Below, piece after piece: positions 1 through 56,675 of a stretch of 56,675 bases of DNA (position 1 is its first letter; each line of letters starts with the position of its first letter). A model generated the notes under the pieces. It saw only the letters and a list, made by a program, of their open reading frames with translations. It did not search any database and was not told the DNA's origin. Source of the DNA: an uncultured Opitutia bacterium (GTDB lineage Bacteria > Verrucomicrobiota > Verrucomicrobiia > Opitutales > Opitutaceae); contig CAIKHO010000035.1 in assembly GCA_903827245.1 (NCBI GenBank), positions 1 through 56,675 of the forward strand. Direction: 5' to 3'. Position numbers and translations under genes: made by a program.

Positions 1-151
1 CGGCAGCGGTCGTGTCCACTGGCGATTGGGCACCGCGGGCAAAGAAGTCACGGAAGGCGGGCGGCGCGAGCGAGGGCTCGTAGGCGAGGGCGGCGAGCAG
101 GCCGGCATTGGCGAGCAGCGAACCGGCGAGGAGGACGGACCGTAATTTCAT
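1..151 (-). CDS. Partial membrane or secreted protein, N-terminus only
   Basis: An ATG at 151 opens a minus-strand frame that runs off the left edge of the window without a stop, giving about 50 residues. It begins MKLRSVLLAGSLLANAGLLA, a short basic start followed by a hydrophobic run, so it is either a signal peptide or a signal anchor. The next residues are proline- and alanine-rich. Nothing visible identifies a family. The frame is too short to prove coding on length alone; the N-terminal membrane signature is the main support. The 224 bp upstream (152-375) hold no other gene. Confidence 0.6.
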   Translation of the reverse strand, partial: MKLRSVLLAGSLLANAGLLAALAYEPSLAPPAFRDFFARGAQSPVDTTAA

Positions 152-359
152 GACGGGGCGGCTGAAAGGAAAACGCCGCGGCCTGCGTTTTCTTAGGATT
201 AATCAATCCAGGAGCGGAGCGCGAACGTTTCGGAGGGGGCTGGCGTGGGGAGGAATCCGCTTGGAGCAGGGAAGCTTGACCGCCGCGAACTTGGAGATGT
301 TTCCGGATACTTTCACGCTTATTTACAAGCGTTTCGACCATCGCGGAAGCCTACCGCGT

Positions 360-382
360 TTTGTCACCCATTAGGTTACAAA
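360..382. repeat. 23-bp palindrome, copy 1, at the end of the hydrolase gene
   Basis: Read on the minus strand it is TTTGTAACC, a five-base centre, then GGTGACAAA. The arms differ at one position. The TAA stop of the neighbouring hydrolase gene (376-378) lies inside it. A near-identical copy lies at 41249-41270, also carrying the stop of an unrelated gene. Confidence 0.6.
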
Positions 383-1167
383 TGTCCGGTCCGGGCCGCA
401 TGGTCGAAACGGCCGGTATGCAGGAAGGTGCGGACATGGTGGATCGTCTCGCGGTGCCATTGGAGCCAGGTGTGCGAGTGGTGCAGCACCAAGAAATCGT
501 CCATGCCATCCAGGCGCGTGCTGGCCACGGAGACCTTCCCATCGTTGGGGCCGGCAATCCACGACGAGAAGAGCGGATTGAACGTGCGGTCGCCGGCGAT
601 GATGCCGAGCCGGCCGGCATCCGCCTCTGCCGCAGGCCCGGAGCGGGTACTTGTGATCGAATCAGTGCGGGCGCGCCAGGGGCCGAGGATGCGAGGAAAC
701 GAATCCGCCGCGGTGCCGAGGCGGGCTCCGTTCACGCCGGTGAACCAGCGAAACGGGGGAAACCGCGAGAGCCGGTCCACCACTTCGCTGCCGGCGTTGG
801 GCGGAGCGAGCATGACGACATTGCCTGGAGTGACGAGCGGATGGGCGCGCAGGTATGCCCGCAGCACGATGCCTCCCATCGAATGCGTGACGAAGTGGAG
901 CCGGACCGGCAGACCGGCTCCCGTGGCCTGCAGCGCACCCGGCAGCCAGTGGGCTGCGAGCTCCTCGAGCGGCACATGGCGCGAGGGGTAGGAAAGGTTC
1001 AGCACCCGGAAGCCGTCGCGTCGGAGCGCGGTCTCGAAGCGCTTCATCGCCCAGCTGGCCAAGCCGAGCCCGTGCAGCAGCACGACGGTCTTGTCCGTCG
1101 GACGTTGCGGAACGTTGGAGGGGTTTCCGTCCGTCACGTTGCAGGCGGTGGGATTTTTCCGGCTCAC
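376..1167 (-). CDS. Alpha/beta-fold hydrolase, lipase-like
   Basis: The 263-residue product has the oxyanion-loop motif LLHGLG near residues 30-35 and the nucleophile elbow THSMGG with Ser96, then APPNAGSE. A C-terminal HSHTW can supply the catalytic histidine. This is the layout of PGAP1/triacylglycerol-lipase-like cytoplasmic hydrolases; the substrate cannot be told. A longer frame exists to 1320, but it lies inside the upstream radical SAM gene. I choose GTG at 1167 because it overlaps that gene's TGA as GTGA, a usual sign of translational coupling. No signal peptide is visible. Confidence 0.8.
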   Translation of the reverse strand: MSRKNPTACNVTDGNPSNVPQRPTDKTVVLLHGLGLASWAMKRFETALRRDGFRVLNLSYPSRHVPLEELAAHWLPGALQATGAGLPVRLHFVTHSMGGIVLRAYLRAHPLVTPGNVVMLAPPNAGSEVVDRLSRFPPFRWFTGVNGARLGTAADSFPRILGPWRARTDSITSTRSGPAAEADAGRLGIIAGDRTFNPLFSSWIAGPNDGKVSVASTRLDGMDDFLVLHHSHTWLQWHRETIHHVRTFLHTGRFDHAARTGHL

Positions 1168-2234
1168 AGCATTTCCAGCTGCACGCCGCCGGGGCGCCGG
1201 AAGTGTGCGGTCGAAAGTTCCCGACGCTCCAAGTTCAGGCCCGCCTTGCGCGCGCCCATGCGGAAGAGTTCCCCGGCCTGCTCGGCAAAAATCCCCTCGC
1301 CGGTCATGCGGGAACCCCACGCACTCCGGTACAATTCGCCGCCGCGCACCGCGCGGATGCGGTCGAGGATGCGGGCCTTTTTCGCCGGCGCGTGATCATC
1401 GAGCCACTGGATGAAAAGGTCCTTCACCGCGTGGGGCAGACGCAGCATGACATAGCCGGCGGTCCTGGCTCCGGCTTCGGCGGCCGCGGCGAGGATGGCG
1501 GGCATTTCATGGTCGGTGAGGCCCGGGATGACCGGTGCCACCATCACGCCGACGGGCACGCCCGCCTCGGCGAGCAGCCGGATGGCCTGGAGGCGGTGCT
1601 CGGGCCGGGCGGCGCGCGGCTCGAGTTTGCCGGCGAGGTCGGGATCGAGGGTGGTCACCGAAACGTACACGATCACGCCGTCTTGCCGCGCGAGGTCCGC
1701 GAGGAGATCGCGGTCGCGCGTCACGAGGAAATTCTTGGTGATGACGGCGACGGGATTCCGGAACTCGGCGCAGACCTCAAGGCAGGCGCGGGTGAGGCGG
1801 AACTGCCGCTCGGCCGGCTGGTAGCAGTCGGTCACGCCGCTCATGGTGATGACCTGCGGCCGCCAGCCGGGGGCGGACAACTCGCGGCGCAGCAGCGCGG
1901 GGGCGCGGAGTTTCACCATGATCTTCGTCTCGAATTCGAGCCCGCTGGAGAATCCGAGGTACTCATGGAAGGGCCGGGCAAAGCAATAGGCGCACCCATG
2001 CTCGCAGCCGCGGTAGGCATTCAGCCCCATGTTGTGCCCGAGGTCGGGGCTGTCGCTCGCGGTGAGCAAGGACTCGCTGGCGTCGATGAAGAACTGCGTG
2101 CGTGGGTGGGTCCGCTCCTCCGGCGGGCAGTCCGGGTCGGGCTCGATATGCAGCCGCTCGAAGCGGTTCGGCGGGTTGAAGGCGACGCCCCGGCCCGGGA
2201 CGGGCGGCAGAGAGGCGGGTGGCGGCGCGGGCAT
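1164..2234 (-). CDS. SPL-type radical SAM protein (PA0069/Rv2578c family)
   Basis: This 356-residue protein carries the radical SAM cluster motif with Cys77, Cys81 and Cys84 in CEHGCAYCFAR, spacing CX3CX2C. It resembles the spore photoproduct lyase-like group annotated as PA0069-family, whose substrate is unknown. Other visible conserved parts are YRGC just before the cluster, TMSGVTDCYQP, and ITKNFLVTRD, which fit strands of the TIM barrel. The first 70 residues are proline-rich and precede the barrel. It is the upstream member of a two-gene unit with the hydrolase, whose start overlaps its stop by 4 bp. Confidence 0.88.
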   Translation of the reverse strand: MPAPPPASLPPVPGRGVAFNPPNRFERLHIEPDPDCPPEERTHPRTQFFIDASESLLTASDSPDLGHNMGLNAYRGCEHGCAYCFARPFHEYLGFSSGLEFETKIMVKLRAPALLRRELSAPGWRPQVITMSGVTDCYQPAERQFRLTRACLEVCAEFRNPVAVITKNFLVTRDRDLLADLARQDGVIVYVSVTTLDPDLAGKLEPRAARPEHRLQAIRLLAEAGVPVGVMVAPVIPGLTDHEMPAILAAAAEAGARTAGYVMLRLPHAVKDLFIQWLDDHAPAKKARILDRIRAVRGGELYRSAWGSRMTGEGIFAEQAGELFRMGARKAGLNLERRELSTAHFRRPGGVQLEML

Positions 2235-2316
2235 ACCGACACATTAGTGAGGCGCGAAAATGCGCCAGTGAAATTCGAACCCTTTCATTTAAATGACTTC
2301 CTCCGTCCCGGGTTTC

Positions 2317-2377
2317 CCTCGGATTGGCTCCTGTAAAATTTCCGATCGCGATCCGTTGCACAGGAGGCAAGCCGAGG
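2317..2377 (+). ncRNA. Conserved 60-bp hairpin element, copy 1
   Basis: Outer stem CCTCGG (2317-2322) pairs with CCGAGG (2372-2377). Inner stem CTCCTGT (2328-2334) pairs with ACAGGAG (2360-2366). The loop contains TGTAAAATTTCCGATC. The copy at 22946-23005 keeps both stems and most of the loop. Both lie upstream of plus-strand genes for exported proteins. It may be a structured leader, a small RNA or a dispersed repeat; the sequence does not decide. Confidence 0.5.
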
Positions 2378-2460
2378 ACGACCCGAGCCTCCGCCCCGTT
2401 CCATGGCCGATCAAGGTTTGCAGGGGCACTTCGGCTGCCTGAGCCTGTCGCAGCCATCCC

Positions 2461-3447
2461 ATGAAGAAACGCCTAGTCCCCGTGTTCCTTGTTCTGCTCA
2501 TCCCGTGCGCCAAGGGGCGCGCGGCGGAGACCGCGTCGGTTCCGGCTCCGGCCGAGCCAATGGCGGCATCGCCTTCCGCGGCCGAGCAGGGCCTGCAGGC
2601 GCTGGTGGCGCGGCAGCAGGAGTTGCTGGCGGGCGCTGAGAAGGCCGGAAAAAATTTCGACGAGGAAAACTTTCGCACGCAGATGCAGGACCTGGCGAAC
2701 GACTACGACACATATCTCAAGAAAAATCCCGATTATGCGCCGGCCTACGCGGCCTATGGCGTGATGCTGGGCAAGATCAGCATGCGCCGGCAGTCGGCGG
2801 TGATGCTGCTGAAGGCGGACGAGCTCCTGGCCCGCGACGCGCAGAAGGACGGGGCGCGCACCGCGGCCTTCCTCCGCACCTGGGCCCTCGTGAAAAACCA
2901 GCTCGGCAACTATGTCGCCGAGGAGGGCAAGCCGCTGCAGGCGGTGACCTATTACCTCGACGCCATCGATCTCACGCCGAACGAGCCGCTTTATCACTAT
3001 CAGCTCGGGACGCTGCTGACGGAGGCCCGCGACGATTTCCTGAAAAGCGACCAGTGGACGCGCCCCGTGCTCGACAAGGCGATGCATGCCTCCTTCCAGC
3101 GCGCGGCGGAACTCGCGCCCGGCCGCATCGAGTTCGGCTACCGCTACGCCGAATCCTTCGCCGACCTCGAGGTGCCGGACTGGGACGGGGCCCTGAAGGC
3201 TTGGGCGGCCTTGGAGGAGAAAGCCACGTCGGATTTCGACCGGCAGACCATGCGCCTGCAGGCCGCCAATATCCTCATCAAGCAGCAGAAATTCGATCTG
3301 GCGCGCGTGTTGCTCGACACGGTCACGGTCGAACCGCTGCAAAAGGAACGGCAGAAACTCGTGGCGGCCCTGAGCGCGTCCGCGGCGGCACCCGCACTGG
3401 CGCCGGCCGGTCCGACCGCAGAGGTCCCGGCAGCACCCGCAAAATAA
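2461..3447 (+). CDS. Exported TPR-repeat protein
   Basis: The 328-residue product starts with a signal peptide, MKKRLVPVFLVLLIPCAKG, with likely cleavage after ARAA-type residues near 22. A Cys at 16 is not in a clean lipobox. The body is helical with TPR-like pieces such as YLKKNPDYAPAYAAYGVML, AVTYYLDAIDLTPNEPLYHY and an alanine-rich segment near 200-290. The last 35 residues are Ala/Pro-rich and probably disordered. TPRs mediate protein contacts; no enzyme motif is seen. The rhomboid-like gene follows on the same strand after 59 bp. Upstream lies hairpin element copy 1. Confidence 0.8.
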   Translation: MKKRLVPVFLVLLIPCAKGRAAETASVPAPAEPMAASPSAAEQGLQALVARQQELLAGAEKAGKNFDEENFRTQMQDLANDYDTYLKKNPDYAPAYAAYGVMLGKISMRRQSAVMLLKADELLARDAQKDGARTAAFLRTWALVKNQLGNYVAEEGKPLQAVTYYLDAIDLTPNEPLYHYQLGTLLTEARDDFLKSDQWTRPVLDKAMHASFQRAAELAPGRIEFGYRYAESFADLEVPDWDGALKAWAALEEKATSDFDRQTMRLQAANILIKQQKFDLARVLLDTVTVEPLQKERQKLVAALSASAAAPALAPAGPTAEVPAAPAK

Positions 3448-3506
3448 TCGGCGCCGCCGGTTTTTTGATTTCGCCCCGGACGCGGCTGTGCTCAGCTGGA
3501 CGCCGC

Positions 3507-4322
3507 ATGTCCTGGCTAAAACGACTCGAGCGCCGCCTCGAGCCCTTCGCAATCCCGCACCTCACGCTCTACCTGGTCATCGGGCAGGCGTTCCTGTACC
3601 TGACGTTCCTGCTCAACCTGCTGGACCCGTACAAGGTCGTCTTCATCCCCGCCTTGGTGCTGCACGGCGAGGTCTGGCGGCTGGTCACCTTTCTCTTTTT
3701 CCCGCCATTGTCCCATTGGGCGCTGATCGCCTTCGGCCTCTACTTTCTCTATTTCACGGGCAACACGCTCGAGGGCTACTGGGGCGTTGTGCGCTACAAT
3801 CTTTTCATCCTGACGGGTTATGTGCTTACGGTCGGCGTGGCGTTCATCACGCCCGGGGCCATCGGCAGCAACCTGTTTGTCGGCGGTTCGATCTTCCTCG
3901 CCTTCGCCTATCTGAACCCGGACTTCGTGCTCTACATTTTCCTGATCCTGCCGGTGCAGATCAAGTGGCTCGCCCTCCTCACCTGGGTCATCTACGGGTG
4001 GTCGTTCTTCACGGGCGGGCTGGCGACGAAGCTCTCGATCCTGGCGGCCGTGGGCAATTTCCTGATCTTTTTCGGGCGCGACCTGTGGCTGGACATCAAG
4101 GTCGGCCGGCGGCGCATGCAGTCGCAGACGCGCAAAGTCGTGGCGGAAGCCACCCCGGAGGCGCCGCGGCACACCTGCCATGTCTGCGGCCGGAACAGCA
4201 ACGACGAGCCCCGGCTCGATTTCCGCTACTGCTCGAAATGCGCCGGCGACCAGTGCTATTGTCCGGACCACATCGGCAACCACGTGCATGTGCTGACGAC
4301 CGATGAGCCGCCCAAAGGCTGA
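3507..4322 (+). CDS. Rhomboid-like membrane protein with C-terminal zinc ribbon
   Basis: The 271-residue protein has about six hydrophobic segments between residues 15 and 200, in the rhomboid order. The helix that should carry the serine reads VGGSIFLAF, so a G-x-S is present. The helix that normally carries the catalytic histidine reads AAVGNFLIFF, with no His. It is therefore probably a rhomboid fold without protease activity. The cytoplasmic tail holds two Cys pairs, CHVCG and CSKC, followed by CYCPDH, which look like a zinc-binding knuckle. ATG 3507 fits the start of the first helix. Its last 20 bp overlap the methyltransferase gene. Confidence 0.75.
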   Translation: MSWLKRLERRLEPFAIPHLTLYLVIGQAFLYLTFLLNLLDPYKVVFIPALVLHGEVWRLVTFLFFPPLSHWALIAFGLYFLYFTGNTLEGYWGVVRYNLFILTGYVLTVGVAFITPGAIGSNLFVGGSIFLAFAYLNPDFVLYIFLILPVQIKWLALLTWVIYGWSFFTGGLATKLSILAAVGNFLIFFGRDLWLDIKVGRRRMQSQTRKVVAEATPEAPRHTCHVCGRNSNDEPRLDFRYCSKCAGDQCYCPDHIGNHVHVLTTDEPPKG

Positions 4323-5229
4323 TCCGCTGGCGCGCAGCACCGGCCTGGCCACACCCGGCGCCTGGCTCGATTTTGCGGTGCGGCTCTACGCGCGGGAAAA
4401 GGTGGCGCTCGGGCAGGTGGCCGCCACGGCGCATGACGAGGCGCTTTACCTCGTCTTGCGGACACTCGCCCTGCCATTGGACAGCGACGAAAGCGTGCTG
4501 GCGAAGCGGCTCACGGCCGGCGAGCGCGGGGCCCTGCGCGAGGTGTTCCGGAGGCGGGTGGTCGAGCGGGTGCCCGCCGCCTATCTCACCCGTGAGGCAT
4601 GGCTCGGCGGGCAGCAGTTCTACGTGGACGAACGCGTGATCATCCCGCGCAGCTATTTCGTGGAAATCATCCCGCAGCAGCTGGACGGCTGGCTGCGCGA
4701 CCCGACGAAAGTGCGACGCGTGGCCGATGTCTGCACCGGTTCCGGCTGCCTCGCCATCCTGCTGGCGCAGCATTTTCCCCGGGCGAAGGTCGATGCCATC
4801 GATCTCTCCGCCGATGCGCTGGAGGTGGCGAAGATCAACGTGCGGGCCCACCGGCTGGCGCGCCGGGTGACGCTGCACCGGAGCGACACCTTCGACGCGG
4901 TGGCGGTGGCAAGGTACGATGTCATTCTCAGCAATCCGCCGTATGAGCCGAGCTCGCTGGTCGACGCGCAGGCGCCGGAATTCCGGGCCGAGCCGCGCAT
5001 GGCGCACGACGGCGGCCGGGACGGGCTCGCGATCATCCGCAAGCTCCTCCAGCAGGCGCGCGCCCGGCTCGCGCCGGACGGCGTGGTCCTGCTTGAGGTC
5101 GGCGGCCTGCGTGGCGCAATGGACCGGGAGTTCGCCGCGCTCGAGCCGCACTGGCTGCATACCGAGGACGGCGCCGACTGCGTGTGCGTGATCCACGCGG
5201 CGCGGTTGGTGGGTAGGGGTGTCGCTTGA
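4303..5229 (+). CDS. prmB: N5-glutamine methyltransferase, PrmB-like
   Basis: The 308-residue product is a class I SAM-dependent methyltransferase of the HemK/PrmB type. It has the SAM loop DVCTGSGCLAI (residues 142-152) and the glutamine-binding NPPY (211-214). The PrmB-typical EFRAEP and DGLAIIRKLL follow. PrmB methylates a glutamine of ribosomal protein L3; PrmC acts on release factors. The EFRAEP segment and the N-terminal helical domain favour PrmB, but PrmC-like activity is not excluded. The start overlaps the rhomboid gene by 20 bp. The last codons and the TGA lie inside an inverted repeat arm, so the true ancestral C-terminus may have been different. Confidence 0.8.
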   Translation: MSRPKADPLARSTGLATPGAWLDFAVRLYAREKVALGQVAATAHDEALYLVLRTLALPLDSDESVLAKRLTAGERGALREVFRRRVVERVPAAYLTREAWLGGQQFYVDERVIIPRSYFVEIIPQQLDGWLRDPTKVRRVADVCTGSGCLAILLAQHFPRAKVDAIDLSADALEVAKINVRAHRLARRVTLHRSDTFDAVAVARYDVILSNPPYEPSSLVDAQAPEFRAEPRMAHDGGRDGLAIIRKLLQQARARLAPDGVVLLEVGGLRGAMDREFAALEPHWLHTEDGADCVCVIHAARLVGRGVA

Positions 5230-5281
5230 CGACGCCCTTCGGGATCATGGCGAGCTGGGCGTCGTCAAGCAACGCCCCTAC
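5213..5281. repeat. GTAGGGGCGT-family inverted repeat
   Basis: Two 25-bp arms (5213-5237 and 5257-5281), differing at two positions, are separated by 19 bp. The left arm contains the end and stop codon of prmB. Related sequence occurs at 5924-5955, 51817-51841 and 52023-52091. It sits between convergent genes, so it could act as a bidirectional terminator, but no T-run follows. Confidence 0.7.
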
Positions 5282-5284
5282 GGT

Positions 5285-5890
5285 TCATTTCGCCAGGTCG
5301 TACAGCGCGTAGCCGGCGAAGAGATTGGGGAGGAGGCGGCAGGGGGACTTCCAGTCGCCGCCTAGGTGCTCGCGGCGGGTGATGGTGATGCCCTTGGTGG
5401 CGCAGAAATGCTCGAAGTCGGCGATCGAGACGGGATTGGTGGGCCGGCTCTCGAACCAGTCGGTCGTATAGACCGCGTTGCGCAGCTTGCGGCCGCGCAG
5501 GAGGGCATCGACGCGGTTCTTCCAGTAGCCGTGGTTCACGAAGCCCACCGTCACGGTCCGGCCGACGCGCAGGGCCTCGAGGATGACCTCAGCGGGGTCG
5601 TTGAGCTCATGCACGGTGCGCGAGCAGATGACGCGGTCGAAGTGCTTGGCCGAAAACGCGCGCATGAAGGCCACCATGTCGCCTTGGTAGGCGCTGACGC
5701 CACGGCGCACGCAGGCGGAAATTTTGGTGAAGTCGAGGTCCACGCCGACGGCGGCGACGTGCTTCGTCTGGACGAGGTAGTCGAGCAGTACACCGCGGCC
5801 GCAGCCGAGATCGAGCACCCGCGTGCCGGGCTCGACCCATTCCCCGATGATGCGCATGTCCACCGTGCGCTTTTCGACGAGCTTGGTCAT
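5285..5890 (-). CDS. metW: Methionine biosynthesis protein MetW
   Basis: The 201-residue product has the SAM-binding loop VLDLGCGRGVLL (25-36), then VGVDLD and a VNHGYWKNR segment characteristic of MetW. MetW is a methyltransferase-fold partner of homoserine acyltransferase MetX; the pair occurs in proteobacteria and other phyla. Here metW lies 123 bp downstream of metX on the same strand, with a small hairpin between them. The length matches the family. No catalytic methylation should be assumed, since MetW acts mainly as a partner that supports MetX. Confidence 0.9.
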   Translation of the reverse strand: MTKLVEKRTVDMRIIGEWVEPGTRVLDLGCGRGVLLDYLVQTKHVAAVGVDLDFTKISACVRRGVSAYQGDMVAFMRAFSAKHFDRVICSRTVHELNDPAEVILEALRVGRTVTVGFVNHGYWKNRVDALLRGRKLRNAVYTTDWFESRPTNPVSIADFEHFCATKGITITRREHLGGDWKSPCRLLPNLFAGYALYDLAK

Positions 5891-5923
5891 GGGTGGCGCT
5901 TAGATGGATTCATGCGGCTGAAC

Positions 5924-5955
5924 GTGGGGGCGTCCGCAAGGAACGCCCCTGCACC
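5924..5955. repeat. Short GGGGGCGTCC hairpin between metX and metW
   Basis: GGGGGCGTCC, a four-base loop GCAA, then GGAACGCCCC form a strong small hairpin. It shares the GGGGCGT word with the repeats at 5213-5281 and 52023-52091. It lies inside the presumed metX-metW transcript. Confidence 0.5.
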
Positions 5956-6013
5956 CACCGTCTGGTTTCGACTGATTCATCGGTGAATTCACGGTTTACG
6001 GCATGTGTCAGGT

Positions 6014-7192
6014 TTAAATCGCGAAATCGAAGACGTACGGCTGGTCGCGCTCGAGGAAGCCGCGCACCAGGTCGTAGAGCTGGGGAGACTCGAGGAGAAA
6101 GGAGTCGTGGCCGAGATCGGTGGAAAGCTCGGCATAGCTGGCCCGCCGGCCGGCGCGGAGGAGCGCGAGCGCGATGGCGCGGTTCTGCTCGCAGGGGAAG
6201 AGCCAGTCGCTGGTGAAGCCGAGCACGAGTGTCTCGGCCTCGACGGCCGCGAACGCCTGCTCGAGCGAGCCGTGGGCGGCGGCGAGGTCGAAGTGATCGA
6301 GCGCGCGCGTGATGTAGAGGTACGAGTTGGCGTCGAAGCGGTTGATGAAGCTCTCGCCCTGGTGGCGCAGGTAGCCCTCGACCTCGAACTGGATGTCGAA
6401 GTTGTAGGCGGCGCGGTCGGCGGTCTCCTTTTTGCGCCGGCCGAATTTCCGGTCCATGCTGGCGTCCGAGAGGTACGTGATGTGCGCCATCATGCGGGCG
6501 ATGGCGAGACCGACGCGCGGGCCGCCATCGCGCGGGTAGTCGCCGCGGTTCCATGCCGGGTCCTGCATGATGGCCTGGCGGCCGACCTCGTTGAAGGCGA
6601 TGGCCTGCGCGCTCTCGCGGGCCGTGGTGGCCATGGCGAGCATGCGCCGGGTGAACCCGGGGAACTCGATGCCCCACTGCAGCACCTGCATGCCGCCCAT
6701 CGAGCCGCCGATGGCGGCATAGAGCGAAACGACGCCGAGTTGATCGAGCAGCAGTTTCTGCGAGCGCACCATGTCGCGGATGGTGACGAACGGAAACGCC
6801 ACGCCGTAGGGCTGGCCGGTCTCGGGGTTGGGCGAGGACGGGCCGGTAGAGCCGACGCAGCCGCCGAGGACGTTGGCGCAGACGACGAAGAACCGGCGGG
6901 TGTCCACGGCCTTGCCCGGGCCGATGAGGTTGTTCCACCAGCCGGGCTTGCGGTCGCCGGGATGCAGGCCGGCGCAATGGTGGTCACCGCTGAGGGCGTG
7001 GCAGATGAGGATGGTGTTGTCGCGCGTGGCATTGAGCTGGCCGTAGGTCTCGTAGCGCAGCGTGAAGCCGGGGAGCGTCTGGCCGCTGTCGAACGTGAAC
7101 GGCGCGCGGCAATGAAAGTCGTGCGGCTCCACGAGCCCGATCTCGCCGATGGCGGCGGACGGGTGGCTGGCGTTGGCTTCCGCGGGGTTCAT
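6014..7192 (-). CDS. metX: Homoserine O-acyltransferase MetX
   Basis: This 392-residue alpha/beta hydrolase-fold enzyme acylates the hydroxyl of homoserine, the first committed step to methionine. Visible MetX landmarks are HALSGDHH, NNLIGPGK, GGCVGSTGP and the nucleophile elbow IGGSMGGMQ with Ser164. Near the C-terminus TSDWLFP supplies the aspartate and DLGHDSF the histidine. Whether acetyl-CoA or succinyl-CoA is used cannot be read reliably here. A longer frame reaches 7315, but ATG 7192 gives the family's normal N-terminus. Downstream metW completes the usual pair. Confidence 0.92.
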   Translation of the reverse strand: MNPAEANASHPSAAIGEIGLVEPHDFHCRAPFTFDSGQTLPGFTLRYETYGQLNATRDNTILICHALSGDHHCAGLHPGDRKPGWWNNLIGPGKAVDTRRFFVVCANVLGGCVGSTGPSSPNPETGQPYGVAFPFVTIRDMVRSQKLLLDQLGVVSLYAAIGGSMGGMQVLQWGIEFPGFTRRMLAMATTARESAQAIAFNEVGRQAIMQDPAWNRGDYPRDGGPRVGLAIARMMAHITYLSDASMDRKFGRRKKETADRAAYNFDIQFEVEGYLRHQGESFINRFDANSYLYITRALDHFDLAAAHGSLEQAFAAVEAETLVLGFTSDWLFPCEQNRAIALALLRAGRRASYAELSTDLGHDSFLLESPQLYDLVRGFLERDQPYVFDFAI

Positions 7193-7282
7193 GCGAAGGG
7201 GGGTGTTAACCACAGTTGGGCACGAATGAACACAGATTTTTGTGTCATGGGGCGGCGGTGCAGAGGATCGGTCCGCAGTCGT

Positions 7283-7397
7283 GGTAGGGCGCGGACTCCG
7301 TTCCGCGCCGGGCATGAGGCCGGAATCGATCCAACAACAAACAGCTCCGTCTCGACTCCGTGATATGCCCGGCGGCGAGCGGAGTCGCCGCCCTACC
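7283..7397. repeat. GTAGGGC cruciform repeat between yebC and metX
   Basis: Two 33-bp arms (7283-7315 and 7365-7397) are inverted copies with about four differences and a 49-bp spacer. Each arm is itself a hairpin, one GCGCGGA/TCCGCGC and the other GGCGGCGA/TCGCCGCC. A related GTAGGGC hairpin lies at about 39097-39121. No terminator T-run is attached. Confidence 0.65.
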
Positions 7398-7417
7398 GGG
7401 GATATCCGACCAAGAAA

Positions 7418-8173
7418 TCAGGAGCCGTGCGCCGCGGCGCCGACGGCCTCGTCCATTTCCTCGTTGGAGAAGACGTGCTGCACGTCGTCGAGCCCGTCGA
7501 GGGTGTCGTGGAGCTGCAGGATGGTTTTCGCCGTGCCGATGTCGGTCACCGGCACCGTGTTCACGGGGATGTAGGCGATCTCGGCGCTGGCGGGCTTGAG
7601 ACCCTTTTGCTCGAGGGCGTGCGAGACCTTGTCGAAGACATGCTGGTTGCAGCGTACCTCGAAGCCGTCGGCCGAGGTGATGACGTCATCGGCCCCGGCC
7701 GCGAGCGCGATCTCCAGCAAGGCATCCTCGGTGGTCTGTCCCTGCGCGATGAGGAACTGGCCGGCGTGCAAAAACTGGAACGCCACGGCGCCCGTGCTGG
7801 CAAGGTTGCCGCCATGGCGCGAGAAGACGCTGCGGATCTCCTGCGCCGCGCGCTGCTTGTTGTCGGTGGTGACCTTGACGACAAAGGCGACGCCGCCCGG
7901 ACCGTAGCCCTCGTAGGTGATTTCCTCGTAGACGATGCCCGGGAGCTCGCCCGTGCCCTTCTTGATGGCGCGGTCGACGTTCTCGACCGGCATGTTGGCC
8001 TCGCGGGCTTTCAGCAGGAGGGTGCGGAGGCGGGCATTGCCGTCGGGATCACCGCCGCCGGATTTCGCGGCGAGTGTGATGTCGCGCGAAAGCCGGGAGA
8101 AAACCTTGCCCCGGCGCGAGTCGGTGACGGCCTTAAGGCGTTTGACTTTGGACCATTTGTTATGGCCGGCCAT
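7418..8173 (-). CDS. YebC/PmpR family DNA-binding regulatory protein
   Basis: The 251-residue product begins MAGHNKWSKVKRLKA, the hallmark of the YebC/TACO1 family, and continues with FSRLSRDITLAAKSGGGDP. The conserved AREANMPVENVDRAIKKGTG follows. Family members regulate transcription or help ribosomes past difficult stretches such as polyproline; which applies here is unknown. Full length for the family. It lies downstream of yidC on the same strand, with an inverted repeat at 8189-8267 between the two. Confidence 0.9.
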   Translation of the reverse strand: MAGHNKWSKVKRLKAVTDSRRGKVFSRLSRDITLAAKSGGGDPDGNARLRTLLLKAREANMPVENVDRAIKKGTGELPGIVYEEITYEGYGPGGVAFVVKVTTDNKQRAAQEIRSVFSRHGGNLASTGAVAFQFLHAGQFLIAQGQTTEDALLEIALAAGADDVITSADGFEVRCNQHVFDKVSHALEQKGLKPASAEIAYIPVNTVPVTDIGTAKTILQLHDTLDGLDDVQHVFSNEEMDEAVGAAAHGS

Positions 8174-8188
8174 GGGCGAGAACAGGGA

Positions 8189-8267
8189 TAAGGTTTAAGA
8201 GGGGTAAGGTGTAAGGCTGAGCGGGGGCGGATTCGGACGCTTACACTCTTACGACTTAAACCTTACT
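8189..8267. repeat. AAGGTTTAAG inverted repeat between yidC and yebC
   Basis: Left arm 8189-8215 (TAAGGTTTAAG ... GGTAAGGTGTAAG) and right arm 8241-8267 are imperfect inverted copies. The right arm reaches the TGA stop of yidC. It is less GC-rich than its surroundings and separates two co-directional genes. Confidence 0.6.
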
Positions 8268-10084
8268 CACTTCTTCTTCGGCGTGACGTTCTTCAGCGGC
8301 TTGCCGCCGGGGCCCTTGCTGACGGCGGCGGGCTCGTCGTCCTTGAGGCGGTTGATGAAGAGCTGCTGGCCGATGGTGAAGAGACCGTTGATCGTCGAGT
8401 AAAGCGAAAGGGCGCAGGAGTAGCCGTAGCAAAAGACCATGAAGACGGCGGGCATGAACTTCATGATCTTGGCCTGGGTGTTGTCGACGGTGGCCGGCTG
8501 CGGCACGAGGCGCATCTGGACGAGCATCGTGGCGCCGAGCAGCAGGGGCAGAATGTTCAGCGGAAACCCGTAGATCACCAGCACGGTGTCCGGCGCGGAA
8601 AGATCCTTGGCCCAGAGAAACTCGGCGAAGCGGAGCTCGGAGGTGCTTTGCAGCATCTGGAAGAAGCCGAAGAAAAACGGGATCGGGATCAGCATGGGCA
8701 GGCAGCCGCCCATCGGGTTCACCTTGTGCTCCTTGTAGAGCTCCATCATGGCGGTCTGCATCTTCTGCGGGTTGTCCTTGTATTTCTCGCGGATCGCCTG
8801 GATCTCCGGCTGGAATTTCTGCATGCGCTTCATCGAGCGCGAGGCCTTGAGGGTGAGCGGGAGGGTGACGATCTTCAGCGTCAGCGTGGTGAGGATGATG
8901 GCCACGCCCCAGTTGGGCACGTAGGAGTGGATCCACGTCATCAGGGTCAGCAGGAGCTTGCTGAAGAAGCGGAAGAGGCCGAACTGCATGACGCCGTCCT
9001 CGTCGTTCTTGAAGGCGTCGGTGTTGGCGAGCCGGCGGTATTCCTTCGGGCCGACGTAGAGGCTGCCCCCGATCTTGGCGGTGGCCTGGGGCGCGAGGGC
9101 CGGCAGGTCGAAGCGGGCGGCGCCCGTGACGCCCATGGCCGGGAGGAGAGTGCCGGGCAGGGGCGAAAGTTCGACCCGGCGCGTGGTCAGCGACGAGGCC
9201 GGCTGGTCGGGCGTGAAGATGCTGATGAAAAACTGGTTGTCCACGGAGGTCCAGAGGAAGGGACCCGGGGTCTCGATGGACGGAAGCGGGGCGCGGGAGC
9301 CGATGCCGAAGAAGCTCAGGAGCCCGCCGCCCTCGAGCGACCGTCGCGGGGTGAAGGCGATGGTGCCGTTTGCGTTGTGGCCGGTGGCGAGATACTGGCC
9401 GTAGTCGCGCACGCTGAGCGGTTCGGCGGTGCCGAGGCTGAGGGCGGAGAGGGGCAGCGCGCCGGTTTGCGCGGCAAGGTTGCGGAAGGTCGTCTCATGG
9501 CGGATCTGGTAGGGGTCGGTGGTGCCTACTGCGCTGGGTGAGAGCGTATACCGGCGGGTGACCTCGATGCGGTCCTCGAAGACGGCGCGATAGACCACCT
9601 CGTTGGCGGTGGCGGACACGAGCTGGTAGCGCGTGCGGCGGTCGAGGCCGGCGACATCGGTAAAGGCCAGCATCGGGTCGGCGTGCTGCAAATTGAAGAC
9701 GTACGGCACGTCGGGCTGGTCCTTGGTGACGGAGTAGATGTAGTGGGTGCCCGGCAGTTTTTTCTTCGCGGGATCCTTGCTGACCAGCGCGACGTCGCGG
9801 ATGGCGCCGCCAAAGTCGGTGAAACGCACCTCGACGAAGTCATTGGCCAGCGTGGTGATCTTGGCATCGGTCCCTTCCCTCACGACGGAGGCAAACGCGG
9901 CATCGGACGGCGAGGAAGGTGCAGCCGAAGGTAGGGTCGCAGGAGCGGAGCCGGTCGGGCTGATCGCGAGGGGCTTGCCCACTTGAGGCGCAGACGGGGG
10001 AGGCGTGTTCCGCTGGAACAGGTAAAGGCTGGCGAAGGCCGCGAGCAGCAGCAGCACGCCGATGGTGGTGTTCTTTTTGTCCAT
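8267..10084 (-). CDS. yidC: Membrane protein insertase YidC
   Basis: The 605-residue product is a Gram-negative type YidC. It has an N-terminal transmembrane helix starting MDKKNTTIGVLLLLAAF and a Pro/Ala/Ser-rich linker. A large periplasmic beta domain follows at about 70-360. The conserved C-terminal insertase core follows, with LTLKASRSMKRMQKFQPEI, NPMGGCLPMLIPIPFFFGFF and the last helices. A basic tail ends KNVTPKKK. The frame is open to 10255, but only ATG 10084 gives the correct N-terminal anchor, and the extra part overlaps yidD. It inserts and folds inner-membrane proteins and is last in the rpmH-rnpA-yidD-yidC order. Confidence 0.95.
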   Translation of the reverse strand: MDKKNTTIGVLLLLAAFASLYLFQRNTPPPSAPQVGKPLAISPTGSAPATLPSAAPSSPSDAAFASVVREGTDAKITTLANDFVEVRFTDFGGAIRDVALVSKDPAKKKLPGTHYIYSVTKDQPDVPYVFNLQHADPMLAFTDVAGLDRRTRYQLVSATANEVVYRAVFEDRIEVTRRYTLSPSAVGTTDPYQIRHETTFRNLAAQTGALPLSALSLGTAEPLSVRDYGQYLATGHNANGTIAFTPRRSLEGGGLLSFFGIGSRAPLPSIETPGPFLWTSVDNQFFISIFTPDQPASSLTTRRVELSPLPGTLLPAMGVTGAARFDLPALAPQATAKIGGSLYVGPKEYRRLANTDAFKNDEDGVMQFGLFRFFSKLLLTLMTWIHSYVPNWGVAIILTTLTLKIVTLPLTLKASRSMKRMQKFQPEIQAIREKYKDNPQKMQTAMMELYKEHKVNPMGGCLPMLIPIPFFFGFFQMLQSTSELRFAEFLWAKDLSAPDTVLVIYGFPLNILPLLLGATMLVQMRLVPQPATVDNTQAKIMKFMPAVFMVFCYGYSCALSLYSTINGLFTIGQQLFINRLKDDEPAAVSKGPGGKPLKNVTPKKK

Positions 10085-10107
10085 GAAAAATTGGGAAGGG
10101 CTGAAGG

Positions 10108-10485
10108 CTAGAGGCCTGAGGCGAAAGGCGTGGAGGCGACGCGGGCGCAAGAAGGCGGGATTGGCCGCGCCGAATCGGTGGAAGATGGACCTATCCACCG
10201 CAGCCTTGGCGAAGGTGGCACCGGGTCGAATCCACCCGGGTTCAGCGGCGTGCATCTCACCAACCGGCGCAGAGTGAGCCAGGAGCCGCGAATGGCGCCA
10301 TGCGCTTCCACGGCGCCGACGGCGTAGTGGGAGCAGGTTGGGGAAAACCGGCAGCCGCAGGCCGAGCCGAAGACCGCGGGGAGGAGGGGGGAAAAAAAAC
10401 GCCGGTAGAGCCCGATGAGCCGAAGCAGCAGTCGCGCGGCCACGCCCGGGGCGCGCAGGGAGGGCGAGGAGGAAATGTCAGGCAT
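10108..10485 (-). CDS. yidD: Membrane protein insertion efficiency factor YidD
   Basis: The 125-residue product has the YidD signature RFFSPLLPAVFG, CGCRFSPTCSHYAVGAVEAHG and RCTPLNPGGFDPVP. YidD is a small membrane-associated factor that aids Sec/YidC insertion. Typical members end soon after GGFDPVP; this one continues about 40 more residues, rich in Ser, Arg and Pro, of doubtful significance. ATG 10485 overlaps the stop of rnpA by 8 bp, and yidC starts 23 bp downstream. Confidence 0.9.
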   Translation of the reverse strand: MPDISSSPSLRAPGVAARLLLRLIGLYRRFFSPLLPAVFGSACGCRFSPTCSHYAVGAVEAHGAIRGSWLTLRRLVRCTPLNPGGFDPVPPSPRLRWIGPSSTDSARPIPPSCARVASTPFASGL

Positions 10486-10840
10486 TGGGCGGAGGCGTGA
10501 TCTTGCGACAGGCGGAGATGAACTTTTGCTCCACTTCGGCATAGTCGAGGCGAAGCACCGCAGCGCGGGCGACCAGCAGGAGGTCGCAATCGACGGGCAC
10601 GAGATTCTGGTGGTGGCGAAACACCTCGCGCAAGCGGCGTTTTGCCCGGGTGCGCTGGACGGCGGCGCCGACGGCGGCGATCGAGGCGACGACGCCGACG
10701 CGGGCGGACGGGTCCTTGACCGGCGGTGTGCGCCGGTGCCACCAGAGGGTGAACGCGCCGCAATCGACCCGGTGCCCCTCGGCCCGCACGGCGCGAAAAT
10801 CAGCCTGGCGGCGCAGGTGCTGCTCCGGGCGGAAGCGCAT
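10478..10840 (-). CDS. rnpA: Ribonuclease P protein component
   Basis: The 120-residue basic protein carries the RnpA core: RRQADFRAVRAEGHR near the start, VGVVAS, and the RNA-binding RTRAKRRLREVFRHH helix. It assists the catalytic RNA of RNase P in trimming tRNA 5' leaders. It lies 27 bp after rpmH and overlaps yidD by 8 bp, the arrangement found in most bacteria. Confidence 0.93.
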   Translation of the reverse strand: MRFRPEQHLRRQADFRAVRAEGHRVDCGAFTLWWHRRTPPVKDPSARVGVVASIAAVGAAVQRTRAKRRLREVFRHHQNLVPVDCDLLLVARAAVLRLDYAEVEQKFISACRKITPPPNA

Positions 10841-10867
10841 GGGGCGGGCCCGGCAGGGCGGAAAGAC

Positions 10868-11005
10868 TCAGACGACCGTCAGCCGCTTGCGACCCTTGAG
10901 GCGGCGGGACTTGATGACCTTGCGGCCGCCACGGGTGGCCATACGGGCACGATAACCGATCTTGCGGGCGCGCTTCTTGCGGTGCGGGCGGAATGTAGGT
11001 TGCAT
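10868..11005 (-). CDS. rpmH: 50S ribosomal protein L34
   Basis: A 45-residue frame starting at ATG 11005 reads [20 protein letters not shown] and ends GRKRLTVV. It holds the L34 motif with [11 protein letters not shown]. The family starts MKRTFQPS or similar and is 44-46 residues, so this is complete. It is the first gene of the rpmH-rnpA-yidD-yidC block; its promoter should lie in 11006-11264. Confidence 0.95.
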
Positions 11006-11069
11006 GACGTTTAAAGAAAAAGAGGGTCAGAGGTGCCTGACACGCGGGCAAACTTCAAGCCCCGAAATT

Positions 11070-11200
11070 TTTAGCCGCGAAAAGACACGAAATGACGCAA
11101 AAACCGGCAGACTCTCTTTTGGGTCATTTCGTGCCTTGTATGCCGGGAACAAGGCACAAGGGAAGAGCGGCAAAGGCTCTTCGCGGCCAAAACAATCTTT
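11070..11200. repeat. Nested inverted repeats upstream of rpmH
   Basis: TTAGCCGCGAAAAGACACG (from 11071) is followed by an inverted counterpart GTCATTTCGTGCC (about 11123-11135). A second hairpin GTGCCTTG/CAAGGCAC lies at 11131-11157, and CTCTTCGCGGCCAA closes the outer arm near 11190. The words resemble those at 55275-55349 (CGCGAAAAGACGC-type). It fills the rpmH upstream region and lacks a clean terminator tract. Confidence 0.55.
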
Positions 11201-11264
11201 CTGGGGCCGTAAATTTGCCCGCGGCCGGAGGCAACGTTTGGGCTAGTCGGCCGGCTTCAGGACC

Positions 11265-12356
11265 TCAGCAAGCGGTAGATGCATTGGAGCGTCTCATACG
11301 ATGGAGCCCCACACCTAAAATGACCGGCATCAGCATTAGCAGCGTGCTGCCGGAATCGGGCACCGCGCTGTTGTTGCTCTCCGAACCTTGATAATTGGCC
11401 AGCTGAAGGATCGCTCTGGCTCCCCCATCACTGGATGTTATTGTGCTAAAATACAGAAGGCCGCTTGTGGGGTCGAACGCCGAGGTGCCCGACCACTGGA
11501 TCGAGTCGCCTACCGAGTGTCCGGAGTGGCGCAGGCGCATCGCTGCCTTCTGCAGGAGCCGGTGCAGCACGGCGAGCGCGGCTTCGTCGTTCCGCAGCTG
11601 CGGCGGCAGCACGTGGCCGTGGCCGATGGTGTTGTGCCGGGACGCCTCGCGCTCCTGCGGCTCGCCACGCATCCAGCTGTAGAACCGCGCCCCCTCGACG
11701 CTGCCCCAGATGGCGCGCAGACGGTCGCGGCTCGCGGCGTAAAGTTTCTCAACGGTATCGATGCCGGCACGACGCAGGCGGGCCTCCATGTTTTCGCCGA
11801 TGCCGCAGAAGTCCCGCAGTTCTAGTCGGAGGAGTTTTTGCGGGAGGTCCGTGTTGTCGAGCAGCACGAGGCCGTCGGGCTTCTGCATGTCGGAGGCCAC
11901 CTTGGCGATGAACCAGTTGGGGCCGATGCCGATGGAGCTACGCAGGCAGGGACCGGCCTGCCGGGAAACCTTTTCCTCGATGCGGCGGGCGAGGGCGAGG
12001 GCCTGCGCGGGGACGGCCAGGTCGCCGCTCAGTTCGCATTCCAGCTCGTCGATTGACTGCACCTTCTTCACGGGAGCGCACGACTCGACGATGTCCTTCA
12101 GCCGGCGGTGATAGTCGATGTAGACGGCGGGTCGCGCCTCGACGATGACGAGGCCCGGGCACTGGCGGCGGGCCTCGGCGACGCGCGCGTTTCGGGTCAG
12201 GCCGAGGGCCTTGGCCTCGATGCTCACGGCGATGCAGCCGGTGGTCTCGGCCATGATGGGCACGATGCCGACCGGGTGCCCGCGCAGTTCCGGCCGCTCT
12301 TGCTTCTCGACGGAGGCGAAAAAGGAGTTGAAATCGATGGCGAGCGCGCGGAGCAC
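11265..12356 (-). CDS. Y-family DNA polymerase fused to a VPDSG sorting tail
   Basis: Residues 1-280 are a Y-family (DinB/ImuB-like) polymerase: DFNSFFASVEKQ, a SIDELECE catalytic acidic motif, GIGPNWFIAKVASDMQKPDG and FCGIGENMEARLRRAGI. It breaks off at LLQKAAMRLRHSGH, inside what should be the little-finger domain. The next 83 residues have no polymerase character and end in VPDSGSTLLML, a hydrophobic helix, and HRMRRSNAS. That is a VPDSG-CTERM exosortase substrate tail. Base composition drops from about 11516 on, matching the junction. GTG 12356 is the only plausible start. The product is unlikely to be a working polymerase or an exported protein. Confidence 0.7.
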   Translation of the reverse strand: MLRALAIDFNSFFASVEKQERPELRGHPVGIVPIMAETTGCIAVSIEAKALGLTRNARVAEARRQCPGLVIVEARPAVYIDYHRRLKDIVESCAPVKKVQSIDELECELSGDLAVPAQALALARRIEEKVSRQAGPCLRSSIGIGPNWFIAKVASDMQKPDGLVLLDNTDLPQKLLRLELRDFCGIGENMEARLRRAGIDTVEKLYAASRDRLRAIWGSVEGARFYSWMRGEPQEREASRHNTIGHGHVLPPQLRNDEAALAVLHRLLQKAAMRLRHSGHSVGDSIQWSGTSAFDPTSGLLYFSTITSSDGGARAILQLANYQGSESNNSAVPDSGSTLLMLMPVILGVGLHRMRRSNASTAC

Positions 12357-12410
12357 CCGCGCAATCTCCGCCTGGGCGGAGGCCTGTCAAACTGCACCAT
12401 GACGGACATG

Positions 12411-12487
12411 GTTTCACGCCACGACGCTACGCAGCAAAAGATAAAAGGGAATCGCAGGCGTGGCGTCGCTGCGTCGTGGCGCGAAAC
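12411..12487. repeat. CACGACGC inverted repeat before the polymerase fusion
   Basis: GTTTCACGCCACGACGC (from 12411) is inverted as GCGTCGTGGCGCGAAAC ending at 12486, with another partial copy GGCGTGGCGTCGCTGCG in between. It occupies the gap between the LpxR-like gene and the polymerase fusion. Confidence 0.55.
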
Positions 12488-12539
12488 GAGCTTGGAGCGC
12501 CCGATCGCCATCAGGCTATCGCTGGCCGCGCCGCTTTGC

Positions 12540-13574
12540 TCAGAAAGCGCGGCTGAGCGTCACGGAGCCGAACTTGTCGGAGCTCTCGCGCTCGGTCTTG
12601 AATTCCTTGGTGCGTTGCACCTGCGTGAAGGTGAGCTGCCACCGGCCGGCGATCAGGCCGGCGCCCCAGCTCAGGTCCGCCACCAGCGGCTCCTTGTTCA
12701 CATGCGGGCCGTCCCGCCACGTGTTGCCATCGAGAAAGATGTCCCGCGCCACCGCGCGGCCGTCGGCGGCGCCGAAGATAAAGAAGCTCCAGTTCTTGTG
12801 CGGGGACACCCGGGGATCGAGGTCGTCGATGGGCGTACTGCCGGCGCCACCCGGGCGGATGAGCTGCACGCCGAAGTCGCTGGGCAGGTTGAAGCCCAGC
12901 CGCAAGGTGCCGCCGGCGTTGGCATAGGTCTGGATGTTGCCGAGGCTGGCGCCGGCATGCGGGATGAAATCGGCCCCGAGCGTGTCGGACAGGGCGCGGG
13001 CGTAGAGCCGCCATTTGCGCTCATAGACAATGTTCACGCCCGGCTCGTCCTTGAGCTGGTATTCCCAGCCGTTGGGGCGGGCATTGCCGGTCCAGCGGTG
13101 AACGGCGCGCTGCACGTCCCCCGCATAAGAGTGCGGGCCGACCATGCCGGCTTGGAGTGAAAGGGTGTCGAGCAACGTCTCGGTTTTGCTGAGGAAGGAA
13201 AGCTCCAGGTACGACCACCCGGCGTAAGGCCGGTCGGTGGGGTCGGGCACCACGCGGTCGCGGTCCTGCGGCGTGTACATGTTCTGGCCGAAGGCAAAGC
13301 CCAAGTCTTTCTGCGCGTCCGGGCGGTTGACGAAGGGCAGGGCGTCAACGAAGTTTTTCCTCCAACCTTCCGGCGCCCAAGAGGCAAGATCGCGGGTAAG
13401 CCAGGAAAATTTCACGCCGTTGGTGTAGTGGCGGTCGGTGCCGCCGAAAAAATCGTTCTCAAAATACAGGGTGAAGACGGGCGCGGTCTCCGCGTGCGTG
13501 ACCGGGACGTCGTCGGCACGCAGAAACCAAGGACAAAGTATAAGGGGCAGCAGGATTCTGATGAAGCGTGGCAT
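12540..13574 (-). CDS. LpxR-like outer-membrane lipid A deacylase (DUF2219)
   Basis: The 344-residue product has a signal peptide (MPRFIRILLPLILCPWFLRA). The mature part matches the LpxR/DUF2219 beta-barrel family. Near the mature start is ENDFFGGTDRHYTNG, which carries the Asn-Asp and Thr/Ser-type active-site residues of LpxR. VGPHSYAGDVQ and GWEYQLKDEPG follow, and the C-terminus ends in the aromatic SRAF expected of an outer-membrane barrel. LpxR removes the 3'-acyloxyacyl chain of lipid A. The frame is open to 13850, but only ATG 13574 gives a signal peptide. Deacylase activity is inferred, not shown. Confidence 0.85.
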   Translation of the reverse strand: MPRFIRILLPLILCPWFLRADDVPVTHAETAPVFTLYFENDFFGGTDRHYTNGVKFSWLTRDLASWAPEGWRKNFVDALPFVNRPDAQKDLGFAFGQNMYTPQDRDRVVPDPTDRPYAGWSYLELSFLSKTETLLDTLSLQAGMVGPHSYAGDVQRAVHRWTGNARPNGWEYQLKDEPGVNIVYERKWRLYARALSDTLGADFIPHAGASLGNIQTYANAGGTLRLGFNLPSDFGVQLIRPGGAGSTPIDDLDPRVSPHKNWSFFIFGAADGRAVARDIFLDGNTWRDGPHVNKEPLVADLSWGAGLIAGRWQLTFTQVQRTKEFKTERESSDKFGSVTLSRAF

Positions 13575-13650
13575 GCTCCGATAGTGCCGCCCGGCAGGTG
13601 TTAGTTCCTTCAGCCATGGTCTTGGACGTAATTGGCCCGGAGCAAGTCGT

Positions 13651-14217
13651 TCAGGGTGCACCCGGCTGGAAGCCAATCCTGCACCGCGGCCGTTCGGGCG
13701 GACGTGCGAGGAGCAGCATGAGTTGGTCCACGACATCGCGCAGCACGACATCGTGGTCCAGCCGCTTGCGATCGATCCGGGACAGGCGCTTGAGAACAGC
13801 GGCGCTGGTGAGCAGTTCCTGCCGCATCCGCACAAAGGCGCGGACGGCATAAACGCTCATGGCCACCGCGCGCTCGCTGCGCAGGATCGTCGCGGCCATG
13901 ATGGCGCCGTCCTCGGTGAAGACCCAGGGCGGCTTGTGCATGCCGCCGTGTCCGCCGTACGAAGTTGGGCCGGCATCGGAAGTTGAAGTCAAAATTTGTG
14001 ACTTCAAGTTTGTAACCTACGCACGACTAAGTTGAAACGCGAAATCGGAAGGGAAGCACCCGGCTTTTCTCAGGATCGCCTGATTGAACGCCTTCTTTGC
14101 GACAGGGTAGAGTTCTGCAGGATCGCGATCGAGCATGACGGGCTGTCCGCGAAGGACGTAGAAGGGCGACAGAGCAAGATCGACGGGCATAAGCCGGAAG
14201 TGAGAGGGACGATTCAT
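13651..14217 (-). pseudogene. ORF6N-domain gene with an in-frame TAG
   Basis: From ATG 14217 the frame reads through the ORF6N core (RGQPVMLDRDPAELYPV, FPSDFAFQLSRA). It hits TAG at 14017-14019 and then continues in the same frame with VTNLKSQILTS, FTEDGAIMAATIL and FVRMRQELL to a stop at 13651. In relatives the position of the TAG is usually Glu, one base from TAG. One nonsense change therefore splits an otherwise intact gene of about 188 codons. ORF6N proteins are putative DNA-binding proteins first seen in phage and widely spread in chromosomes. Read-through or sequencing error are alternatives. Confidence 0.78.
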
Positions 14218-14295
14218 ATAAACGCCGTAGCGGGACCGAATCTTTCGGCAAAAGCAGCATCGACTCCGGACGCCGCCGTGGTGTTTTCAACGGCG

Positions 14296-14733
14296 ATGCG
14301 CATCGCCGTCCTTTCCGACACGCACGACCGTTATCCGCCGTCGCTGCCTGAGCGGTTGCGTGAGGCGGACGAGATCTGGCATCTCGGGGATGTGTGCGAT
14401 CCGGAAACGCTCGTGGAGTTTGAGCAACTCGGCCCCCCTCTGCACGTCGTGCGGGGAAACTGCGACGGCTACGCCGGCTGGCCGCTGGCGCTCGGGCTGG
14501 AGCGCGAGGGGGTGAAGTTTTTCCTCTCCCACATTCCGCCCGAAGGGGTGCCCGCAGGCGTCCAGGTCGTGCTGCACGGCCACACCCATGTGCCGCGGGA
14601 CGAGACCCTCGCCGGCGTGCGCTGGCTGAACCCGGGCTGCATCACGCGGCCCAACGCCGGGGCGGCGGCGAGCTTCGCCTGGCTGACGGTGGAGCGCGGA
14701 AGGTTGACCCGCTGGGAGCTCATGCGACCCTGA
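14296..14733 (+). CDS. Metallophosphoesterase, YfcE/MJ0936 family
   Basis: The 145-residue product has the calcineurin-type metal-binding motifs in order: LSDTHDR, HLGDVCD, VRGNCDG, SHIPPEG and HGHTHVP. These provide the Asp, His and Asn ligands of a dinuclear metal site. The size fits the small YfcE-type phosphodiesterases; the natural substrate is unknown. A longer frame starts at 14032 but overlaps the ORF6N gene on the other strand and lacks homology, so ATG 14296 is preferred. The YgjP gene follows after 9 bp on the same strand. Confidence 0.88.
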   Translation: MRIAVLSDTHDRYPPSLPERLREADEIWHLGDVCDPETLVEFEQLGPPLHVVRGNCDGYAGWPLALGLEREGVKFFLSHIPPEGVPAGVQVVLHGHTHVPRDETLAGVRWLNPGCITRPNAGAAASFAWLTVERGRLTRWELMRP

Positions 14734-14742
14734 CGGCGGACC

Positions 14743-15516
14743 ATGAGCGACGAGCAGCAGCAGGATTTATTTTCTTTGTTTGCCCCGTCCTCCGGCGTGC
14801 ACAAGGAGCCGCCCTCGGCGTCCGCCGGGGTCGTATTTGAACGCAGCGCGCGGGCGCGTCACTACCGGCTGACGCTGCGGCGGGACGGGACCGCGGTCGC
14901 GACGATCCCGGTGCGCGGCTCGGTGCGCGAGGCGGAGCGGTTTGTCGCGCAGCATGAAGACTGGCTGGAACGCGCCCGGACCCGGGCGCGCCGCCGGCCT
15001 CGCGCGGCGGAGGTCTGGACACCCGGCACGAACGTGCTCTGGCGCGGGGAAATGACCGAGATCCGCCTGGCCGTTCCGACGGCGGATGCCGCGGGTGTGC
15101 CTCCGGCCGCCGCCAAGCCGGCGGTTTGCCTCGGGGCCGACGTGTTTCGGGTGGCGGCCTTCGAGAAGGACCTGCGGCCCGCGCTCGAGGCTCATTTCGC
15201 GCGGCGCGCCCGGATCGAGCTGCCCGCCCGCACGTGGGAGCTGGCCGCGGTGACGGGCGTGGACGTGAAGCATGTCACGGTGCGCAACCAGCGCTCGCGC
15301 TGGGGCTCATGCTCGGCGACCGGCACGATCTCGCTCAACTGGCGCCTGCTGCAGACGCCCGACTTTGTGCGCGACTATATCATCCACCACGAACTGATGC
15401 ATCTCCGCGAGATGAACCATTCGGCACGCTTCTGGGCGCGCGTGGAAGAAGTCTGCCCCGGCTGGCGCGACGCCGAGCAATGGATCAAGCGCAACGGCAG
15501 CCTGCTGGGGCTCTGA
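14743..15516 (+). CDS. YgjP-type metalloprotease (SprT-like, M48 group)
   Basis: The 257-residue product ends with the zincin site IHHELMHLREMNHSARFW, where HELMH binds zinc and the later His is the third ligand. Upstream is the family signature NQRSRWGSCSATGTISLNWRL. The N-terminal half matches the YgjP (DUF45) domain, with the conserved EDWLERARTRAR stretch. It is likely cytoplasmic, as no signal peptide is seen. Its start is 9 bp after the phosphoesterase gene, suggesting one transcript. Confidence 0.88.
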   Translation: MSDEQQQDLFSLFAPSSGVHKEPPSASAGVVFERSARARHYRLTLRRDGTAVATIPVRGSVREAERFVAQHEDWLERARTRARRRPRAAEVWTPGTNVLWRGEMTEIRLAVPTADAAGVPPAAAKPAVCLGADVFRVAAFEKDLRPALEAHFARRARIELPARTWELAAVTGVDVKHVTVRNQRSRWGSCSATGTISLNWRLLQTPDFVRDYIIHHELMHLREMNHSARFWARVEEVCPGWRDAEQWIKRNGSLLGL

Positions 15517-15520
15517 TTTT

Positions 15521-15600
15521 CCGACCGAATGAACAGAATCAAACAGAATGGAAATCCGACCTTCCGGATATTCGGTCAATTCCGTTCATTCTGTCCAAAC
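15521..15600. repeat. GAACAGAATG inverted repeat between convergent genes
   Basis: CCGAATGAACAGAAT (from 15524) with a second AACAGAATGG is mirrored by TTCGGTC and CCGTTCATTCTGTCC (to about 15597). The repeat lies exactly between the convergent YgjP and FKBP genes, the place for a bidirectional terminator, and is AT-richer than its flanks. Confidence 0.55.
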
Positions 15601-15605
15601 CCGGT

Positions 15606-16157
15606 TCACCGGAAATCGATCAGCTCGACCTCGAAGACGAGTGTGGCGCGGGGCGGAATGGTGGGCGGCTTGCCGCTGACGCCGTAGGCCAGCCAGTAGG
15701 GGATGATGAGGGTGCGTTTCTCGCCTTTCTTCATGCCGAGAAAGGCCTCGTCCCAGCCCTTGATGACGTTGCCGATGCCGACGCGGAAGGTGAGGGGCAC
15801 GCCGCGCTTGTAGGAACTGTCGAACGGCGTGCCATCGAGCAGATGGCCGTCGTAGTTGGCGATGACTTCATCGCCAACCTGCGGCGTGGCTGCGCCGGTG
15901 CCGGGCACGCGCTCGAGGTAGCGCAGGCCCGAGGGCAGTTTGTGCGCGGTGCCATATTTCTCGGCGATGACCTGTGCGTCGGCCGTGCTGAGCTGCGGCA
16001 GGCCCTGGTCCTCGAGGGCCTCGCGCATCGCGCTGTTGATCGGCCGGCCGGGATTTTTGCGCGCGAGCATGCCGGAGCGCACCACGAGGGCGATCGTTAG
16101 CAGGGTGGTGCCGAGGAGAAGAAGATACATGAAACTGCGCAGATGGGCTTTGGCCAT
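15606..16157 (-). CDS. FKBP-type peptidyl-prolyl isomerase, membrane-anchored
   Basis: The 183-residue product has one N-terminal hydrophobic segment (about 11-28, LLLLGTTLLTIALVV). A linker follows, then an FKBP domain from about residue 85: YDGHLLDGTPFDSS, VIKGWDEAFLGMKKGEKRT and the closing LVFEVELIDF. FKBPs speed cis-trans isomerisation of prolyl bonds during folding. The anchor and the domain order place it outside the inner membrane. Start ATG 16157 gives the clean anchor; the frame upstream to 16298 is not needed. Confidence 0.88.
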   Translation of the reverse strand: MAKAHLRSFMYLLLLGTTLLTIALVVRSGMLARKNPGRPINSAMREALEDQGLPQLSTADAQVIAEKYGTAHKLPSGLRYLERVPGTGAATPQVGDEVIANYDGHLLDGTPFDSSYKRGVPLTFRVGIGNVIKGWDEAFLGMKKGEKRTLIIPYWLAYGVSGKPPTIPPRATLVFEVELIDFR

Positions 16158-16286
16158 GGTAGCCACGAGGTGACAAACAAAGTGCGCGAAAGGCAACCGC
16201 CGAGCCAGTGGCGGGTGCCTGCGGCACCGTGAAATGATACGACCGCATTCCGATCCCCCGCATTGACTCACGGGAGGAAGCGCACC

Positions 16287-18191
16287 ATGGTCCGCCACCC
16301 CCTGTCAGTTACCCCCTTTATGGTTAGTCCCAATCACCCCGAGTCCGGTCCCGCCGCTGCGCGTGCCGGCAACCCCCAATCGCTCAGCGATGTCGTCATC
16401 CGGCTCGCGGGCAACTCCCAAGACGGCATCCAGTCGATCGGCGGCTTTCTCTCCCGCCTCGCCGGCCGCAGCGACCAGGAGGTCATGACCTACATGACGA
16501 TCCCGTCCACCATCTCCGGCGGGCCGTCCATTTTCCAGGTGCGGATGGGCAACGGCGACATTCTCTCCGCGGGCGACCGCGCCGACATGCTCGTGGCGTT
16601 CTACCAGCACAGCTACGACGCCCACGTCGGCTCCCTCCGCCCCGGCGGGGTGCTCATCTACGACACGGATCACGTCAAGCCCGCCGCGGACGACCATCGC
16701 TTTACCCAGGTGCCGATCCCGATCACGTCCGCAACGGTCGAGGCGGTTGGCGGAACCTCGAAGGACAAGGGTAAGAACATGTTCGTCCTCGGTCTCCTTG
16801 CGCGCATCTTCGACCTCGATGTCGAGAAGCTCACCGCCCTCGTGAAGGAACGCTTCGGCGGCAAGAACGAGGATGTCGTCCGCAACGCCATGCTCGCATT
16901 CGATTCCGGCTATGCCTGGCCGCAGAACAACCTGCGCGATCTCTTCTATCGTTTCGAGGCCGTGGAGCGCACGGGCCCCGCCGGCCGGCCGCAGGTCACC
17001 ATGGATGGCAACATGGCCCTCACGTACGGTCTTCTTGCCGGCGGCGTCCGCCATGGCGCGGGTTATCCGATCACGCCGTGGTCCTCGATCATGGAACAGC
17101 TCCGCACGGAGCTGCCGAAATACGGTGGCCTCTTTGTGCAGTGCGAGGATGAGATCGCGTCCATCTCCACTGCGCTCGGCTTCTCTTACACGGGCCACCT
17201 GGCGGTCACCGGCAGCGCCGGCCCGGGCCTCTCGCTGAAGATGGAGGCGTTGAGCTGGGCGGTCATGGCCGAGATGCCGCTCATCGTCGTCAACGTCCAG
17301 CGCGGCGGCCCGTCCACGGGCATGCCCACCAACGTCGAGCAAAGCGACCTGATGCAGGCCATCTACGGCAGCCACGGCGATACCCCGCGCGTGGTCCTCG
17401 CGCCGAAGAACGTCGAGGATTGTTTTTATGTCGCCCTGGAGGCGACCCGCATCGCGCGCGAGTACAGCACGCCCGTCCTGATCCTCACGGACCAGGGTCT
17501 TTCCTCACGGATCGAGGCGTTTGACGAACCCGACCTAGGCAGCCTGATGGTCGAGCCCAAGCCCGACCTCTCGGACCGCGGCGCCGATTACCAGCCCTAT
17601 CCCCTTGGCCGCATCACGCACCACGCGCCGCCGGGCACCCGCATCGGCTCGGGCAAATATCCGATCGTGACGGGCCTTGAGCATGATGAACTCGGTCATC
17701 CGACCGGCAGCCCGAAGCTGCACCAGCAGATGACCGCGAAGCGCCGCGAGAAAATCAAGCAGCTCGCCCGCTCCCTGCCTGCGCCCGAGCAAACGGGCGA
17801 TTCGTCCGGCGAGGTCCTCCTCGTCACTTGGGGCTCGAACTGGGGTCCCGGCCGCGAGGCCCTGACCCGCATCCGCCGTGCCGGCGTCAGGTCCGGTCAT
17901 CTCCACCTCCGCCATCTTCATCCGCTGCCCACGGGACTTGGGGAAATTTTCTCGCGCTACCACAAGATTGTCGTGGCCGAGCTCAATGACGAGGGACTCT
18001 ACGGCTTTGGCCAGCTCGCCATGATGCTCCGCGCCGCCCTCGCGAATCCCAATATCGTCAGCGTCACCAAGACCGACGGCCTCACGTTCAAGGTCAGCGA
18101 GATCGTCGCCGGCGTGGCGCGCCACATCGAAAGCACCGCACTCGATGCCACCCTCGGCGCCGCTCCCCAGAGCGTTTTGTCCCGCAGCTGA
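16287..18191 (+). CDS. korA: 2-oxoacid:ferredoxin oxidoreductase, fused gamma-alpha subunit
   Basis: The 634-residue product joins a gamma domain (about 35-195, beginning VVIRLAGNSQDGIQSIGG) to a pyrimidine-binding alpha domain. The alpha domain has GNMALTYGLLAGGVRHGAGYPITPWSS-type motifs, the segment AGPGLSLKMEALSWA and VNVQRGGPSTGMPT. This is the KorA layout, 2-oxoglutarate to succinyl-CoA with ferredoxin as acceptor. Related 2-oxoacids are possible. I pick ATG 16287 because GGGAGGAAG lies just upstream at 16271-16279. A TTG at 16263 and an ATG at 16320 are alternatives. korB follows after 44 bp. Confidence 0.9.
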   Translation: MVRHPLSVTPFMVSPNHPESGPAAARAGNPQSLSDVVIRLAGNSQDGIQSIGGFLSRLAGRSDQEVMTYMTIPSTISGGPSIFQVRMGNGDILSAGDRADMLVAFYQHSYDAHVGSLRPGGVLIYDTDHVKPAADDHRFTQVPIPITSATVEAVGGTSKDKGKNMFVLGLLARIFDLDVEKLTALVKERFGGKNEDVVRNAMLAFDSGYAWPQNNLRDLFYRFEAVERTGPAGRPQVTMDGNMALTYGLLAGGVRHGAGYPITPWSSIMEQLRTELPKYGGLFVQCEDEIASISTALGFSYTGHLAVTGSAGPGLSLKMEALSWAVMAEMPLIVVNVQRGGPSTGMPTNVEQSDLMQAIYGSHGDTPRVVLAPKNVEDCFYVALEATRIAREYSTPVLILTDQGLSSRIEAFDEPDLGSLMVEPKPDLSDRGADYQPYPLGRITHHAPPGTRIGSGKYPIVTGLEHDELGHPTGSPKLHQQMTAKRREKIKQLARSLPAPEQTGDSSGEVLLVTWGSNWGPGREALTRIRRAGVRSGHLHLRHLHPLPTGLGEIFSRYHKIVVAELNDEGLYGFGQLAMMLRAALANPNIVSVTKTDGLTFKVSEIVAGVARHIESTALDATLGAAPQSVLSRS

Positions 18192-18235
18192 CCCCGCCCC
18201 GCTTCCCCCTTGCGATCCCCGCTCTCCGTCACCCC

Positions 18236-19186
18236 ATGTCCTCCTCCGCCCCGACCCTCGCCGCTCCGGCCGCCCCCGCGGGCGCCCCACTCACAAAAAA
18301 AGCCCTCACGGCCGATCATCCCACGTGGTGCCCCGGCTGCGGCGACTTCGCCGTGCTTGCCGCGTTCTACCGCGTGCTCGAGAAGCTGAATTACCCCCAC
18401 GAGAAAATCGTCACGTTCGCCGGCATCGGCTGCTCCTCGCGCTTCCCGTATTTCGTCAACACCCATGGCGGCCACTACATCCACGGCCGTGCGCTGCCGT
18501 TCGCGGCCGGCATCAGCCTGGGCAGTGACGACCTGCATGTCTTTGTCTTCGGCGGCGATGGCGACGGCTTTTCCATCGGCGGCAACCATCTCGTCCATAC
18601 CGCGCGCAAGAACGTCAATCTCACCTACGTCATCATGGACAACTCCGTCTACGGCCTGACGAAGAAGCAGACGTCGCCCACGTCGCCCATCGGCTTCAAG
18701 ACCAAGACGGATCCCACCGGCGCGTTCGACCAGCCGATCAACCCGATGCGCGCGCTGCTGAACAGCGGCGCCACGTTTGTCGCGCGCAGCCATGCGACAC
18801 AGGTGAACCACATGATCGACATGATGCTCCGCGCCGCGAAGCACGACGGATTCTCGGTCGTGGAAATCCTCTCCGAGTGCGTCGAGTTTTATGAAGGTGC
18901 GTTCGACGCCGCGAACCCGCGCAAGGGCGGCGCGTGGAAACTGGTGGACGAGAAAAAGCACGACGGCACGCCGGAGGACGCCGCCCGCCATGATCCGTCC
19001 GACGAGCTCGGCGCGATGAAACTCGCCCTTGAGGCCTGGCCGGGTTCCTTCGGGGTCTTCTATGAGAATAATCAGCGGCCCACGAAGAACAAGCTGGAGG
19101 CCGGCCTGATCGCCCGGACGCGCGAGAAGACCAAGGGCGCGGCCGACCTCGACCTGCTGAAAGCCTCGTTCGCCCGGCTGCGCTGA
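18236..19186 (+). CDS. korB: 2-oxoacid:ferredoxin oxidoreductase, beta subunit
   Basis: The 316-residue thiamine-pyrophosphate subunit partners korA. It has HPTWCPGCGDFAVLAAF, GIGCSSRFPYF, and the TPP/Mg motif GGDGDGFSIGGNH ending in MDNSVYGLTKKQTSPTS. Four conserved Cys for an iron-sulfur cluster are not all obvious, but CPGC and GIGC are present. The first 25 residues are Ala/Pro-rich. With korA it forms the electron-donating step that feeds reduced ferredoxin; no ferredoxin gene is in this window. Confidence 0.9.
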   Translation: MSSSAPTLAAPAAPAGAPLTKKALTADHPTWCPGCGDFAVLAAFYRVLEKLNYPHEKIVTFAGIGCSSRFPYFVNTHGGHYIHGRALPFAAGISLGSDDLHVFVFGGDGDGFSIGGNHLVHTARKNVNLTYVIMDNSVYGLTKKQTSPTSPIGFKTKTDPTGAFDQPINPMRALLNSGATFVARSHATQVNHMIDMMLRAAKHDGFSVVEILSECVEFYEGAFDAANPRKGGAWKLVDEKKHDGTPEDAARHDPSDELGAMKLALEAWPGSFGVFYENNQRPTKNKLEAGLIARTREKTKGAADLDLLKASFARLR

Positions 19187-19204
19187 GGCGCAGGGCCGGC
19201 CGAC

Positions 19205-19386
19205 GGGTAGCAGCCGAGGTAACGAGGCTGGCTGGCCGTTGCTCGGTCGACCGCTGGGGAGTTAGAAAGTTTTTGGCCATTTCGTCGGCCGCACGCTTAC
19301 TCGCACGCTCCGAGCGCCTGCAAGCAGGCGGCCCACGGGTAACCGATTCATCACCAAACCCAGCCTCGTTACCTCGGCTGCTACCC
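19205..19386. repeat. Perfect 27-bp inverted repeat after korB
   Basis: GGGTAGCAGCCGAGGTAACG and seven more bases (19205-19231) recur exactly inverted at 19360-19386 with a 128-bp spacer. The spacer has a small CGCCTGC/GCAGGCG hairpin near 19315. The repeat separates korB from the ABC exporter genes on the same strand. Confidence 0.75.
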
Positions 19387-19448
19387 TTGGCGCTGCCGCC
19401 CCCGCCTTCCGACCGAAGAAATTTGCATGACGCCCGCGCTTCCGTTGC

Positions 19449-20447
19449 ATGGCATCCCGCATGACCGCCGCCGTTCCCACTGACTCCGCTGCCGTGGAGG
19501 TGCGCGGGCTCGTGAAACGCTACGACAAGGTCGAGGCGCTGCGCGGCGTTGACCTCACGGTGAGGCGCGGCGAGATGTTCGCGCTGCTTGGGCCCAACGG
19601 CGCGGGCAAGACCACGCTGTTCTCGATTCTCGCCACGCTGCGTGCGCCCACGGCCGGCACGGCGCGCGTGCTCGGCCACGATGTGGTCACGGACCGCGAT
19701 GCCGTGCGCCGGTCCATGGGCATTGTCTTCCAGGAACCGGCGATCGAGCAGCGCCTCACCGGGCGCGACAACCTCCTGCTCATGGGGTTGTTCTACGGCC
19801 TGGGCTCGGCCGCGGCGCGCCAGCGGGCGGCGGAGTTGCTCAAGCAGCTCGACCTGGCCGACGCCGCCGACCGCCCGGCGAAGAATCTCTCGGGCGGACA
19901 GCGCCGCAAGCTGGAGCTGGCGAGGGCGCTGGTAACCGACCCGCAGATCCTTTTTCTCGACGAGGCGACGGTCGGGCTCGACGTCGACGCGCGCCGCGGC
20001 TTCTGGGCGCAGGTGCGCGGGCTGGCGGCGACGGGCCGCACGGTGTTTTTCACCACGCACTACATGGAGGAGGCGGAGGTGGCCGACCGCATCGCGCTGA
20101 TCGATCACGGGCAGATCGTGGCGCTCGACACGCCGCAGGCGCTCAAAACCCGGGTCGGCGGCGGGGTCATCCGCCTTCAGACCGAGGACAATGCTCGCGC
20201 CCGCGGCTGGCTCACCGAGCACGGCCTCGCGCCCGAGGCGGGCGGCCAGGAAATCATGCTGGTGCATGCCGATCCCGCCGCGGTGCTGCCGGAGTTGTTG
20301 CGCACGCTGCCGGTCAAGGTGCAACGCGTCGAGGTGCACGAGCCGAGCCTGGAGGATGTCTTCCTCAAGCTGACCGGCCGCGGTTTTGACGGGGAAACGC
20401 CGGTCCCGGCCGGGCGGCCGGGCGGCCGCAACGGAGGTGCCGCATGA
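19449..20447 (+). CDS. ABC exporter ATP-binding protein (DrrA-like)
   Basis: The 332-residue product has Walker A GPNGAGKTT (48-56), Q-loop FQEPAIEQRLTG, signature LSGGQRRKLELARAL, Walker B ILFLDEATVGLD and the switch FTTHYMEE. The C-terminal extension (about 235-332) with VEVHEPSLEDVFLKLTG is typical of the DrrA/NodI-type daunorubicin and ABC-2 exporters. It powers the permease encoded immediately downstream, whose ATG overlaps its TGA as ATGA. ATG 19461 is an alternative start. The substrate cannot be told. Confidence 0.9.
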   Translation: MASRMTAAVPTDSAAVEVRGLVKRYDKVEALRGVDLTVRRGEMFALLGPNGAGKTTLFSILATLRAPTAGTARVLGHDVVTDRDAVRRSMGIVFQEPAIEQRLTGRDNLLLMGLFYGLGSAAARQRAAELLKQLDLADAADRPAKNLSGGQRRKLELARALVTDPQILFLDEATVGLDVDARRGFWAQVRGLAATGRTVFFTTHYMEEAEVADRIALIDHGQIVALDTPQALKTRVGGGVIRLQTEDNARARGWLTEHGLAPEAGGQEIMLVHADPAAVLPELLRTLPVKVQRVEVHEPSLEDVFLKLTGRGFDGETPVPAGRPGGRNGGAA

Positions 20448-21226
20448 TCCGGGGCATTTACGCGGTCGTGGTGCTCGACCTGAAGCGCTTCTGGCTCGAC
20501 CGGGCGCGGCTGGTCGCCGGGCTCGCGCAGCCGCTGCTCTATCTCTTCGTCCTTGGCGCGGGCATCGGCGCGAATTCGCAGCTCGGTGGCGGCGACTACA
20601 AGCGGTACATTTTTCCCGGCGTGCTGGGGCTGTCGCTGCTCTTCACCGCGACGTTTGCGGCGATCACCATCGTGTTCGACCGGCAGATCGGGTTTTTCAA
20701 GGCGGTGCTGATCGCCCCGGTGCCGCGGGCGTCGATCGCCTTCGGCAAGATCATCGCGGGCGCGCTGCAGGCCTTCGTGCAGGGCGTGGTGGTGCTGCCC
20801 TTTGCGCCGCTGGCGGGCGTGCACCTGGGCGTGGGTGAAACCTTCGGCCTGCTTTGCACGATGCTGCTGGCCTCGCTCACGTTCTCCGCCATCGGCCTGG
20901 CCTTTGCGGCCCGGTTCTCGTCCACGACGGTATTTCCCATCGTGAGCAATGCCGTGATCCTCCCCATGTTCTTCCTGTCGGGTGCGCTGTACCCGCTCGT
21001 GACGGCGCCGCACTGGATGCAACTCGCGGCGCATTTCGATCCTGTGGCCTATGCCGTGGACCTGATGCGCGGGGCGCTCCTCGGGAAGTTTTTCTTCAAC
21101 CCGTACCTTTCGCTGGCCGCGCTGGTGGCGGTGATCGCCGTCTTGGCGTGGGATTCCGTGCGGGTCTTCAACCGCGGCGAGGACGACTCCAGCCTGGGCG
21201 CGACGAAATTCAACTGGCGTCGCTGA
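20444..21226 (+). CDS. ABC-2 type permease
   Basis: The 260-residue integral membrane protein has about six hydrophobic segments and the ABC-2 family core, including AQPLLYLFVLGAGIG, the FDRQIGFFKAVLIAPVPR loop and FFLSGALYPL. It is the membrane half of the exporter with the preceding ATPase; the two genes overlap by 4 bp and must be co-translated. Its exported substrate is unknown; DrrAB/NodIJ relatives move antibiotics, lipids or saccharides. Confidence 0.88.
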   Translation: MIRGIYAVVVLDLKRFWLDRARLVAGLAQPLLYLFVLGAGIGANSQLGGGDYKRYIFPGVLGLSLLFTATFAAITIVFDRQIGFFKAVLIAPVPRASIAFGKIIAGALQAFVQGVVVLPFAPLAGVHLGVGETFGLLCTMLLASLTFSAIGLAFAARFSSTTVFPIVSNAVILPMFFLSGALYPLVTAPHWMQLAAHFDPVAYAVDLMRGALLGKFFFNPYLSLAALVAVIAVLAWDSVRVFNRGEDDSSLGATKFNWRR

Positions 21227-21289
21227 CGAGCGCGGCGCGTTTCGTCAGGTATTATTTCGCTGCGGACTCCTGTAACGCTCAGGTGCCGA

Positions 21290-22396
21290 TCATTTCGGCT
21301 CGAGCCGCAGGATCAGCCCGTCGAGCACGGCGTCGAGCCGGTATTTGATCTTCATGCCGCGGGACACGTACTGGCGGGGCGGCAGGGTCTTGGCCATTTC
21401 GTCGGTGTAGGCCTCGGCCTGCGCTTTCAGCGGGGCGAGAAACGCCTGCTTCGCGTCGTGCAGGGTGCCGCCGGCCGGATTGAACGCCGGCAGCAGCGGA
21501 TCCGCGACCCAGAGGGCCCATTGGTCCTCGTCCGCAAAATAGAGGGCCACGACGCCGTCCTTCAAAACGCCCAGTTTCTCCGCGTAACGCTTTGCGATCG
21601 CACCCGGCTGGAGCTTGGCGTCGGCCGGATCCATTTTCCGGAGGACACGTGCGTAGATTTTCAGGCCCGTGGCGCGCTCGACATTGGCCAGCTTGAAGTT
21701 GAACGGGTCCGCCCGCGGTGGGTCGTCCGGCAGGAGCTTGTCGGGATCGTCAAAATGCGCGCGAGGGCTAGGCGCAGGTGCTCCGGAATATTGCGGGGTT
21801 CTTGCCAAAAGCTCGGCGAAGGCGGTGTCATCCGCGCGGAACGCCTGCGCGTCGGCGCCGATCCGGAGGATTTTCACGCGCATCTTGTCGTCCTCGACGA
21901 TGCGGGGCAGCACGTCGAAACCGCGCACGACCCGGCCGAAGACGCTGTGCAGGTAGTTCAGCCGGTTGACCTCGTGCAGCGTGATGAAGAACTGCGATCC
22001 GCCAGTGTCGGGCCCTGCGTTCGCCATAGCGAGGACCCCCGCCGCGTCGAGGTGCAGGCCGCGGCCGAACTCATCGGGAATCCGATAGCCAGGGCCGCCT
22101 TCACCCGTGCCGAGCGGGTCGCCGCCCTGCACGACAAAGCCGGGTGAGACGCGGTGGAACGTGAGGCCGTCGTAGAACGGCTTGCGCGGGGCCGGCCCGA
22201 GCGTGCCTTCGGCGAGACCGACAAAATTCGCGACCGTCAGCGGCGCCTGCCGGAAGTACAGCTCGCAAGTCACGACCCCGCGCCGCGTGGTGATCTCGGC
22301 GTACAGGCCATCGGGCAGCGCGGCCTCGGCAGCGGTTGCGACCGGACCGGCCAGGAGTGACGCCAGCAGGCAGGTGAAGGCGGGGAGGAGCTTCAT
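21290..22396 (-). CDS. Cyclophilin-type peptidyl-prolyl isomerase, exported
   Basis: The 368-residue product has a signal peptide (MKLLPAFTCLLASLLAG) and a cyclophilin domain at about 28-185 with FYDGLTFHRVSPGFVVQGGD, GTGEGGPGYRIPDEF and GSQFFITL. These include the Arg and Phe of the active site. A second part of about 180 residues, rich in Asp and Pro, has no motif I recognise. It is twice the length of a minimal cyclophilin. Predicted location is periplasm. It is convergent with the ABC exporter genes. Confidence 0.88.
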   Translation of the reverse strand: MKLLPAFTCLLASLLAGPVATAAEAALPDGLYAEITTRRGVVTCELYFRQAPLTVANFVGLAEGTLGPAPRKPFYDGLTFHRVSPGFVVQGGDPLGTGEGGPGYRIPDEFGRGLHLDAAGVLAMANAGPDTGGSQFFITLHEVNRLNYLHSVFGRVVRGFDVLPRIVEDDKMRVKILRIGADAQAFRADDTAFAELLARTPQYSGAPAPSPRAHFDDPDKLLPDDPPRADPFNFKLANVERATGLKIYARVLRKMDPADAKLQPGAIAKRYAEKLGVLKDGVVALYFADEDQWALWVADPLLPAFNPAGGTLHDAKQAFLAPLKAQAEAYTDEMAKTLPPRQYVSRGMKIKYRLDAVLDGLILRLEPK

Positions 22397-22502
22397 TACG
22401 ATTCAGGGCAGGCGTGGTCGCAAGGGGACACGAAAGAAAAGGACGGATGGGCGAACTGCAGGATGCCGCGGCAAACCGCCGGGCTTGCGCGTCCCGCAGG
22501 GC

Positions 22503-22832
22503 TTACTTCAGGAACGAGCAGATGTACTCGCAGAGGCCGGAAGCCACCTCGATGGTGAAGCCGTTCTTGCCGGGCACGTCAAAATATGTGCCCGCGGCAT
22601 AATCCTTCGCGGCGGTGGTGCCATCGAGGGTCACGCGGCAGGCGCCGGCGACGATCTCCATGCGCTCGGGGGCGTCAGTGCCGAAGTGATAGGAGCCGGG
22701 ATAAATGAGCCCGAGCGTCTTTTTGACCTCGCCGGGGAAAAGCAGAGTATGGCTGACGACCTTGCCGTCGAAGTACACGTTGGCCTTGGTGAGCACGGTG
22801 ACACCGGCGAATTGGGCGGGGAGGGAAGACAT
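22503..22832 (-). CDS. ppnP: Pyrimidine/purine nucleoside phosphorylase PpnP (DUF1255)
   Basis: The 109-residue single-domain cupin matches the YaiE/PpnP family. It has KANVYFDGKVVSHTL, LGLIYPGSYHFGT, MEIVAGACRV and the end FEVPG-like FDVPGKNGFTIEV. PpnP splits nucleosides to base and ribose-1-phosphate with broad specificity. ATG 22832 (MSSLPAQF) gives the family's normal N-terminus; an upstream start at 22868 is not conserved in character. It is a lone gene, divergent from the thioredoxin-like gene. Confidence 0.88.
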   Translation of the reverse strand: MSSLPAQFAGVTVLTKANVYFDGKVVSHTLLFPGEVKKTLGLIYPGSYHFGTDAPERMEIVAGACRVTLDGTTAAKDYAAGTYFDVPGKNGFTIEVASGLCEYICSFLK

Positions 22833-22945
22833 GGGAAAATTGATGGTGGGCCGGCGGGGACGTGGCAAGTGCAGGGAGAGATCATTCTTGGCGGTCGGAC
22901 CTCATGTTCCTTCGGCCAAAAGCCGCGCCCATTATCTCGGTATTA

Positions 22946-23005
22946 CCTCGGATCGCCTCTTGTAAAATTCCGATCCCGATCCTTTGCACAGGAGTCGGAC
23001 CGAGG
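22946..23005 (+). ncRNA. Conserved 60-bp hairpin element, copy 2
   Basis: Same structure as the element at 2317-2377: outer stem CCTCGG/CCGAGG (22946-22951, 23000-23005). The inner stem CTCTTGT/ACAGGAG (22957-22963, 22988-22994) has a G-T wobble where copy 1 has G-C. The loop TGTAAAATTCCGATC is nearly unchanged. It lies 57 bp upstream of the ATG of the exported thioredoxin-like gene. Confidence 0.5.
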
Positions 23006-23062
23006 GCGGACGGAGGGTTTGGTTCTTGGGGAAAAAGGATTCACCTTCGCCGGGAAAGTACT

Positions 23063-23986
23063 ATGCTCCGCCTTATGTCCCGGGTCGGTCCATTTCGTTG
23101 GTTTGCCGTGGCGGCCATCCTGCTGGTTACCGCCGGGCGGCTGGCGGCCGGTCTTCCGGAGGAGATCACGGTCAGGCAGCCGGCCAAGCTCGAGCTCATG
23201 CACGGCGACAAAGTGGGCGGCACGATCGGGCTCAACCCGGGGGACAAGCTCGATGTCTTGGATGTGTCCGGCAGCTACGTGCTGGTCCGTTACCGCAATG
23301 TGAACGGCCGGGTGCTGGCCGCACTGACGGACCTGCCTCCGGCCTTCCTCAATGCGCCACCTCCCGTGGCTGGGGCCATGGCGAACGAACCGCTGATCAC
23401 GGCCATGGCTGCGCCCGCGATGATGGACGCGCCCGCCCTGCCGGTGGCTCCCCCCGCGCCGGCCACGGCCGCCAAGCCGGCCGCGCCGTACACCCCGGCC
23501 AACGCGATGGAACGCATCCTGGCCGGCAAGCTACTGCACATGGAGGGCGGCGCGTTGCGGCCGGTGGTCCCGGCGCGCCTGGCGGGGGTGAAGTTCTACG
23601 CCTTTTATTTTTCCGCGAGCTGGTGTGCGCCCTGCAAGCAGTTCACCCCCGAACTCATCGACGCCTACGGCAAGATCCGGGCGGTGTACCCGGAGTTCGA
23701 GGTGGTGCTGGTCAACCGTGACCGGTCGCCGGCCGAGATGTTCTCCTACATGCGCGACGACAAGATGCCCTGGCCGGCGCTGCGCTGGACCGATATCGCG
23801 GGGGCCGCCGCGATCAACCGCTATGCGGGTGCCGGGATCCCGGACCTCGTGCTGGTCGACGAAAACGGCAAGGTGCTGTCGGACAGTTTTCGCTGGGGCA
23901 GCTACGTCGGGCCCGATGCCGTGCTCGATGACACGTGGAATTTCCTGCGTGATTACCGCCGCAAGAACCCGCGGCCGAAATCCTGA
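23063..23986 (+). CDS. Exported thioredoxin-like (tryparedoxin-type) protein
   Basis: The 307-residue product has a signal peptide (about 1-29). An SH3-like segment follows (about 36-92, VGGTIGLNPGDKLDVLDV), then a long Ala/Pro linker (95-145). A thioredoxin fold completes it, with FYFSASWCAPCKQFTPEL, the redox Cys being 188 and 191. FSASWCAPC and VNRDRSPAEMFSYM are typical of the TryX/nucleoredoxin group. It probably reduces or exchanges disulfides in the periplasm; partner unknown. Start ATG 23063 is chosen for the signal peptide; upstream frame to 22862 carries no signal. Confidence 0.85.
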   Translation: MLRLMSRVGPFRWFAVAAILLVTAGRLAAGLPEEITVRQPAKLELMHGDKVGGTIGLNPGDKLDVLDVSGSYVLVRYRNVNGRVLAALTDLPPAFLNAPPPVAGAMANEPLITAMAAPAMMDAPALPVAPPAPATAAKPAAPYTPANAMERILAGKLLHMEGGALRPVVPARLAGVKFYAFYFSASWCAPCKQFTPELIDAYGKIRAVYPEFEVVLVNRDRSPAEMFSYMRDDKMPWPALRWTDIAGAAAINRYAGAGIPDLVLVDENGKVLSDSFRWGSYVGPDAVLDDTWNFLRDYRRKNPRPKS

Positions 23987-23998
23987 TTGCGCCGTTGA

Positions 23999-24076
23999 AG
24001 GTGGAACGCGTTGACCTCAACGCGTTGCGGCAAAGCCGCTCCGATCCACCGCATTGGGATCAATGCGCTCCACCTT
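23999..24076. repeat. TGGAACGCGTTGAC inverted repeat, copy 1
   Basis: AAGGTGGAACGCGTTGACCT (from 23999) is mirrored by a right arm ending CGCTCCACCTT at 24076; about 25 bp pair with mostly transition differences. The same words recur at 39557-39650. It lies between the convergent thioredoxin-like and aldolase genes and ends beside a T6 run (24076-24080). Confidence 0.6.
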
Positions 24077-24836
24077 TTTTCAGCGTCGCCGCCGTCGCGC
24101 GCAGCGCGGCGTTGACCGAGCCGCCGTCCGAGCCGAGGGCAATGAAGGTGTAGCCGAGGTCACGGGCCATGGCCAGATGGGCGGGGTCGAGCAGCAGGAT
24201 GCCGGCAGCCTTGCCCGCGCGCTTGGCGGCGGTGGCGATGCGCTTGAGGGCGTCGAGGTACACCGGGTGGTTGTACTGGCCCATGATTCCGAGATTCGTG
24301 GTGAGATCGAGCGGGCCGGCGAAGATCACGTCGGCGCCGTCGACGGCGGCGATGGCCTCGACCTGGTTCACGCCCTCGACGGTTTCGATCTGCACGGCAT
24401 GCACGAGCCACTCGTGGGCATGGGCGAAATAGGCCTCGAAATCGGCGCCGAACGCGGCGGCGCGGTTGAGCTTGGCGACGCCGCGCATGCCGCGGGGCGG
24501 GTAGCGCAGGGAGGCGACGGCGGCCTGGGCCTCGGCGGCGGTGCTGATGTAAGGCACCATCACGCCGTGCGCGCCGGCATCGAGCACGCGCTTGTAGCGC
24601 GCCGGCTCGTTGGCGGCGATGCGCACGATGCCGGCGGCGGGCGTCGCGGCGATGGCCTGCAGCTGGTGGAGGATGGTGGTGTCGCTGCCGGGGCCGTGCT
24701 CATGGTCGAGCAGCACCCAGTCGAAGCCCGCGAGGCCGGCCATCTCGGTCGTGAGCGGCGAGCCGAGATTGAGAAACGTGCCGCCAAGCCACTCGCCGGC
24801 GAGGACACGGTTCCGGAAATCAGCGGACATTTTCAT
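24060..24836 (-). CDS. HpcH/HpaI-family aldolase (GarL/RhmA-like)
   Basis: The 258-residue class II aldolase has FDWVLLDHEHGPGS, MVPYISTAAEA, AVQIETVEGV and DVIFAGPLDLTTNLG. These include the metal-binding Glu and Asp of the HpcH/HpaI barrel. Relatives cleave 5-keto-4-deoxyglucarate, 2-keto-3-deoxyrhamnonate or 2,4-dihydroxyheptenedioate. The upstream neighbour on the same strand is a tartronate-semialdehyde-reductase-like gene, which favours the GarL reaction (pyruvate plus tartronate semialdehyde). That choice is inference. Confidence 0.87.
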   Translation of the reverse strand: MKMSADFRNRVLAGEWLGGTFLNLGSPLTTEMAGLAGFDWVLLDHEHGPGSDTTILHQLQAIAATPAAGIVRIAANEPARYKRVLDAGAHGVMVPYISTAAEAQAAVASLRYPPRGMRGVAKLNRAAAFGADFEAYFAHAHEWLVHAVQIETVEGVNQVEAIAAVDGADVIFAGPLDLTTNLGIMGQYNHPVYLDALKRIATAAKRAGKAAGILLLDPAHLAMARDLGYTFIALGSDGGSVNAALRATAATLKKGGAH

Positions 24837-24895
24837 GGGTGCGAAGGGGCGGAATTCTTGCAGGAGGTGCCGGAGGAGAGACTGCTGATGGCCGG

Positions 24896-24988
24896 AATCT
24901 TTCTCGTTCCTCTTTCTCTTTCGTCAGGGCAGCCAAGGCTCGATCCGGGAAAGAGGAGAAAGATAAAGAAGGAAGAGAAAGATTTTAG
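24896..24988. repeat. TTTCTCGTTC inverted repeat, GTTCTCG family
   Basis: Pyrimidine-rich left arm 24896-24924 (CTTTCTCGTTCCTCTTTC) and purine-rich right arm 24949-24988 (AAAGAGGAGAAAGATAAAG) pair imperfectly. It abuts the stop of the reductase gene. Related elements lie at 43298-43366, 48931-49016 and 53122-53231. Confidence 0.6.
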
Positions 24989-25851
24989 AGCGAAATGTAG
25001 AGGCGGTAGAGGGCCTGCGTGCCGCAATCCTCCCAGCCGCGGGCGGCGACGAGGTCGTACATCTTCTTCGCGCAGGCGAGACCGGGGAGGTCGAGCTTCA
25101 GCTCGGCGGCACACTCGAGGGCGAGACGGAGATCCTTCAGGATGTGCTTCACGTAGAAGCCGGGCGCGTAGTTCTCCGCGAGGGCGCGGGGCGCGAGGTT
25201 GGTCATGGCCCAGCTGCCGGCGGCGCCGCCGCTGATGCTGGCGTGGACGGCGGCGGGATCGAGCCCGGCCTTCTTCGCGTAGGCGAGGCCCTCGCACCAG
25301 GCGAGCATGCCGACGGCGACGGCGATCTGGTTGGCGAGCTTGCAATGCTGGCCGGCACCGGCCGGGCCGTGGCGGGCGATGTTCTTGCCCATCAGGTCGA
25401 ATAGCGGCTTGGCCTTGACGAATGCGGCCTCGTCGCCACCGACCATGATGACGAGCCGGGCTTCCTTGGCGCCGAGGTCGCCGCCGGAGACCGGCGCGTC
25501 GAGGGCGGACAGCCCGCGCTTGGCCGCGGCGGCCGCGATGCGCACTGCGAGCAGCGGGCTCGAGGTGGTCATGTCGATCAGCACGGCGCCGGGTTTGGCG
25601 CGGGCGATCACGCCGTCGGGGGCGAGGTAGGTCTGCTCCACGTCGGCCGGGAAGCCCACGATGGTGATGACAAAATCAGCCTCGGCCGCGGCGCTGCCGG
25701 CGGAGTCGTGCCAGCGCGCGCCGGCGTCGATCAACGCCTGGGCCTTTTCCTTGGTGCGATTGTAGACATGCAGCGAGTGGCCGGCCTTCTGGAGGTGGCC
25801 GGCCATGCTGCGGCCCATGACGCCGGTGCCGATGAATGCGATGGAGGACAT
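24985..25851 (-). CDS. NAD(P)-dependent beta-hydroxyacid dehydrogenase (GarR-like)
   Basis: The 288-residue product has the dinucleotide motif FIGTGVMGRSMAGHL, the substrate motif DAPVSGGDLGAKEA, and the catalytic-lysine segment GAGQHCKLANQIAVA. These are the marks of the 2-hydroxy-3-oxopropionate/3-hydroxyisobutyrate dehydrogenase family. Next to a GarL-like aldolase, reduction of tartronate semialdehyde to glycerate is the simplest role. ATG 25851 is the start that places the Rossmann strand at the N-terminus. A 148-bp gap with a palindrome separates it from the aldolase. Confidence 0.88.
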   Translation of the reverse strand: MSSIAFIGTGVMGRSMAGHLQKAGHSLHVYNRTKEKAQALIDAGARWHDSAGSAAAEADFVITIVGFPADVEQTYLAPDGVIARAKPGAVLIDMTTSSPLLAVRIAAAAAKRGLSALDAPVSGGDLGAKEARLVIMVGGDEAAFVKAKPLFDLMGKNIARHGPAGAGQHCKLANQIAVAVGMLAWCEGLAYAKKAGLDPAAVHASISGGAAGSWAMTNLAPRALAENYAPGFYVKHILKDLRLALECAAELKLDLPGLACAKKMYDLVAARGWEDCGTQALYRLYISL

Positions 25852-25968
25852 GATTGGGGAGGGAGGGGATGGGGACAGTTGACAGTGGACGGTAGACGGT
25901 GGACAGGAAATGCAGCCAAAACGGCGGAGCGGGACGGGGCGAATCAAATATGCAATGTGGCGGGCTGC

Positions 25969-26661
25969 CTAGGCGTGTTTGAGAAAAGCGTGCACCAGCG
26001 GATGAAGCACGCCACTGAACGCCCGTCGCTCCGGTTGAAAAAGCGTGCCCACAAAGAAGGGGTGGGCTGGGAGACGAAAAGCCCTCACCTGGCCGGCTTC
26101 GTCCCGCGCCACGAACTCCAGACCCGAGCCGGCGAAGATCGATTCAAACGGCATGGCCAGACCATAGTTGCAGTTGAACTCCTCCACCGATTCCTCGCCG
26201 CCCAGCAACTCCCCGAAGCCATGCCCGGGAACGGCCAGCACTCTGGCCTTTGCGCCCACAAGGGAACAGGTGAGCTTCACGATCAGCGGGTCCGCCGCTG
26301 CGCCATCCATCTCCTGATGCGCGGCTTTGCGGCCGAGGACATTCTGGCAGTATTCCATCAACGCATGCTGGAATCCGCCGCAGGTGCCGAGGAACGCGCA
26401 GTGATTTTCCCGGGCGTAACGGATGGCTAGAAGAGCTCCGTCTGCGCTCTCATAGGGACTCCCGGGAACGCACCAGACACCGGTGGCGAAATGCAACAAT
26501 CGCCCGGGAGTCTGCCCGACGAATTCAGCTGTCGGCACCCAACGGAACTGGAGCGTCGGATCCACCTCGCGCTGGAACAGAGCGAGTGAGGCCTCGATCC
26601 CGGCATGCGCGCGCTTGGACAGGTCGCGCTCCCCGATCAGGGCAATTTCGCGCTGGGCCAT
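25969..26661 (-). CDS. CTP-synthase-like glutamine amidotransferase domain protein
   Basis: The 230-residue protein corresponds to only the C-terminal amidotransferase part of CTP synthase, without the synthetase domain. The nucleophile elbow is FLGTCGGFQHALMEY, with the Cys in place. The loop expected to be HPEF instead reads LFQPER, so the catalytic His is replaced by Gln. Such stand-alone proteins are known as CTP synthase C-terminal region-related proteins, and their function is not established. A TTG at 26685 is an alternative start; ATG 26661 is preferred. The esterase gene lies upstream on the same strand. Confidence 0.8.
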   Translation of the reverse strand: MAQREIALIGERDLSKRAHAGIEASLALFQREVDPTLQFRWVPTAEFVGQTPGRLLHFATGVWCVPGSPYESADGALLAIRYARENHCAFLGTCGGFQHALMEYCQNVLGRKAAHQEMDGAAADPLIVKLTCSLVGAKARVLAVPGHGFGELLGGEESVEEFNCNYGLAMPFESIFAGSGLEFVARDEAGQVRAFRLPAHPFFVGTLFQPERRAFSGVLHPLVHAFLKHA

Positions 26662-26730
26662 TTCGCAGTTTGAAGGATCGGGCAAAAATGGGGCCAGCTC
26701 TTTCTTGTCGTGATATGGGTCTGCAATGGT

Positions 26731-27477
26731 TCAGGCCCGTCTTCGGCCTTTTTCAGATGCCGGGCTGGGCAATGCCCAGATCAAGGCTTCGGGCAAAGTT
26801 TTGCTCCAGGCGTCAAACTCATGCCCGCCGTCAAACTCACGGTATTTTACGTCGTATCCTTGCTCAAGCAGGACATCCCGAAATTTCCTGACCCCGGTGA
26901 TTTGTGATACAACCTGCAGGACATCTTCACGGTGGCGGACGTTCTCCTGGGTTTCGCGGGTGCCGACATTGAGATAAAACCCGGTCGGAAACGGGCGGCC
27001 GAGGCTTTCAAATTGATGGACCAGCCAACAGTCGTTGGACCAGAACGATCCCGACTGGCTAACAATCTTCTGAAAAACGCCGGGATACTCCTTGGCAATG
27101 AATGCCGCAGCCAGACCCGTATAGCTCAGGCCGGCCAGGACTCTCTGGCTCACGGCCTTGATCCCCGGATGCCGGTGTCCCAGCCACGGCAGCAATTCCT
27201 CCGTGATGAACCGGGCAAACGGCGGATGGCACGGACATTCTTTCCAGCGGGCTTCGATGCTCTCCATCGAAACGAAAACGAACCAAGAGTCGGCAATGCA
27301 GCCTTGCGACAACAGCTGGTTGATCACGGCGGCGGCCCCCACGCGATCGCGATACAATTCCCCGTCGAGAAAAACAGTCAGGGAACCGGCCGTCGCAGGG
27401 TCCGTTGGCTCGCAAACCCAGATGGTACGTTCATTCTGCAGATGGACGCTCTTAAGCCTCTCGACCGTTTCGATCAT
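26731..27477 (-). CDS. Esterase of the enterochelin-esterase/D-fold group
   Basis: The 248-residue alpha/beta hydrolase has VFLDGELYRDRVG at the start of the fold, the nucleophile elbow AGLSYTGLAAAF, and a C-terminal DGGHEFDAW that supplies the catalytic His. SFWSNDCWLVHQFE is also typical of Fes/IroE-like and putative esterase (PF00756) proteins. No signal peptide is seen, so it is cytoplasmic. The substrate is unknown; no siderophore genes are nearby. The composition is somewhat less GC-rich than its neighbours. Confidence 0.82.
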   Translation of the reverse strand: MIETVERLKSVHLQNERTIWVCEPTDPATAGSLTVFLDGELYRDRVGAAAVINQLLSQGCIADSWFVFVSMESIEARWKECPCHPPFARFITEELLPWLGHRHPGIKAVSQRVLAGLSYTGLAAAFIAKEYPGVFQKIVSQSGSFWSNDCWLVHQFESLGRPFPTGFYLNVGTRETQENVRHREDVLQVVSQITGVRKFRDVLLEQGYDVKYREFDGGHEFDAWSKTLPEALIWALPSPASEKGRRRA

Positions 27478-27520
27478 GGGTGCTGGCGATTGGATCGGCG
27501 CTGGCGGGAGACCAGCACCC
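27478..27520. repeat. GGGTGCTGG hairpin between LysM frame and esterase
   Basis: GGGTGCTGG (27478-27486) pairs with CCAGCACCC (27512-27520) around a loop of 25 bp. It lies in the 57-bp gap upstream of the esterase start and just past the end of the LysM gene; a terminator role is possible, but no T-run follows. Confidence 0.4.
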
Positions 27521-27534
27521 CTCTGCGCGTAAAT

Positions 27535-30500
27535 TTACGGAATCCGAATAACGCGGCCGATCACGAGGCTTTTTTCGTCGCGGAGGATGTCGCGATTGGC
27601 GGCGAGGATGTCGGTCCAGCGGTCGGGGGTGCCGTAGTACTGGCGGGAGATTTTCGCGAGGGTGTCGCCGGCGGCGATGGTGTGGGTCCGCACCGCAGGT
27701 GCGGGGGAATTGGGAATTGGGGGTTGGGAATTGGTGGGGGCGGCCACGGCCGTGGTGGCGGGTGGCGGGGGCGAGGGGCGGGTGGGGGTGATGGCGGGTG
27801 CGGCGGGGGTCGTTGGTGCGCCGGCGCCGGCGACCACGCGGCCGACGGTTTGGGAAACGCTGGCGAGGGCTTCCTCCAGGCGGGCGTTTTCATCGGCGAG
27901 GTTCTTGGCGGCGTTTTGCGCGGCGGCGGATTTGCGCTCGGCGTCGGCGAGACGCACGCGGATCGCATCGAGATCGGCTGGGGGCGCCGCGGAGGCCAGG
28001 CGGGTTTTCAGCTGGGAATTTTCCTGGGCGAGTGCGGCGGTCTGGGCCTGCACTTGGCGGAGCTGCTCGCGGAACGCGCCGGCCTGGGTGTCCGATGCGT
28101 CCGGCGATGCCGGTATTTTTGCGGCCACGGCGGGGGCCGGGGTGCGCCTGGCATCGGCGAGCTGGGCTTCGAGCGCAGTTTTTTCCGCCGCGGCCTTCTC
28201 ACTCTCGGCCTTCAGCTGGTCGTTTTCGGCCTGGACCACCGAGTAGCTGCGCAGCGCCATGGCGAGCTTGTCCTCGGCCTCGCCATCCGGCGCGCGCGGC
28301 GGCGCCACCACGGCGGTCCCTGCGGGGGCGGGCTGCTGCTGGAGCGCGGCGATTTTTTCGCGAAGGCCGGCGACCTCGTCGCTGTTCTGCTGCGCTGACG
28401 CCTTCAATTTTTCGTTTTCCGCCTGGATCAGCGTGAAGGAGCGGAGGGTGGCCTCGAGCTTGGTGTCGTTTTCCTCGAGTTGTTTTTTCAGCGCGGAGTC
28501 GTCGGACTTCGCGGCGGCGATGGCCTCCTTTTCCGCGGTCAGCCGGGCCACGGATTTTTCGAGCTCGGCGTTGCGGGCCTTGATGGTGTCGGCTTGGGCC
28601 TGGACTGTCGCCGCGGCTGAAGCTTCCGCCGTGGCCGAGGCCTTGGCGGAAGCGGCGGCCTGGTTGGCCAATTCGGTGCGCTGTGTCTCGCTGGCGGCAA
28701 GCCGGTCCGTGAGACTGGCGACCTGCGCCTGCAATTCGCCGAGCTGGGCGTCGGTCGTGGCGGACGCTTTCACGGACTGGCTGGCGGCTTTGGCGGCATC
28801 CAATTGCCGGTTCAGGTCGGCGATCTGTTTCGCCTGGGCCTCGGACTTCGCCACGGCTTCCGTCGCCGCGGAAGCCTTGGCGGACAGGTCCGCCTGGGCG
28901 GCGAGGGCATTGGCGAGGGCTTGCTTGTTGGCGGCGGCCTCGGCGTTCAGGTCGCGCAGGTTCCGGCCGCGTTCGGCGGCGAGGTCTTCGAGCTGCTGGC
29001 TGCGGGCTGCGGTGGCGATGGCCGCATCCTGGGCGGTCTTCAGGTCGGCTTGGAGGCGCGCGAGCTGGGCGGCGGTATCATCAACCTTGGCCGCCTTGGC
29101 CACGGCTTGGGCGCGCTCGCCTTCGAGCCGGGACGCGGTGGCGCGGAGATTGGCGAGTTCGGCGGTGGCGGCGGCGTTATCGGCCTTGGCCTTCTCGGCG
29201 TCCTTCCAGGCTGCGGCCAGTTCGGTGCCGAGCTGTTGCTTGTCGCTGGCGGCGGTCGCGAGGTCGGCCTGAAGTTTCTTGAGCTGCGCGCCGGCGGTCT
29301 GGTCCGCGGTGGTCTTGGCTGTGGCCAGTTGCTGTGTCAGGTCGGCAACCTGTCTGGCGGCAGCTTCAGCCTTGGCGGCAGACTCGGCCGCCGTTGAACC
29401 CTTGGCCGAGACGTCGGCGGACAACGCGGCGATTTTTTCCTGGGCGGCGGCCAGCTCGCGGCGGGCCGCGGTGAGGTCACCGGTCAGCTGGCGGGTCTGG
29501 TCGCTGGCCGCGGCGCCGGCGGTGTCCTCGGCCTGCTTGAGTCGCGCCTGAAGCTGCGGTACCTGCTGCTGCAGGGCGGCGCGCTCGGATTCAAGCGACT
29601 GCAGCTGGGTGCGGAGGGCGGAGAGCTGCGTGGCGGCCGCGGCCGCCGCATCGGACTTTGCCGTTGCTTCCGCTGCTGAGGCCTGGGCCTTGGCCGCAAG
29701 AGTGGTGCGCTGCGCCTCGCCCGCGGCGAGCTGGTTTTGAAGGTCGGCCAACTTGGTTTGCAGGTCGCCGACTTGCTCGCTGGCGGACTGCGCGGCGGCC
29801 AATTTGGCCGTCAGGTCGGCCAACTGTTTGGCCTGGGCTTCCGCCTTGGCCGTGGCGGCGCTGGTTTCCGCGGTCGCCGCGGCCTTGGCGGAAAGGCTCG
29901 CGGCGAGTTCGGCGGACAAATGGTCCATTTGCGCGGAGGCAGCCTTGAGCGCGGCCTCATCGGCCCTGGCCTGGGCCTGTGTCGTGGCCGAAGCCTTGGC
30001 GGTGACGTCGGCCAGTTTCCTTTCGAGCGGGGCGAGCTGGAGGCGGGTTTGCTCGGCGTCCCGGCGCGCGGCGGCGAGGTCGCCGGCCTGGGTCGAGTTC
30101 ACGGCGGCAAGGGCCGTGAGCTTGTCCTTCGCGGCCGCGAGATCCCGCTGGGTCGACGTGAGTTCGCCGGCCAGCTGGCGGGCCTGGTCGTTGGCCGAGA
30201 CACTGGCGGTTTCCTCGGCCTGCTTGAGCCGGGTCTGAAGCTGGGGCAACTGCTGCTGCAAAGCCGCTCGCTGCGTCTCGCTCGCCGCGAGTTTGGCCTG
30301 CAGATCGGCCAGCTGGGCGTCCGTCGTCGCTGAAGCCTTGGTGGAAAGCGTGACGGCAGCCTGCGCGGCGGTGAGTTTGGCCGAGAGATCGGCGATCTGC
30401 TTTTCCTGTCCGCCCGCCTTGGTCGTGGCATCAGCCGCGGCGGAAGTCTTGGCCGACAGCTCCGTGGAGAGTGCGGTGATTTTTTCCTGCGCGGCGGCCA

Positions 30501-31017
30501 GGTCGCGCGCGTGGGCGTCGGCGAGACTGGAAGCTTCCGCGGCGGCCTTGGTTTTCGCCGACAATTCCGCGGCTTGGGTTGAACTTGAGGTGGAGAGAGC
30601 GGCGAGCTTGTCCTGGGCCGAGGCCAGCTCGCGGCGGGCTGTGGTAAGATCATTCGCGAGCTGGCGGGTCTCGTCATTGGCGGCGGACTTGGCGGTGTCC
30701 TGGGCATCCTTGAGCCGGGCCTGGAGGTCCGTGAGCTTTTGCTGTGACTCGGCGAGGGTCCGCTTGCCGGCCTCGAGCTCAGTGCTCAGGGCGGCGACCT
30801 TGGCCTGGGCCTCGCCCGTGGTCGCGGAGGCGGCCTCCGCCTTGGCCAGGCGGGCGGTGAGGGTTTCCTTTTCGGCGGCAAGCGCGGCGGCGCGGTCCGT
30901 GGCCTGGGCCTTGTCGACGGCGAGGGTGTTTCGGGCAGCCTCGAGCGTGTGGATCTGGCTGAGAAGATCGGGGACCCGGCCGGCGGCGTCGATGGCGCCG
31001 GCAGCCTGGCCCTGGGC
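27535..31017 (-). pseudogene. C-terminal part of split giant coiled-coil/LysM protein
   Basis: This stretch is in the same frame as the upstream 31018-32451 gene and open without a stop from 31017 to 27535 (1160 codons). It encodes Ala/Gln/Lys/Glu-rich coiled coil with long near-repeats (LQQQLPQLQTRLKQAEE and LQQQVPQLQARLKQAED). A LysM domain closes it: THTIAAGDTLAKISRQYYG and ILAANRDIL. After the TAA at 31018 the first in-frame ATG is at 29928, over 360 codons later. The first candidate start, 30564, is a TTG. Independent translation is thus doubtful. LysM binds peptidoglycan, so the intact product would have joined Sel1/coil to the wall. Confidence 0.72.
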
Positions 31018-32451
31018 TTAGGCGAGCTGGGTCTTCAGGGTGGCGAGCTGGCTCGCCTGGGCGATGGCATCGGCGGCGAGCTTGGCGCGGGCGGCCTCGG
31101 TGCTCGCGCGTTCGCTTTCCAGCCGCGCGGCGTTGGCCCGGAGGGAGGAAAGCTCGTTGGCGGACCCCGTGTTTTCCGTCCGGGCTTTTTCGGTCTCCGC
31201 GCGGGAAGTGGCCAACTGGCTGGTGAGCTGTTGCCGGTCATTTTCGGCACGGGCCAGATCCTGCTGCAACTGGGTGAGCTGGGCGCCGTTTTTGGCCGCC
31301 TGCCCGGAGGCGGCTTTCGCCGCGGCCAGCTGCTGGGTGAGATCTGCGATCTGTTTCGCGAGGGCGTCGGACCGGGCCGAAGCTTCGTTCACGGCCGCCG
31401 TCTTGGCGGAAGCATCGGCGGAAAGTGCCGCGAGCTTTTCCTGCGCGCCCGCGAGTTCGCGGCGGGTGCGGTCGAGGTCGGCCGAAATCTGCTGTGACTC
31501 GCCGGCCTGCGCCGCGGTCGCGCTGGCGGCGTTCTGGAGCCGGGCAGCCTCGGTGCTGAGCTGGGTGACACGAGCCTCGGCCCGGGTGAGGGAGGACTGG
31601 GTTTCGGCGTGGGCGGCGCGTTGCTTTTCGAGTTCGTCTTTCGCCGCCGCGGCTGCCGCGTTGGCCGCATCCAGCGCCCGACCGCGTTCGGCGGCCAGAT
31701 CCTCGAATTGCTGGTTCTTCGCGGCGAGCGCCGTCGCCGCGGTCTGCGCCTCCTTGAGCTGGGTCTGGAGCTGGGAAAGTTCCTTGGTCGCGGCGGCACT
31801 GCCTTGCGCGGCCGCCTCGAGCCGCGTGACATTGGCGCGCAGTGAGGCGACTTCCGCGCTCAATAATTGACGGTCGCTGAGCAGCGAGGCGATTTGTTCC
31901 TTCAACTGGGCCGAGTCATCAATCTTGGTCGCTTCCGGAGGTTGCGAGGGCGGCGGCCCTGCGGGGGGGAGCGCCCGGGCCGCGTCGGTCACGGCAGCAA
32001 TCGAATTGGATCCGGATGGCGCATCGGCGCGCGTCCCGGTTGCGGGCGGCTGGCTGGAAGAAGCGGCGGGCGCACCGGCCTTGGTGACGGCAGAGGGAGC
32101 CGATCGTTTTTGGGGCAGGGCGGCGCGCAGCGTGTCCGCCCGGCGACGCCCCTCGGCCAGCTGCTCGGCGGTCATGCGGTTCAGCAGGGACTCGATCGGC
32201 TTGCTGGTGCTGCCCCCCTCGACGGCCAGCGAGAGCCACGCGAACGCCTCGGGCAGGTTGACGGGCACATTGCGGCCCTCGGCAAAAGCGAGTCCCAGGT
32301 TGTACTGCGCGATGGAATTGCCCCGCTCCGCATTGGCGCGGAGGGAAGCAATCTCGGGCGGCTCGGATACCGCCGCGACGGACCGGCCGGCGACGCAGGC
32401 ACAGGCCAACAGCGGGAGCATCGCAAGCCGGAGGGACTTCATGGCGGACAT
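31018..32451 (-). CDS. Sel1-repeat coiled-coil protein, truncated by TAA
   Basis: The 477-residue product has a signal peptide (MSAMKSLRLAMLPLLACACVAG). A Sel1 repeat follows at about 30-95 (NAERGNSIAQYNLGLAFAEG, AFAWLSLAVEGGS). A Pro/Ser/Ala-rich linker comes next, then coiled coil to the end at LKTQLA. The TAA at 31018-31020 sits in the middle of coiled coil that continues in the same frame. This is therefore best read as the N-terminal part of one 1638-codon gene ending in LysM. The longer protein would link an exported Sel1/TPR-like domain to peptidoglycan. As it stands the product lacks LysM. Confidence 0.72.
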   Translation of the reverse strand: MSAMKSLRLAMLPLLACACVAGRSVAAVSEPPEIASLRANAERGNSIAQYNLGLAFAEGRNVPVNLPEAFAWLSLAVEGGSTSKPIESLLNRMTAEQLAEGRRRADTLRAALPQKRSAPSAVTKAGAPAASSSQPPATGTRADAPSGSNSIAAVTDAARALPPAGPPPSQPPEATKIDDSAQLKEQIASLLSDRQLLSAEVASLRANVTRLEAAAQGSAAATKELSQLQTQLKEAQTAATALAAKNQQFEDLAAERGRALDAANAAAAAAKDELEKQRAAHAETQSSLTRAEARVTQLSTEAARLQNAASATAAQAGESQQISADLDRTRRELAGAQEKLAALSADASAKTAAVNEASARSDALAKQIADLTQQLAAAKAASGQAAKNGAQLTQLQQDLARAENDRQQLTSQLATSRAETEKARTENTGSANELSSLRANAARLESERASTEAARAKLAADAIAQASQLATLKTQLA

Positions 32452-32547
32452 GGGGCGGACCTTAGGAACTTCTCCGGCGGACTCAATCCGCGAAGTTGCC
32501 CGTTTCCATGGGGGAAAGCCCTTGCTGGCGGCGGCGCCGCAGGGTGG

Positions 32548-34044
32548 TCAGGCCCACTTTTTCGCCCTCACCACCGCCCGGTGCCAATCGCGCTGAAGCT
32601 TCCTCATCGCCACCGGCTCCGCCCGCGGCCGGAGCGTCCGGCCGGCGCGCCAAAGACGGGCGATCTCGGCGCGGTCTTTCCAAAATCCGACGGCAAGACC
32701 CGCGAGGTAGGCGGCACCTAGGGCGGTCGTTTCGCGCGTGTGCGGACGGACCACGGGCACGCGCAGGAGGTCGCTCTGGAACTGCATGAGCGCGGTGTTC
32801 ACTGTGGCGCCGCCGTCGACGCGGAGCTCGCGCAGCGTCAGTTTTGCGTCGGCTTCCATGGCCCCGAGCAGATCCGCGCTCTGGAAGGCGATGCTCTCGA
32901 GCGCGGCGCGCGCGAGGTGCGCAGCCGTAGTGCCGCGGGTGAGCCCGATGATCAGGCCGCGGGCGGAGGCATCCCAATGCGGTGCGCCCAGCCCGGTGAA
33001 GGCGGGCACAAAATAAACGCCGCCGTTATCCGACGCCCGGGCGGCGAGCGCCTCGATGTCGGAGGAGCGGGCGATCAGTCCGAGACCGTCGCGCAGCCAC
33101 TGGACGGCCGCGCCGCCGATGAAGACGCTGCCTTCCAGCGCATACTCGAGCGGACCCTCGGCGCCGAGGCGCCAGGCGATGGTGGTGAGAAGCTGGTGGC
33201 GCGAAGTGACGGGTTTTTTGCCGGTATGGAGCAGGAGGAAACAACCGGTGCCATAGGTGTTCTTGGCCATGCCGGGGCGGAAGCAGGCCTGGCCGAAGAG
33301 GGCGGCCTGCTGGTCGCCGGCCACGCCGCTGATCGGCACGCCGCGCAGCGCGGGAATGGTTTCCACCTCGCCATAAACCTCGCTGCTCGCGCGCACGACC
33401 GGGAGCACCTCGCGCGGGATGCGCAGGGCGCGGAGCAGGCGGTCGTCCCAGTCGCCGGTGCGAAGATCGAGCAGCAGCGTGCGCGAGGCGTTCGACACGT
33501 CGGTGGCATGCACGCGGCCGCCGGTCAGCTGCCACAGGAGCCAGGTGTCCACGGTCCCGAAGGCGAGCTCGCCACGGCCGGCCCGGCGGCGCGCACCGGG
33601 CACGCGGTCGAGCAACCAGGCGAGCTTGGTGCCGGAGAAATACGGGTCAAGGAGCAGGCCGGTCTTGCGGCGAAACAGCGGCTCGAGCCCACGGGCTTTC
33701 AGCCGGGCACAGAGCCCGGCGGTGCGGCGGTCCTGCCAGACGATCGCGGGTGCGACGGGCCGGCCCGTCGCGCGATCCCAGAGCAGCGTGGTCTCGCGCT
33801 GGTTGGTGAGGCCGATGGCGGCGAGGTCGGCCCCGGTGAGATTCGCCTCGGCCACGGCGGCGAGCGCGGTGCGGCGCGTGGTTTCCCAGAGGTCGGCGGG
33901 GTCGTGTTCGACCCAGCCGGACCGGGGAAAATACTGGTGAAATTCCTGCTGGGCCGTGGCGCGGGCCCGCCCGCGGCGGTCGAACACGATGGCGCGCGAA
34001 GACGTCGTCCCCTGATCGAGCGCGAGGATAAAACGGCGGGACAT
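32548..34044 (-). CDS. glpK: Glycerol kinase
   Basis: The 498-residue product is a full-length FGGY-family glycerol kinase: [18 protein letters not shown] at the start, the FGGY signature part [31 protein letters not shown] and [11 protein letters not shown]. It phosphorylates glycerol with ATP. No glpF or glpD gene is next to it. ATG 34044 gives the canonical N-terminus; the frame upstream to 34122 is not conserved in character. A MarR-type regulator gene starts 114 bp away on the opposite strand, so it may control glpK. Confidence 0.92.
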
Positions 34045-34158
34045 GGGGGGACCATGGCGGCCCGCAGCCCGGCCGCCAAGCCTGCGTGTCCCGATGCAAG
34101 GACGCGCTCGAAGCTTGCGCACCCGCGGGCGGCCCTTCCAGTTTCACCTGCTTCCCGC

Positions 34159-34608
34159 ATGCCTGCCGCCAACCTGGACCAAGGATTCGGTTTTCTGCTG
34201 AACGACGTGAGCCGTCTGTTGCGCCATGAATTTGAACGACGCGTGAGCGGCTTCGGCCTGACACGGCCGCAATGGATCCTGCTTTCCTACGTGGCGCGAC
34301 ATCCGGGGTCCACGCTCGGTGACTTGGCGAAAATCGTCGAACGGGAGAAAATCACCGTCAGTCGCCAAATTTCGCGGATGGTCAAGAATGGATGGCTGCA
34401 ACAGAGTGACGGAACCGCCGATGTGCCGCCCCACGGACTGCAGCTTACCCGGAAGGGCGAGGGCATTGTGGCCGGACTCGTCAAGGTCGCCGACCAGCTC
34501 CGGGATGACGCCTTTGCCATATTGCAGGCCGGGCGCCGCGAGGCCCTGATCGCCGACCTGCTCCAGGTGAGGGCCAAGCTCGAGCGCATGATCGGCGCCG
34601 CCGGCTGA
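34159..34608 (+). CDS. MarR-family transcriptional regulator
   Basis: The 149-residue product has the winged helix-turn-helix of MarR proteins: FGLTRPQWILLSYVARHPG, LAKIVEREKITVSRQISRM and NGWLQQSDG. A dimerisation helix follows. MarR regulators usually control the divergent neighbour and often sense a small ligand; here the divergent gene is glpK. The 114-bp intergenic region would hold the operator, but I saw no clean palindrome to name. ATG 34159 is preferred over long upstream frame that overlaps glpK. Confidence 0.88.
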   Translation: MPAANLDQGFGFLLNDVSRLLRHEFERRVSGFGLTRPQWILLSYVARHPGSTLGDLAKIVEREKITVSRQISRMVKNGWLQQSDGTADVPPHGLQLTRKGEGIVAGLVKVADQLRDDAFAILQAGRREALIADLLQVRAKLERMIGAAG

Positions 34609-34955
34609 TCTTGATGACGCAGGCCGCACAAGTCATCGGGAGGTAGTGGGTCAGTTTGCCGACGAATCGATGCAGGAGCGGCTTCACGCCGCGATGCTTC
34701 GCTCTGCGGCTCCAAACATCCCGGCATAGAGCCGCTTCTACATTTTCAAACTGACACACTTCCCATCGGGACCACGGCTTGACCCATGGGCGGCCAAACG
34801 ACCTGCCATGGGAGTGCCGGCCAGACATCCCGTTAATTTTGAAATGGATTGAACCTCCGGGGTTCAGGGTGCGGATTCAGGCTCTTGGACGCCCTGTGCG
34901 ATTTGTGAAACCTTGTGAAACGCGTTGTGTCGTTATAGCCACTCTTCACTCAGTC
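34609..34955. other. 347-bp gap with palindrome and tandem motif
   Basis: No gene is visible. It holds the inverted repeat GTGGGTCAGTTTG (34646-34658)/CAAACTGACACAC (34747-34759), with an inner GGAGCGGCTTC-type hairpin between about 34675 and 34740. Closer to the next gene TTGTGAAAC occurs twice, at 34903-34911 and 34913-34921, spaced one helical turn (10 bp). The promoter of the 34956 gene should be here, but no good -35/-10 pair is clear. Confidence 0.5.
34646..34759. repeat. GTCAGTTTG inverted repeat with REP-like core
   Basis: The outer arms are 34646-34658 and 34747-34759. The core contains TGCAGGAGCGGCTTCACG and an inverted GAGCCGCTTCTACA. The GGAGCGGCTTC word resembles pseudomonad REP sequences, probably by convergence. 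Confidence 0.55.
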
Positions 34956-35507
34956 ATGAAAACCATTCTCTTCCTCGGTCTTGTCTTGGTCACACTGGCG
35001 CCGGCCCAGGCCCAGGTCTTTCGTCCCGCGGGCTTTGGCGGTCACAGCGGCTGGCACGGTGGTGGCCGTGGCTTCGGCTACCGTGATGGCTGGTGGGGCG
35101 TCGGGATTTACGCTCCCGTTGTCCTCGGCAGCTATGTTTATCGCGATGTCCCGGCGGTCTACACCGACTATGGCTACGATGCGGGTTACTATGCGGCGCC
35201 GAGTTACCAGGCGAGCGGTACTTGGCTGGGGGCACTGGCCGGTGCGATCATTGGGCGCAATAGCGGCAGCCTCGGTCACAATGCTTGGCGCGGGGCCGCT
35301 TACGGCGCGGGTCTCGGTTTCCTGCTTGGCACGGTCGCCGACAGCAACGCCCGCGCGCCCGCCGGCACCGTGGCCCGGCAGGCCAGCGTACCGGTTGTGA
35401 CGTCGGCACCGGCTCAGGCCGCCCAGCCCGTCACCATCATCAACAATTATTACAACACCCCGGCCACGCCGATGACCTCGGCGAACGGCTTGTTCGGCCG
35501 CAACTGA
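34956..35507 (+). CDS. Exported glycine-zipper-like protein
   Basis: The 183-residue product has a signal peptide (MKTILFLGLVLVTLAPAQAQ) and a Gly/Tyr/Trp-rich segment. A hydrophobic Gly-zipper pattern follows, LGALAGAIIGRNSGSLGHNAWRGAAYGAGLGFLLG, split here only to show Gly spacing of GxxxG type. An Asn/Tyr-rich INNYYN region lies near the end. Glycine-zipper proteins often sit in outer membrane or envelope. Not assigned to a named family. It precedes the LpoB-like cluster on the same strand, but with a 96-bp gap. Confidence 0.75.
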   Translation: MKTILFLGLVLVTLAPAQAQVFRPAGFGGHSGWHGGGRGFGYRDGWWGVGIYAPVVLGSYVYRDVPAVYTDYGYDAGYYAAPSYQASGTWLGALAGAIIGRNSGSLGHNAWRGAAYGAGLGFLLGTVADSNARAPAGTVARQASVPVVTSAPAQAAQPVTIINNYYNTPATPMTSANGLFGRN

Positions 35508-35603
35508 GCGCGCGGCGGAGCATCACCCGGCCGCGGGATTTTTTACCCGCGATCATCCCGGTTTACCTGACGCCAGATCCGGCCGCAAATTTTCCACCAC
35601 ACC

Positions 35604-36239
35604 ATGAAAACCTCCCTCCGGTTTGTGTTTCTCTCCAGCCTGGCGGCCGTGCCCGCGTTTTTTGCCGGCTGCGCCGCCTCCCAGGGCGTGCAGAATCCCT
35701 CGGGCGTTCCCGTGACCGAGATGAGACCCGATGAGCACGGCACCGTGGCCGGCACCGGCGTCGAATCCCAGGATCTCGTGGCCGTCACCGACAAGATGGC
35801 GCGCAGCATCCTCGGCATCCCGCAGATCACGCGCGCCCAGGTGCCGCCGCGGATCGTGATCGATCCGGTGAAGAACGACACGCGTTTCCCGATCAACAAG
35901 GACCTCTTCACCGACCGCATCCGCATCCAGCTCAACTCGAAGGCCACCGGCCGCGTGGTGTTCTTGGCGCGCGACCGTATGCAGGCGCTGGAACGCGAGC
36001 GCGCGCTCAAGCAATCCGGCCAGGTCACCGCCAGCGCCGACCCGAACGTCGTCGAGTTCCGCGGCGCGGACTATTTCCTCACGGGCAAGCTGGGCGGCCT
36101 GACGACCCGGACCTCCGCCGGCACGAGCGATTACATCCTCTACAGTTTCCAGCTCATCGATGCGCGGACCAGCGAGATTGTCTGGGAGGACTCCTCCGAG
36201 ATCAAGAAGCAGGGCCTCGAGGACGCGGCCTACCGGTAA
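35604..36239 (+). CDS. LpoB-like penicillin-binding protein activator lipoprotein
   Basis: The 211-residue product has a lipoprotein signal, with lipobox FFAGC at Cys22. A domain matching the LpoB/FlgN-like family (COG3417) follows: RIVIDPVKNDTRFPINKDLF, FLARDRMQALERERALKQSG and YFLTGKLGGLTTRT. LpoB reaches from the outer membrane to stimulate the bifunctional peptidoglycan synthase PBP1B in enterobacteria; the role in this lineage is inferred. It starts a plus-strand unit with COG3014-like, YcfL-like and hypothetical exported proteins (gaps 41, 24 and 85 bp). Confidence 0.82.
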   Translation: MKTSLRFVFLSSLAAVPAFFAGCAASQGVQNPSGVPVTEMRPDEHGTVAGTGVESQDLVAVTDKMARSILGIPQITRAQVPPRIVIDPVKNDTRFPINKDLFTDRIRIQLNSKATGRVVFLARDRMQALERERALKQSGQVTASADPNVVEFRGADYFLTGKLGGLTTRTSAGTSDYILYSFQLIDARTSEIVWEDSSEIKKQGLEDAAYR

Positions 36240-36280
36240 TTCAGCGTCGCGCGTTCCCGCCGCGCCAACGACTGTCATCC

Positions 36281-37582
36281 ATGCCCAGCTCACGCCATGC
36301 ATCGTCGAGCCGATTCCAACCGCCGGGCTCGTTCCGGTCCCGCGCGGGAATCGCAGCCGTCATGTCCGCGACCTTGCTCGCCCTGAACGGCTGCGTGGAG
36401 GCGCCGGTGCAACCGCCGGTCCACCTCACCGGCGACCCCGTGGCCGACGGGAACGCCCAGCTGGCCGTGGCGCCGCCGAAGGACCGCGTGCTGTGGGATT
36501 ACCGCATTGCCGCTTCGGCCCTCCGCGCGGGCAAGTACGACGAGGCCGGGGCCCGGCTCGACGACGCGATCGCGCGCATCGGCGGCATCATCACGAACGA
36601 CGCGGCGGCGAAAAAGGCCCGCAGCTATTTCACCGCCGAGAGCGAAAAGACATTCATCGGCGAGCCCTACGAGCGCGTGATGGCCTTTTATTACCGCGGG
36701 CTGCTCTACTGGCGCGACGGCCAGCCGGACAATGCCCGCGCCTGTTTCCGCTCGGCGCAGTTCATCGACAGCGCGGCGGAGCAGGAAACCTACCGGAGCG
36801 ATTACGTGCTGCTCGATTACCTCGACGGCCTGGCCACCGCGAAACTCTCCGACGACGGCAGCGACGCCTTTGCCCGCGCCCAGAAACTGGCGAAGCACGA
36901 CCTTCCGCCCTATGATCCGGCCGCCAACGTGCTGTTTTTCGTCGAGTTCGGCCAAGGTCCGCGCAAATACGGCGCCGGCCAGTACGGCGAGCAGCTGAAA
37001 TTCCGGGTCCAGCCCTCGCGGGTCCGCTCCGCGGCGCTGGCGGTTGCCGGCCATACCGTTTATTTTACCCCGTGGGACAACTTGGATTTCCAGGCCATTA
37101 CCCGGGGCGGTCGCGTGATGGACTACATCCTCGGCAACAAGGCGGTCTTCAAGCAGGGCGCCGATGCGGTCGGTGACCTCGCCCTCGCCGGCGCGGCCAT
37201 CGCCGCCGACAATATCTACAAGGATCCGCCCCGGAGGCCGCCGGCGCGGGATGACCGGAAGGGCGACAATCCGCCCGACACGGTGAAGGAGGAAAAGAAC
37301 TACGATGCCGAGAACGCCGCCATTGCGCTTGGCGTCATCGGGCTCATCGGCAAGGTTGCCTCGGCGGCCACGACCCCGCGGGCGGATACCCGGACATGGG
37401 ACAATCTTCCCCAATACCTGAGTTTTTCGGCGCTGCACCTGCCGCCGGGTTCCTATCCGGCTTCCCTCCAGTTCTATGACGCCGAGGGCCGTTCGGTCCC
37501 GGACCTTGGGCGCCACATCACCGTCACCGTCGGGGATGCCTCCCGCGACACCGTCGTAATTCTGAGCGAACTTAAACGTTGA
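36281..37582 (+). CDS. COG3014-like lipoprotein
   Basis: The 433-residue product has a lipobox, TLLALNGC, at about residue 38 behind a long, Ser/Arg-rich N-terminus. A later ATG near residue 28 may be the real start. The body shows a TPR-like helical part, with FIGEPYERVMAFYYRGLLY and DNARACFRSAQF. A basic, beta-rich second half includes LYFTPWDNLD-like FTPWDNLDFQAIT. COG3014 proteins occur beside LpoB and YcfL in other bacteria, and the same order here supports the assignment. Function unknown. Confidence 0.7.
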   Translation: MPSSRHASSSRFQPPGSFRSRAGIAAVMSATLLALNGCVEAPVQPPVHLTGDPVADGNAQLAVAPPKDRVLWDYRIAASALRAGKYDEAGARLDDAIARIGGIITNDAAAKKARSYFTAESEKTFIGEPYERVMAFYYRGLLYWRDGQPDNARACFRSAQFIDSAAEQETYRSDYVLLDYLDGLATAKLSDDGSDAFARAQKLAKHDLPPYDPAANVLFFVEFGQGPRKYGAGQYGEQLKFRVQPSRVRSAALAVAGHTVYFTPWDNLDFQAITRGGRVMDYILGNKAVFKQGADAVGDLALAGAAIAADNIYKDPPRRPPARDDRKGDNPPDTVKEEKNYDAENAAIALGVIGLIGKVASAATTPRADTRTWDNLPQYLSFSALHLPPGSYPASLQFYDAEGRSVPDLGRHITVTVGDASRDTVVILSELKR

Positions 37583-37606
37583 ACCGCAGTCTCACCCCTC
37601 ACGCCT

Positions 37607-38026
37607 ATGAACACCAAACCCTTCATCCTCCTCGCCGCCGTGGCCGGCCTCGCGCTGCTGGGCGGCTGCGCCACCGAGCCCGGACCCTATGCGGCGCAGG
37701 ACACAACCAAGTACACCGTCGAGAACACGGAGAAGTTCGTGCTGCTCGACAAGCCCACCCAGACGTCGGTCACCTGCACGGGCCTGCAGGAGGCCTTGCT
37801 CCCTGACGGACGCCTCGACGTCGTGGCCAACGTCAAGAACCGCGAGAGCCGCCGCATCGAGGTCCAGGTCAACTGCGTGTTCAAGGACGAGCAGGGCTTC
37901 TCCACCGGCGACGAGACGCCGTTCCAGACCCTGATCCTGGCCGAGTACTCCACGGAGGCCGTGCACTTCACGGCCATGAACACCCTGGCAAAAAAGTACA
38001 CCATCCGCGTCCGCCAAGCCCGCTGA
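37607..38026 (+). CDS. YcfL-like lipoprotein (DUF1425)
   Basis: The 139-residue product has a lipoprotein signal, GLALLGGC, with Cys22 as the lipid site. Its mature part reads VVANVKNRESRRIEVQVNCVFKD and EAVHFTAMN, the beta-sandwich pattern of YcfL/DUF1425. In E. coli ycfL lies next to lpoB; the neighbourhood here is the same. Function is not established. It is the third gene of the envelope unit, 24 bp after the COG3014-like gene. Confidence 0.78.
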   Translation: MNTKPFILLAAVAGLALLGGCATEPGPYAAQDTTKYTVENTEKFVLLDKPTQTSVTCTGLQEALLPDGRLDVVANVKNRESRRIEVQVNCVFKDEQGFSTGDETPFQTLILAEYSTEAVHFTAMNTLAKKYTIRVRQAR

Positions 38027-38111
38027 GGCGGGCGAAACCCTGCACCTTTTTCTTCTGTCATCCGTTTCCGCGCCTCCGCCTTGGACTGACAAAACGAAAC
38101 CAAGCCACGCC

Positions 38112-38948
38112 ATGAACACCCGCGTCCTCCTGCCCGCCCTTTTCGTTTCGCTCCTTTCCGTCCCGGTGCTGCGCGCCCAATCCCGGAACGATTTTCAACC
38201 CCCGCCGCCGGTTGTGCAGACCGTGCGGCCGGCTCCGGCCACCGTGCCCGCGGCGGAGAACCAGAAGCTTTACGGCCAGCCGGCCGGGCTCGTCCAGGCC
38301 GAGACGGCCCAGGGCATCGTGGCCCGCTTCCGCGACGCCTATGGTTCGCCCGGCTCGCCGCGCATCGTGGTTTATGTGAACCGGTCGCTGATCGACACCG
38401 CCTCCGGGCTCCGGCTGACCGGCCATACCGAGAAATACGAAAAGACCGACGGCTCCGGCAAGACCAACGGTGAGAACACCTACCAGTTCCGAGAGGGCGC
38501 CAAGCCCGCGCTGGCCGACCGGCAGACCGTGCGGGACATCGAGCGGCTCTTCGGCCGGGTATTTCGCAACGGCAACGCCCGGCTCGCGGACCAACAGACC
38601 GCCGTCGACCTCCTGGCCGACAAGCCCGGCGAGCGCCTCGCCGGCGACCAGGCTGCCAAGGAACGCGAAGCGCTGACGGCGGTGGCGGACATCGCGATCG
38701 AAATTCTCATCTCCAGCCGCAACCTCACCGTGCCCGGGGTCTCCGGCGACCAAGTGGTCGCGGTGCCCGACATCCAGGCGACCGCCATCCGGCTGAAGGA
38801 CGCCGCGATCCTCGGCCAGGCCAGCGCGAGCGACGTGCTGGGCAAGGGCGGGCCGGCCGGCCGAATCGCGCAGAATTTCGATGTTAACGACGTCACGGAG
38901 GCCACCGCGCTCGCGCTGATGGAAGACATGCTCACCGGCGCGAAATAG
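38112..38948 (+). CDS. Hypothetical exported protein of the LpoB-like unit
   Basis: The 278-residue product begins with a signal peptide (MNTRVLLPALFVSLLSVPVLRAQ), then a Pro-rich segment (FQPPPPVVQTVRP). A mixed alpha/beta domain follows, with RIVVYVNRSLIDT, RQTVRDIERLFGRVFRNGNA and VVAVPDIQATAIRL. I do not recognise a family. Its shared strand and place behind three predicted lipoproteins suggest an envelope role. An inverted repeat and terminator follow. Confidence 0.68.
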   Translation: MNTRVLLPALFVSLLSVPVLRAQSRNDFQPPPPVVQTVRPAPATVPAAENQKLYGQPAGLVQAETAQGIVARFRDAYGSPGSPRIVVYVNRSLIDTASGLRLTGHTEKYEKTDGSGKTNGENTYQFREGAKPALADRQTVRDIERLFGRVFRNGNARLADQQTAVDLLADKPGERLAGDQAAKEREALTAVADIAIEILISSRNLTVPGVSGDQVVAVPDIQATAIRLKDAAILGQASASDVLGKGGPAGRIAQNFDVNDVTEATALALMEDMLTGAK

Positions 38949-39007
38949 CGCGGCGCCGACAGAAAGCAGGGCGTGCTCCAGGCCGCCCTTTCGATCCATC
39001 GAAATTT

Positions 39008-39077
39008 GGCCACAGATTACACAGATGGGCACGCATAACGCATGCGAATATCTGTGCCCATCTGTGTAATCTGTGTC
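39008..39077. repeat. CACAGATTACACAGATGGGC inverted repeat
   Basis: Arms 39008-39032 and 39054-39077 are almost perfect inverted copies of CACAGATTACACAGATGGGC. The same word pattern, CACAGATAACACGGATGGGC, forms the palindrome at 41604-41680, and a single decayed piece lies at 7211-7240. Confidence 0.7.
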
Positions 39078-39096
39078 TCACCACTCAACGAGATCC

Positions 39097-39121
39097 GGAG
39101 GGCGGGTTGAAAACCCGCCCT
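39097..39121. repeat. GGGCGGGTT hairpin, GTAGGGC family
   Basis: GGGCGGGTTGAAAACCCGCCC forms a tight hairpin followed by TAC. Read on the other strand it begins GTAGGGCGGGTTT, like the arms at 7283-7397. Confidence 0.5.
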
Positions 39122-39138
39122 ACTTGAGAATTACGACG

Positions 39139-39166
39139 GAGCCCGTGTGGGCTCGGCTATTTTTTT
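39139..39166 (+). terminator. Intrinsic terminator of the envelope gene unit
   Basis: GAGCCC (39139-39144), loop GTGT, GGGCTC (39149-39154), then GGCTA and seven T (39160-39166). Orientation matches termination of the plus-strand LpoB-like unit. The T-run overlaps the end of the minus-strand gene at 39157. Confidence 0.7.
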
Positions 39167-39447
39167 GTCTCCGCCGGGGCCGGGGCGGTCATTGGTCCGA
39201 AGCTTACGCCCTTGGCGGCCTCGTCCATCTCTTTCACGGCGGCGTCGATCGCGGCCTTTTCTTTCGTGGAATCCTTCACCACCGGCTTTCCGCTGGAAAA
39301 ATCGATCGTCTTGCCGTCCTCGATCGCCACCGGCGGATTGTTGCTTGCTGACGGGGCCGCGGCCGGCCGGGACCGGCGTAGCACCAAGGCGGCTGTGACA
39401 AGGACAACTACGGCGACCAGAATCAGGACAGCACGTTTGGTTTTCAC
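39157..39447 (-). CDS. Small single-pass membrane protein
   Basis: From GTG 39447 the 96-residue product starts MKTKRAVLILVAVVVLVTAA, a basic N-terminus followed by a strong transmembrane helix. A charged soluble part follows, ending FGPMTAPAPAETKK. There is no known domain. A TTG at 39498 would add 17 residues without purpose. The gene is convergent with the envelope unit and divergent from the MATE exporter. Coding support comes from the membrane signature and charge pattern only. Confidence 0.55.
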   Translation of the reverse strand: MKTKRAVLILVAVVVLVTAALVLRRSRPAAAPSASNNPPVAIEDGKTIDFSSGKPVVKDSTKEKAAIDAAVKEMDEAAKGVSFGPMTAPAPAETKK

Positions 39448-39748
39448 GATGTGGTGGGATGCGGCAACGGCTGTTGATGAACCAACCCACCCTGACAATT
39501 TCCGGCGGGCTGTCCAAATCTATCGGGCCCTCGGTGGTGGATCCCGTTTGAACGGAGTTGGAGCGAGTTGACTCCAACGCGCTGGAACCCGCCGGCCAAG
39601 GGTGATGACTGACGGAGCCAAAAACGTGTTGGGGTCAACGCGTTCCATCCGGCCAGACGCGAACGGATAAGCCGCGCCGTACCTGGGTTGTGCGACGGAC
39701 ATTTTTCGCGTGTATTCGTCTGATTCGCGGACACTTTCCGCCTGCCGC
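39448..39748. other. 301-bp gap with TGGAACGCGTTGAC palindrome
   Basis: No gene is seen between the small membrane protein and the MATE exporter, which are divergent. An inverted repeat (about 39557-39650) fills the middle. Both promoters should be here; none is clear enough to mark. Confidence 0.5.
39557..39650. repeat. TGGAACGCGTTGAC inverted repeat, copy 2
   Basis: GTTGGAGCGAGTTGACTCCA on the left and an inverted arm GTTGGGGTCAACGCGTTCCA on the right pair over about 24 bp with a 40-bp spacer. The arms match those of the element at 23999-24076. Confidence 0.6.
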
Positions 39749-41092
39749 ATGCAACGTTATCTCCGTGAAGTCCGCCCGACGCTGGCGCTGGCGCTGCCGA
39801 TCATCATCGGGCAAGTCAGCCAGATGCTCATGGGCATCACGGACAGCGTGATGATCGGCCATACGGGGACGGTGCCGCTGGCCGCGTCGTCCTTCGGCGG
39901 GAATGTCTTTGGCGTTTTTTATCTCGTCGGCATCGGGCTGATGCTGCCGGTCGCGGTCTTTGTCTCGCGGGCCCGCGGCGCCGGACGACCGGAGGAGTGC
40001 GGGGAGTACCTGCGGCACGGCCTGGCGCTGGCGCTGTGCTTCGGGCTGCTCGAAACGGTGGTGATCGCGGTGCTCGGCCTGAACCTGGCCTGGTTCCGGC
40101 AGCCGCCGGAGGTGCTGGCGGTGGTGAATCCGTTTTTCCAGCTGATCGGGATCTCGATCACGCCGGTGCTCGTTTATCTGGCGCTGCGGCAGTTCGCCGA
40201 GGCCATGGGCCGGCCCTGGGTGCCCATGGTCATCATGCTCGCGGGTGTGGGACTCAATGTGTTCCTCAACTGGATCTTTATCTACGGGCACCTCGGTGCG
40301 CCTGCCCTTGGCCTGACCGGGGCCGGAATCTCGACCCTGCTCTCGCGCCTGCTGGCCGTGATGGTGATCCTCGCTTGGCTGTACCGCGACCCGGAGTTGC
40401 GGGCGGTGTTGCCCGCCCGCTGGCTGGCGCCGCTGTCCCGGACCCACGTGGTGGAAATGCTGCGCCTTGGCCTGCCGTCATCGGGCATGCTGTTTTTCGA
40501 GGGCGGCGCCTTTTCGGCCTCGGCGGTCATGATGGGCTGGCTCGGGGCAGTGCCGCTCGCCGCGCACCAGATCGCGATCTCGTGCGCCGCCGTGACCTTC
40601 ATGTTTGTCCTGGGCCTGTCGCTCGCCACCGGCATGCGCCTCAGCGCCGCCGTGGGCGCCGACGAACCCGCCCGCTTGCGGCCGATCGCCGGGAGTGCGC
40701 TTGGCCTCGGCGCCGTGTTCGCGGCATTTTTCATGGTCATCTATTTCGTCGCGGGCGGCACCGTTGCGACCTGGTTCGTGCGGGATCCCGCGGTCGTGGC
40801 TCTGGCGACACGGCTCTTGGTGGTCGCGGCCCTCTTCCAGTTTTTCGACGGCGGCCAGGTGATCGGCGCGGCGTCCCTGCGCAGCCTGGGCGACGTGAAA
40901 CTCCCCGCGCTGATCACCTTTGTGGCCTACTGGGTGGTGGCGATGCCGGGCGGTTACCTGCTCGGCGTGCGGGCCGGCTTCGGCGCCGTGGGCATCTGGT
41001 CCGCATTGGCCGCCGGCCTCGCCCTGGCCGCGGTGTTGCTCGCCCTGCGCTTCGTGCGCCTGACCCGGCCTGAGGCAGGAATGGGCATCTAG
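39749..41092 (+). CDS. MATE-family efflux transporter
   Basis: The 447-residue protein has twelve predicted membrane helices in two repeats. The first helix region reads LALALPIIIGQVSQMLMGIT and the second half begins MLRLGLPSSGMLFFEGGAF. The loops GAVPLAAHQIAISC and FQFFDGGQVIGAASLRSLGD are NorM/MATE-typical. MATE carriers expel cationic drugs or metabolites with Na+ or H+. ATG 39749 is chosen; the frame upstream to 39710 has no conserved start. A palindrome lies downstream at about 41104-41216. Confidence 0.9.
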   Translation: MQRYLREVRPTLALALPIIIGQVSQMLMGITDSVMIGHTGTVPLAASSFGGNVFGVFYLVGIGLMLPVAVFVSRARGAGRPEECGEYLRHGLALALCFGLLETVVIAVLGLNLAWFRQPPEVLAVVNPFFQLIGISITPVLVYLALRQFAEAMGRPWVPMVIMLAGVGLNVFLNWIFIYGHLGAPALGLTGAGISTLLSRLLAVMVILAWLYRDPELRAVLPARWLAPLSRTHVVEMLRLGLPSSGMLFFEGGAFSASAVMMGWLGAVPLAAHQIAISCAAVTFMFVLGLSLATGMRLSAAVGADEPARLRPIAGSALGLGAVFAAFFMVIYFVAGGTVATWFVRDPAVVALATRLLVVAALFQFFDGGQVIGAASLRSLGDVKLPALITFVAYWVVAMPGGYLLGVRAGFGAVGIWSALAAGLALAAVLLALRFVRLTRPEAGMGI

Positions 41093-41103
41093 TGCGCGCC
41101 TGA

Positions 41104-41216
41104 TACCAACATCCCGTTGGATTTGGACCTGTGTCTTGCAGGTCGGCGGCCACCTGGCCTACTGGCATGAATTGGCCGGTAGGCTAAAGTACAAAACCTG
41201 GCGGACGTTGGTATTA
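41104..41216. repeat. TACCAAC inverted repeat after the MATE gene
   Basis: GATACCAACATCCCG (41103-41117) pairs with CGGACGTTGGTATT (41203-41217 region). Inside is GGCCTACTGGC/GGCCGGTAGGC around 41156-41184. It lies between the MATE gene and the DUF167 gene, which are convergent. Confidence 0.5.
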
Positions 41217-41248
41217 CCGGCCGAAATTCCGCGGTGGCAGACGGGCCG

Positions 41249-41270
41249 TTTGTCACCTATTGGGTTACAA
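41249..41270. repeat. 23-bp palindrome, copy 2, at the end of DUF167 gene
   Basis: TTTGTCACCTATTGGGTTAC matches 360-382 except for two bases. It carries the TAG stop of the DUF167 gene (41257-41259), read in a different frame from copy 1. Confidence 0.6.
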
Positions 41271-41565
41271 GCCGGGTTGGACGGGATTTATTTGCTGCCG
41301 GTTCCAGTCGGGCGCGGACCTCGGCGAGGGTGAGGCCGGCGATGAGGATGAGCTTTTGCCGGGAGGTGCCTCCGTGGGCGACGGTGACCGCGCGGCGGGG
41401 CAGGCCGAGTTCCCCGGCGAGGAAGGCGCAGAGCTCCTCGTTGGCGCGCCCTTCGAGCGCGGGGGCATGGACCTTGACCTTGAGCGCATCGCCGAGCCAG
41501 CCGGCCACCGCGTTGCGCGGGGCGTTGGGAACGGCCTTGATGGCGAGCCTACAGGATTTTTCCAC
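41257..41565 (-). CDS. DUF167 (YggU) family protein
   Basis: The 102-residue protein has the YggU core: CRLAIKAVPNAPRNAVAGWL, VKVHAPALEGRANEELCAFL and GLPRRAVTVAHGGTSRQK. Members are small cytoplasmic proteins of unknown role, often next to YggT. Here there is no yggT beside it. The last residues, RLVTQ, and the stop come from the 23-bp palindrome, so the natural C-terminus may have been replaced. Confidence 0.85.
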   Translation of the reverse strand: MEKSCRLAIKAVPNAPRNAVAGWLGDALKVKVHAPALEGRANEELCAFLAGELGLPRRAVTVAHGGTSRQKLILIAGLTLAEVRARLEPAANKSRPTRLVTQ

Positions 41566-41603
41566 GGGATCGTTTGCCTCAGATTTAGGGAAAGAGGAAT
41601 TTT

Positions 41604-41680
41604 TTTAGCCACAGATAACACGGATGGGCACAGATGAGCCGATTCCCCATCTTTGCCCATCCGTGTTATCTGTGGCTAAA
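41604..41680. repeat. TTTAGCCACAGATAACACGG inverted repeat
   Basis: Two 33-bp arms (41604-41636 and 41648-41680) differ at one position, with an 11-bp loop. Belongs to the family of the repeat at 39008-39077. It abuts the TAA of the cystathionine gamma-synthase gene on one side and a T7 run (41600-41606) on the other. Confidence 0.75.
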
Positions 41681-41681
41681 C

Positions 41682-43181
41682 TTACCCCAGTGCCTCGGCG
41701 AGGGCGGCGATGATATCCTCGACGGGCTCGATGCCGACGGAAAGACGCAGCAGGTCGGGATCGATGCCGCTGGCGGCGAGCTCGGCGCGGCCGGCGGGTG
41801 TGGTCACGAGGTCGTAGTGTGCGAGGTACATGAAGGGACAGATCAGGGTCGTCTTCATGCCGAAGCTCGGGCCCTTGGGCAGGCGCAGGCGGTCGTAGAA
41901 TTTTTCCAGTGAGCCGCGCAGGGAGAAGGAAATCACGCTGCCGACGGCGCCGGGCGAACGTGCGGCCCGGAGGTAGTTCTCGCGCGACGCGGGATGCAGC
42001 GCCCAGAAAACCTCCTTCACGCCGGCATGTTGCCCGAGAAAGGCCGCGACCCGCGGCACGCTGGCGTGGATCTGCCCGAGCACCGACCCGGTCTGGCCGA
42101 TCTGGGCGGCGAGGCGCGCGAGCTCGCGCGGGTAGACCGGCTCGAGGCGGGCGGCGATCTGCCGGCGTAGGAATGCCGCATCGGGCCGGGCGGGGTTTAC
42201 GACTGCCAGGCCGGACGTCAGGTCGCCTTCGCTGGCGGTGTACTTGGTCAGGCTCGTGACAACGACATCCGCATGAGGCAGCACCTCGAGGTTGAAGGCC
42301 GAGGTGATGGACGGGTCGAGCACCACGAGCGCACCGTGCCGGCGGGCCAGCGCGGCCAGCGCCGGCAGGTCGGGTGTCTGGATCAGCGGGTTGGTCGGCA
42401 CCTCGGTGATGAGGCCGGCGATCCGGTCGCCCTGTTCTGCGAAGAGGCGGGCAAGACCCGCCTGGTCGAACACATCGCGCACGTAGATGTAGTCGGCGGG
42501 CGTGGCGGTGAATTTTTTCAGGATGGCGATGGTATCGAGGTAGAGCCAGCCGAGTTGCACCCAGATGGTGCGGCCGCGGGTGGCCTGCAGTTCCGATACC
42601 GCCCGGAACGCGGCATGGATCGCGTTCATGCCGCAGTTGGCGAGCAGCAGGTCGGTGTCGGCGACTGCCGGAAAGGCCGGGCGGAGGTGGCGCTTCACCT
42701 CGGCCGCGGCGTCGCCGGCAAACGAAACCTCCGGCTGCGCCGCTGGCAACAGGCCGCGGCGCAAGAGCTCATCCTCGGCGGCGCGGGACGAAAGAAAGCC
42801 GCCGATGTTCTGGAGGAAGGTCTTGGCCCGGGCCGCGAGTTCCGCGTCCTCGGGATGGGCGACGCCATGCAGGCCGCCCTGGTGAAACGGGATAACGGCC
42901 ACCGGGCCGAGATGCGCGGCGAGTTCGTCCGCCATGCGGGCAGACGAGGTTAGCCAGAGCCGGTGGCCCGGCAGGCCGCGCTCCTCCAGCAGGACTTTTG
43001 CGAGCTGCACGAGGAACGGATGCACCACGAAGCGCGGATAGCCCGAGGTGAGGTGGCTCATGACCGCGGGGTCTCTTTCCTCGTAGCCGCGCACGGCGTG
43101 CATGGTGGGCAGGCTGCAGGAGACCCCGTGGATGCTGGCGGGAATGCGCTGGCCGAGTGGAATGGGTTGAAAGGCGGGCAT
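41682..43181 (-). CDS. Cystathionine gamma-synthase, fungal-like
   Basis: The 499-residue PLP enzyme of the Cys/Met metabolism family has the lysine motif SLTKYTASEGD and LVVLDPSITSAFN for the pyridine-binding Asp. It has an N-terminal extension of about 140 residues. That extension reads IPLGQRIPASIHGVSCSLPT, YEERDPAVM and TSGYPRFVVHPFL, the pattern of fungal cystathionine gamma-synthases rather than the 380-residue bacterial MetB. It would join O-acylhomoserine with cysteine, downstream of metX at 6 kb. ATG 43181 is the start that fits this N-terminus. Confidence 0.85.
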   Translation of the reverse strand: MPAFQPIPLGQRIPASIHGVSCSLPTMHAVRGYEERDPAVMSHLTSGYPRFVVHPFLVQLAKVLLEERGLPGHRLWLTSSARMADELAAHLGPVAVIPFHQGGLHGVAHPEDAELAARAKTFLQNIGGFLSSRAAEDELLRRGLLPAAQPEVSFAGDAAAEVKRHLRPAFPAVADTDLLLANCGMNAIHAAFRAVSELQATRGRTIWVQLGWLYLDTIAILKKFTATPADYIYVRDVFDQAGLARLFAEQGDRIAGLITEVPTNPLIQTPDLPALAALARRHGALVVLDPSITSAFNLEVLPHADVVVTSLTKYTASEGDLTSGLAVVNPARPDAAFLRRQIAARLEPVYPRELARLAAQIGQTGSVLGQIHASVPRVAAFLGQHAGVKEVFWALHPASRENYLRAARSPGAVGSVISFSLRGSLEKFYDRLRLPKGPSFGMKTTLICPFMYLAHYDLVTTPAGRAELAASGIDPDLLRLSVGIEPVEDIIAALAEALG

Positions 43182-43263
43182 GGCGGCGGGAAACCGTGAG
43201 AGTGGCAACGGGGCGCGCGGCTTGGCAAGAGTGCGGGCGTGTCATACGGCCCGCACCAAGATC

Positions 43264-43390
43264 GTGGCCGGGTTTCGCAGCGCTTGGTGGGAAATCGATC
43301 TTCGTTCTCTTTCTCGTTACTCGTTCTCGGGTTGGTATTCGGGGAGAGAACGAGAACGATTTTAGAACGCGGGCTGGGAAACCCGGCCAC
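43264..43390. repeat. Nested GTTCTCG palindrome before the gamma-synthase
   Basis: Inner arms: TTCGTTCTCTTTCTCGTTAC (from 43301) and GAGAGAACGAGAACGATTTT (to 43363). Outer arms: GTGGCCGGGTTTC (43264-43276) and GAAACCCGGCCAC (43378-43390), perfect. GTTCTCG-family element, here inside a larger stem. Confidence 0.65.
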
Positions 43391-43460
43391 AGCCCGCACG
43401 AAAGGGCTTCGCTTCCGGAGCGCCGCCTGCCACGCTGCGCGGCGCAACCCCACCACCCAT

Positions 43461-43889
43461 ATGTCCCTGATTTATACCGTCCTTCATCCGAATTACCTCG
43501 CGGTGTTCGTCGTCACGATCGTCAGTTTTATGTTCGGCTGGCTGTGGTATTCCCCGGTGCTGTTTGCCAGGGCCTGGATGGCGGAGATGAAATTCACCGA
43601 GGAAAAAATGCAGGCGGCGAAACCGGGGATGGCCCGCATGATGGCGACCAGCTTCATCTATACGCTCGCTTCGACGTTTGCGGTCGCGTCGATCATCACG
43701 GCGCACCGCTCGGAAAGTGTCCTGAAAGGCGCGATGTACGGCGGCTTCCTCGGCGCCCTGGTGGTGGCCCCCCGGCTGCTCAATGGCGGCCTGTGGGAAA
43801 ACCGGTCCGTGCGGCTGCAGGCGATCACCGTGGGCCATGAGGTTGCGTTGTTCGTGATGCAGGGGGCGATTTTTGCCGCCTGGCATTGA
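43461..43889 (+). CDS. DUF1761 membrane protein
   Basis: The 142-residue protein has four hydrophobic segments and the DUF1761 pattern: FGWLWYSPVLFARAWMAEM at the first loop, MMATSFIYTLASTFA and GHEVALFVMQGAIFAAW. Function unknown. ATG 43461 lies in a frame that opens upstream through a palindrome, but only this start precedes the first helix. Confidence 0.8.
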   Translation: MSLIYTVLHPNYLAVFVVTIVSFMFGWLWYSPVLFARAWMAEMKFTEEKMQAAKPGMARMMATSFIYTLASTFAVASIITAHRSESVLKGAMYGGFLGALVVAPRLLNGGLWENRSVRLQAITVGHEVALFVMQGAIFAAWH

Positions 43890-43965
43890 GTCCTTCGACC
43901 GGCTCGGGACAGGGCCGGCGCGAAACGGTTTGCACCCGGCGCCCGGCCCGCGTTGAACGGCGCGC

Positions 43966-44724
43966 GTGAAACTCGTCTCCTGGAACGTCAACGGCGTGCG
44001 CGCAGCGCACAAGAAGGGCCTGCTGGACTACATGGCGCAGGTCCAGGCGGATGTCGTCTGCCTGCAGGAGGCGAAGGCGCACCCGGGGGACGCCCAGCAC
44101 ATCGCGTGGCCGCAGGGTTACGAGGTGTTCTGGAATCCCGCGGTGAAAAAAGGCTACAGCGGCACGATCGTGTTCACCCGCGTTAAGCCGAAGAGCGTCA
44201 GCCTCGGCATCGGGCTGCGCGAGCACGATGCCGAGGGCCGGGTAATCACGGTCGAGTACGCGGATTTTTACCTGCTGAACGTGTACCAGCCCAATTCCCA
44301 GCGCGGGCTCACGCGGCTCGAGTACCGCACGAAGGAATGGGACCCGGCGTTTCTCGCCTACGTGAAGAAGCTCGGGAAGAAGAAGTCGGTGGTGTTTTGC
44401 GGCGACCTGAACGTGGCGCACACCGAGATTGACCTCACGAACCCGAAGACCAACCGGCGCAACGCCGGCTTCACGGACGAGGAGCGCGGGAATTTTTCCA
44501 CGCTGCTGGCGAGCGGCTTTGTCGACACGTTCCGCGAGTTCGAGCAGGGCCCGGGCCACTACTCCTGGTGGAGCCAGATGATGAACTGCCGCGCGCGCAA
44601 CATCGGGTGGCGCGTCGATTACTTTGTGGCGGCCGAAAAGCTGCGCCCCGCGCTGAAGCGCGCCTGGATCAGCCCCGAGGTGATGGGCAGCGACCATTGC
44701 CCGGTGGGGCTGGAAATCGGGTGA
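43966..44724 (+). CDS. xthA: Exodeoxyribonuclease III
   Basis: The 252-residue product has all the Xth landmarks: KLVSWNVNGVRAA, CLQEAKAHPGD, YQPNSQRGLTRLEYRTKEWD, CGDLNVAHTEIDLTNPKTN and GSDHCPVGLEI. These include the metal-binding Glu and the Asp/His catalytic pair. It cuts abasic sites and trims 3' ends. A GTG at 43966 is the start, as the domain begins right there. The CinA-like gene follows after 45 bp on the same strand. Confidence 0.92.
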   Translation: MKLVSWNVNGVRAAHKKGLLDYMAQVQADVVCLQEAKAHPGDAQHIAWPQGYEVFWNPAVKKGYSGTIVFTRVKPKSVSLGIGLREHDAEGRVITVEYADFYLLNVYQPNSQRGLTRLEYRTKEWDPAFLAYVKKLGKKKSVVFCGDLNVAHTEIDLTNPKTNRRNAGFTDEERGNFSTLLASGFVDTFREFEQGPGHYSWWSQMMNCRARNIGWRVDYFVAAEKLRPALKRAWISPEVMGSDHCPVGLEIG

Positions 44725-44769
44725 TTCGCGTGGCCTTTCCGTGCCGACGCGGACATAAGCCCGGAACGT

Positions 44770-45264
44770 ATGATCGAGCTCAAGGAACTCATGCTGCGCC
44801 CGCCGCGGCTGACGCTGGCGGTGGCGGAGAGCCTGACCTGCGGCCGGATCCAGGCGCGCGTGGGCGCCATTTCGGGTGCCTCGAATTTTTTCCTGGGTGG
44901 CATCACCGCCTACCAGCTTGAGCAGAAGGTGAAGCACCTGGGCGTGAGCCGCGCGATGGCGGAGCCGGTCAACTCGGTGTCGGCCGCGGTGGCGGAGCAG
45001 ATGGCGCGCGGCGCGTGCGGGCTCTTTGGCAGCGACCTCGGGCTCGCGACGACCGGCTACGCCGAGCCGTCGGCGGAGTGGAACGTGACCCAGCCATTCG
45101 CCTGGTGGGGGTTGGCCCACCGGCGGACCGATGGAAGTTTTTCCGTGCTGAGCGGGCGGGTGGAATATCCCGGCGCGCCACGCACGCAGGTGCAGGAGGA
45201 GGTCGCGGAGGCGGCGCTGGCGGCGCTCATCGAGAACCTGCGGGGACTGCGGAAGGCGGACTAG
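44770..45264 (+). CDS. CinA-C/PncC-like nicotinamide-nucleotide amidohydrolase
   Basis: The 164-residue product is the C-terminal domain of CinA alone: AVAESLTCGRIQARVGAISG, ASNFFLGGITAYQ, GLATTGYAEPSAEWN. PncC deamidates NMN to recycle pyridine nucleotides. In the signature AESxTGG this protein has AESLTCG, a small departure. The TAG stop lies at the start of the palindrome that follows. Confidence 0.85.
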   Translation: MIELKELMLRPPRLTLAVAESLTCGRIQARVGAISGASNFFLGGITAYQLEQKVKHLGVSRAMAEPVNSVSAAVAEQMARGACGLFGSDLGLATTGYAEPSAEWNVTQPFAWWGLAHRRTDGSFSVLSGRVEYPGAPRTQVQEEVAEAALAALIENLRGLRKAD

Positions 45265-45358
45265 TTGAAAGTTGAAGGGTAAAAGTTGAAAGCCGGCCGC
45301 TGGCTGGATGCAGCCATCCAAGCTGATGCTCCGGCTTTCAACGCTCACCTTTCAACTA
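45262..45358. repeat. AGTTGAAAG inverted repeat, copy 1
   Basis: TAGTTGAAAGTTGAAGGG (from 45262) with AAAGTTGAAAGCCGG is mirrored by CCGGCTTTCAACG and CACCTTTCAACTA to 45358. It includes the stop of the CinA-like gene. A second copy lies at 45805-45900. Confidence 0.65.
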
Positions 45359-45386
45359 TCTCGCTCCGGCCTGCGGAGCGAGGTCC

Positions 45387-45800
45387 CTACGTCAGCGAAT
45401 TCTGAAAAAATTCGATAATCTCGCCGCTGGGGCCCTCGCAGAAGGAGATGCGGATGGGCACGGCTCCCGCGCCATTGGTAGTCGCGATCGTCACGTCCTT
45501 AGGCTCCATGGTGATCTTCGCGCCGGTGGCGCGGACGCGCTCGGTGACCTCGTCGAGCTTCGTCGTGCGCAAGGCGAAGTGAATCATCACGCCGTTCGGT
45601 GACGGCTCGTAGGCCGGGTCCTCGAAGACCTCGAGGTAGTTGCCGTCGCCGGCGTCGAGCATCACGGCGCGCTGCGGGGCCTGGCGCCAGGCGATCTTCA
45701 CGGTGAAACCCAGCGTCTCCTGGTAAAACCGCAGGGTGCGGTCCCAGTCGCGGGTCTTGAGGCAAAGATGATGAAAGCCGCCGCCGAGGATCGCATTCAT
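45387..45800 (-). CDS. VOC (glyoxalase/bleomycin-resistance) family protein
   Basis: The 137-residue product starts with FHHLCLKTRDWDRTLRFYQE and has the paired beta-alpha-beta-beta modules of the vicinal oxygen chelate fold. Its later part carries VMIHFALRTTKLDEV and EGPSGEIIEFFQNS, with His and Glu positioned as metal ligands. The reaction is not identifiable. Palindromes of one family flank the gene on both sides. Confidence 0.87.
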   Translation of the reverse strand: MNAILGGGFHHLCLKTRDWDRTLRFYQETLGFTVKIAWRQAPQRAVMLDAGDGNYLEVFEDPAYEPSPNGVMIHFALRTTKLDEVTERVRATGAKITMEPKDVTIATTNGAGAVPIRISFCEGPSGEIIEFFQNSLT

Positions 45801-45804
45801 GCGA

Positions 45805-45900
45805 TAGTTGAAAGGGGAAAGATGAAGGTTGAAAGCAGGAAGGAGGAAGCGTCAGCGCAGTGCATGACTTTCAACTTTCCTCCCGGGACTTTCAACTGCC
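45805..45900. repeat. AGTTGAAAG inverted repeat, copy 2
   Basis: TAGTTGAAAGGGGAAAGATG (from 45805) with GGTTGAAAGCAGG is mirrored by GACTTTCAACTTTCC and GGACTTTCAACTGC to about 45898. With copy 1 it brackets the VOC gene. Confidence 0.65.
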
Positions 45901-45918
45901 CGCGGCGCCATCGCGGGC

Positions 45919-46593
45919 TCACGGCGCCAGCTTCTGCACGTAGGCCATGAGCGGCTGCACTTCCGGCGGGGCGGGGACCCAGTCGCTGTAGAGAAGCTCG
46001 GGCATGGTATAGTTCGTGTTGTAGAGGATCCGGTTGGCGTCGTCGTTGCGCGAAAGGTAGCCGGCCTTGACCGTGGCGCCGGCATAAAGGCCGGTGGACT
46101 TGCTGTAGACGAGCACCGGCGCGTCGATGATCGGGTGATTGTTGTCCTCGACCTCGGCGGCCTTCGGGCCGGCGACGGCCTTGGCGTCCACGCCGACATT
46201 GAAATGTTTGTTGAAGAACAGGCGCGGCGTCGCGTCGTCGGTGATAATCAGGATGGTCTCGACAGACTTGGCGCCGAGCTGCAGCCCAAGGCTGGCTTCA
46301 CCGGCGGAGATCAAAACGGGCAGGCTCCAGTGGTTGTCGGCCTTCTTGGTGAGGATGACGCCGTAGCCCTGCTTGATGCCGAAAAGGAGGCCGGCCTTGA
46401 ACTGGTTCACGATCACGATGGCGCGCGCCTTTTGCAGCACGGACGCGGGAATCGCGGTCTCGCGATGAATCATGAAGTCCTGCAGGATGGCCTCGCAGGT
46501 CTCGATGCGCGTGACGAGATCCTCACGGCTGGTCTCGGCGCGGAGCTGCGCGGCGAAGAGCGCGATGGCGGACAGCAGGAGAATTTTCTTCAT
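45919..46593 (-). CDS. Exported SYLF/YSC84 lipid-binding-domain protein
   Basis: The 224-residue product has a signal peptide (MKKILLLSAIALFAAQLRA) and the SYLF domain: FKAGLLFGIKQGYGVILTKK, WSLPVLISAGEASLGLQLGAK and RLFFNKHFNVGVDAKAVAGP. SYLF domains bind phosphoinositides in eukaryotes; bacterial members are exported and poorly understood. Start ATG 46593 is chosen for the signal peptide; the frame to 46740 upstream has none. Confidence 0.88.
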   Translation of the reverse strand: MKKILLLSAIALFAAQLRAETSREDLVTRIETCEAILQDFMIHRETAIPASVLQKARAIVIVNQFKAGLLFGIKQGYGVILTKKADNHWSLPVLISAGEASLGLQLGAKSVETILIITDDATPRLFFNKHFNVGVDAKAVAGPKAAEVEDNNHPIIDAPVLVYSKSTGLYAGATVKAGYLSRNDDANRILYNTNYTMPELLYSDWVPAPPEVQPLMAYVQKLAP

Positions 46594-46770
46594 GGTCGGA
46601 TGAGCGGGAACGGAAGGTTGGCCGGGTGCAAGTAAGCACGGCCGGTTGGAGTTGGAAAGCGCGGATTCAGGCATGTTCCGAAACCCGCGGGTGAATGTCG
46701 GGCCGACTGGCGCGCCGGGGACCTCGCGGTCCCGCCGCATCGAGCCGCCGGGAAAATTGGAAGGCGCGTC

Positions 46771-47136
46771 CTAATCGAGCCCGCGTTCCGCCAGTTCGTC
46801 CTCATCCCAGCCGAGGTAGTGACCCAGCTCATGCAGGTAGGTCAGCCGCACCTCATCGCGGAAAGCCTCCGTGTCCTCCGCGGCGAGATCCCACAGGCTC
46901 TCCAGGTAAAGGATGATCTGCGGCGGCGAGGGATTGTCCGGTGACGAGCCATGGGGATCGCCCGCGAAAAGCCCGAGGATGTCCGGCTCGAATCCGTCGG
47001 CGAGCACGCCGGCGTCCGGCGCGGCCTCGTAATGCACGGGCACGGCGAGGGCCAGCGGGCGGATCTCGGGCGGAAGTTTGCGCTGGGTGGCCTCGACGGC
47101 GGTGACGGCGATCGCCGTGATTTGGGGCAGCTTCAT
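46771..47136 (-). CDS. Zincin-like metallopeptidase (COG3824)
   Basis: The 121-residue product has HELGH (102-106) followed by YLGWDEDELAERGL, the signature of the zincin-like COG3824/DUF1025 family. It is cytoplasmic. Its start overlaps the stop of the ABC permease gene as ATGA, so the two are probably translated together. Substrate unknown. Confidence 0.88.
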   Translation of the reverse strand: MKLPQITAIAVTAVEATQRKLPPEIRPLALAVPVHYEAAPDAGVLADGFEPDILGLFAGDPHGSSPDNPSPPQIILYLESLWDLAAEDTEAFRDEVRLTYLHELGHYLGWDEDELAERGLD

Positions 47137-48908
47137 TTCACGGTTTCACCCGAAAGGTCGAATTTATCGAAGCGCCGGCCCAGCCACCACAACCCGAGTC
47201 CGATCTCGAGTCCGACGACCCCCAGCACCCCGGCGGTCGCGACGGCGGTCGAGCCGGCGCCGCCGAGCACCCAGTGGGCGGCAAACCACAGCAGCACGCC
47301 GAGGACCGCCGCCGGCAGCAGTGCGGCAAGGATCACGACGAGCTGGCCCGCAACGAAGATCATGCGCTGTCCCATGACATCGATGCCGCCCCGGGTCCGG
47401 GTCGTCTGGGCCCAGGAGGGGAAGAGGAGCGTGGCGGCGTTGGGGATCATGAGTTGCAGCAGGCACAACGGCGGGGCGATGACGGCGAGGCAGAGCGCGA
47501 CGGTGCTGCGAACCCCGGGGCTGAGCCCGCCGGCGAACCGCGGCATCGGGCCAAGTGCGAGGGCGGCCGCGAGGATGGCCAGCCAGAGCAGCGCCGTGAG
47601 GATGGCCATGGGGGTGAGCATTTCACCGAGCATGACCTGCCAGCCTTGCAGCGGGTAGGTTTTCAGGATGTCGGCATGGGTCAGGTCGCCGCGCAAGTCC
47701 TGTCGCGCCAGCTGCGGCCCGAGCAGCAGGATGTAGATGGAGGCGAACAACGCCATGCCGGCCACCGCGGCCAGGGCGGCCCGCCGGCCCTCGTCGCCGT
47801 GCTGCAGCCAGTTGGTGCCGGCCGCGATCAGGACCGCGCCGATGAGGAAATTGCGGGAGCTCAGGAAGGCCGGCGATGCGAGCAGGTTCTTCCAGAGGAA
47901 CGCGAGCTCCGGCCGCCCGCCGGCCGGCGAGAGGACAAACGGCTCGCGGCGGGCCCGGGCCGGACCGCGGGCCAGCCGGAAATTGCCGGCCCGCGCGGCG
48001 GCGAGCAGCCGGGAACGTTTTTCCGCCTGGGCGATCGAGGCTTCCTCGAATGAGGTTTCGGAGCGCAGCACCCAGACGTAGTGTGCCGCCAGCAGCAGGA
48101 GGGCCGGCCCCAGGGCCAGGAAAAATTCGCGCCAGTCCGGGGCGAGGAACGGACCCATGACGACCTTGATGGGCAGCAGCAGCCAGTGCAGCAGGCCGGT
48201 GTTGGTCACGCTGGCGGCGTATTGCACCAATGCCGCGGGCGAACCCTCCTCGTCGGGGAATGCCGGTGCCGTGATCCAGACCGCATAGCCCGCCGCGGCA
48301 ATGAGGAGGAGGATCAGGCCCGTCACCACGGCCTGGCGCCGCGCCTTGCTGAGGCCGCCCTCCGTGAGGCGGGTGACGGTGAAGGCCGCGCCGATGGTGT
48401 GCAGGTTGAGGGTGGAAAGAATCACCCACCAGCCGACCGCGTGGATGAGCGGGTTGCCGCCGAGGAAGCGGCCGCGGCCGGTCAGGAAGGTGAGCAGGAC
48501 GGACGAGAGAAGGATCGTGAGCTGGGAGCTGAGCAGCTTGAAATGGATGAGGGTGCGCCGCGAGACGGGAGCGGGGAAGAGGAAGGCGATTTCGGCCTCG
48601 GTGAACGCCACCCCGGGACGGTCGGACGGTGCCAGCCACGCCGCACCCAGGCGGAACAGGGCGAAAAGCGTGAACATGCCGAACAACATCAGCGCCGGGA
48701 TGGCGGCGGCCCCGGCGTCGAGGGCCGGCACACCCGCGCCCGTCGGGCCGGGTGACACGAGGAACACGCGCCGGAGGAAAAAGAACCAGAAATACGCCGC
48801 GCCCGCGATGGCCCCCACCAGGTAGCGCGGGTGCCGCATGCGCCGCACGGTGCTGACCAGGTGGTTCTTGAGGGAGGTGAGCCGCAGGTAAAGCAGGGCT
48901 TGGATCAT
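47133..48908 (-). CDS. Putative ABC exporter membrane protein
   Basis: The 591-residue protein has about twelve hydrophobic segments in two halves separated by a basic cytoplasmic stretch near 300-340. The first half has RYLVGAIAGAAYFWFFFLRR and AFTEAEIAFLFPAPVSRRTL, which suits the putative ABC exporter family rather than a classical ABC-2 permease. The ATP-binding protein gene lies upstream on the same strand across a palindrome. Its substrate is unknown. Confidence 0.8.
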   Translation of the reverse strand: MIQALLYLRLTSLKNHLVSTVRRMRHPRYLVGAIAGAAYFWFFFLRRVFLVSPGPTGAGVPALDAGAAAIPALMLFGMFTLFALFRLGAAWLAPSDRPGVAFTEAEIAFLFPAPVSRRTLIHFKLLSSQLTILLSSVLLTFLTGRGRFLGGNPLIHAVGWWVILSTLNLHTIGAAFTVTRLTEGGLSKARRQAVVTGLILLLIAAAGYAVWITAPAFPDEEGSPAALVQYAASVTNTGLLHWLLLPIKVVMGPFLAPDWREFFLALGPALLLLAAHYVWVLRSETSFEEASIAQAEKRSRLLAAARAGNFRLARGPARARREPFVLSPAGGRPELAFLWKNLLASPAFLSSRNFLIGAVLIAAGTNWLQHGDEGRRAALAAVAGMALFASIYILLLGPQLARQDLRGDLTHADILKTYPLQGWQVMLGEMLTPMAILTALLWLAILAAALALGPMPRFAGGLSPGVRSTVALCLAVIAPPLCLLQLMIPNAATLLFPSWAQTTRTRGGIDVMGQRMIFVAGQLVVILAALLPAAVLGVLLWFAAHWVLGGAGSTAVATAGVLGVVGLEIGLGLWWLGRRFDKFDLSGETVK

Positions 48909-48930
48909 GGCGGGGGCATGGGATGACAGG

Positions 48931-49016
48931 ATCGTTCTCGTTCTCCTAATTGTTCCTCGTTCTCGATCCGAAATTCATGACGCGAAGAAAGAGAACAATA
49001 ACGAGGAACGTGAACG
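48931..49016. repeat. GTTCTCG inverted repeat between the two exporter genes
   Basis: ATCGTTCTCGTTCTCC and TTGTTCCTCGTTCTCG (48931-48966) are mirrored by AAAGAGAACAATAACGAGG (48987-49007) and GTGAACG. GTTCTCG family, like 24896, 43298 and 53122. It lies inside what should be one ABC exporter transcript. Confidence 0.65.
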
Positions 49017-49022
49017 CCGGGT

Positions 49023-49754
<732 letters not shown>

Positions 49755-49924
49755 GGGTGGCGACGCTGCCGGCAATACCCACCTTCGGCAAGCCCGGCGG
49801 GGGCGACCTCCCGCCAGCAGGCCAACGGTGCCGCGTGACTGTCCCGTAACCCGTGGCGGGATGAGCCGTCTTTTGGGTTAATATCGTGCGAAAAGACGCA
49901 CGTCACCCAATCCAATCCCAAAAA

Positions 49925-50431
49925 ATGAAATCACTGCTCAAACTCTTCGTCCCCGCCTTTGCGCTGGGTCTGTTGTCCGCCTCGCTTGTCCGAGCCGAGG
50001 ATCAGGCTGCTCCGCCCCCGCCGCCCCCCCCGGGCGACGCTCCTCCTCCCGGTGGACCCGGTGGTGGCGGACGTCGCGGCGGCCGCGGCGGCATGTTGAC
50101 CCCGGAGCAGCAGGTGCAGCGGCTCGACGCAGCCGTGAAGCTCACGGACGACCAGAAGGCCAAGGTCATCGAAATTTATAAAAAGGCCGGCGCCGACGCG
50201 CAGGCGCTCCGCGGTGGCGGCGGTGGCCGTGAGGAGATGATGGCCAAGGGCCAGGAGATCCAGAAGGCCGCGCACGACCAGATCCGCGCCCTCCTGACGG
50301 CGGACCAGCAGACGAAGTTTGATGCCATGCCGCCTCCGCCCATGGGTGGCCGTGGCGGACGTCGCGGCGGCGCTGGTGGCCCTGGCGGCGGCGAGGCACC
50401 ACCTCCTCCGCCCGCGGCTCCGGCCACGTGA
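49925..50431 (+). CDS. Exported Spy/CpxP-like protein with LTxxQ motifs
   Basis: The 168-residue product has a signal peptide (MKSLLKLFVPAFALGLLSA). A Pro run and Gly/Arg-rich stretch follow, then a helical core with LTPEQQ, LTDDQKAK and LTADQQTK, the LTxxQ motifs of Spy/CpxP chaperones. Gly- and Pro-rich tails flank the core on both sides. It is probably periplasmic, perhaps a chaperone or stress sensor; no two-component genes are nearby. A strong intrinsic terminator follows at 50475. Confidence 0.75.
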   Translation: MKSLLKLFVPAFALGLLSASLVRAEDQAAPPPPPPPGDAPPPGGPGGGGRRGGRGGMLTPEQQVQRLDAAVKLTDDQKAKVIEIYKKAGADAQALRGGGGGREEMMAKGQEIQKAAHDQIRALLTADQQTKFDAMPPPPMGGRGGRRGGAGGPGGGEAPPPPPAAPAT

Positions 50432-50474
50432 CGGACTGTTACGTTTTCAAAAAAATAGCCTGACCCAATTCAAT

Positions 50475-50514
50475 CCGCCGCGTGGTGAATTTCACCCGCG
50501 GCGGTTTTATTTTT
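50475..50514 (+). terminator. Intrinsic terminator after the Spy-like gene
   Basis: CCGCCGCG (50475-50482) pairs with CGCGGCGG (50497-50504), extended by GGTGAA/TTCACC near the loop, then TTTTATTTTT. Orientation fits the plus-strand Spy-like gene, 40 bp upstream. Confidence 0.85.
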
Positions 50515-50548
50515 CGACTCGGCGACCGCCGCCCCGCACGGTGCGGGC

Positions 50549-51820
50549 ATGGCAGAATCGCCCCGGGTGGTCATTGTCGGAGGAGGCGCGGCGGGTTTTT
50601 TCGCGGCGATCACGTGCGCCGGGGGGAATCCCGCGGCGTTGGTCACCCTGTATGAGGCCACCGCGCATCCGCTGGCCAAGGTGAAGGTATCCGGCGGCGG
50701 GCGCTGCAACGTCACCCACGCCTGCTTCGAGCCGCGCGAGCTGGTGAAGCGTTACCCGCGGGGCGGACGGGAACTGCTCGGGGCCTTTCATCGCTGGCAG
50801 CCGCGCGACACGGTCGCGTGGTTTGTGGAACGCGGGGTGGAACTGAAGACCGAGGCTGACGGCCGCATGTTTCCGGTGACGGACAATTCGCAAACGATCG
50901 TGGACTGCCTGCGAAACGCCGCGGAAAAGGCGGGGGTGAAGGTGGTGACGAGCTTGGGCGTGCGGTCCGCGCTGGGCCGCCCGCCACCGCGGCCGGGCAC
51001 GCCGGAGTCGGCGCGGCCGGCGCCGCTGTTTGCCCTGACGCTGACCGACGGGAGCACGCTGAACTGCGACCGGCTGCTGCTCGCCACGGGTGGCAACCGC
51101 TCCTCGGTGGGCCTCACGATCGCGCAGGCGCTGGGCCATGCGATCGAGCCGCCGGTGCCGTCGCTCTTCACGTTTCACGTCGATGACCCGCGGATCGACG
51201 GGATCTCGGGCGTTTCGGTCGCGAATGTGGTCACCACCGTGCACGACACAAAGCTGCGCGAGACCGGCCCGCTGCTGGTGACGCACTGGGGCCTGAGCGG
51301 CCCGGCGATCCTCAAGCTCTCCGCGTGGGGCGCGCGCGAACTCGCCGCCGCCAACTATGAGTTCACCCTCGGCGTGAATTTTGCGCCGCCGCATACGCGG
51401 GAGTCGCTCGCCCGCGAGCTCGCCGCCGCGCGCACGGCGAACCCGCGCAAGCAGCTCGGCACGTGGTGCCCGGTCGGGCTGCCGCTGCGGCTCTGGGAAA
51501 AATTGCTGGCCGCCGCCAGGCTCGCGCCGGCCGCGCTCTGGTCGAACATCTCGAATGAGGCGCTCGGCGCGCTGGCGGCGCAGATCGTGACGGCAGAGTT
51601 CACCGTGGTCGGCAAAAGCATGAACAAGGAGGAATTCGTGACCTGTGGCGGCGTGCGCCTGAGCGAGGTGGAATTCAAGACCATGGAGAGCCGCCTTTGC
51701 CCGGGATTGTATTTTGCGGGCGAGGTGCTCGACATCGATGGCGTGACGGGTGGGTTCAATTTCCAAGCCGCGTGGACCACCGGCTGGCTCGCCGGCCAGG
51801 CGATGGCGGGCCTGGCGTAG
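50549..51820 (+). CDS. HI0933/BaiN-type flavoprotein oxidoreductase
   Basis: The 423-residue product has the FAD motif VIVGGGAAGFFAAI, KVKVSGGGRCNVTHAC and a C-terminal GLYFAGEVLDIDGVTGGFN. These are the marks of the HI0933/YhiN family (NAD(P)/FAD-dependent, relatives include BaiN). Substrate unknown; some relatives reduce bile-acid intermediates. Its TAG is part of a GTAGGGGCGT repeat arm. No SD-like sequence was clear, but ATG 50549 puts the Rossmann strand at the normal place. Confidence 0.88.
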   Translation: MAESPRVVIVGGGAAGFFAAITCAGGNPAALVTLYEATAHPLAKVKVSGGGRCNVTHACFEPRELVKRYPRGGRELLGAFHRWQPRDTVAWFVERGVELKTEADGRMFPVTDNSQTIVDCLRNAAEKAGVKVVTSLGVRSALGRPPPRPGTPESARPAPLFALTLTDGSTLNCDRLLLATGGNRSSVGLTIAQALGHAIEPPVPSLFTFHVDDPRIDGISGVSVANVVTTVHDTKLRETGPLLVTHWGLSGPAILKLSAWGARELAAANYEFTLGVNFAPPHTRESLARELAAARTANPRKQLGTWCPVGLPLRLWEKLLAAARLAPAALWSNISNEALGALAAQIVTAEFTVVGKSMNKEEFVTCGGVRLSEVEFKTMESRLCPGLYFAGEVLDIDGVTGGFNFQAAWTTGWLAGQAMAGLA

Positions 51821-51841
51821 GGGCGTTGCTCGACGACGCCC
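51817..51841. repeat. Single GTAGGGGCGT arm at the flavoprotein stop
   Basis: GTAGGGGCGTTGCTCGACGA and five more bases match the arms at 5213-5281. No partner arm is seen nearby. The first bases form the TAG stop of the flavoprotein gene. Confidence 0.6.
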
Positions 51842-51918
51842 GGCTCGCGTTCGTAGTCCCGGGCTTCGCCGGATTCACTCAGGAGAGGTTGGAGCGTGCC
51901 CGCAGGCGATTCCGTGAA

Positions 51919-51969
51919 TTGTAGCCGGGGTCGCTGACCCCGGGCCGGCCTCAGCGAGGCCGGCTACAA
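51919..51969. repeat. GTAGCCGGGGTC double hairpin
   Basis: TTGTAGCC ... GGCTACAA encloses two small hairpins, CCGGGGTCGCTGACCCCGG and GCCGGCCTCAGCGAGGCCGG, which share the GCTGA/TCAGC-type loop. The whole is nearly self-complementary. Confidence 0.7.
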
Positions 51970-52022
51970 CAAGGCAAATCCGAGCCAGCCTTCCGACCCT
52001 CCGGTGGGCCGGAGGATCGAAT

Positions 52023-52091
52023 GTAGGGGCGTCCCTCGCGGACGTCCGGCTTGTCGTGATGCCGGAGGGCGTCGGCAAGCAACGCCCCTAC
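52023..52091. repeat. GTAGGGGCGT-family inverted repeat before AEC gene
   Basis: Arms 52023-52050 and 52061-52091 are imperfect inverted copies starting GTAGGGGCGT, spaced 10 bp. Same family as 5213-5281; the right arm GCAAGCAACGCCCCTAC is identical to the one there over 15 bp. Confidence 0.65.
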
Positions 52092-52169
52092 GAAAACAGC
52101 GGAATTGCACGCCCCGCTCCGTTCTGCCCTCTGTCTCCCGTCCCCGGTCTCCCGACTCCCGACGAAACC

Positions 52170-53123
52170 ATGCCCACCTACTGGCAGCTCCTGCTGATCA
52201 TCCTTCCGGTTTTCGGGCTGATCGGCATCGGCGTGATCATCCGCCGGGTGCACTGGATCGAGGGTGAGGCGGAAACGAGCCTCATCCGGCTGGTGGTGAA
52301 CCTGTGCTATCCCTGCCTGATTTTTGAGTCGGTCACCGGCAACGCCGCCCTGCGCGAACCGGGCAACGTGCTGCTGCCGCCCCTGCTGGGCTTCGGCACG
52401 AGCGCGCTCGGCATCGCGCTTTGCCTTTACCTGGGGCGGACTGTGCTGGGCCTGACGGTCGGCACGGGACTGCGGACGTTCGCCCTCGCCACCGGCATCT
52501 GTAATTACGGCTACCTGGCACTGCCGGTCACCACGGCGATTTGGGGGCGGGAGACCCAGGGCGTGCTCATGGTGCACAATGTCGGTGCGGAGGCGGCGGT
52601 CTGGACCGTCGGCGTGCTCGTGCTGAGCGGGCTCTCGTTCCGCGAGGGCTGGCACCGGCTGCTGAATCCGATCGTCATCACCCTGTTCGTCGCGATCGGC
52701 GTGAATCTCTCGGGCCTGTCGGGCCACGTTCCCGGCGTGGTCATGAACATGGTGCACCTACTCGCCGTCTGCATGATCCCGATCGGGCTGCTGATGGTGG
52801 GCGTGAGCCTGGCCAGTTATCTCAACGGACTGGGCGACTTGTTCCGGCCCAAGGTCACCCTGGGTGCGGTGGTGCTGAGGCTGGGTTTGCTGCCCGTGCT
52901 CATCCTTTGCATGGCGCGCTGGCTGCCCTGTTCCGTGGAGCTCAAGCGCGTGCTCGTGGTGCAGGCGGCGATGCCCTCGGGCGTGTTCCCGATCGTGCTG
53001 GCGCGGCACTACGGGGGCCAGCCGATGACGGCGGTGCAGATCGTGCTCGGCACCACCGCGCTCGGCATCTTCACGATCCCGCTATGGATTCACGTCGGGC
53101 TGGCGTGGGTGGGCGTGTCTTAA
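52170..53123 (+). CDS. AEC-family transporter (auxin efflux carrier-like)
   Basis: The 317-residue protein has about ten hydrophobic segments, and the AEC/PF03547 pattern of FALATGICNYGYLALPVTTAI and AMPSGVFPIVLARHYGG. Helices 1-5 and 6-10 look like two repeats. Bacterial members move malate, malonate or related organic acids; the substrate here is unknown. ATG 52170 precedes the first helix directly; the upstream frame passes through repeats. Confidence 0.87.
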   Translation: MPTYWQLLLIILPVFGLIGIGVIIRRVHWIEGEAETSLIRLVVNLCYPCLIFESVTGNAALREPGNVLLPPLLGFGTSALGIALCLYLGRTVLGLTVGTGLRTFALATGICNYGYLALPVTTAIWGRETQGVLMVHNVGAEAAVWTVGVLVLSGLSFREGWHRLLNPIVITLFVAIGVNLSGLSGHVPGVVMNMVHLLAVCMIPIGLLMVGVSLASYLNGLGDLFRPKVTLGAVVLRLGLLPVLILCMARWLPCSVELKRVLVVQAAMPSGVFPIVLARHYGGQPMTAVQIVLGTTALGIFTIPLWIHVGLAWVGVS

Positions 53124-53231
53124 AATCGTTCCTCGTTCTCGTACTCTTTCTCGTTCTCGTTCTCGCTTCCGATCGAATCCGCTGCAAAAGGGGAAGAGAA
53201 CGATTACGAGAACGAAGAACGAGAACGACGG
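53122..53231. repeat. GTTCTCG inverted repeat after AEC gene
   Basis: TCGTTCCTCGTTCTCGTACT and CTCGTTCTCGTTCTCGC (53126-53165) are mirrored by AGAACGATTACGAGAACG and AAGAACGAGAACGACGG (to 53231). It is the longest of the four GTTCTCG-family palindromes, arms of over 40 bp. Confidence 0.7.
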
Positions 53232-53284
53232 ATAATTGCCACTGGCCGGTTGCCATGGATAAAATCCCCGCCATTTTTCCCCGC

Positions 53285-53776
53285 ATGAAACGGTTTTATG
53301 CCCTCCTTCTCCTGCTGGCTGCCTTCACGAGTCTGCGCGCCGCCGAGCCGTCCACCGTCGAGCAACAGGTCGCCGCCGCGGTGAAATCGACCGGCGTGAC
53401 GGTCGTCCATTTCTGGGCGCCGTGGTGCCCGAACTGCCTGTCCGAGCTGTCGAAGAACGGCTGGAGCCGGTTCATCGCGGCCAATCCGGACGTGAACTTC
53501 ATCTTCGTGACGATCTGGAACGAAGAGGACGGCCGCGCGGTGCTGGCAAAGAACGGCGTGGGCCCGCAGAAGAATTTCGAGCTCTACCTGCACCCGAACC
53601 CGTCGCGCATCGACGGCGAGAAAATGGAGACCTTCCTCGGCCTGCCCGTGACCTGGACGCCGACGACCTGGATCTTCCGCAACGGCCGGCTGCGCTACGC
53701 CTTCAACTACGGCGAGCTGCGCTTCCTGATCGTGCAGCAGCTGCTGCGCGACACGTCGGACAAGTGGGATCGCTGA
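53285..53776 (+). CDS. Exported thioredoxin-like protein
   Basis: The 163-residue product has a signal peptide (MKRFYALLLLLAAFTSLRA) and a thioredoxin fold with VVHFWAPWCPNCLSEL, where CPNC is the redox pair, and TPTTWIF for the cis-proline. It is shorter than the other thioredoxin-like protein in this window and lacks an N-terminal extra domain. Likely a periplasmic TlpA/ResA-like reductase. ATG 53285 is preferred over an in-frame ATG at 53255 because it starts the signal peptide. Confidence 0.85.
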   Translation: MKRFYALLLLLAAFTSLRAAEPSTVEQQVAAAVKSTGVTVVHFWAPWCPNCLSELSKNGWSRFIAANPDVNFIFVTIWNEEDGRAVLAKNGVGPQKNFELYLHPNPSRIDGEKMETFLGLPVTWTPTTWIFRNGRLRYAFNYGELRFLIVQQLLRDTSDKWDR

Positions 53777-53884
53777 ATGTCGGAAGACCGGAAGGTCAAA
53801 AGGCCGGAAATCCGGATGGCCAGAAGGTCTGAGGATCTGAAAGCCGGCTTTCTGGCTCTCCGGCCTTCCGCGCTTCCGCGATTA
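53777..53884. repeat. GCCGGAAG-rich inverted repeat
   Basis: GGAAGACCGGAAGG, GGCCGGAAATCC, GGATGGCCAGAAGG and CTGAAAGCCGG are followed by an inverted CTTTCTGGCTCTCCGGCCTTC. It lies between the convergent thioredoxin-like and SMP-30-like genes. The GCCAGAAAGCCGGAAAG words recur at 55193-55240. Confidence 0.6.
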
Positions 53885-55174
53885 GAGCTTCGTCCGGAAA
53901 ATCGGCACGGGGCGCGGCGCGGTGGGCTTCGGGTCGTCGTTTTCGAAGCGACTCCAGCCGGCGTTGCCGATGAAGACGAAATAGCCATCGGCGATGCAAC
54001 CGAGCGCCGGCTCGGCCATGGAAGGATGTGCGGACTCGAGCACCTTGACGTCGGTGACCGAACTGCGCGCGTCATCCACCGTGAGCCGCAGGACGCGGAG
54101 CGGATGCAGGCCGTTCTGCACGGCGAGCAGGTCGCCGCCCGGTGCCAGCGCCAGGCCGTCCAGGCCGACCAGCGTGGTGTTGGGCGGCGAATCGAGGTGC
54201 CGCGCGGTGCGTTTGGCGAGATCCACGCACAGCAGGCCGTTGGCATGGTCGGTGAGGAACAGATTCCGGCCGTCCGGGGTGACGGCGAGGTCCTGCAGGG
54301 AGACGAACTCGTCGTTCTCCATAAAGCGATCGAGCTCTTTTCCCCCGGGAGCGAGCCGCCAGAGCACTCCGCCGATGCTGTCGGTCAGGTACACGCTGCC
54401 GTCCGGCGCCAAGGCCAGGTGCCCCAGCACCCGGGCCTGGCCGTCGACCGCGAGCTTGATGACGCGCCGCAGCTTGCCCGAATCGAGATCGAATTCCGCG
54501 AGCCCGGCCGCGCCGTCCTGGGCCGGGGTGTAGCCGGACACGCCCGGCACCATGCTGGTGGCGGCCCAGAGCGCGCCATGGTCCTCGTCGACCGCGAGGC
54601 CGAAGAGACCGAAGAGCATGTCGGCGGGTTCGCTGAAGCGCCGCACCTTCCCATCGGGCGCGCGCACCCACACGGCACGCGTGTGGACATCGCCGAAGAA
54701 AAACTCCTTCGTTTTCTCGCGCCACGCGATGCCCTCGATCAGGCCGCTCATACCGGGTAACGTGAACGTGATCTCGTGTTCGCCGACGGGCAGCAGGTTG
54801 GCGTCGATCCGTTTTACCACAGCCTTGAAGTCGTCGCGGTCGCGCAGCGCGGCGAGCTCCGCATCCTGGTCCACGGGCGAGTGCGTGCCGAGGTCCGCGA
54901 GGCGGCCGAGCGTGACAACCGCCTCCGCCAGCTGGTCGTTGGCCATTTGGGCCTCGGCGAGGTTCACCAGCAGCCGCGGATAATCCGGCCGCAGTGCGAC
55001 AGCCTGCTGCATCTTCGCGAGGAAGGCCTTCTCATCCTTCGCCCCGTGGGCGGCCAGCGCCTCGCGGGCGATGCGACGGGCCGCGAGGATGGCAGGCTCG
55101 GCCGCAGACAGCGCTGCTGCGCCGCCGGAGAGGAGGGCGAGGCAGAGTAAGTAGGGGATGAGGCGGAAGGGCAC
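53882..55174 (-). CDS. Exported SMP-30/gluconolactonase-like propeller protein
   Basis: The 430-residue product has a signal peptide (MPFRLIPYLLCLALLSGGAAA) and a helical, TPR-like N-terminal part to about 120. A beta-propeller follows, with repeats such as VWVRAPDGKVRRFSEPADML, HLALAPDGSVYLTDSIGGVL and DLAVTPDGRNLFLTDHANGL. The DGxxYxTD pattern is that of SMP-30/gluconolactonase and NHL families. An enzymatic role is not established; it may be a periplasmic lactonase or a sensor-like protein. Confidence 0.82.
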   Translation of the reverse strand: MPFRLIPYLLCLALLSGGAAALSAAEPAILAARRIAREALAAHGAKDEKAFLAKMQQAVALRPDYPRLLVNLAEAQMANDQLAEAVVTLGRLADLGTHSPVDQDAELAALRDRDDFKAVVKRIDANLLPVGEHEITFTLPGMSGLIEGIAWREKTKEFFFGDVHTRAVWVRAPDGKVRRFSEPADMLFGLFGLAVDEDHGALWAATSMVPGVSGYTPAQDGAAGLAEFDLDSGKLRRVIKLAVDGQARVLGHLALAPDGSVYLTDSIGGVLWRLAPGGKELDRFMENDEFVSLQDLAVTPDGRNLFLTDHANGLLCVDLAKRTARHLDSPPNTTLVGLDGLALAPGGDLLAVQNGLHPLRVLRLTVDDARSSVTDVKVLESAHPSMAEPALGCIADGYFVFIGNAGWSRFENDDPKPTAPRPVPIFRTKL

Positions 55175-55192
55175 GATGGGTGAAACCGGATG

Positions 55193-55240
55193 GCCAGAAA
55201 GCCAGAAAGCCAGAAAGCCGGAAAGCCGGAAAGCCGGAAG
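55193..55240. repeat. Tandem 8-bp repeat, six units
   Basis: Three GCCAGAAA, two GCCGGAAA and one GCCGGAAG units stand head to tail without gaps. The set lies just upstream of the SMP-30-like start, on the strand opposite to it, so length change might affect its expression. It shares words with the repeat at 53777-53884. Confidence 0.75.
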
Positions 55241-55274
55241 TTCAGAAGGTCAGACCCGCCACAATAGGATCGTA

Positions 55275-55349
55275 TTTGCGCTTTCTGCGTCTCTTTGCGG
55301 CCAAGATTGCCACCGGATTTGTGTCCGCAAAAAAGCGCAGAAGGCGCAA
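55275..55349. repeat. TTGCGC...TCTGCG inverted repeat
   Basis: TTTGCGCTTTCTGCGTCTC (from 55275) pairs with GCGCAGAAGGCGCAA to 55349; the inner part is TTTGCGG/CCGCAAA. Related words (CGCGAAAAGACAC) form the repeat at 11070-11200. It lies between the DUF1593 gene and the SMP-30-like gene, both on the minus strand. Confidence 0.6.
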
Positions 55350-55448
55350 GAGGCCGGATCGCGGACGCGTCCAGCATAGCCTCGACGAGGGTGGAAGCGC
55401 GGAAAAACCGGGAATCGATCCGGGAATTCGGACACACCGCGGAACCCG

Positions 55449-56675
55449 TCACTTCACATCGACGACGATCCGCCGGTAGGCGAAGAGCGGGACCACCGGG
55501 TTTTGATCGCGAACTTCCAGGATGACATGGATCTGGGTGCCAGTGGCATTCGCCGGGATGATCACCTGCGCGACCTTCTGGTCGGCCTGCCGGATCGCGA
55601 TCATGCCCTTGTAAGTGCCGGCCTCGGGATAGGGGAACCACCGAAAAGCCAAGGAATCGTTGTCGGGATCCGTCGAGGCGGAGGCGTCGAGTTGCAATTG
55701 CTGGCCGGCGGTCGCGGTCAGGTGGACGATCGTTCGGCCCAGGTCGCCGTTGAAGGCCGCGACGGGGTTGTGGTTGGCGTCCTTGAACTCCTTCACGCAC
55801 CACTCCATGCGCGCTTGGAAGTCGTTCTCGTACGCCCGCCGCCAGCGCCGGATGGGTGTCCACATGTCGTTGTAGGATTTGCCCGTCTCGGGATCGGTCC
55901 ACTGGTCGGTCGCGTCCGGGTACATTGCGAACGGCTCGTAAGGTTTTTCACCGGCGCCGTAGTTGTGGACGCGAGTCTGGCCGGCGGGAATTTGGAGTTT
56001 CCGGTCCTGGAAGCGTCCGCCCCAGCCGCCCCATGTGATCTGCTCGGGATCGTAGAGCCCCTTATTGACCAGGCCGATCCAGGTGCTCGTGTTTCCGCCC
56101 TCGAGGTAGCGGAAGCGTCCATTGCGCTCCGTGCGGTCGGGATAGAGTGCACCGAGCGGACCGTGGTTGCGCTGCACGTGTTCGTGCATCCAGAGATGCT
56201 GGCCTTCGTCGGTTGGAGGATACGGCTGCCACACGTAAGGATCCCGGTCGGTCTGGGAGAATCCCGGCGGTATGTGTGGAGGTCCCGGCCCCATGAGCCC
56301 GAACGCCTGGTCGAGGCTGCGGATCCAGGGAATCTCGGGGAAATTATGGCAGATCCAAGCGCCGGCGTCGTCCTGGCCGAAGTCGTCGTAGACCCGGATC
56401 TTGGCGACGAACGCCTTCACCTGCTCGGGCGTGTGGTCCCTGCGATAGTCCCAGAGCGCCTGCGCGAGCGGATTGGCGCCACCGGTGACGCAGATGTAGA
56501 CGGGGCGCGGGTCGGGTTTTTCCACGGCCCGGATAATGAGTCTTGTTCCTGGTGTGCTTTGTCCGTCCCCGACGGCGGCCATGCCGTAGCCATACGGCCC
56601 GGCGCCGACCTTGCTGATAAGGAATTCGCGCGTGGGCCAGCCGGAGGCATGCTTCAGCAGGTTGGGCCGCACGGC
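55449..56675 (-). CDS. DUF1593 protein, C-terminal part, cut by the right edge
   Basis: The frame is open to the window edge, with at least 408 residues. It begins inside a nucleoside-hydrolase-like domain: VYICVTGGANPLAQALWDYR, IRVYDDFGQDDAGAWI and YLEGGNTSTWIGLVNKGLY. The C-terminal part (about 310 on) is a beta-sandwich with LDASASTDPDNDSLAFRW. This is the DUF1593 family, annotated as cellulose-binding or nucleoside-hydrolase-like and often secreted. A substrate is not known; carbohydrate binding is a guess from annotation of relatives. The 5' end with its signal peptide lies beyond the window. Confidence 0.82.
   Translation of the reverse strand, partial: AVRPNLLKHASGWPTREFLISKVGAGPYGYGMAAVGDGQSTPGTRLIIRAVEKPDPRPVYICVTGGANPLAQALWDYRRDHTPEQVKAFVAKIRVYDDFGQDDAGAWICHNFPEIPWIRSLDQAFGLMGPGPPHIPPGFSQTDRDPYVWQPYPPTDEGQHLWMHEHVQRNHGPLGALYPDRTERNGRFRYLEGGNTSTWIGLVNKGLYDPEQITWGGWGGRFQDRKLQIPAGQTRVHNYGAGEKPYEPFAMYPDATDQWTDPETGKSYNDMWTPIRRWRRAYENDFQARMEWCVKEFKDANHNPVAAFNGDLGRTIVHLTATAGQQLQLDASASTDPDNDSLAFRWFPYPEAGTYKGMIAIRQADQKVAQVIIPANATGTQIHVILEVRDQNPVVPLFAYRRIVVDVK

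Follow-up and report, generated by a model that had tools for sequence, protein, structure and literature searches.

A Y-family DNA polymerase gene joined in frame to the 3' end of a VPDSG-CTERM gene in an Opitutaceae bacterium, probably by local recombination

Are chance joins between unrelated genes dead on arrival, or are they raw material for new proteins? The question is raised by an open reading frame in the window, which here refers to the whole stretch of 56,675 nucleotides analyzed from contig CAIKHO010000035.1 of an uncultured Opitutia bacterium. An earlier note, made from the letters alone, had interpreted this frame as two gene ends brought together by a deletion or recombination, or as an assembly chimera. 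The joining is supported, and recombination is favored over a chimera because sequence syntenic with a sister locus lies on both sides of the insert. The likely explanation is a local recombination event in which a dispensable Y-family polymerase gene lost its 3' third and received the 3' end of a gene for a VPDSG-CTERM protein instead. The event was probably recent, and its outcome seems to be a commonplace product of gene rearrangement and not a novel type of protein. The gene fusion would thus have been caught early, with the ancestral arrangement kept in a sister species, so that the fate of such joins becomes testable on a defined case. It also carries a warning for annotation, namely that domain calls by themselves would suggest a DNA polymerase sorted to the cell surface, although no such working protein is likely to exist.

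The reading frame extends from 12356 to 11265 on the minus strand, begins with a GTG start codon, and is open throughout its 363 codons. Residues 1 to 280 (11517 to 12356, minus strand) form the Y-family polymerase core with the palm, the fingers, the thumb, and the start of the little finger, as delineated by Pfam matches, DNA identity to the related locus L003, and an AlphaFold prediction. The Pfam IMS model matches residues 7 to 156 with an E-value of 8.8e-29, and the catalytic palm/fingers domain is thus present. A thumb model matches residues 182 to 231. The IMS_C match is confined to residues 243 to 285, corresponding to profile positions 3 to 44 of 109, and the little-finger domain is therefore incomplete; in L003 it is complete, with a match from residues 243 to 345 (profile positions 3 to 102). 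Asp 8, Asp 103, and Glu 104, presumably the catalytic acidic residues of the polymerase active site, fall in invariant columns of the family alignment (alignments A1 and A2, each with the window and 31 of 42 relatives). When AlphaFold was provided with the family alignment, residues 1 to 230 were predicted with high confidence and residues 275 to 363, including the tail, with pLDDT values below 50. A prediction without an alignment was uninformative (pLDDT 34.6). The promoter scan returned no hits and the terminator scan one, with 1.6 expected.

The remaining 83 residues and the stop codon (11265 to 11516, minus strand) are in the same frame as the core and display the features of a VPDSG-CTERM protein, namely a C-terminal VPDSG motif, a hydrophobic stretch, and a basic end. 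The Pfam VPDSG-CTERM match covers residues 331 to 353. Measured against the curated cut-offs this match is borderline, with 24.5 bits in the scan of the protein and 29.3 bits in the scan of the genome (cut-off 25 for both), and 17.3 bits for TIGR03778 (cut-off 22).

The junction between core and tail was placed at 11505 to 11526 on the basis of the ends of the BLAST matches and a drop in DNA identity. Similarity ends at 11518 for L003/L050, at 11516 for L004/L051, and at 11526 for L052, and thus between 11516 and 11526 over four relatives. Note that L003/L050, L004/L051, and L023/L058, pairs whose contigs have the same length, were taken as the same records rather than as independent ones. The GC content changes from 68% in the core to 57% in the coding sequence of the tail, and GC3 changes from 0.88 to 0.64. 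The earlier note had proposed that the core ends near residue 280 within the little finger, that an 83-residue VPDSG tail begins at about 11516, and that base composition shifts at the join; the Pfam matches, the BLAST ends, and the GC values bear out all of this.

DNA identity to L003 is 63/72 just before the junction and 22/72 after it in the best little-finger register. This bears on a different reading, in which the tail is not foreign and begins with a little finger that has diverged strongly, the VPDSG end having arisen or been added later. There is some similarity of this kind: the first 30 residues of the tail, when compared with the little-finger region of 39 relatives, gave a best score of 52, which was reached by 2 of 300 shuffles and by none of 265 pieces of real proteins, and the tblastn matches of relatives often extend to residues 303 to 314 (to 350 in L024). 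The register, however, requires a nine-residue gap, the identity collapses at the junction, and the ends of VPDSG proteins score 84 to 91 over the tail, with a blade of a quinoprotein from the same genome reaching 70. On the basis of the identity drop and the better fit of the VPDSG proteins, the similarity was rejected as homology, and a diverged little finger is very improbable.

Evidence for a replacement comes from L003 (CAIUWA010000052.1), a locus from a genome of the same genus (G002), where an intact polymerase of 427 residues is encoded at the same genomic place. The window and L003 share 84% DNA identity over 11518 to 12396 and 79.6% over 10214 to 11041, with order and orientation kept. 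The segment separating these blocks is 476 bp long in the window versus 642 bp in L003, with no BLAST match. The gene upstream of the fusion (12540 to 13850, minus strand) belongs to the LpxR family (Pfam PF09982, E-value of 7.6e-106) and is 82% identical in DNA to L003 over 12540 to 13517. The next gene downstream (10868 to 11005, minus strand), recognized from its translation, lies in the stretch syntenic with L003 and encodes 45 residues; judged by its sequence, we take it to be rpmH (ribosomal protein L34). In L003, as in the window, the LpxR gene is upstream and the rpmH-like gene downstream. The gene in the window thus shares with L003 and similar Opitutaceae Y-family polymerases (IMS; DNA polymerase IV/UmuC-like) the core to about residue 280, the start codon, the genomic place, and both flanking genes, but differs from them in having a foreign tail in place of most of the little finger and the C-terminal extension. 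Since the polymerase is intact at this position in a congeneric relative, the join is the derived state.

In another genome of the genus (G001, 72% complete), no member of the polymerase family lies between the LpxR and rpmH-like genes; what stands there instead is another gene (L100, approximately 2146 to 3485), whose product is probably exported, as judged by eye. From the sequences of these loci, the interval is one that appears to turn over between species.

With the replacement, the polymerase has lost its C-terminal extension and the greater part of its little finger. This domain is a hallmark of Y-family polymerases, and in DinB its residues 303 to 305 touch the clamp (PMC3901139). Without the extension and most of this domain, translesion synthesis should be abolished or severely impaired. 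The product is accordingly most likely not a working translesion polymerase, and the rearrangement would have inactivated it.

The right side of the insert is less sharply defined than the left. The spacer from the fusion gene to the rpmH-like gene contains a nested palindromic element (11043 to 11223) composed of the inverted repeats I1, I3, and I4. Related copies are found on at least four other contigs (C56, C78, C65, and C9), and these are short and diverged, with 71 to 91% identity over 22 to 84 nt. Together they resemble families of the REP or MITE type. In L003, too, a similar hairpin precedes the rpmH-like gene. Since the element is closer to the copies in its own genome (E-values down to 1e-7) than to the hairpin of L003 (7e-4), it may have arrived with the tail or may belong to the place, and thus the clearly foreign part extends at least from 11224 to 11517. 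A second short repeat, at 12457 to 12487 upstream of the polymerase, recurs almost unchanged on contigs C30, C72, and C23 (27 to 31 bp, 90 to 100%).

Palindromic repeats adjoining the right junction are among the circumstances under which an assembler might falsely join a polymerase with part of a VPDSG gene. The assembly comprises 91 contigs, and neither a close donor nor a second copy of the tail was found. With both flanks syntenic with the sister locus, however, two false joins within approximately 480 bp would be needed, and a single-copy tail together with short, diverged repeat copies provides poor ground for confusion. We therefore consider an assembly chimera unlikely.

The favored recombination event can be envisaged as follows. 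In this lineage, the 3' third of the polymerase gene, together with some of the downstream spacer, would have been exchanged for the 3' end of a VPDSG gene, and the two reading frames would have happened to agree, giving a single frame of 363 residues. The palindromic element at the right side may have helped by providing a short homologous joint with the incoming fragment. Alternatively, the polymerase and a VPDSG gene may once have been neighbors, with a deletion between them for which the element served as the break site. No selection need be invoked for the in-frame join, as joining two open frames on the same strand would preserve the frame in one case out of three. Homology at one end only would fit homology-facilitated illegitimate recombination (PMC3240628) if the palindromic element supplied the homology. 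A literature search returned nothing that connects this type of recombination with gene fusion.

Where did the tail originate? It is single copy in its own genome, in which, besides itself, two weak matches were observed (E-values of 0.014 and 0.91). At E ≤ 0.01, 11 of 252 family genomes, its own among them, gave relatives of the tail, with identities of 34 to 44%; this search gave no match in G001 or G002. At E ≤ 0.001, 2 of 387 phylum genomes, again including its own, contained a relative. No close donor was found in the genome itself, the 252 family genomes, or the 387 phylum genomes. Likewise, a strict pattern search for a VPDSG gene in the 44 related loci (L003 to L046), several of which are cut by contig ends, revealed none besides that of the window.

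The best relatives of the tail are VPDSG proteins of 213 to 233 residues from genome G049, which have a WSG..AFDP stretch in common with it ahead of the motif, along with a 325-residue propeller-like protein from genome G144 with a weak SGL match under its cut-off. Over the whole tail, the G049 proteins score 84 to 90 and the G144 protein 91, and none of these scores was reached in 1000 shuffles. When only the portion preceding VPDSG is considered, the G049 proteins score 53 to 55 (reached by 0, 3, and 1 of 1000 shuffles) and the G144 protein 48 (1 of 1000 shuffles, and 10 of 1000 against the longer protein). Another VPDSG protein from the same G049 locus scores 42, a value reached by 64 of 1000 shuffles. 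A comparable AFDP..G.LY stretch occurs in the quinoprotein of the genome under study, and the score of this protein, 70, was reached by none of 265 pieces of real proteins. Because the G049-type proteins fit equally well, a β-propeller protein is one candidate donor rather than the favored one. The tail thus resembles the end of a VPDSG-protein gene like those of other Opitutaceae, with both the G049-type and the G144-type as candidates. VPDSG-CTERM proteins (PF18205, TIGR03778) such as these share with it the VPDSG motif, the hydrophobic stretch, and the basic end, with weaker similarity before the motif; their N-terminal part is absent from the fusion. That missing N-terminus, which the earlier note had proposed to look for, was sought with the G144 protein as a single proxy donor and was not found: the search returned the tail itself and a match with an E-value of 0.067 in its own genome (G000), a match with 0.028 in G002, and none in G001. 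A literature search yielded nothing on VPDSG-CTERM, and the papers naming VPDSG were unrelated by title.

The earlier note had read the tail as the signal of exosortase-processed proteins. The features of the signal are present; an XrtC-like exosortase was not found in the genome. XrtC is the VPDSG-specific exosortase. The two exosortase matches in the genome score 45.2 and 33.7 bits on the XrtC model (TIGR04151, cut-off 300), the matched stretches alone having been scanned. As a yardstick, G049, where 36 VPDSG matches were obtained at E ≤ 0.01, has an exosortase that scores 261.8 bits, a value under the cut-off because here too only the matched stretch was scanned. With the genome being 97% complete, absence of an XrtC-like enzyme is likely though not certain. 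The genome contains five matches to the VPDSG model at E ≤ 1, of which the tail of the fusion is the sole one over the cut-off; the other four are weak, and three of these end in VPEPST, resembling PEP-CTERM. By eye, the fusion protein, whose N-terminus is the polymerase start, has no signal peptide. The lack of both a visible signal peptide and a detectable XrtC-like exosortase, which sets the gene product apart from VPDSG-CTERM proteins, suggests that the tail does no sorting.

These observations weigh on the possibility that the fusion is functional and under selection, with the tail anchoring a cut-down polymerase at the membrane or altering its contact with DNA. The frame is indeed open across the join, and the core is conserved. 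A recent event would account for the conserved core equally well, however, and against a function stand the mostly missing little finger, the low pLDDT values of the tail, and the sorting results just described. Moreover, the same complete fusion in relatives, which in the earlier note would have implied function, was looked for, and no such tail was seen on other polymerases among the relatives searched (loci, whole genomes, and family and phylum genomes). A functional fusion is thus very unlikely. A membrane-anchored Y-family polymerase of low processivity, in which β-strands of the tail replace part of the little finger, would be an architecture derived from the in-frame capture of a sorting tail; we consider it extremely unlikely.

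The state of the core was assessed in several ways. Its dN/dS relative to L003 is 0.144. When changes were polarized by L004, the window showed 31.5 synonymous and 9.5 non-synonymous changes, and L003 showed 30.5 and 13.5. Private departures from the family majority number 13 in the window versus 4 in L003, which would point in the direction opposite to preserved constraint. In a conservation test with the window and 40 relatives (L023 and L043 left out), 86 columns are invariant in the 40 others, and the window alters two of them, at residue 18 and at residue 282 at the junction. By the same test, L003 and L004 each alter 0 of 85 columns and L041 alters 18 of 103. The core shows no clear decay or loss of constraint, and these mixed results are compatible with a recent event.

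The relatives comprise 44 loci (L003 to L046) from a scan of genome contigs, of which 42 were translated, the two exceptions being L045 and L046, which are truncated at contig ends. In 41 of the 42, all from other genomes, the conserved C-terminal motif is in frame, the exception being L023 (among the 41, L043 starts inside the gene and L012 stops at a contig end). Complete relatives contain 422 to 442 residues, apart from L017 with 465 and the frameshifted L023. The C-terminal extension of L003 has a weak DUF4113 match at residues 363 to 386, under its cut-off. An incomplete pattern check on 29 loci (L050 to L078) gave no mark in seven and an N-terminal mark only in four more. The lost C-terminus of the polymerase, another sequence that was to be sought, gave no match at E ≤ 10 in its own genome, a search with no positive control within that genome. 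Taking a match at E ≤ 1e-60 as membership, the polymerase family is represented in 35 of 95 related whole genomes, including its own, and any Y-family match in 85 of the 95; the patchy distribution of the family suggests that the polymerase is dispensable. One other Y-family gene is present in the genome, on contig C27, with 34% identity over residues 6 to 219.

Several relatives display irregularities of their own. In L023 (6001 to approximately 9057, plus strand), the polymerase shifts frame in the little finger, with AAMRLR in frame 0 and GKNSVYFG in frame 2, and its frame then continues into the gene that follows, which we take to be a γ-glutamyltransferase; this may be a real frameshift or an assembly error. 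The polymerase match at G007:C1:6476221-6477065 is divided between two frames and is possibly a damaged copy. Finally, one polymerase copy at G003:C4:104360-105055, with an open frame of just 254 residues, is possibly damaged as well.
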